From: a virus
Length of the DNA: 23,004 bases
Direction: 5' to 3' (one strand)
IMG/VR virus record: IMGVR_UViG_3300049893_001280
Coordinates: 1-23,004 of that record
The notes below the pieces were generated by a model. That model was not told the DNA's origin. It did not search any database and was given only the letters and a program-made list of their open reading frames with translations. The translations under genes were made by a program, and so were the position numbers. Positions 1-23,004 of this stretch are shown piece by piece. Within the stretch, counting starts at the first letter, position 1, and each line of letters begins with the position of its first letter.

Positions 1-1317
1 GCCCTTTCTAGTTCCTATTACACTCAGCTAGCGGTTAATACGCTTGGCAATACGATTAACGCCACTGATCGTATTGTCACAAAAGTGTATGCAAAAACAA
101 CTAGCACGAGTAATATCACGGCCCATTTTCTCCACTCTGGCGCTACGCCAAGCTCCTGGAAAACTGCCATCACTTTGGGTTATGTAGGCCCTCAAGGGGC
201 CACTGGCCCAACTGGGGTGCAGGGCGTTACTGGCATCACTGGCGCCACTGGCTTGACTGGAAGCACTGGTCCTACTGGCGTTGGTATCACTGGGGCCACG
301 GGAGTTGAGGGCATTTCTGGCGCAACAGGAGCCACTGGGGCCCAGGGAATCAATGGCGCAACTGGCGTACAGGGAGTTACCGGCGCAACCGGTGCTACGG
401 GGGTGCAAGGCATTACTGGCGTCACTGGTGCCACTGGAGCGCAGGGAGTTACTGGGGCCACTGGACTGCAGGGCGTTAGCGGCATTACCGGAGCAACTGG
501 AGCAACGGGTGTCGAAGGCATTACAGGGGCCACTGGTGCTACGGGAATTGGCGTCACTGGTGCCACTGGTCTTCAGGGCATCACTGGAGCGACAGGAGCA
601 ACAGGCGCCACTGGCATTCAGGGCATCACTGGAGCTACTGGCCTTCAGGGAGTGACAGGAGCTACGGGAGCAACTGGCGTACAGGGTGTTACTGGCATCA
701 CTGGAGCCACTGGCATCCAAGGCATTACTGGAGCCACTGGAGCTACGGGTGTTCAGGGCGTCTCTGGTATCACTGGCGCTACAGGAGCGACAGGAGTTGA
801 GGGCGTCTCTGGGATTACTGGTGCCACAGGCGCCACGGGAGTACAGGGCCTCACTGGCGTCACTGGTCTTCAGGGCGTTACTGGAGCTACCGGCGTAGAA
901 GGTGTCACTGGAGCCACTGGCGTGCAAGGTATTACTGGCGAGACAGGCATACAGGGCATCACTGGAGCGACGGGCGTCCAAGGAAACGCAGCTCCAAAAG
1001 CAATCACCATTCTTTATCCCACCAACGCTGAAAAAATTGCCATTGTTTACACGACAACGGCAGTGACAATCACTCTGATTGAATCGCTTGTCACTGGCAC
1101 CACTCCCAGTGTCACGTTCTCGATTCGCTATGGCGCTGATTTCAGTGCTGCTGGAACAGAAGTGGTAACTGGCGGCATCACTGTCACCAACACATCCACT
1201 GGTCTTTCCACTACTTCATTTAATAGCGCTTCAGTTCCCGCTAATAGTTTTATTTGGATTACAACCACCGCTGCAACTGGCACTGTCAACTCTCTTTTTG
1301 TTTCGCTTAATTACTAA
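1..1317 (+). CDS. Collagen-like phage tail fibre protein (5' partial)
   Basis: The reading frame is open from base 1, so the gene starts outside the window; the GTG at 85 is only the first internal start codon. About 55 residues of ordinary sequence are followed by roughly 260 residues of Gly-X-Y collagen repeats, built from units such as [16 protein letters not shown] and GVEGIS, up to about base 980. A C-terminal domain of about 110 residues, rich in Thr, Val and beta strand, follows and resembles trimeric fibre tips. Collagen repeats in phage proteins form trimeric rods. By position at the head of a fibre module, this is probably a receptor-binding or structural tail fibre. It overlaps the next gene through TAATG. 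The long opposite-strand frames here are by-products of the repeat. Confidence 0.85.
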
Positions 1318-1994
1318 TGGCAGTAGCTCATAGCTCAGCAAGCGAATCAACAACTACTACAACGCCTTCTACCAGCGTTGCATCTTTTTCATGGACGCAT
1401 ACGCAAACCGGCACGCCGCAAGGCGTACTTGTATTTGTCTATTGTTTAAATAGTGCCACTGCTACTGCCACTTCTGTCACCTATGGAGGCGTTACAGTGC
1501 CTGCAGTAACTGGTGGTTCCACGTCTGACGCCGCTGGCGAACCAGGCCGCATCGATACTTATTTTCTTGGAACTGGCCTGCCCGCTGGAAACCAAACAAT
1601 TGTTGTCAATAGGACAAACAATACGGTTCAAATGTATGCAACTGCTGCAACAGTTACAGCTTTGTATGCCACGGAAGTGAACACAGCGGGAATTGTGCTA
1701 TTAACAGCAGACCGAGCATTGGCCGAGCAAAGTGTGTCAGATGGATGGCCAGGCTCTTTTAGCGTGAGATATGCAGGCACTTACTCTGGTCTTCAAACTC
1801 CTCCAACTGCTGGCACAAATAGTACTTTATTGAATAGCATTGACGCAGGCAACTTTGGAGCTGTTATGGTAAGGGAGACGACTGCGGGGCAGGGGCCTAG
1901 AAGCGTGGGATTCACGGGCACGCTTGATGACGTTGCGGCAGTGCATTTGGCAATCAGAGAAGTGAGGCCCAGGCGAGTTATAGTGTACAAATGA
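1317..1994 (+). CDS. Probable tail/virion-associated protein, beta-rich
   Basis: This 225-aa protein overlaps the fibre gene by one base (TAATG), so the two are probably translationally coupled. It starts with a Ser/Thr-rich stretch and then looks like an all-beta adhesin domain, with many short V/T/G strands, a GGVTVPAV segment and a late AVHLAIREV strand. There is no signal peptide and no clear membrane segment. Proteins of this kind often sit beside tail fibre genes in phages. I do not recognise a named family; the structural role is inferred from composition and neighbours. Confidence 0.7.
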   Translation: MAVAHSSASESTTTTTPSTSVASFSWTHTQTGTPQGVLVFVYCLNSATATATSVTYGGVTVPAVTGGSTSDAAGEPGRIDTYFLGTGLPAGNQTIVVNRTNNTVQMYATAATVTALYATEVNTAGIVLLTADRALAEQSVSDGWPGSFSVRYAGTYSGLQTPPTAGTNSTLLNSIDAGNFGAVMVRETTAGQGPRSVGFTGTLDDVAAVHLAIREVRPRRVIVYK

Positions 1995-2021
1995 TACAAA
2001 CTTTAGCGAGATTTTATAGCC

Positions 2022-2204
2022 ATGCCGATTAATTTTCCATCCAGTCCCAGCTTAAATAGCACCTATACTTATCTGAACAGAACTTGGATTTGGACTGGTC
2101 AAGCATGGAAGCTCACGCCAAATCCTTATCGCAATATTTTTGTTAGCACGGCCGATCCGAGTGGTGGCGTGGATGGCGACATCTGGATTAAGTACACCGC
2201 CTGA
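2022..2204 (+). CDS. Small tail-associated protein with W-x-W motif
   Basis: This 60-aa protein has the motif NRTWIWTGQAWK at about residues 19-30, followed by PYRNIFVSTADPSGGVDGDIW. Short aromatic motifs of this sort (tWtWnG.aWk, and ..PSGGvdGDiW) recur in cyanophage and other phage tail fibre proteins, where they form small beta-hairpin units. It lies between two larger tail genes, 27 bp after the previous stop. The start has no clear Shine-Dalgarno sequence. It could be an accessory fibre component or a detached fibre module; the exact role is unknown. Confidence 0.7.
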   Translation: MPINFPSSPSLNSTYTYLNRTWIWTGQAWKLTPNPYRNIFVSTADPSGGVDGDIWIKYTA

Positions 2205-2212
2205 GGTAAAGC

Positions 2213-4660
2213 ATGGCTACTCTGTATGTTGACTTTGAGAACGGTAATGATAATTACGGTGGCACCAGTTTCGCCCTATTGGCACAGGGGGCAAATGGCC
2301 GTATTACCAGTACGACGTTCAGTAGTGCTGGCGCGTCGTTTCCAAATGACGGCAGCCTGATTGGGCAATATTTATCTATTTTTAATGGCGGAACTTACTC
2401 CGTTTACAATATCACGGCTTGGGTATCAGCGACATCGCTTACGATTGCAGCCATTCCTGGCGGCACTGCATTGACCAGCCAATCAGTGGATCGTCAGTAT
2501 TTCATTGGTGGGCGCCTGAAAACAGTAACAACAGGTGTAAGTGCCGCCAGAGTACAACCTGGGGATCAAATTAGAGTAATGGCAAGCCCATCTCCAACGA
2601 ATCTAGGCGTAACTGGAACGTGGAATGGATCAGTACATATTGCAGGCTTTGCCCCTAGTTCTACTACAAACACTACGCCAATAACAGTAAATGTGGCGGG
2701 AGGCCATGGGTGTAGTACCGGCGATCTAATAAGAATTACAGGTATTACCGGAAATACGAATGCAAACGGTATTTGGGATATAGTAGTTGTGAGCCCTACT
2801 GCGTTTACGCTTACTGGCTCAGTGGGTAACGGTACCTCTACCACAAGTGGAGTTTTAACGCGTATCAACCAATCACAAGTTATTTTATCCTCGTCTCTTA
2901 CTCAAACCATAGCAAGTACCGGCGAAAGGAGTACGCCATGGGTCGCAAGCGCTAATGTTACGACAGCCTTGAGTACGGATTCAAAAGAACATAGAAATTC
3001 TGATTCTATTGCCGTTGCTGCTGCATTTACAACAGGAAAAGCAGCTTATCGGACTATCGGTCCACTCGACTTATCTGGCTACCAGCAAGTAAGTTTCTGG
3101 ATACGACAAACCTCCGGCACCGCCATAACAGCAGGAAGCATTGATTTACGACTATGTTCTGATGCAATCGGAAATGTCCCTGTAAATACACTGCCAATCC
3201 CTGTTACGGCTTTTGCAAGTAATACATGGAATGTTATAACAATAGATGCAGGCATCAACCTTGGTTCAAATATAAACAGTATTGCTTTATATATAAACAC
3301 AGATGCTGGGGCTCAAACTTTTCTTTTTAGCAATATTATCGCCTGCAAATCTTCGTCTGATCCAAGCAGCCTTACTCTTTCCAGCTTAATAGGAAAAAAT
3401 ACGGCACAGGAAAAAACATGGTGGGGCATTCAAAGTATAAATGGTACACGCGTAATACTGGACAATGCACCTACAGCAACAACAACCAGTGTTACTCAAC
3501 GCGGGTATTATGGAACGTCTGGAACTGTTGCACTATGGAAGCGCGAGACGTTAGTAGCCGAAGGGCCTGGAAGTAATTTTGTGGTTAATGAATCAGGAAC
3601 TTCTTCTGCCCGAATAAGCTATTCTGGCGGGTGGGATCGTACTTCAATGTCAAGCCAAAGCAGTGAGACTTGGTTGGCTGGTTGGAATGCTAGCAGCGGC
3701 AATACGATATTCGGTATTGCAGCCCTTTTCTATATTGACATAACAAATTTTGGTGTGGCAAGATACGGCTCTCCGCTTTCAGTGAATAATCAGTGCAAAT
3801 ACATCAATATTGACTTACTTGGAATTAGCAATAGTAATGCAATAAGCTCGTTAGCACTGGTTGGGTCCGATAATAAACTAAAACTAGGTTACTACATTCT
3901 TAATGATCAGGGTATTAACTTTAGCCTTGGAAATAGTCAACTTGAATTTGGATCAGACGGCTTCAGAGGTAATAACGCCAATGCAATTATTTCTATTAGT
4001 TCCGATGCCGTTTCTCGAATGTTTTGCGGGCAAGTAACGCCAGCTACTATTGTTCTTGAGGCCAATCTTCAGTTGCAGGGTGCGGGATCATTCTCTAATC
4101 TTGCATTTGTTTTTCCGATAAATTTAGGCGTTACCACTCTTTCCGCAGATTCTCATTTCTTCAATAAGTGTAGTTTTTCTGCGCAAAATTTCTCGTTAAG
4201 TTCTCCAGCGGTAATATACAGTCAGCAGCACGATAACACGCTAAATAATCACAAAAACCTATCAAACGGCGGCGTAATATCTAGCGCCACAGACCAACGT
4301 AAAACTTTAACTGGCATTAGCTGGAAGTTTCAGCCGACAAGCACTGTTGACTGCTTTGACCAAAAACCGCTTAAATTGTCATTGGCCAAAGTTGCCTGCG
4401 GCGCCAATACCCTGGTAACTGTAAAAGCTTGGATGCGCCGTAGCAATGCGGGCCTGACAATGCGACTAGTCTGCAAAGGCGGTCAAATCGCAGGCGTAAC
4501 CAGCGATATAGCATCCTCAGTAGTTGCTGTCAACGCTTGGGAAGAAGAAACTATCACCTTTACCCCCACTGAAACCGACGTAGTTGAAATTACCGCTGAG
4601 GCCTGGGGCGGCACCACCTTCTCTGGGTGGGTCGATGACCTAACCATTACTCAAGCCTAA
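2213..4660 (+). CDS. Large tail fibre/spike-like protein
   Basis: This 815-aa protein is the largest structural gene here. The N-terminus (MATLYVDFENGNDNYGG) resembles the start of phage proteins whose repeated strands suggest a beta-helix. Around residues 163-215 is a segment of the type HGCSTGDLIRITGITG followed by an A-F-T-L strand, a small beta domain seen repeatedly in phage tail proteins. The middle has many short strands and Asn/Ser turns, consistent with a beta-helix or fibre shaft. The last 100 residues (VKAWMRRSN, then WEEETITFTP, then WVDDLTI) resemble carbohydrate-binding modules of the CBM4/9 or jelly-roll type. A host-surface-binding spike is likely, but no catalytic residues could be identified. 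Confidence 0.75.
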   Translation: MATLYVDFENGNDNYGGTSFALLAQGANGRITSTTFSSAGASFPNDGSLIGQYLSIFNGGTYSVYNITAWVSATSLTIAAIPGGTALTSQSVDRQYFIGGRLKTVTTGVSAARVQPGDQIRVMASPSPTNLGVTGTWNGSVHIAGFAPSSTTNTTPITVNVAGGHGCSTGDLIRITGITGNTNANGIWDIVVVSPTAFTLTGSVGNGTSTTSGVLTRINQSQVILSSSLTQTIASTGERSTPWVASANVTTALSTDSKEHRNSDSIAVAAAFTTGKAAYRTIGPLDLSGYQQVSFWIRQTSGTAITAGSIDLRLCSDAIGNVPVNTLPIPVTAFASNTWNVITIDAGINLGSNINSIALYINTDAGAQTFLFSNIIACKSSSDPSSLTLSSLIGKNTAQEKTWWGIQSINGTRVILDNAPTATTTSVTQRGYYGTSGTVALWKRETLVAEGPGSNFVVNESGTSSARISYSGGWDRTSMSSQSSETWLAGWNASSGNTIFGIAALFYIDITNFGVARYGSPLSVNNQCKYINIDLLGISNSNAISSLALVGSDNKLKLGYYILNDQGINFSLGNSQLEFGSDGFRGNNANAIISISSDAVSRMFCGQVTPATIVLEANLQLQGAGSFSNLAFVFPINLGVTTLSADSHFFNKCSFSAQNFSLSSPAVIYSQQHDNTLNNHKNLSNGGVISSATDQRKTLTGISWKFQPTSTVDCFDQKPLKLSLAKVACGANTLVTVKAWMRRSNAGLTMRLVCKGGQIAGVTSDIASSVVAVNAWEEETITFTPTETDVVEITAEAWGGTTFSGWVDDLTITQA

Positions 4661-4665
4661 GAGCC

Positions 4666-4848
4666 ATGACCTATTACGTTCATTCTGTTGAGCAAGACCT
4701 GGCCGCCAAGTGGTACGCCAGAGTTGTCATCAGCGAAACTGAAGCTCAATTCTTTAAGTTCAATCACTTCCCGACTATGGAAGAAATTCAAGACGCTGCT
4801 GCCGCCTATGTTGCAGCACAGGAGGTAAGCAATGCCCCTGCCGAATAA
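4666..4848 (+). CDS. Small hypothetical protein in tail module
   Basis: This 60-aa acidic protein contains the stretch AAKWYARVVISETEAQFFKF, then a helix ending in AAAYVAAQEV. It begins 5 bp after the spike gene stops and overlaps the next gene by 17 bp. It shows no membrane segment and no known motif. The beta-beta-alpha look suggests a compact domain. Its position implies co-expression with the tail genes; the function is unknown. Confidence 0.65.
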   Translation: MTYYVHSVEQDLAAKWYARVVISETEAQFFKFNHFPTMEEIQDAAAAYVAAQEVSNAPAE

Positions 4849-5104
4849 AACAGCCCTCCAGGCGCTGGACATTGCCTACCAGGGCCAGCCATTTGTCCAG
4901 GTTGAAGCCAAGAGCCTTAGTACTACATCACTAGACATAGCCTATCGGGGGCAACCATTTGTTACCATTGGAAACAATTTTCTTGCCTGGGTGAATGTTG
5001 GCGGAACCTGGAAGCAGTCTTCAGCAGTGTATGTTAATGTTGCGGGGGCATGGAAAAATGCAGCCACCCTTAGCGTTAACATTTCCAATACATGGAAAAC
5101 TTAA
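4832..5104 (+). CDS. Small tail protein with two internal repeat types
   Basis: This 90-aa protein has a strong ribosome-binding site (GGAGG, then 6 bases, then ATG), which fixes the start inside the preceding gene. It carries two kinds of repeat: LDIAYQGQPFV and LDIAYRGQPFV at about residues 12-22 and 34-44, then three copies of a V-N-V/I-x-x-x-W-K unit (WVNVGGTWKQ, YVNVAGAWKN, SVNISNTWKT) up to the C-terminus. Such W-K hairpin units occur in phage tail-tip and fibre proteins. It is probably a small beta-structured virion component. The glycosyltransferase gene starts within its last codons. Confidence 0.7.
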   Translation: MPLPNKTALQALDIAYQGQPFVQVEAKSLSTTSLDIAYRGQPFVTIGNNFLAWVNVGGTWKQSSAVYVNVAGAWKNAATLSVNISNTWKT

Positions 5105-6174
5105 AGCCGCGCCTCCATTTAGTCGGCATTTTTCATACAAAGCACCAAATTGCTTTTAGCCATTGCGCCTTCACTGGTAAAGCTTTGCGCTTTCCCAAAA
5201 TGATGCAGCTTTATGGTTGGGAGGTGGTGGAATATTCAAACGAAGGAAGCGAAGGAGGGGCCGATAAGCATGTGGTCATGATGACTAAAGAAGAATACGA
5301 AGAGCTTTATGGCAATCGCAAAGAAGCTTCTTTCTATGGCGACGATGCCACTGTAGGAAGCAGGGGACACATGCTATTTGAAGAGCGCCTAATTCCAGCT
5401 CTTGCAAATAATCTTGAAAAGGAAGACATCATTTGCCACCCATTTGGCCATGCCCATCAAAAGCTGATGGAAGTGTTTCCTAATCACCATCACGTCGAGA
5501 CAGGAATTGGTTATCCAACGCTCATGCCCAATAGCTTTCGCATTTTTGAGAGTTATGCCTGGATGCACTATCACCAAGGGAAAGAAGGGCGCAATGGAAG
5601 GAACTACGAATGGGTGGTGCCCAACTATTTTGACCTGGATGATTGGCAACCATCGTATGAGCCTGGGGAATACTTAGCTTTCCTTGGCCGCATTTGCTCC
5701 ATGAAAGGCATGGACACAATCAAGGAGATTGCCGAACGTAGTCCCTGGCCCATCGTTCTCCATGGCCAAGGCGATCCTTCTCCATGGTCCCATCCCAACA
5801 TCGACTATCGAGGCCCCATTCATGGCGCTGCTCGCTCTGAGTTCCTTCGTAATGCCAGAGCAGCTTTGATGCCAACAGTCTTTACTGAGCCATTTGGCGG
5901 AAGCGGCGTGGAGGCCATGCTTTGCGGCACTCCATTGATCTCTGTTGACTACGGAGCGTTTTCAGAGACTATCATTGACCAAGTGACTGGCTTTCGTTGC
6001 CACACTTTACAAGACTGGGTGGAGGCTATAAACAATGTTGACATCTTGGATCGGCAAACTGTTGCATTTGTTGCAAGTCAACGCTACAGTCTGGAAAGCT
6101 GCGGAGCCAAGTACGATAGGATATTTAGACAAATCAATGATCTATGGCGAAGAGGGTGGTACGAGCATGTTTGA
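5092..6174 (+). CDS. GT4-family glycosyltransferase
   Basis: This 360-aa protein is a GT-B fold glycosyltransferase of the group 1/GT4 kind. Its C-terminal half shows the family pattern: LAFLGRICSMKGMDT near residues 195-210, IVLHGQG, then TEPFGGSGVEAMLCGTPLI, in which Glu266 and Glu274 form the EX7E nucleotide-sugar-binding motif, and later a G-x-F segment. Such enzymes move a sugar from an NDP-sugar to an acceptor. The acceptor is not known; candidates are a virion fibre protein, host LPS, or phage DNA. It overlaps the tail protein gene by 13 bp and the next gene by 8 bp, so it belongs to the tail transcription unit. Confidence 0.85.
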   Translation: MENLKPRLHLVGIFHTKHQIAFSHCAFTGKALRFPKMMQLYGWEVVEYSNEGSEGGADKHVVMMTKEEYEELYGNRKEASFYGDDATVGSRGHMLFEERLIPALANNLEKEDIICHPFGHAHQKLMEVFPNHHHVETGIGYPTLMPNSFRIFESYAWMHYHQGKEGRNGRNYEWVVPNYFDLDDWQPSYEPGEYLAFLGRICSMKGMDTIKEIAERSPWPIVLHGQGDPSPWSHPNIDYRGPIHGAARSEFLRNARAALMPTVFTEPFGGSGVEAMLCGTPLISVDYGAFSETIIDQVTGFRCHTLQDWVEAINNVDILDRQTVAFVASQRYSLESCGAKYDRIFRQINDLWRRGWYEHV

Positions 6175-6433
6175 GGATGCATTTGATACTAAAGAACTAA
6201 TGGCTGCAGATGACGAATGGTGGGATAGTCTTTCCATGGAAGAGCAACTACGTTCTTTCCGCCAAATCTGCAAACTAATCCACAAAGGCGACGTTCAACA
6301 ACGTGCTACTTATCGTGGAGTTTTATATGGTGTTTTTGGTTGGGATGCAGGTGCATATGGTGATGGCCTTATGCACTATATGACCATTCACAATCTTATC
6401 TACGTTGGTCTGGACGCGCAAAATAAGACTTAA
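6167..6433 (+). CDS. Small acidic hypothetical protein
   Basis: This 88-aa protein starts at the ATG at 6167, which has an AGAGGG ribosome-binding site about 12 bases upstream; a longer frame from 6035 would lie inside the glycosyltransferase gene and is not preferred. The N-terminal third is acidic and aromatic (FEDAFDTKEL, DDEWWDS) and the rest looks helical (LRSFRQICKLIHKGDV). There is no signal peptide and no recognised domain. It is the last gene of the rightward tail unit and overlaps its upstream neighbour by 8 bp. The function is unknown. Confidence 0.65.
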   Translation: MFEDAFDTKELMAADDEWWDSLSMEEQLRSFRQICKLIHKGDVQQRATYRGVLYGVFGWDAGAYGDGLMHYMTIHNLIYVGLDAQNKT

Positions 6434-6558
6434 AAGGAAAATCATCACGTGATGCCACGCAACAATGAAATCTATTTTTAGCAATAGTAAGTCCGGCGTA
6501 GATTAACGCCAGTCCACAGACGATCTCCACGGCCGAAAGGCTTTTTCTCTATTTTAAT
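6434..6558. other. Convergent intergenic region with palindromes
   Basis: This gap lies between the ends of a rightward and a leftward unit. It holds a perfect 12-bp palindrome, CATCACGTGATG at 6443-6454, and a GGCGT/ACGCC hairpin at 6495-6510. A short GGCC-GAAA-GGCT hairpin followed by TTTTT at about 6531-6548 could be a weak rightward terminator. No gene was seen. Confidence 0.5.
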
Positions 6559-7503
6559 TCACTCAAGGGATTCCTGGTAGACACTAACAAAAACTTGTCC
6601 TTTAGAAGTTAAAGGCAGCAAATAGTCCTTGAGATGCTGGTTATGCATGCGAATACAACCATGCGTAGCGTATAGCTTTTGATAAGGCTGCCAAGCACCT
6701 GGCCAACCACAGGGAGAGCCGCCGCCATGAATCATGATACCAGCTCTACCATTGTTACTTTCTTGACCTTCCAGATCGATTAAGTCAAAGCTATACCAGC
6801 CATAGGCCATTTTATCTCGACTATACGAAGGTGAAGGAGACTCGTCATAGTCACGATAAATTTGACCAATTTTATACAGCCCAGGAGGAGTGTCTGTATT
6901 GACTAGCTTCCATTCGTAGTCTGTACCTTGACCGCGAGCAAGACAATACACTTCCCATAAAAGCGTACCATCTGCACTATAAGCCTTCATCTTTTCAGTT
7001 TTATCATTCACAATGATGTGATAATCATTGTCCTTGAAGCCAAAGTCTTGCGGACGCTTCTTGGGGCCAACAAGTGTCATTTTCGTGCTTTCGGGAGCGT
7101 ATTGCTTCATCAAGGATGATAGCTTTACTGCGTAATTTGGGTCGGTGGCATAGCTTTGAGTCTTGAGCATCCGCGCTGCTGCGTAACGATTTGCAGCCCT
7201 ATTGATGCCATGATACGTGCGCCAGTCTTTGTACCAATGGGCAACAAGATATTCAATGCAAGCCGCCAAGGAAGGGAAGTCAAGGAAGCCAGCCTTAACT
7301 GTCACCCACTCTCCATCGTAAAACTCTTTGGTTTCATGGGCAGTACCAAAGCCTTTTAGGCCAAAGTAATTGTGCTTGCCAGACAAAGAGCGACCGAAGT
7401 CGCTCTCTAGCGCCCATTGTGCAGCGACAAGTTCTGGAAAGCGAGCTCCGCTTAAAGCTGCGTAATCACTTACACCTTGCCATGTGTTGGGTACATTTGT
7501 CAT
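6559..7503 (-). CDS. Peptidoglycan enzyme: glucosaminidase plus L,D-transpeptidase (YkuD)
   Basis: This 314-aa protein has two domains. Residues 1-140 match the GH73/FlgJ-type glucosaminidase pattern: AAQWALESDFGRS with a likely catalytic Glu33, then NYFGLKG. Residues 160-312 match YkuD L,D-transpeptidases: MIHGGG followed by ATHGCIRMHN, with the nucleophile at about Cys282. The first domain would cut the glycan strand; YkuD enzymes act on peptide stems. There is no signal peptide, so release would need a holin, and two membrane proteins lie directly upstream. The start overlaps the stop of the 46-aa gene through ATGA. It is most likely an endolysin, although a transpeptidase domain in that role is unexpected. 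Confidence 0.85.
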   Translation of the reverse strand: MTNVPNTWQGVSDYAALSGARFPELVAAQWALESDFGRSLSGKHNYFGLKGFGTAHETKEFYDGEWVTVKAGFLDFPSLAACIEYLVAHWYKDWRTYHGINRAANRYAAARMLKTQSYATDPNYAVKLSSLMKQYAPESTKMTLVGPKKRPQDFGFKDNDYHIIVNDKTEKMKAYSADGTLLWEVYCLARGQGTDYEWKLVNTDTPPGLYKIGQIYRDYDESPSPSYSRDKMAYGWYSFDLIDLEGQESNNGRAGIMIHGGGSPCGWPGAWQPYQKLYATHGCIRMHNQHLKDYLLPLTSKGQVFVSVYQESLE

Positions 7504-7640
7504 TTGCCACGAAAGACAGCTCGCAGGATGGCCATAACCAGCTCGATGGTACTGTTTGGTTTAATAGGGAGCATGGCAATGATGGTTTCAAGAGCGCCAA
7601 CAACAACGGCGCCAATTGCCATGTATTCGGCTGGAGTCAT
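7500..7640 (-). CDS. 46-aa membrane protein, holin-like candidate
   Basis: This short frame starts MTPAEYMAIGAVVVGALE and ends in AILRAVFRGK. One hydrophobic segment covers residues 7-25, followed by a PIKPNS turn and a second, amphipathic helix with a basic end. Its stop codon overlaps the start of the lysin gene in an ATGA junction, and it lies 26 bp after the 69-aa membrane protein gene. Small phage proteins with this layout commonly lie next to endolysins. A holin or holin-accessory role is inferred from position and topology, not from a sequence match. The ribosome-binding site is weak. Confidence 0.55.
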   Translation of the reverse strand: MTPAEYMAIGAVVVGALETIIAMLPIKPNSTIELVMAILRAVFRGK

Positions 7641-7666
7641 AACGAAGCAAAATGTTTGCCTCTAGC

Positions 7667-7876
7667 TTAGCGTTTGATTTCCAAAGTACGCACTCTGCTC
7701 TCCAGGTCTTCAATGCGATCAGCTAAAGTGTCCAAACTTTTAGCAATATTTTCGATTTGAGTCATAATTTTGACTTGCTGGTTACCAATTGTGACCATCA
7801 TCCCACCAGTGGCAAGAAGCATGCCGGCGGTGACAGTAGCCGCAAAGCTAGCCAGGCTTTCTTGCCAGGATTTCAT
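7667..7876 (-). CDS. Membrane-anchored coiled-coil protein, possible holin
   Basis: This 69-aa protein has a transmembrane segment at about residues 9-30 (FAATVTAGMLLATGGMMVTI) and then a long heptad-patterned helix (IAKSLDTLADRIEDLESRVRTLEIK). One membrane helix plus a coiled coil is typical of small phage lysis or membrane-associated proteins. It is the first gene of the leftward unit that ends with the lysin, so it would be made together with it. Without a family match, holin, antiholin and spanin-like roles all remain open. Confidence 0.65.
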   Translation of the reverse strand: MKSWQESLASFAATVTAGMLLATGGMMVTIGNQQVKIMTQIENIAKSLDTLADRIEDLESRVRTLEIKR

Positions 7877-7891
7877 TGGAGCAATAGTTTT

Positions 7892-7919
7892 CTTTTATTC
7901 TACGCTCGCGCCATGTCAG
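7892..7919 (-). promoter_or_regulatory. Candidate promoter of the lysis unit
   Basis: On the minus strand CTGACA (7919-7914) is separated by 16 bases from TAAAAG (7897-7892). This is five of six and four of six matches to sigma-70 boxes. It lies just upstream of the 69-aa membrane protein gene. Moderate evidence only. Confidence 0.35.
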
Positions 7920-7961
7920 CATGTTCACATTAAACTAATAATAGGCCAACTAAATAATCAC

Positions 7962-8450
7962 ATGGGCATGAGAAATGGACCTCAGGAACTTCTCCATTCT
8001 CTTACTGAATTGCGTCCAGGTGATGCAAAGCGTCGTTATAGAAAAAGCATTTTTGAAGACTTTCCAACCAGAGGCCCGCTTAATCATTGCGCCTGTGCCT
8101 ATTGCGGCAAATGGAATGAAAAGCTGACTATTGACCATGTTGTTCCCAAGAGCAAAGGCGGTCCTCATTTCGCTAAATGGAATAATGTGCCATCTTGTTT
8201 AAGTTGTAATGCCTCTAAAGGCAGCATGCCGTTGTTTGAATGGTGGCGGCCTCAAGCATTTTGGACGCCAGAGCGAGAGGAGATTTTAATGAGCTGGATT
8301 TACGCCCATAGCTTTATTAGCGCTCACACTGAACTCGGATCCTGGGAGGCATGGTGCGAGGAGAACAAGATTGCGCCGGCAGAAAAAACAATGGAAAAAG
8401 AAAAGGGGGCTTTTGGCCCCCTTCGTACTATGAACTTATGTTCTGCTTAA
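7962..8450 (+). CDS. HNH endonuclease
   Basis: This 162-aa protein has a clear HNH domain: CAYCGKWNEKLTIDHVVPKSKGG, with a Cys pair and the catalytic DH, followed by WNNVPSCLSCNASKG, which supplies the Asn and the second Cys pair. The frame is open further upstream to 7770, but that part overlaps the minus-strand membrane protein gene, so the ATG at 7962 or 7968 is preferred. It is the only rightward gene between two leftward units, as expected of a free-standing homing-type endonuclease. Its last 15 codons contain the hairpin that would end the opposing operon. It cuts DNA; the target is unknown. Confidence 0.85.
   Translation: MGMRNGPQELLHSLTELRPGDAKRRYRKSIFEDFPTRGPLNHCACAYCGKWNEKLTIDHVVPKSKGGPHFAKWNNVPSCLSCNASKGSMPLFEWWRPQAFWTPEREEILMSWIYAHSFISAHTELGSWEAWCEENKIAPAEKTMEKEKGAFGPLRTMNLCSA
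8390..8423 (-). terminator. Terminator of the ThyX/DUF3310 operon, inside the HNH gene
   Basis: An 8-bp stem (AAGGGGGC at 8403-8410, GCCCCCTT at 8416-8423) with a 5-base loop is followed on the minus strand by TTTTCTTTTTCC. The plus-strand side has no T tract, so it acts leftward. It lies about 25-55 bases beyond the DUF3310 stop. Confidence 0.8.
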
Positions 8451-8785
8451 ACAGGCTCAAATAATTCCTTGAGCGATTCTGGCGGACCAGTCCTTACATT
8501 AGGCATGGGACAGAATCCATCTTTGCATTCAGTCATGTAAGCATCGGGATCGGCTGGTTCTTGTATAGATGCTTGCGCTATATCAAAAGCGATAAGACGA
8601 TCCAAGTACCACTTAGCCTTCATCAAACTTTCAACGCCTCCTTTAGAAGCTTCCCGCCAAATATATTTAATGATGTTTGCCTTTAAAGCACCACGATATT
8701 CAGCATTTGTAAGCTGAGCCTCAATAGCTTCAATGCATTCAATGCTGCCTTGATAATGCGGGGGATGGTTAACGAGATCGGCCAT
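8447..8785 (-). CDS. DUF3310 protein
   Basis: This 112-aa protein shows the DUF3310 pattern from its N-terminus: VNHPPHYQGSIECIEAI, then YRGALKANIIKYIWREASKGG and LMKAKWYLDRLI. The family is widespread in phages, often near nucleotide-metabolism and replication genes, and its biochemical function is not settled. The gene begins 3 bp after the thyX stop, so the two are co-transcribed. The C-terminal 35 residues, with two Cys, lie outside the domain. Its stop overlaps the HNH stop from the other strand at TTAA. Confidence 0.85.
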   Translation of the reverse strand: MADLVNHPPHYQGSIECIEAIEAQLTNAEYRGALKANIIKYIWREASKGGVESLMKAKWYLDRLIAFDIAQASIQEPADPDAYMTECKDGFCPMPNVRTGPPESLKELFEPV

Positions 8786-8787
8786 GA

Positions 8788-9498
8788 TTAGAAATTAAAG
8801 TTGTTGGCAATGAAGGCATCAAATGCTTCTGGAGCTACTGGTCGCCCCAGTTCAAGCAGAGCATTAGCGTAAAGCGTGATTTCGCTTTGTGCTCCTTCGC
8901 CACGACGAAGGCTAATGAAGTGCAAAAGAGCCTGAAGACTACAAGTCCAAACAAAACTAGTGTAGTGACAAGTGGGCAGAACGCCACGAGCCTGCTCCTT
9001 GCATACGCCAAGGGCTATGAGAGCCCCGTAAGCCTGCCGACAGGCTTGGATAGCGTCTGTGTACTGCAGAAGCGCGATGAGGGCATCCTCGCCTTCCATG
9101 GCTCCCGCAGAGGCCTGCCGATTGCTTTCTGATTGATAGCGGAATTGTGGCGGCATGTAAAACTGTTCGTTTTCTGCCGAGCAGTAACGAAAGCTTTTTT
9201 CATTCCAGCCAAGTTGATCGTCAACATAAGTGGAGGCAATTGTATGTTTATACCATTGTCTAGCAACAAATAATGGAGCTTTCACAAACCACTTAAAAAC
9301 AACGCCACGAAAAGGCGAAGTATGTTGATGACGAGCAAGGTAATTTAAAAGCTTTCCGTCCTTATCATTCCACTCTTCACTCTTGTTATCGAATGATTGT
9401 CGAGCATCATTCACTACAGACAAACTATTTCCCATCGAGTCAACAAGTTCAAGATGGCTAATGCCATCTCCAAGCGGATCAAGACTCAGTTGCGTCAT
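8788..9498 (-). CDS. thyX: Flavin-dependent thymidylate synthase
   Basis: This 236-aa protein is a ThyX, which converts dUMP to dTMP with FAD, NADPH and methylene-tetrahydrofolate. It shows LLNYLARHQHTSPFRG, where the family has the conserved H-x-S-P-F region, then FVARQWYKHT and NEKSFRY. The usual signature RHRX7S is altered: Arg-His-Arg is replaced by Lys84-His85-Thr86, and about seven extra residues (YVDDQLG) lie before the Asn-Glu-x-Ser part. Length and layout are otherwise normal. Its ATG overlaps the upstream stop (ATGA), which suggests coupling. It supplies dTMP for phage DNA synthesis. Confidence 0.9.
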   Translation of the reverse strand: MTQLSLDPLGDGISHLELVDSMGNSLSVVNDARQSFDNKSEEWNDKDGKLLNYLARHQHTSPFRGVVFKWFVKAPLFVARQWYKHTIASTYVDDQLGWNEKSFRYCSAENEQFYMPPQFRYQSESNRQASAGAMEGEDALIALLQYTDAIQACRQAYGALIALGVCKEQARGVLPTCHYTSFVWTCSLQALLHFISLRRGEGAQSEITLYANALLELGRPVAPEAFDAFIANNFNF

Positions 9499-9797
9499 CT
9501 GGGAATAAAGGAAATGGGACGGATTCGTTGAACTGCCACTGTACCACCGATGAGAGTAGATTCATCATCCCATCGGACGACAGCGTTTTTTCTTCCATTG
9601 CATTTAGAGAATCCAAGGAAGATTCCGTACAAGGAAGTTGGCACCATACCAGCCCCCGTGAAGGCGACCAATACCACTCGTTCACCAACTTTCCAGTCAT
9701 AGTTTTTGGGGCACCTTTTCAGCCTGTGTTGTTTGCTCACTGGTCGCAAGATTTTCGGGCATTCCGAACCTCCATTTTCGGCATCCTCCATAAACAA
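9495..9797 (-). CDS. Small hypothetical protein coupled to thyX
   Basis: This protein has 100 aa from a TTG start at 9797, or 98 aa from the ATG at 9791. The core (YDWKVGERVVLVAFTGAG, then GIFLGFSKCNGRKNAVVRWDD) looks like a small beta barrel of SH3 or KOW type. I found no named family. The ATGA overlap with thyX supports this frame over the competing frames on either strand. No good ribosome-binding site precedes either start. The function is unknown. Confidence 0.65.
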   Translation of the reverse strand: MFMEDAENGGSECPKILRPVSKQHRLKRCPKNYDWKVGERVVLVAFTGAGMVPTSLYGIFLGFSKCNGRKNAVVRWDDESTLIGGTVAVQRIRPISFIPR

Positions 9798-9861
9798 AGG
9801 ACATCATTGAGGCAACATAAAGATTGATTTGCCTTAGCCTAGAGGAAAGACGAAATCAAAC

Positions 9862-10227
9862 ATGGCTTTTGTAATCCCCGTGCAGATTGCCTACAATGGG
9901 CAAAAATACAAAGGCGTCATGGGGCCATTTGAGCATTCTGCTGAACGCGAGTTTTCACTCACCGTTAGCAAGCGGGCGATCATGGAATGTGGTGATAAAG
10001 AAAAGCTCCGTGAAGTGTCTTTAAATCTGCTGTCGGCCTGGTCATCCATGCAAACAGCATTCCAAAGCTTGATGCTAGAAAACATCAATCTTCGACAAGC
10101 TCTTGATACCCAGAATCAAGATTTAGAAGCAGCCGACAAGCTACTTAAGGAAGCGGCAGAAATGATCAATGAGCAGCAATGTGAGCTGCAATCAAAGCAA
10201 GCCAGGAAGAATCTTTGGCCATGGTAG
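9862..10227 (+). CDS. Small coiled-coil hypothetical protein
   Basis: This 121-aa protein begins MAFVIPVQIAYNGQKYKG, a beta-rich start, and continues as a long helix from about residue 50. Heptad-like spacing in NLRQALDTQNQDLEAADKLL suggests a coiled coil. GAGGAAAG lies about 11 bases before the ATG and supports the start. It is a lone rightward gene between two leftward units, and its last 62 bases overlap the 3' end of the nuclease gene on the other strand. The function is unknown. Confidence 0.65.
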   Translation: MAFVIPVQIAYNGQKYKGVMGPFEHSAEREFSLTVSKRAIMECGDKEKLREVSLNLLSAWSSMQTAFQSLMLENINLRQALDTQNQDLEAADKLLKEAAEMINEQQCELQSKQARKNLWPW

Positions 10228-10528
10228 ATGTAAGCAGGAAAATAGTCCAACCACTCGTATAAGCGAGGTTGTATTTCCTGCAATCTCTTTCATAGCCAGA
10301 TCCAGTTACATGCCGTCCACGCATGTAAACGCCGCCTTGTATCTCGATACCAGTTCTGGACAATGGATGAGCAAAATCTAAACGATACCTCCTAGAGCGT
10401 TTGTTTTTAGAGTGGCGCTCTTGATAATCAATTTCCCACTTTTCAATATCGCTAAATTCTCGTTCAAGAATTAACGATGGATAGTGAGCCTGCCAAAGTG
10501 ACAGGAACTGATCTTCAAGAGCGCTCAC
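10166..10528 (-). CDS. Small PD-(D/E)xK nuclease, DUF559/Vsr-like
   Basis: This 120-aa protein has RYRLDFAHPLSRTGIEIQGG, matching the D-X(10)-E-x-Q/K core of the PD-(D/E)xK fold with Asp51, Glu62 and Gln64. It is followed by a G-R-H segment, then YERDCRKYNLAYTSGW and IFLLT, as in short phage endonucleases related to DUF559 and Vsr. It probably cuts or nicks DNA during replication, recombination or repair. The start is GTG, 3 bp after the Dcd-like stop. The last 18 or so codons overlap a convergent gene. Confidence 0.75.
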   Translation of the reverse strand: MSALEDQFLSLWQAHYPSLILEREFSDIEKWEIDYQERHSKNKRSRRYRLDFAHPLSRTGIEIQGGVYMRGRHVTGSGYERDCRKYNLAYTSGWTIFLLTSTMAKDSSWLALIAAHIAAH

Positions 10529-10531
10529 TAA

Positions 10532-11146
10532 TCAAACGGCAGCTAGTTGTACGCTAGCGCTTTGATTTTGATACTTCCCATCGCCATAGGCTTTATCAAC
10601 TTTATCGTTGAGCCTAAGCAGCATCACTTGCACAATTCCTTCGTTTGCATAAATGCGAACTGGGAACGTACAGGGATTGACAATGCAGATGGTCAGATGA
10701 CCACACCAGCCAGGTTCGATTGGTGTGACGTTAATAATGGTACCTTGGCGGGCATAAGTCGATTTACCATCGCAAATGCCCATCACGTCTTCAGGCATTG
10801 AAATGCGTTCAAGACTAACGCCAAGACCGTAAGACAAAGCGGGAAGAACAAAGAAAGAACTTCCGTTCTCTTCTTTCAACACTGCTTTTGTCAAAACGGT
10901 TTCATCAAAAGCTTTTACATCAAGGATGTCTGCTTTTGAGCGAAGCACGATAGTGTTTGTCGCCCGAGTGTTATCGATGACGCGAAAGTCAATCGGAGAC
11001 AGTCGAAGGTCGTAGCCTGCATGAGACAAGCCAAATGACAGGGCTTTCGTTCCATTCTCTAGCTGCCGCTGCTTCTCTCCAACAAAGGGAAAGAAGATGT
11101 CGTTTTCAGCAAGAGCCTGAATCTCGCGATCAGTAAGCAAGGTCAT
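10532..11146 (-). CDS. dcd: dCTP deaminase-like protein, catalytic Glu replaced
   Basis: This 204-aa protein has the dCTP deaminase/dUTPase fold signature: LSHAGYDLRLSP, CDGKSTYARQG, IEPGWCGHLTI and YANEGIVQVML. In E. coli Dcd, Ser111, Arg115 and Glu138 form the active site. Here Ser129 and Arg133 match, but the position of Glu138 (seven residues after the PGW Trp) is Cys154. The protein may therefore be inactive, altered, or bind nucleotides without deaminating them. Normal Dcd makes dUTP from dCTP, feeding ThyX through dUMP. The start at 11146 is set by an ATGA overlap with the upstream gene; a longer frame to 11461 only crosses that gene. Confidence 0.85.
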   Translation of the reverse strand: MTLLTDREIQALAENDIFFPFVGEKQRQLENGTKALSFGLSHAGYDLRLSPIDFRVIDNTRATNTIVLRSKADILDVKAFDETVLTKAVLKEENGSSFFVLPALSYGLGVSLERISMPEDVMGICDGKSTYARQGTIINVTPIEPGWCGHLTICIVNPCTFPVRIYANEGIVQVMLLRLNDKVDKAYGDGKYQNQSASVQLAAV

Positions 11147-11346
11147 TTTGCTTTGAAGATACCTTGAAGGTAAACAAACAGAAAAGCCATGCCAGTGCCG
11201 AAGCGTGGATAGCTGAGATCTGGGAAGATGGGCTGAAGAGCCCACCATCCCAGGAACGAAAGGCCGTAAACACAAGTCATTTGAACCACTAGCGCTACAA
11301 AGTTGTAGAGCAGGGTGTCTTCTGAATTGGAATTCGGCGTGTTCAT
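11143..11346 (-). CDS. Small two-helix membrane protein
   Basis: This 67-aa protein has two hydrophobic segments, about residues 14-36 (YNFVALVVQMTCVYGLSFLG) and 48-63 (FGTGMAFLFVYLQGIF), joined by a short loop containing Pro and Asp. The C-terminus is basic (KAK). The stop and the next start overlap in ATGA, and the start lies 2 bases beyond the upstream stop (TGATAATG). An inner-membrane protein inside a replication operon is unusual; the role is unknown. Confidence 0.7.
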   Translation of the reverse strand: MNTPNSNSEDTLLYNFVALVVQMTCVYGLSFLGWWALQPIFPDLSYPRFGTGMAFLFVYLQGIFKAK

Positions 11347-11348
11347 TA

Positions 11349-11645
11349 TCAGAACAGATCCGATGAGGACGACTTAGGAGCAGAGGAACGAGAGCCTGAC
11401 TGACTGGAATTGTTGTTCCAGAGGGCCGAGAAGCCGCGAGGAGCGTCTTCATCACGATCACCCTTCAGGCGGGCATTGCCCTTGAACTGAGGGGCCTTCT
11501 CGTTAGACATATTCTCGTTCGGCCAGAGAGCAAACTCAAAGGTGTAATTACCTTGAGCGTTGGGACCGGCTTGCTTTGCCTTGTTAAGAACTTCAGGCGT
11601 CAGTTCGACAGTGCCAGAGTAAGAGGGAGGAGAAAAAGAGGGCAT
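11349..11645 (-). CDS. Probable single-strand DNA-binding-like protein
   Basis: This 98-aa protein starts at the ATG at 11645, chosen because GGAG lies 7 bases upstream; a TTG at 11657 would overlap that site. The middle (YTFEFALWPNENMSNEKAPQFKG followed by NARLKG) recalls small OB-fold proteins with a strand, an N-x-K-x-x-x-x-P-x-F/Y-x-G turn and a further strand. The tail is Ser/Asn/Gln-rich and ends SSSSDLF, similar in idea to the acidic-aromatic tip of SSB proteins. Its neighbours are an exonuclease and an annealing protein. The SSB role is an inference. Confidence 0.5.
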   Translation of the reverse strand: MPSFSPPSYSGTVELTPEVLNKAKQAGPNAQGNYTFEFALWPNENMSNEKAPQFKGNARLKGDRDEDAPRGFSALWNNNSSQSGSRSSAPKSSSSDLF

Positions 11646-11698
11646 TGGTAACTCCAAGAAAAAGTCCCTGTCAAGGGACGCCTCAGCTTAGCCAGGGA

Positions 11699-12493
11699 TC
11701 AGCCCTTGTCCTCAGAAATGCGGAAAGGCTTCCCACCTGGGTAATGTTCGTTAAAGAATTTCTGGGTCTTCTCCTCGACGACCATGCCCTGGCAGAGCAG
11801 CTCGTTGGAGTCCAGCTCGATCAACTGCATGCTGCTACCGCTCTTGGCGTCCTCTGGGTCGTAAATGCCAATGACGCAGTAGGCCTTGCTGATCTCAATG
11901 TCATACATCTGTTCGATGGCCATGCTGTAGCCACCAAGCTGCATGCGATAGTCAGCAAGTTGGGAGTTGGATTTCTTTTTGTAACTGGTCTTCCAGTCTA
12001 CGAGAGCAACTTTACCGTCTTCCATATGCGCCAGCATGTCGAAAGTACCAGAAAAGCCAATCTCCTTCTCAGGAGAAAACCAGCCAATAGCGCTTTCTAC
12101 AAGCAAGGGAGATCGCACTTCATTAATGAAGGCTTCAATGGCATGGAAATAGGGAGAGAATTGGGGACAGCGTTCAAGATGAGAAGCAAAATCTTCCCCA
12201 TTCCATAGATCCTCCAATACTCCATGCAACCATGTCCCACGTTCAGCAGCAAGGCGAGTTCGACGGTTTGCTTCCTCGTCACCAACACGCTTCCTCCAGT
12301 TGATCAGAGCCATAATCTTCCCCACGGGAGCGCAGGAACTGGTGATGGTCGTCATCGATGGGAGGACAATGTTTGGAGGGACATTAGGAAAGTCAACCAT
12401 CCGATAGTAGCGCTTGCTGTTGATCTGCAGCCGTTGCGGTTCATACGGACGTAAGTTCATCAGCTTGTCCCACTGCAGATCAAAACAGGCCAT
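11699..12493 (-). CDS. RecB/Cas4-like exonuclease (PD-(D/E)xK)
   Basis: This 264-aa protein carries the RecB-family nuclease motifs in order: His90 in GTWLHG, Glu133 in VESAIGW, Asp152 in FSGTFDML, Asp166 and Lys168 in VDWKTS, and Gln185/Tyr189 in MQLGGYSMA. Phage enzymes of this type degrade one DNA strand to give single-stranded ends. Two genes upstream is a Sak3-like annealing protein, so together they form a recombination pair like lambda Exo/Beta. It may also help recycle host DNA. There is no Fe-S cysteine cluster of the kind found in Cas4. Confidence 0.85.
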   Translation of the reverse strand: MACFDLQWDKLMNLRPYEPQRLQINSKRYYRMVDFPNVPPNIVLPSMTTITSSCAPVGKIMALINWRKRVGDEEANRRTRLAAERGTWLHGVLEDLWNGEDFASHLERCPQFSPYFHAIEAFINEVRSPLLVESAIGWFSPEKEIGFSGTFDMLAHMEDGKVALVDWKTSYKKKSNSQLADYRMQLGGYSMAIEQMYDIEISKAYCVIGIYDPEDAKSGSSMQLIELDSNELLCQGMVVEEKTQKFFNEHYPGGKPFRISEDKG

Positions 12494-12497
12494 TATG

Positions 12498-12746
12498 CTA
12501 GTTGTCCTTTAAGAGGCGAGCAATGGTGTTTCGCCCTGTGATGAAGTAGGCAAAGTCCCTGGCTTCCGTAACGCTCTTTTTCTGTCCGCATACATCGCAT
12601 GTATCTTGCCAGAACGACGAAACCCCTGCACTGTAAACCCCAAAAGTGTCGCCACAGTCGGAGCAAGTTGTGTAAGCTTTTGCCAGTTTCACATAAAGCT
12701 TTTTAAGCTCTTTTTTATCAACAGGAAAAGCATTTAAGTTGGACAT
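12498..12746 (-). CDS. Small CxxC zinc-binding protein
   Basis: This 82-aa protein has two Cys pairs, CSDCGDTFG at about residues 28-36 and CDVCGQKK at about 50-57, as in a zinc ribbon. DEARDFAYF-like sequence (TEARDFAYFITGR) follows. Very similar arrangements (D-T-C-D-x-C-G, then T-E-x-R-D-F) occur in cyanophage proteins of unknown function. It sits between the annealing protein and exonuclease genes, so a role in DNA metabolism is likely but unproven. Confidence 0.75.
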   Translation of the reverse strand: MSNLNAFPVDKKELKKLYVKLAKAYTTCSDCGDTFGVYSAGVSSFWQDTCDVCGQKKSVTEARDFAYFITGRNTIARLLKDN

Positions 12747-12831
12747 TGATAGTGTTCATCAAGAGGACAATCATTGTCGCCCATGGCAATACAGCCAGCA
12801 AAGCCGAGGACTAAGCTGGCTGCTGCCAGGT

Positions 12832-13737
12832 CTACTTTTTTGACGCAACAAAAGCTGCCACTTCAGCAATAGACTCTTCCACCGACTTGTGTACACAAGA
12901 AGTCTTGATTGATTCAAGAGCCTTGGAAGCTTCAGTCTTAGGAATCTTGAGTCCTTTGCTACGGATCCAGGTGGTAACCATAGTGGCAAGTACTGTGCCG
13001 AAATCAGCAGCAGACTTAAGCTCGTCGGCTTTATTCATGCCAAGTGACTCAAGGGCTTCCTTGCCAGCCATCAGGCTTTCCTGTTCGTCGCTGTATTCAA
13101 GCGGATTGGCCCAGCAGAAGGCCAGGAGAGCGCCTTTCCCATCGAACACTTCTGCTCCATTGGAGGCAGTAGCTTCCGTTGCTCCAGCAGCCACAGGAGC
13201 TGACTTAGCTGCAGGCGTTTCTTTTGCGGCCCGCGCTGCAGGCACCGAGGTTTCCTTGGCATCATCAGCAGTGGGAATGTCTTCACCGGCATAAAGCTTG
13301 AGACCCAGCCCAGTAAAGGTGGCAATAGCTTTTACGCTGGCACGTTGAACATTGTCGCTAATAGCACGTCCGTCCAGCTCTTTAATGCTGTTATGGCGAC
13401 GGTCCATGACTGGGAATACCAGTGCAGCCGTGCGGCGGACTCCATCGGTGAGATAAGGTCGCAAGAAATAAGCACCAGGATTACCAAAGACTGGATTACC
13501 ATGGGTTTGCTCTTCAAATGCAACGTAAAAGGACGGGAAATGCTGCTTTAAATAGAAGAAAGCAAAAGGCCAGCTTAAATAAGAAAGGCCTTTGTAATCT
13601 TTCTCGACGTGCTGACCAATGGGAAGGTCATAAGCCGCCTTGAAATCTTCGGCGCTGATTTCAAGTGAAGTAAAAAGGCCAACAGAGCGCTCTGCGAGCA
13701 GAAGATCAGCAGCGTAGCTGGTGTCAGTCAATGGCAT
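12832..13737 (-). CDS. Single-strand annealing protein, Sak3/DUF1071-like
   Basis: This 301-aa protein shows the DUF1071 pattern: KGLSYLSWPFAFFYLKQHFP, a stretch of strands ending in FPVMDRRHNSI, then AISDNVQRASVKAIATFTGLGL and KLYAGEDIP. These proteins anneal complementary single strands during phage recombination. After residue 160 comes a linker rich in Ala, Pro and Thr, then a Lys-rich helical C-terminus. I chose the ATG at 13737 because GGAG lies about 9 bases upstream; ATGs at 13752 and 13767 are also in frame. It pairs with the RecB-like exonuclease in the same operon. Confidence 0.8.
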   Translation of the reverse strand: MPLTDTSYAADLLLAERSVGLFTSLEISAEDFKAAYDLPIGQHVEKDYKGLSYLSWPFAFFYLKQHFPSFYVAFEEQTHGNPVFGNPGAYFLRPYLTDGVRRTAALVFPVMDRRHNSIKELDGRAISDNVQRASVKAIATFTGLGLKLYAGEDIPTADDAKETSVPAARAAKETPAAKSAPVAAGATEATASNGAEVFDGKGALLAFCWANPLEYSDEQESLMAGKEALESLGMNKADELKSAADFGTVLATMVTTWIRSKGLKIPKTEASKALESIKTSCVHKSVEESIAEVAAFVASKK

Positions 13738-13975
13738 GTTCACGTTCTCCATAGAAAAGGACGACAAGTTTATCTTTGGGTTCGTAAGGAACCATCAAGC
13801 TAGTGCCAGGAAGAGGCCAGTCATCCATCACGCGAATATCACGAATGGATTCCAGGCGGGACAGGCTAAAGGCATCTTCCAGGGTGTCCTGCTCAAAACT
13901 AAGGACAATTTCTGCATCACTGGAACAGCATATTGCGGCTTGCTCCAGTATCAATTGAAGCTCAGATAGTTTCAT
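13724..13975 (-). CDS. Small hypothetical protein
   Basis: This 83-aa protein starts at the ATG at 13975, which overlaps the end of the upstream gene by 14 bases; the longer frame to 14047 lies within that gene. The N-terminus is helical (KLSELQLILEQAA), the middle acidic and the end strand-like (DKLVVLFYGE). Its stop overlaps the annealing protein start by 14 bases. I recognise no family. It probably has a role tied to replication or recombination by co-expression. Confidence 0.6.
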   Translation of the reverse strand: MKLSELQLILEQAAICCSSDAEIVLSFEQDTLEDAFSLSRLESIRDIRVMDDWPLPGTSLMVPYEPKDKLVVLFYGEREHAID

Positions 13976-14219
13976 CAGGATCAAGAAGTTCCCAAGGGGA
14001 TTTGGAATCGGGGTCGGTGTGGTCAACGCACAATTCCCAAGCACCATTAGCCAATAAAGCTTCTCCTTCCCATGCTGCCGTGCTACGAATCAAGCGCTCA
14101 AGGGCTTCGCTACGGGAGAGATGGGCCATTGCGGCGATGCTGCTCAGATGAGCGTTTGCAGTATCGGTGATTGTGAAATGACGCTTAAGCTTTGGTTCAC
14201 CATGCTGCGACTTGGGCAT
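13962..14219 (-). CDS. Small possible DNA-binding protein, first gene of leftward operon
   Basis: This 85-aa protein begins MPKSQHGEPKLKRHFTI and continues with LSSIAAMAHLSRSEALERLI. A basic strand followed by two helices with the S-R-S-E-A-L-E-R motif recalls ribbon-helix-helix regulators. The promoter candidate at 14287-14314 would start RNA near 14280, which favours this ATG over the GTG at 14279. Being first in the operon, it may regulate it; that is an inference. Confidence 0.6.
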   Translation of the reverse strand: MPKSQHGEPKLKRHFTITDTANAHLSSIAAMAHLSRSEALERLIRSTAAWEGEALLANGAWELCVDHTDPDSKSPWELLDPDETI

Positions 14220-14286
14220 CAGGCATGAAGAAGTCAGGTGGGACTGGCACACGCTAGTGGCCCTTTTCGCATTGTCCACACAATGG

Positions 14287-14314
14287 CCTATAAGAGTTTC
14301 TTATGGGGCGTCAA
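14287..14314 (-). promoter_or_regulatory. Promoter of the leftward recombination operon
   Basis: On the minus strand TTGACG (14314-14309) and TATAGG (14292-14287) are 16 bases apart, five of six and four of six matches to the sigma-70 boxes. It lies in the divergent gap between the leftward operon and the primase-helicase gene. No equally good rightward promoter was seen there. Confidence 0.55.
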
Positions 14315-14367
14315 TGTAGACACCAGCAAACCGTGCGCCATGATATGCCCTTGATTCCTTGCCACGG

Positions 14368-16335
14368 ATGGCGTTCTCGATCCTTGACTACTTAGACCAG
14401 CTTGAGACAAGCAATGAGCCAGGGAAATATCTCTGTCCTGCCTGCGGTGGTAACGACTTCTCGGTGAACAAGAAGACTGGAGCGTATAGCTGTTGGCACG
14501 ACCCGTCTCCAGAACACCGCGCTGAAATCAGGAATGTTCTCGCTCCTATGGTCCGATGGGAGAAGCCGGCCAGGTCTAGCGGCCACTACTGCTTTTCTTA
14601 TAAAAACCTTAAAGGTGAAGTAGTTGTTAAGGTTAATCGGGATGACGACAGCGGCGCCAAGAAGATATGGCAAGAGTTCCCGACCATCGACCACGACTCT
14701 CCTAGTCACAAAACTACATTACAAGAAGTTAAATCTGGAATTCTTCCTTACAAATACAAGGAGGCTATCGAGGAAAGCGAGCGCACTGGCTCTCCTATTT
14801 TCATTGTTGAAGGCGAGCTCACTTGCGAAATGGTTTGGTCAATTGGCCTGCCATGTGTAACTTTCCTTGGCGGCAGTAAACAATATCGAACAAATGGTGA
14901 TTACAGCAATCTTTTTAAAAGCAAGGAAATTGTTTTAGCTCCTGATCGCGACGAACAAGGCGTCGCCTTCATGAGAGAGATTGAAGCTGACAACCCTGGT
15001 GCTAAGTGGGTTTACGCGGATCCAAGCTCTTGGGAATGGCAGAATCTTCCTAGTGGCAATGGATATGACTTAGCGGACTATATCGAGGAAGGTGCAACAA
15101 AAGACGACATTCTTTCCTCCATTGTTTCTAAAGGCAAACATCAAGGACAAAACGGTAAGCCAACATACGAAGAAATTATTTCAACAATAGAAAACTATGT
15201 TGGCCTTTATGCTAATGATGCTCGCATTTCATACGAAAGTGCCAATTGGTTAGAGCAGCGTGGCGTCAAAATGAGCCAGCAAAATATTGATAAAATTATT
15301 GATGAAGCAAAGGCTCGCATATATGGCAAGGAAGAAATTGAGACCATCGATGCTCTTACAATTGCTAACGCTGATCAATGTAGAGAATGGCTGGTTGCTG
15401 GCATTCTTCCTCTTGGCAGTGTCATGCTCTTAGCCGCCTCTGGCGGCACTGGTAAAAGCACGATTGTCTATAACTGGGCTCTCAGGATTGCTCTTGGTCA
15501 ACGCTGGTCAAATCGTCGCTGCATGAAAGGCAAGAGCCTGATCATCCAAAGCGATGAACCATTAGTGGATACGAGCGAAAAACTGGGCGTCATCGGCTTC
15601 CATGATGCCGGCCTGGAGCCTGGCGAAATCGCTTTTTGGGAGAACTGGCGCTTTGGCCATATGCGTCAGCTTGAAGATTATGTGAGAAAGCATCGCCCTC
15701 TGTTCATTGCTATTGACTCTCTTACTGCTTGTTTGGCAGGCATGGATGTTGATTTGGTAAAGAGCAATGCTGGTGATGTCATCTATGGACTCAGGGATAT
15801 TGCTAATCAATATCGCTGCAGCATTGTCATCCTTCACCACCTCAATAAACAAGGTGGACTAAGGGACTCGACTAGCTTTGTTGATAACGTCAGCGAAGTG
15901 GTGAAGCTTACCAGGATGGAGAACAATCCAGACCCAAATGCTTTCACCTTGGAATGGATGAAAAGCCGTTCTGGCCTCACTGGTAAGCATGCTCTGTATC
16001 GTCAGTCTCTCACGTATGGCTGGCAATACGCTGGTCCGCTTGGTCACACTCTTGATGAACTCGACAGGGTTATTAATGCTGTTGATAGCCGCAAGAACCG
16101 CAGGCTTACAAAGCTTGACGTGAGCAACTATTGCCAGCATCTTGATGTCACATCAACTGGCCGTCTTCTGGAAGTGGCTAGGCGGCAAGGATTGATTACA
16201 AGCAGCTTTATTACTAGCGAAATCGGAGGCCGCACTCGGGTGTATCAATCATGGGACTATCAAGAACCAATGGTTGAACCGGATCCAATTGATCCTGTCA
16301 TTAGTGAATCCGATGAAGAAGAGGAGTATTTCTGA
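14368..16335 (+). CDS. Primase-helicase (zinc-Toprim plus RecA-like ATPase)
   Basis: This 655-aa protein combines three parts. Near residues 21-46 is a zinc-binding site (CPACGG, then SCWHD). A Toprim region follows, with FIVEGELTCEMVW and VLAPDRDEQG holding the acidic residues. From about residue 340 there is a RecA/RepA-like helicase: Walker A GGTGKST near residue 360, Walker B LFIAIDSL near 447, and ILHHLNK. It would prime and unwind DNA at the phage replication fork. The acidic C-terminus (SESDEEEEYF) could bind partners. The ATG at 14368 is preferred to the TTG at 14359. It overlaps the next gene by one base (TGATG). Confidence 0.9.
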   Translation: MAFSILDYLDQLETSNEPGKYLCPACGGNDFSVNKKTGAYSCWHDPSPEHRAEIRNVLAPMVRWEKPARSSGHYCFSYKNLKGEVVVKVNRDDDSGAKKIWQEFPTIDHDSPSHKTTLQEVKSGILPYKYKEAIEESERTGSPIFIVEGELTCEMVWSIGLPCVTFLGGSKQYRTNGDYSNLFKSKEIVLAPDRDEQGVAFMREIEADNPGAKWVYADPSSWEWQNLPSGNGYDLADYIEEGATKDDILSSIVSKGKHQGQNGKPTYEEIISTIENYVGLYANDARISYESANWLEQRGVKMSQQNIDKIIDEAKARIYGKEEIETIDALTIANADQCREWLVAGILPLGSVMLLAASGGTGKSTIVYNWALRIALGQRWSNRRCMKGKSLIIQSDEPLVDTSEKLGVIGFHDAGLEPGEIAFWENWRFGHMRQLEDYVRKHRPLFIAIDSLTACLAGMDVDLVKSNAGDVIYGLRDIANQYRCSIVILHHLNKQGGLRDSTSFVDNVSEVVKLTRMENNPDPNAFTLEWMKSRSGLTGKHALYRQSLTYGWQYAGPLGHTLDELDRVINAVDSRKNRRLTKLDVSNYCQHLDVTSTGRLLEVARRQGLITSSFITSEIGGRTRVYQSWDYQEPMVEPDPIDPVISESDEEEEYF

Positions 16336-16877
16336 TGCAGGGAGTTTCCAGTCAACGTCGCCAGCAGTCCTACGGCCAGGGTGATAAAGCTGAAACCGCT
16401 CTTGCTCAATTGCTTGCGCGACGTGGATCAGTTGTTCAGCAGCATCCCCGTAATACCAGGCGCAATTATGAAGACAAAGTGGACTTGGACATTGTTACAA
16501 GATCCGGCCAGCATTTTGCAATTGAAGTGAAGAGCGAGAAGCGCAACACAGAAGGACTCATCCTTCTAGAAGTTGTTGGTTCTAAAGGCTACCCTGGCTG
16601 GCTATGCGGCAAGGCTGATTACGTTGCCCAAGAACATGGTAATGAATGGCTCTTCTATCGACGAGAGGAGGCCCTGCTGTATCTTGTTTCTAAATACGGT
16701 GATTACAAAGGAATTACAGTTGAACGCTTCTCTTCCTCCATGGTTAAACCAATGCGCCAATGGATTGGCAGGCAAGGAAGGAATGACTATGGAACAGTAC
16801 AAAAGGACGTGTTCATGCTTATTCCGTTCTCTGAATTCGAAAGCAGGATTGTTTCCTTAAGGATGAAAAAGGATTAA
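16335..16877 (+). CDS. PD-(D/E)xK nuclease, resolvase-like
   Basis: This 180-aa protein has VDLDIVTRSGQHFAIEVKSEK, the PD-(D/E)xK core with Asp52, Glu64 and Lys66, preceded by a helix with Glu20 (GDKAETALAQLLARRG), as in Holliday-junction resolvase-like and restriction-like nucleases. It is coupled to the primase-helicase gene by a TGATG overlap. A role in branched DNA processing or end trimming during replication fits. The C-terminal half (GKADYVAQEHGNEWLFYRRE) probably completes the fold. The exact substrate cannot be told. Confidence 0.75.
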   Translation: MQGVSSQRRQQSYGQGDKAETALAQLLARRGSVVQQHPRNTRRNYEDKVDLDIVTRSGQHFAIEVKSEKRNTEGLILLEVVGSKGYPGWLCGKADYVAQEHGNEWLFYRREEALLYLVSKYGDYKGITVERFSSSMVKPMRQWIGRQGRNDYGTVQKDVFMLIPFSEFESRIVSLRMKKD

Positions 16878-16901
16878 CATTAGATAAACACTATTTGCAT
16901 C

Positions 16902-17066
16902 ATGGCGAACATCTGGAAGAAGCGAGAGGAGGAGGAAGCTCGGAGGGCCCAGGAGGAGGCCAAGGCTGATGAACTGGCTGAGCTGATCCAGGAGGCTACG
17001 GAGACGCTTGAGGAGCCCTGGAGGCCCCAGGTGGCGCCTGAGGAGCCGCATTACGAATGGGACTGA
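16902..17066 (+). CDS. 54-aa highly charged helical protein
   Basis: This short frame starts MANIWKKREEEEARRAQEEA and ends EEPHYEWD. It is almost entirely charged, with a helical first 38 residues and a Pro/Glu-rich acidic tail. G+C and Glu codon use are above the flanking genes. It lies 24 bases after the nuclease stop and just before a strong terminator, so it is the last gene of this unit. The ribosome-binding site is weak. Function unknown; the helix could be a binding peptide. Confidence 0.5.
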   Translation: MANIWKKREEEEARRAQEEAKADELAELIQEATETLEEPWRPQVAPEEPHYEWD

Positions 17067-17071
17067 TAGAC

Positions 17072-17096
17072 GAGGGGCGATGCCCCTCTTTTTTTT
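17072..17096 (+). terminator. Strong rho-independent terminator
   Basis: A perfect 7-bp stem, GAGGGGC / GCCCCTC, with a 3-base loop is followed by eight T. It closes the primase-helicase unit 6 bases after the 54-aa gene. Anything downstream needs its own promoter or read-through. Confidence 0.9.
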
Positions 17097-17160
17097 AGGC
17101 CTCTATAAGACTCATTTGAGTGTGCCAATACTGAAAGCGTCACAGGATTGGTTGACACGC

Positions 17161-17310
17161 GATATATGCTGAGGCCAGGCGCAGCTACCGACCGGTATGC
17201 GACGCTAACCGGAGTCCGCTCCACAAGTTGCTCTTCGCAATAGTGGCTTGCATGGCTGTTGATCCTAGGTAACCTTCGCGAAGGGTCGCCCTAGCGACCC
17301 GTTCCTAGAC
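17161..17310 (+). ncRNA. Candidate structured RNA or leader
   Basis: No gene fits 17097-17333. The region can fold into several hairpins in a row: CCGGT/ACCGG (17192-17212); CCACAAGTTGC/GCAATAGTGG with a 5-base loop (17221-17246); the self-complementary CCTTCGCGAAGG (17273-17284); and GGGTCGC/GCGACCC with a 4-base loop (17283-17300). The last two are flanked by CTAGG...CCTAG (17265-17269, 17304-17308), which with AAC/GTT could form a closing stem. TTGACA at 17152-17157 has no good -10 box. Strand is assigned from the neighbouring genes. It could be a small RNA, a leader of the next gene, or a DNA site. Confidence 0.4.
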
Positions 17311-17333
17311 TACCTCTGATCAATATTTCTTCC

Positions 17334-17567
17334 ATGCCTAAACCTCCTGAAACTCCTGATCGGCTCCCTTCGCTGGAACACTCTGGAGTGACCATCGAAA
17401 TCTATAACCACCACGGTTATTTGATTCCTGATAAAGGAAACGCTCCTAAAAGCCGCATCCTTTACGCAGCTAGAGATGAAGCAGGAGAACGTCATTGGCG
17501 TGGAAGCCTAGAGGAGATTTGTCTCCTTATTGATCGGGGCTTCGCTGTTGCTCCAATCGCTTCCTAA
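17334..17567 (+). CDS. Small hypothetical protein
   Basis: This 77-aa protein starts MPKPPETPDRLPSLE, a Pro-rich head, followed by a beta-rich core (GVTIEIYNHHGYLIPDKG, then RILYAARDEAG) and a helix (SLEEICLLIDRGF). No membrane segment or known motif was found. It is the first gene after the structured block at 17161-17310, which may act as its leader. The function is unknown. Confidence 0.6.
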   Translation: MPKPPETPDRLPSLEHSGVTIEIYNHHGYLIPDKGNAPKSRILYAARDEAGERHWRGSLEEICLLIDRGFAVAPIAS

Positions 17568-17569
17568 CC

Positions 17570-17716
17570 ATGGACCGTCAATTAATTGAACAGTTGATTG
17601 ACGAAAAGATTCGGCAGCACGAAATTAGGATTGGCATCATTAGCGGCATCTTTGGAACCATTATCCTTGGCGGTTCCTTTGGTTTCGTTTACCACCTCTA
17701 TTCCTTGCTCCAATGA
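17570..17716 (+). CDS. 48-aa single-helix membrane protein
   Basis: This short frame begins MDRQLIEQLIDEKIRQHEIR, a charged amphipathic helix, and continues IGIISGIFGTIILGGSFGF, a clear transmembrane segment at residues 21-40, with a short aromatic tail. It starts 2 bases after the previous stop, and its own stop overlaps the next start in ATGA, both signs of a real gene. The topology suits an inner-membrane phage peptide; the function is unknown. Confidence 0.55.
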   Translation: MDRQLIEQLIDEKIRQHEIRIGIISGIFGTIILGGSFGFVYHLYSLLQ

Positions 17717-17928
17717 CAGCTTCTCGCAAACTGAACAGCCCCTATCTAACTCAATCAGAATGGGATGAAATGCAAGTACTGAGGAAGGCAATTAGCTATT
17801 CCCCATCGACAGTATCTCCTATGCTGCAGGAAAGGTTTGCTGATCTTTTTGCGAGATCCCTTTTAGATAAAGAAAGTAACACTCCAGACCACTTTAATGC
17901 CACGCCCTTCTATCGAATTCCAGACTGA
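17713..17928 (+). CDS. Small hypothetical protein
   Basis: This 71-aa mainly helical protein contains LTQSEWDEMQVLRKAISYSP and ERFADLFARSLLDKE. It overlaps its upstream neighbour by 4 bases and the downstream HTH gene by 32 bases, so the three are probably co-translated. No family is recognised. Its position before a terminase-like HTH protein is noted, but no function can be given. Confidence 0.6.
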   Translation: MTASRKLNSPYLTQSEWDEMQVLRKAISYSPSTVSPMLQERFADLFARSLLDKESNTPDHFNATPFYRIPD

Positions 17929-18598
17929 CCAAGACGAACTGAACTTTGGGGTGAGAGTGCTTTTAGAAGCAGGCTTCACTCCAAAGCAGATTGATCGCAT
18001 TCGCAATGAAACTGGTGTTGGCCCAGGTAAGATTGCTTACGATAAAGAAACCTTAGGCCAGCGTCGATATATGGTAAGCGAGCTGTGCGCTGCACAGCTC
18101 AGTAACAGGCAAATTGCGAATGTCCTTAAACTATCAAAAGAAACAGTAAGTGCAGACAGGCAGTACAACCGCCAGCTTTATACAGAGGAAATCTTAAAAA
18201 GTGCCGATATTCATCGGGCTCGTCTTCTTAAGGAACAAATGGAGCTTAAGGAGATTGCCTTACAAAGTTTTGAACGCAGCAAAACAAAGAAAACCACAAC
18301 AATCTCAGATCAAGGCGGCGATGAAGGAGCGATTGTTAAAGTTGATGAAACTGCCGGCGATGCTTCTTTCTTGAACGTAGCCAAGAACTGTCTAGTGGAA
18401 CAAGCCAAGCTCCTGGGCTTGCATGAACTGAAGCGTGAAGAGAATCAGGACAAGTCCTACCGTCAATTCCTCACTGACCTCACTTCTACCATTGCGAAAG
18501 AGAAGGAAGTCGAGAAAAACATGATTGACCGTGGTGAAGCAATTCCTGTAGACTTTTTTGAAGAAGAACGGAAGATGCTTCCCATTTCGGAAGAATAG
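17897..18598 (+). CDS. HTH protein, possible terminase small subunit
   Basis: This 233-aa protein has a helix-turn-helix at about residues 66-92 (AQLSNRQIANVLKLSKETVSADR) after a helical N-terminal region. Later, GDASFLNVAKNCLVEQAKLLGL resembles a segment of phage small terminase subunits, where a G-D/x-P-x-F-L helix precedes C-x-x-x-x-K-L-L-G. A long Lys-rich middle may bind DNA. The family assignment rests on this pattern alone; a transcription regulator is the alternative. No large terminase gene is in the window to support it. Confidence 0.55.
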   Translation: MPRPSIEFQTDQDELNFGVRVLLEAGFTPKQIDRIRNETGVGPGKIAYDKETLGQRRYMVSELCAAQLSNRQIANVLKLSKETVSADRQYNRQLYTEEILKSADIHRARLLKEQMELKEIALQSFERSKTKKTTTISDQGGDEGAIVKVDETAGDASFLNVAKNCLVEQAKLLGLHELKREENQDKSYRQFLTDLTSTIAKEKEVEKNMIDRGEAIPVDFFEEERKMLPISEE

Positions 18599-18662
18599 CT
18601 GAAGAAGCCTTGACTTCTCCTCCATCGTCCGGCATGCTTCGCCCGTACAGAGGTCTTTCCCT

Positions 18663-19130
18663 TTGAATTTCTCTGATCTCAACTCCGTTGACGACTTCCT
18701 TCGGAAGACAAGTGCAGCCCGTGAATCTAAGCGGGACGCTGTAGAACGGGGTCTTCGTTCATACATGCAGGATCCGACCACCATCGGCATTCCTCCTGAA
18801 ATGGGCGAGTTCATCCAGCAACTCGTTGAAACTCATGGTGATGAAAGCTATCGCCAGATCGCACTGTTCTGCATTGGTAAGTGGCTTGATGTGCATGCTG
18901 AAATCGCACAAGACCACTTCAACACCGACAGCCTCCCAGAGCTTGTTGCTACCACATCTGATGCTGCTCGTTTAAGTATCGGCATGCAAACTATTCAGCA
19001 AATTGGTAGCTTTGGCGGTGATGATTCATGGCGCAAGATGCTTTGCTCTGATGTTGCTGAAACCATCATCGAAGACTTTGAAGAGCGCGGCATTGACCCC
19101 ATGAGTCTGTTCAGAGGAGACAAAGAATGA
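18663..19130 (+). CDS. Hypothetical protein with TTG start
   Basis: This 155-aa acidic, largely helical protein begins MNFSDLNSVDDFLRKTSAARE and contains MGEFIQQLVETHGDESYRQIALFCIGKWLD. There is no ATG or GTG between the upstream in-frame stop at 18600 and the TTG at 18663, and AGAGG lies 8 bases before that TTG, so a TTG start is well supported. Its stop overlaps the next start (ATGA). No family is recognised. It is probably cytoplasmic and part of the early gene run. Confidence 0.65.
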   Translation: MNFSDLNSVDDFLRKTSAARESKRDAVERGLRSYMQDPTTIGIPPEMGEFIQQLVETHGDESYRQIALFCIGKWLDVHAEIAQDHFNTDSLPELVATTSDAARLSIGMQTIQQIGSFGGDDSWRKMLCSDVAETIIEDFEERGIDPMSLFRGDKE

Positions 19131-19291
19131 TTCTGGGCAATTCCTTGGATGTGTTTAAAATGCTGCTTTCCGATGGCAGCACTGTTTCTTTCTCTGCTCC
19201 CACGTTGGATGCTGCTATCAGTTTGTCTCGTGAACTGATGCCAAACAAAGTGGTATGTGTACAGAAAGAGGATAAAATCTCTGCAGATTGA
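19127..19291 (+). CDS. 54-aa hypothetical protein
   Basis: This short frame begins MILGNSLDVFKMLLSDGSTV and has a beta-alpha-beta look (VSFSAPTLDAAISLSREL, then KVVCVQKED). The start has a strong site, GAGGAG 7 bases upstream, and overlaps the previous stop in ATGA. This is good evidence that it is translated despite its size. It carries one Cys and no motif. The function is unknown. Confidence 0.6.
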   Translation: MILGNSLDVFKMLLSDGSTVSFSAPTLDAAISLSRELMPNKVVCVQKEDKISAD

Positions 19292-19302
19292 TTTCATTTT
19301 CA

Positions 19303-19707
19303 ATGGAGACTCAGCTTTCATTTGATACCAAATTGCCTCCCATTGTCACTTTATGTATTCCTCCCGTTCTTAGGGAGCAGGCTGAGTCCATCGCTTCTGA
19401 ACAGCCTCCAATTCATCCAGTGTGGTCGAAATTAGCCCAGCGTGGGCGTCATTTCAGCATCCGTACTAACGATTTGGAGGATGTAACTGAATTGGCAGAT
19501 TGGGCTCATTCTGCTCTTGTTGAACCAGAAGCTCCTCTGTCTAAGACGCAACGCCAAGCCTTTCAGGCGGTATTGGATCGTGCCAGTCGGTACGCTGAAT
19601 GCCTTTCCATTGGAGAATGCCATTGCATCGCCCTGCGCTGGCGTGATAAGCCACTGTCCAGCTCCCATCACTTTGTCATAAGCAAAACCAATCAACGCTG
19701 GAGTTGA
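19303..19707 (+). CDS. Hypothetical protein
   Basis: This 134-aa protein starts at the ATG at 19303; a TTG at 19288 is also in frame and overlaps the previous stop. It contains LPPIVTLCIPPVLREQAESI, HFSIRTNDLEDVTELADWA and a long helix, then HCIALRWRDKP. The alternating strands and helices suggest a compact alpha/beta domain. No family is recognised, and no ribosome-binding site decides the start. Confidence 0.6.
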   Translation: METQLSFDTKLPPIVTLCIPPVLREQAESIASEQPPIHPVWSKLAQRGRHFSIRTNDLEDVTELADWAHSALVEPEAPLSKTQRQAFQAVLDRASRYAECLSIGECHCIALRWRDKPLSSSHHFVISKTNQRWS

Positions 19708-19755
19708 CCGGTTTTCCCTCCTTGGTATTGTGTGGAGGTTCTTCATGTCCTTTCC

Positions 19756-20154
19756 ATGGAAACCTCCCCTCCTTCCTACGTGCGCCTTCTTCCCGACAAG
19801 CCTGAATCCTTGTTTGTTTTCAATGGAAACGGGCAAATGGTAATGTACGATTCCGTTCCTGTTGTCACTGCATATATCAAAGCTCCCTATCTGCACTACT
19901 GGATTCAAACCATAGAAAAGGCTATTGATGAAGAGCCTAATCTTATTCAAGTTCAAGCCCTTCAATCTCTTCTCCTTTTCTTGCGCGTATGCGAAGAAAA
20001 CATGAAGCGCGATCACCAAGCCATCCTTGATCATCAAACCACTATTGAACCAGCTTCTTCCAATGGTCCCACTAATGCAGATTTTGACGAGTATTTGATG
20101 TATTATTTGCGGTCTATTAGTATGGACGAAAGTCTAGTCGTCGAGGCAGTTTAA
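19756..20154 (+). CDS. Hypothetical protein
   Basis: This 132-aa protein starts at the ATG at 19756 (METSPPSYVRLLPDKPE); a GTG at 19732 is an alternative. It has a beta N-terminal part (LFVFNGNGQMVMYDSVPVV) and a helical C-terminal part (YWIQTIEKAIDEEPNLIQVQALQ). GGAGG at 19734-19738 is placed better for an out-of-frame 32-codon ATG frame at 19744, which could be a short leader. No family is recognised. Confidence 0.55.
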   Translation: METSPPSYVRLLPDKPESLFVFNGNGQMVMYDSVPVVTAYIKAPYLHYWIQTIEKAIDEEPNLIQVQALQSLLLFLRVCEENMKRDHQAILDHQTTIEPASSNGPTNADFDEYLMYYLRSISMDESLVVEAV

Positions 20155-20156
20155 TA

Positions 20157-20366
20157 GTGAGGTCTTCGGCTGAGCTGGACAGAATTATCTCCCTGATAGC
20201 CTTGTCTTTACGTGAGATTGAAAAGCGTCTTACCATCCTTGAAGCAAAAGCTGAAGCATTTAGTGCATGGCTTGAATCTACCAAGGAGCCGGCCGAAGAC
20301 TTCCGTTCTCTTAGAAAAAATCCTGTCGTTGATTCCAGTCAAAATGGTCAAGCGCAAGATGAGTGA
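20157..20366 (+). CDS. Small coiled-coil protein with GTG start
   Basis: This 69-aa protein begins with a helix (AELDRIISLIALSLREIEKRLTILEAKAEA) whose hydrophobic residues keep heptad spacing, which suggests a dimeric coiled coil. The rest is polar and probably disordered (RKNPVVDSSQNGQAQDE). GAGG lies about 12 bases before the GTG. It overlaps the AP2 gene downstream. The function is unknown. Confidence 0.5.
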   Translation: MRSSAELDRIISLIALSLREIEKRLTILEAKAEAFSAWLESTKEPAEDFRSLRKNPVVDSSQNGQAQDE

Positions 20367-20634
20367 CAAGGACTACTACTTGTCGCAAGCCAGTCGCCCT
20401 TTGCCAAAAAGGAAATTCAGCCAGTATCGCGGAGTGCAAAAGAACTCAGCACATTCTTCTGCTGATTTCCCTTTTCGTGCAGCATTCACTTACAAGGGCA
20501 AACGCTACTATCTTGGAGCGTTTAGAACCGAACTAGAAGCTGCGAGGGCCTATAACAAGGCAGCTCTTTCTATTGTTGGTGATTACGCCCTCATCAATGA
20601 ACTACCAGATGAAGAAGAACAAAGTGCCGCATGA
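20344..20634 (+). CDS. Standalone AP2-domain protein
   Basis: This 96-aa protein has a full AP2 DNA-binding domain at about residues 23-85: SQYRGVQKNS, then FPFRAAFTYKGKRYYLGAF and TELEAARAYNKAALSIVGDYA, ending in INEL. In phages AP2 domains usually accompany HNH homing endonucleases; here no HNH is joined to it. Possible starts are the ATG at 20344 and at 20359. It may be a DNA-binding regulator, or the remnant of a homing endonuclease that has lost its nuclease. It overlaps the previous gene by 23 bases. Confidence 0.8.
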   Translation: MVKRKMSDKDYYLSQASRPLPKRKFSQYRGVQKNSAHSSADFPFRAAFTYKGKRYYLGAFRTELEAARAYNKAALSIVGDYALINELPDEEEQSAA

Positions 20635-20836
20635 TTTATGGCAAGACATGGAAGAGGCCTTTGACTCAACCATCGATGATTGCTTCTATGAATTCAATGA
20701 AGCCGCAGCAGCCATGCTTTATTCCATTGCTAGCGCTATGGAGCAAGCAATCGCTCCTGATCAACATGCTGCCCACGTTTCAGTCTGGCTCAAGGAAGAA
20801 GCTGCTAAAGCTTTATCATTAACCCAAAAGCCTTGA
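20609..20836 (+). CDS. Small acidic helical hypothetical protein
   Basis: This protein has 75 aa from the ATG at 20609; ATGs at 20573, 20597 and 20648 are alternatives. It is acidic and helical (WQDMEEAFDSTIDD, EFNEAAAAMLYSIASAMEQAI). The last gene of the rightward run, it ends 6 bases before the terminator stem. Its 3' end overlaps the leftward gene at 20819. No family is recognised, and the start is uncertain. Confidence 0.5.
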   Translation: MKKNKVPHDLWQDMEEAFDSTIDDCFYEFNEAAAAMLYSIASAMEQAIAPDQHAAHVSVWLKEEAAKALSLTQKP

Positions 20837-21001
20837 TATATCAGGCTCCTTCGGGAGCCTTTTTGTTGTCCATTGACTGTCACCAGGGATGGGTTCCATT
20901 CCTGCTTCCCAGGTGTCATAGTCGTCATCGTTTCTTGGGTCAAGAATTTCTCCGTCTTTTAACCATCGAGCAAGTCGTTCTTTCTCAAACGCTGAAGCCA
21001 T
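20819..21001 (-). CDS. Small hypothetical protein, convergent
   Basis: This 60-aa protein begins MASAFEKERLARWLKDGEIL and is rich in Asp, Trp and Glu (DPRNDDDYDTWEAGMEP). AAGGA lies 6 bases before the ATG, a good ribosome-binding site. It is convergent with the rightward unit and its last codons run through the terminator hairpin at 20843-20864. No family is recognised. It is preferred over the competing plus-strand frame at 20833-21066. Confidence 0.6.
   Translation of the reverse strand: MASAFEKERLARWLKDGEILDPRNDDDYDTWEAGMEPIPGDSQWTTKRLPKEPDISRLLG
20843..20864 (+). terminator. Strong rho-independent terminator
   Basis: A 7-bp stem, AGGCTCC / GGAGCCT, with a TTCG tetraloop is followed by TTTT and G. 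It ends the rightward early-gene run directly after the 20609-20836 gene. Confidence 0.9.
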
Positions 21002-21044
21002 TGCGATTCCTTGCGTCTTTTAAGAGCTTAGCTAAAACCATTAG

Positions 21045-21073
21045 ACAAAAAGAAAGCCGCCCCTAAAGGCGGC
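21045..21073 (-). terminator. Leftward terminator
   Basis: A 6-bp GC stem (GCCGCC at 21056-21061, GGCGGC at 21068-21073) is followed on the minus strand by TTTCTTTTTG. The plus-strand side has no T run. No leftward protein gene lies upstream of it, which is the main reason to suspect a small RNA. Confidence 0.7.
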
Positions 21074-21265
21074 CTTCTCCTGGGTTCCGATACCTCTTGC
21101 TCCTCAAAGATGCACGAGGGAATGGACGCCTTGCGGAACCAGCCTTGTCTGTCCCTGAAAGCCCTTGCGGAACTCTCCGTCCATTCAGAGGCGCCCTGCC
21201 TTACGGCTGCCCACGTCAAGACGCAGGCAGGGAGCGGTTAGGCTCCTGGGCCACCCATGCACAAA

Positions 21266-21294
21266 AGCATAGCACCCCTTGCTCCCCTGGGCAA
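21266..21294 (-). promoter_or_regulatory. Candidate leftward promoter
   Basis: On the minus strand TTGCCC (21294-21289) and TATGCT (21271-21266) are 17 bases apart, each four of six matches to the sigma-70 boxes. A weak call on its own, supported by the terminator about 190 bases downstream. Confidence 0.3.
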
Positions 21295-21363
21295 AATGTG
21301 CCATCATGGTTGGATCGCTGCCAAGAGATTGGTAGCGCCTTGCTGACATTCTTTTCTTTTCTG

Positions 21364-21723
21364 ATGCTTAAACTCATTTCTTCTCTCTGTCTTGCAGCAA
21401 CTGTGTTTACACCAGGAGCTGTACAGGCAGCGAATTCGTGCGGCCATGCCTCTTACTATGGAGTGGGAGATGGTTATCACGGTCGCCGTGCAGCCAATGG
21501 CTCCGTCTTTGATGCCTACGGCTACACCACTGCCCATCCATCGCTTCCATTTGGCACCACCCTGCAGGTGACGAACCAGAGCAATGGAAAAAGCGTGGTA
21601 GTGAAGGTTACTGATCGAGGGCCGTTTATCGCGGGTCGCGTTCTGGACTTGTCTTACGGTGCTTTCTCCAGAATTTCTTCACCAAGTTCTGGCGTGGCGC
21701 ATGTATGCTATTCACGGGTCTGA
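21364..21723 (+). CDS. Secreted RlpA-like double-psi beta-barrel protein
   Basis: This 119-aa protein has a signal peptide (MLKLISSLCLAATVFTPG, probable cut after AVQA) and then a single RlpA domain: CGHASYYGVGDGYHGRRAANG, HPSLPFGTTLQVTN and VKVTDRGPF followed by GRVLDLSYGAF. RlpA-type proteins are peptidoglycan-acting lytic transglycosylases or relatives. There is no lipobox and no SPOR domain, so it is a minimal exported form. The frame continues upstream to 21097, but the signal peptide sets the start at 21364. It is followed by its own terminator. Carried by a phage, it could alter the host wall or help release. Confidence 0.85.
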   Translation: MLKLISSLCLAATVFTPGAVQAANSCGHASYYGVGDGYHGRRAANGSVFDAYGYTTAHPSLPFGTTLQVTNQSNGKSVVVKVTDRGPFIAGRVLDLSYGAFSRISSPSSGVAHVCYSRV

Positions 21724-21763
21724 TGGCCTCTCGCGAGGCGCATGACTTCGGTTGACAGTACGG

Positions 21764-21792
21764 AGCCCTGGGGTGGTGCCTAGGGCTTTTTT
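21764..21792 (+). terminator. Probable terminator after the RlpA gene
   Basis: A 6-bp stem, AGCCCT / AGGGCT, with a 12-base GT-rich loop is followed by TTTTT. It lies about 40 bases past the RlpA-like gene. Confidence 0.7.
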
Positions 21793-21899
21793 ATTGCCCA
21801 CTTGGATCCGGCTGGCCATGTAAAGCATTGTTAAGCTGCCCTTGTCAGATCCGGCTGCCCTTATATCGTCTGGTGCAGCTCATCCCCATCCTTGTTTCC

Positions 21900-22082
21900 A
21901 TGAGCGAATCCGTGAAGAACGCCCTTTCCTTTGGTTCTGTCCTGACCATCTTCTGCTTCATGTGCGTGGGTGCAGTGCTGCATCAGCCCGAGCCGGTGCG
22001 CGACCGGCAGGCCCTGCTCCAGTGCCTGAAGCTGCATCCCGCACGGTACTGCCACATCACGTACAACGGGCTACGCCCTTGA
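21900..22082 (+). CDS. Small membrane protein
   Basis: This 60-aa protein starts MSESVKNALSFGSVLTIFCF. One transmembrane segment spans residues 8-28 (ALSFGSVLTIFCFMCVGAVLH), followed by a soluble part with three Cys in the whole protein (DRQALLQCLKLHPARYCHITYNG). The frame is open further upstream, but the membrane segment sits naturally after this ATG. No ribosome-binding site is seen. It may be anchored with its C-terminus outside. The function is unknown. Confidence 0.5.
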   Translation: MSESVKNALSFGSVLTIFCFMCVGAVLHQPEPVRDRQALLQCLKLHPARYCHITYNGLRP

Positions 22083-22110
22083 GCCCAATGTTTGCATTTC
22101 TTGACAATGC

Positions 22111-22139
22111 TTGACGGCTGCCAGCCTTGTCTGTATTGT
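22111..22139 (+). promoter_or_regulatory. Promoter of the SWIM gene
   Basis: TTGACG and TATTGT are separated by exactly 17 bases, five of six and four of six matches to sigma-70 boxes. Transcription would begin near 22146, 36 bases before the SWIM gene ATG. A second TTGACA lies ten bases upstream (22101-22106). Confidence 0.6.
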
Positions 22140-22181
22140 TGGGACAACTGAGCGATCAGTTCCTCCTTGATCATTCCAACC

Positions 22182-22577
22182 ATGTCTGCCCCTTCCCATT
22201 TCCGCGTCAGCGCCAAGGCCGCCGAGGCTCTGGGCGTGACTGTTCTGAATGTGCTCCAGCACTGCGTTGTTGTTCGCACCAAGCGCGGCCCGCGCTTTAT
22301 GAGCCGCAAGGTGTTTGATGCTTGGGAGCAGAAACAGCGCAAGCAAAAAGCTTTTAGCTGCCATGTGAGCTACATGGGCAACAACGTGTGGATGGTTCTT
22401 GATCCCGCCACGTCTTCAGATGCTCACACAGTGATCCGAACTGGAGCCTATTCCAAGGGCATTGAAGGCAAGTGGAGCTGCACTTGCACTGATGCTCATT
22501 TTATGCTTGAGCGTGGTCAAGATCCTTGCTGTAAGCACATTCTTGCTGCCCACATCCACACCGGAATTGGAAACTGA
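22182..22577 (+). CDS. SWIM zinc-finger protein
   Basis: This 131-aa protein has a SWIM motif near its C-terminus: Cys100-x-Cys102 (SCTCTDAHF) and Cys117-x-His119 (CCKHILAAH), the C-x-C...C-x-H pattern. SWIM fingers bind DNA or proteins. The first 50 residues (FRVSAKAAEALGVT, RFMSRKVFDAWEQKQ) look like a small helical domain. A promoter candidate lies just upstream, and the stop overlaps the next start in TGATG. Freestanding SWIM proteins occur in cyanobacteria and their phages; the role here is unknown. Confidence 0.75.
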   Translation: MSAPSHFRVSAKAAEALGVTVLNVLQHCVVVRTKRGPRFMSRKVFDAWEQKQRKQKAFSCHVSYMGNNVWMVLDPATSSDAHTVIRTGAYSKGIEGKWSCTCTDAHFMLERGQDPCCKHILAAHIHTGIGN

Positions 22578-22903
22578 TGACCAACCACCCCATCACCCCA
22601 CCGCCGGAGCTACTGGATGAGTGGGACTTCTTACCGATAAGTTCCCAGGAAATCCTTGTACTTGCCGCCCAATGGGGCGCCGACCAGGAGCTGGAGGCTT
22701 GCTGTGAGGAGTTTTCTCGCTTTTGGGATGAGGTGGAGGTCACCTTAGACGACGTTCTAAAGCGTCTCCGCGCCGCCCGCCGCCCCAAGTCGCTGAGTTT
22801 GAAGGAGCAAGCCCTAGACGCCTTGGCGTCACTACAACGACTGACAACGGACCCCAACATCATCGAACCCCTCCGCCGCGCCCTGGAGCAGCTGCCCGAA
22901 TGA
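22577..22903 (+). CDS. 'ITPPPEL' hypothetical protein
   Basis: This 108-aa protein begins MTNHPITPPPELLDEW and has ILVLAAQWGADQELEACCEEF, then RAARRPKSLSLKEQALDAL and IIEPLRRALEQLP. From memory, the combination of an ITPPPEL start, a W-G-A-D-Q-E-L-E-A-C-C core and a P-P/S-L-K-E-Q-A-L helix is common in unnamed proteins of cyanobacteria and cyanophages. That points to a cyanobacterial host. It is joined to the SWIM gene (TGATG) and to the next gene (ATGA). The function is unknown. Confidence 0.75.
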   Translation: MTNHPITPPPELLDEWDFLPISSQEILVLAAQWGADQELEACCEEFSRFWDEVEVTLDDVLKRLRAARRPKSLSLKEQALDALASLQRLTTDPNIIEPLRRALEQLPE

Positions 22904-23004
22904 TCACCTACTGCCTGCCGCTGCCGACCACCACAGTGCCCGTCGAGGATCGGCACTGCGTCGCCTTCCCAACTGTCGATGCCTTCCAGCGATGGCTGGT
23001 GGAG
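22900..23004 (+). CDS. Hypothetical protein, 3' partial
   Basis: An ATG at 22900 overlaps the previous stop in ATGA and the frame stays open for 35 codons to the window edge (MITYCLPLPTTTVPVEDRHC onwards, ending FQRWLVE). The coupling suggests a real third gene of the SWIM-ITPPPEL unit. Too little is present to name it. Confidence 0.5.
   Translation, partial: MITYCLPLPTTTVPVEDRHCVAFPTVDAFQRWLVE

Follow-up and report, generated by a model that had tools for sequence, protein, structure and literature searches.

A probable structured leader at the head of a putative early operon in an S-CBS4-like cyanosiphovirus, with a recurrent hairpin element in related leaders

Background

What is the gene-free block found at positions 17097-17333 of a viral contig: a structured RNA or leader for the early genes, or a site of replication or packaging, as the original prediction had proposed from its apparent wealth of hairpins? 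The window (i.e., the whole stretch of DNA that was analysed) is a 23,004-base virus record, an IMG/VR contig, whose gene order is that of Synechococcus phage S-CBS4 when compared at the protein level (tail fibre, endolysin, thymidylate synthase, dCTP deaminase, Sak-like annealing protein and primase/helicase-like ATPase, followed by small genes and a lipoprotein), with 57% identity between the two ATPases. No DNA-level similarity of the window to phage records was found, its relatives being visible at the protein level only, and a search for tRNA and tmRNA genes in it returned none. This gene content makes an S-CBS4-like cyanosiphovirus, infecting cyanobacteria, the most likely source of the window. 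Note that we found little in the literature on early-gene control in cyanobacterial siphophages.

Results

Genomic setting of the block

On its left the block is bounded by the intrinsic terminator that ends a 54-aa ORF, and on its right by the opening gene of a rightward operon. The only close relative with the same flanks is contig IMGVR_UViG_3300034198_021207 (hereafter L002), and the following features frame the locus.

14359-16335: primase/helicase-like gene, near the gene-free block
16902-17066: 54-aa ORF, the gene preceding the block, ending in an intrinsic terminator
17072..17095, + strand: intrinsic terminator of the 54-aa ORF (GAGGGGCGATGCCCCTC followed by T8; 7-bp stem, 3-nt loop), kept in L002
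17122..17143, no strand: degenerate inverted repeat, candidate operator, lying just upstream of the promoter in relatives
17152..17170, + strand: predicted promoter (TTGACA at 17152-17157, -10-like TATGCT at 17165-17170), a weak sigma-70 match
17165..17185, + strand: 21-nt block TATGCTGAGGCCAGGCGCAGC, identical in L002, comprising the -10-like box and the leader start
17176..17333, + strand: predicted 5' UTR of the operon (~158 nt), from the promoter position and the ORF start
17334..17567, + strand: first operon gene, encoding a 77-aa protein, homologue of S-CBS4 gp084, of no known family
17897..18598, + strand: operon gene, homologue of S-CBS4 gp086, called 'RNase E' in PHROGs (PHROG 645) and RefSeq

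Both the strong terminator announced ahead of the block and the lack of a gene within it were confirmed: GAGGGGCGATGCCCCTC and its T8 tract occupy 17072-17095, and no convincing gene lies between this terminator and the ATG at 17334. In addition, the terminator scan listed no terminator-like site between 17096 and 17333. The putative promoter was not listed by a consensus sigma-70 scan and, since it matches this consensus poorly, its assignment relies on conservation with L002 and on its position; good consensus promoters are found in the corresponding stretch of four relatives (L023, L031, L009 and L043; e.g., TTGACA-17-TACCCT in L023 and TTGACC-17-TATAGT in L031). Upstream of the promoter, 18 of 71 leaders carry an inverted repeat GTGCCA-N9/10-TGGCAC, which is present in 3 of 71 control stretches. 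In the window, the repeat is imperfect (GTGCCA...CGTCAC) and falls below the scan threshold, the L002 copy reads GTGCCA...CGGCAC, and in L020 and L084 both arms are changed (GTGACA/TGTCAC). This repeat is likely an operator, perhaps bound by the helix-turn-helix protein of the same operon. Downstream of the 77-aa gene follow homologues of gp086 and others; for the 17897-18598 product, Pfam and NCBIfam give only a weak LuxR/GerE-type helix-turn-helix match (nearest name PedR), and a regulator is a possible reading of it. The 77-aa protein has a predicted beta4-alpha fold (pLDDT 88), for which a fold search returned no convincingly matching solved structure and no convincing neighbour of known function; PUR-repeat proteins recurred in this search with E-values above 1, too weak for use.

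Folding of the block

Folded as RNA, the whole block 17097-17333 reaches a z-score of -2.64 against dinucleotide shuffles (1 of 200 folding as well), and its reverse strand -1.97. This stability is unevenly distributed, as the features below indicate.

17178..17206, + strand: weak first hairpin of the leader (CGCA/UGCG, UACC/GGUA), folding no better than shuffles
17221..17246, + strand: second leader hairpin (CCAC/GTGG, GTTGC/GCAAT), 5-nt loop, no excess over shuffles
17257..17328, + strand: nested strong helix region (-30.2 kcal/mol, z -5.66, 0 of 200 shuffles as good), the sole part folding significantly
17273..17279, + strand: CCTTCGC motif, overrepresented in the leaders of relatives, where it mostly lies immediately 5' of the element's outer stem
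17283..17300, + strand: terminal hairpin GGGTCGC-CCTA-GCGACCC, perfect, with a CCUA loop

Positions 17097-17165 (z -0.16) and 17176-17260 (z -0.25) show no excess over shuffles, while 17190-17333 reaches z -3.80. Local pairing far above that of the neighbouring DNA had been claimed for the entire block; this is true for its last third only (z -5.66), and the proposed comparison with shuffled sequence likewise separates a last third that beats the shuffles from first two thirds that do not. When 381 windows of 120 nt were scanned, 17257-17376 ranked 7th relative to shuffles, so that six other windows of the contig fold at least as well, and those starting at 17077 and 17137 ranked 240th and 243rd. 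The best local fold of the contig relative to shuffles is found at 10417-10536 (z -6.09), where two ORFs on the minus strand (10166-10528 and 10532-11461) meet.

The individual hairpins described from the sequence do exist, with some corrections. The two perfect ones, CCTTCGCGAAGG at 17273-17284 and GGGTCGC-CCTA-GCGACCC at 17283-17300, overlap by 2 bases, and because 17283-17284 are common to both, they cannot both form fully. The hairpin of about ten pairs with a 5-base loop is present at 17221-17246, with 9 pairs. A CTAGG/CCTAG closing stem can be drawn as described (17265-17269/17304-17308), but the minimum-energy fold uses AGGUA/UACCU instead (17267-17271/17311-17315), enclosing the terminal hairpin inside UGUUGAUC/GAUCAAUA. 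The terminal hairpin was also considered as an intrinsic terminator or attenuator and rejected, as no U-tract follows it. Altogether, the block amounts to one strong and probably functional leader hairpin, the remainder being ordinary leader and promoter sequence.

The nearest relative

Pattern searches of viral contigs for the start block and for CTAGGTA-CCTAGACTA gave no match beyond L002. Its alignment with the window keeps the terminator, CTCATTTGA-TGTGCCAAT, TTGAC--GCGAT-TATGCTGAGGCCAGGCGCAGC and the two flanks of the final hairpin (CTAGGTAACCT and CCTAGACTA); CTAGG/CCTAG is kept as well, unlike the AGGUA/UACCU closing stem. L002 is without 13 and 41 nt of the middle (~54 nt), including about half of the first hairpin and all of the second, and the middle hairpins are thus dispensable. 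The terminal hairpin, GGGTCGC-CCTA-GCGACCC in the window, is GGCCGC-CCCAA-GCGGCC in L002, so that the stem changes from GGTCGC/GCGACC to GGCCGC/GCGGCC with one compensatory double change, U-A to C-G. Paired changes in relatives, as the original prediction required of a functional structure, are present, but much of the middle of the block is simply absent from L002, and since only this one close relative has the flanks, the direct paired-change evidence for the window hairpin amounts to one base pair.

A recurrent hairpin element in related leaders

A profile of the 77-aa protein searched against viral contigs gave 98 relatives, of which 80 were kept; together with earlier loci they provided 70 distinct leaders preceding this gene, some of them related to each other, which fall into three groups. 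A hairpin of at least 5 pairs with a CC(C)(A/U)A loop, a pattern framed after inspection of the leaders, occurs in 37 of the 70 (among them those of the window, S-CBS4 and L002), compared to 21 of 560 shuffles (3.8%) and 4 of 70 downstream stretches.

In group 2, the leaders carry one or two copies of an element of ~50 nt. Its outer stem encloses, in order, a strand resembling UACGAGCAG or UUCGCGAGG, the inner hairpin and a UUAUUCA-like strand. The inner hairpin has the CC(C)(A/U)A loop, and its stem often contains tandem G-A pairs (GCGAGCC-CCCA-GGCGAGC). Twenty of these elements were aligned by sequence only; with a 12-pair structure, 83.6% of cells are paired, compared to 77.6% in shuffles and 18-56% with slid partners. 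Both-sided changes were observed in 7 of the 12 pairs, where 2.6 were expected and none of 500 shuffles did as well, and the alignment thus points to clear covariation of the group 2 element. A covariance model found 37 elements (E ≤ 1.1e-5) from 60 sources, all on the coding strand upstream of the operon, with reverse-strand matches at noise level; these counts include the 20 elements that built the model, or close copies of them, and a few sources that are the same contig. Groups 1 and 3 display the same kind of loop (GCCGC-CCCAA-GCGGC and GCCC-CCAA-GGGC, the latter hairpin being present as two tandem copies in most of group 3), and consensus folding gives a conserved hairpin with almost invariant pairs and little or no covariation.

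The distance from the hairpin start to the start codon of the first gene varies from ~50 to 216 nt across relatives' leaders. In L059 and L061, two element copies precede an unrelated 230-aa gene that is now first in the operon. In L009 and L053, a second element copy begins ~10 nt behind a second promoter-like site, and that transcript would therefore carry the element too.

The CCTTCGC motif occurs in 22 of 28 group 2 leaders and 25 of 31 group 3 leaders, with ~5 expected in each. In both groups, CCUUCGC might pair with the inner strand as a speculative pseudoknot; the pairing looks good by eye, in a motif that varies very little. In the window, by comparison, CCUUCGC pairs with its immediate neighbour. 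Just before the element, the leaders of L009, L016, L053 and L006 carry a near-copy of codons ~5-18 of the downstream gene (71-95% over 20-41 nt), that of L009 reading as a 40-aa mini-ORF (MPFIENSDRLPSLERHRAGG...), and CCTTCGC may in part have arisen from partial copies of the gene like these. In the first gene of L023, L027 and L028 (e.g., L027 2907-2925), the SPQGE codons AGCCCCCAAGGCGAA resemble the leader hairpin GGAGCCCCCAAGGGCGGAAC and appear as weak matches to the leader model.

The expectation that the block would match no known family was borne out: Rfam 15 at the gathering threshold identified no family in the window or in 11 related loci, and a permissive search of the block and 8 related loci gave chance-level matches only.

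The window hairpin compared to the element

Searched over the whole window, the covariance model scores 10.2 bits (E 1.6), rank 6 among noise and not significant; restricted to the expected place, the window leader 17176-17333 alone, it gives E 0.011. The L002 leader gives E 0.14 for the hairpin only, the full form of the element not being found there, and a profile of the group 1 leaders, searched among 23 leaders, has the L002 hairpin as its best match (E 0.02). The loop and stem GGGTCGC-CCTA-GCGACCC follow the CC(C)(A/U)A pattern, and the CCTTCGC of groups 2 and 3 is present at 17273. These resemblances are suggestive, though short of conclusive, of a window hairpin that would be a divergent counterpart of the relatives' element. 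Compensatory stem changes are seen in group 2 as a set; between the window and L002, one pair is changed on both sides.

Discussion

Of the three options raised at the outset, a structured RNA or leader for the early genes is the best supported, as the block immediately precedes the first operon gene, its 21-nt start block is kept in L002, and relatives show recurring, covarying hairpins at the same place. We therefore regard it as reasonably probable that 17097-17333 is a control segment heading an early operon, with a cis-acting structured leader, in an S-CBS4-like cyanosiphovirus. The segment would comprise, in order, an inverted repeat of degenerate, operator-like sequence, a promoter, and a transcribed leader of ~158 nt with a strong nested hairpin (CCUA loop) towards its 3' end. 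This hairpin would be a divergent version of an element that relatives keep, once or twice, at the 5' end of this operon, and it would act in cis on the transcript regardless of distance. Such an action is likelier than the blocking of one ribosome site, because copy number and distance vary and a foreign gene can intervene; in addition, the conserved loop with stems free to change suggests loop recognition. RNA polymerase or a phage or host protein might bind the element and thereby render elongation processive, in the manner of put and nut RNAs; alternatively, the element might protect or process the 5' region of the mRNA. If the leader reading is right, antitermination or elongation control is our tentative first choice of mechanism, stability or processing is a possibility that we rate somewhat lower, translation or ligand control appears unlikely, and the lack of any function of its own is the least likely of the four. 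Antitermination of the put type and mRNA protection are, in our view, the two most likely readings.

In put-like antitermination, one specific form of the explanation that we favour, the leader hairpin would bind, while still nascent, to the RNA polymerase transcribing it, and the polymerase would then read through terminators in the operon without a phage protein; for put RNA, this read-through depends on the zinc-binding domain of the RNA polymerase beta' subunit. The position of the hairpin just downstream of the predicted promoter at the operon head, the one or two copies, the conserved loop with variable stems and the variable distance to the first gene are all consistent with this reading, and terminator-like sites do lie further down the operon (20843-20860 and 21762-21789). 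These sites are few, however (10 compared to an expected 5.5), and may be followed by promoters; moreover, HK022 has copies at both early operons, whereas the covariance model, which is not a put model, finds no second one in the window, itself perhaps only part of the genome. We thus consider put-like antitermination a possible but rather unlikely explanation. In its most specific form, S-CBS4-like cyanosiphoviruses would possess an undescribed leader-RNA family that renders the cyanobacterial RNA polymerase resistant to terminators across the early operon. Its members would occur once or twice per leader, share the CC(C)(A/U)A loop, frequently have tandem G-A pairs in their stems and sometimes form a possible pseudoknot with a preceding CCUUCGC, the window carrying a diverged, minimal version. 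This last proposal is speculative and we judge it improbable.

Next in plausibility, and also unlikely, is a 5' mRNA stabiliser or RNase processing site. Stems at the 5' terminus protect mRNA from RNase E, and the second copies of L009 and L053, within ~10 nt of a promoter-like site, would make their transcript start with a stem; in the window, however, the strong helix starts ~80 nt past the predicted transcription start and leaves the 5' end unsealed.

A more sceptical view is that the leader holds chance GC-rich palindromes with no function beyond spacing. Most of the block folding no better than shuffles, and six other windows of the contig folding at least as well, would fit such a view, but L002 keeps the flanks and the start block, and the relatives display recurrent loops and covariation, which makes it a distinctly unlikely account. 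Translational control of the first gene is more doubtful still: the helix 17257-17325 adjoins the ATG at 17334 and, ending 8 nt before it, could hinder ribosome entry, no Shine-Dalgarno sequence is visible ahead of this ATG, and the leader GCGAAGGG is complementary to CCCTTCGC in the first codons. The predicted fold nevertheless contains no pairing between the leader hairpin and these codons, and the hairpins of relatives start 50-216 nt ahead of the start codon or precede another gene.

A nut-type site, i.e., a boxA and a hairpin used by Nus factors, appears very unlikely. A boxA-like CGCTCTT(A)A is found on the 3' strand of the outer stem in 8 of 28 group 2 leaders (0.3 expected), but it coincides with a stem strand that other members replace with compensating changes, and no boxA is found in the window, in L002 or in group 1, the window lacking both the rrn/lambda type and the cyanobacterial ITS boxA. 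An equally remote DNA-level site, the replication origin or packaging site originally put forward, is not supported: although the primase/helicase-like gene (14359-16335) is nearby and cumulative GC skew peaks at ~17 kb of the window with no change of coding strand, there are no direct repeats (iterons) in 17060-17420 and no terminase among the surrounding genes tested or in S-CBS4 40000-69420, the S-CBS4 skew peak lies ~2 kb downstream of the matching place, and the element, which lies immediately upstream of the operon on its coding strand, changes in sequence with its pairing kept.

For the structured leader that we favour, the set of elements in relatives is more interesting than the window itself, given its clear covariation and lack of an Rfam match; the window is more modest, with one real hairpin in an operon leader and a block that is not hairpin-rich throughout.

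Comparison with known systems

With lambda and rrn nut-type sites, the element shares a leader hairpin of conserved loop and variable stem and, in some relatives, a boxA-like sequence, from which the window, L002 and group 1 differ in having no boxA. The candidate structured RNAs manA, wcaG and PhotoRC-II were found partly in cyanophages, manA lying in potential 5' UTRs, and the cyanophages with manA and wcaG are T4-like ones that carry them near metabolic genes (Weinberg et al. 2010, PMC2864571). The resemblance lies in being candidate structured RNAs, partly of cyanophages and, for manA, also in potential 5' UTRs; these are nevertheless Rfam families, none of which matches here, and the present element is found in siphophages beside genes of unknown function. 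The putL and putR sites of HK022 lie downstream of early promoters and consist of ~70 nt with two stem-loops (PMC9378689). The likeness is that of a structured cis hairpin element in the leader of a phage early operon, downstream of a promoter (here a predicted one), and it is drawn from position and description, across a different host phylum, rather than from a match in sequence or structure. Finally, the gp083-gp084 intergenic region of S-CBS4 has no DNA-level similarity to the window and its record carries no RNA-feature annotation, but it occupies the same place in a syntenic genome and contains a CCAA-loop hairpin. S-CBS4 is cultured and has the same layout, and this recurrent, covarying leader element absent from Rfam provides a concrete target for assays.
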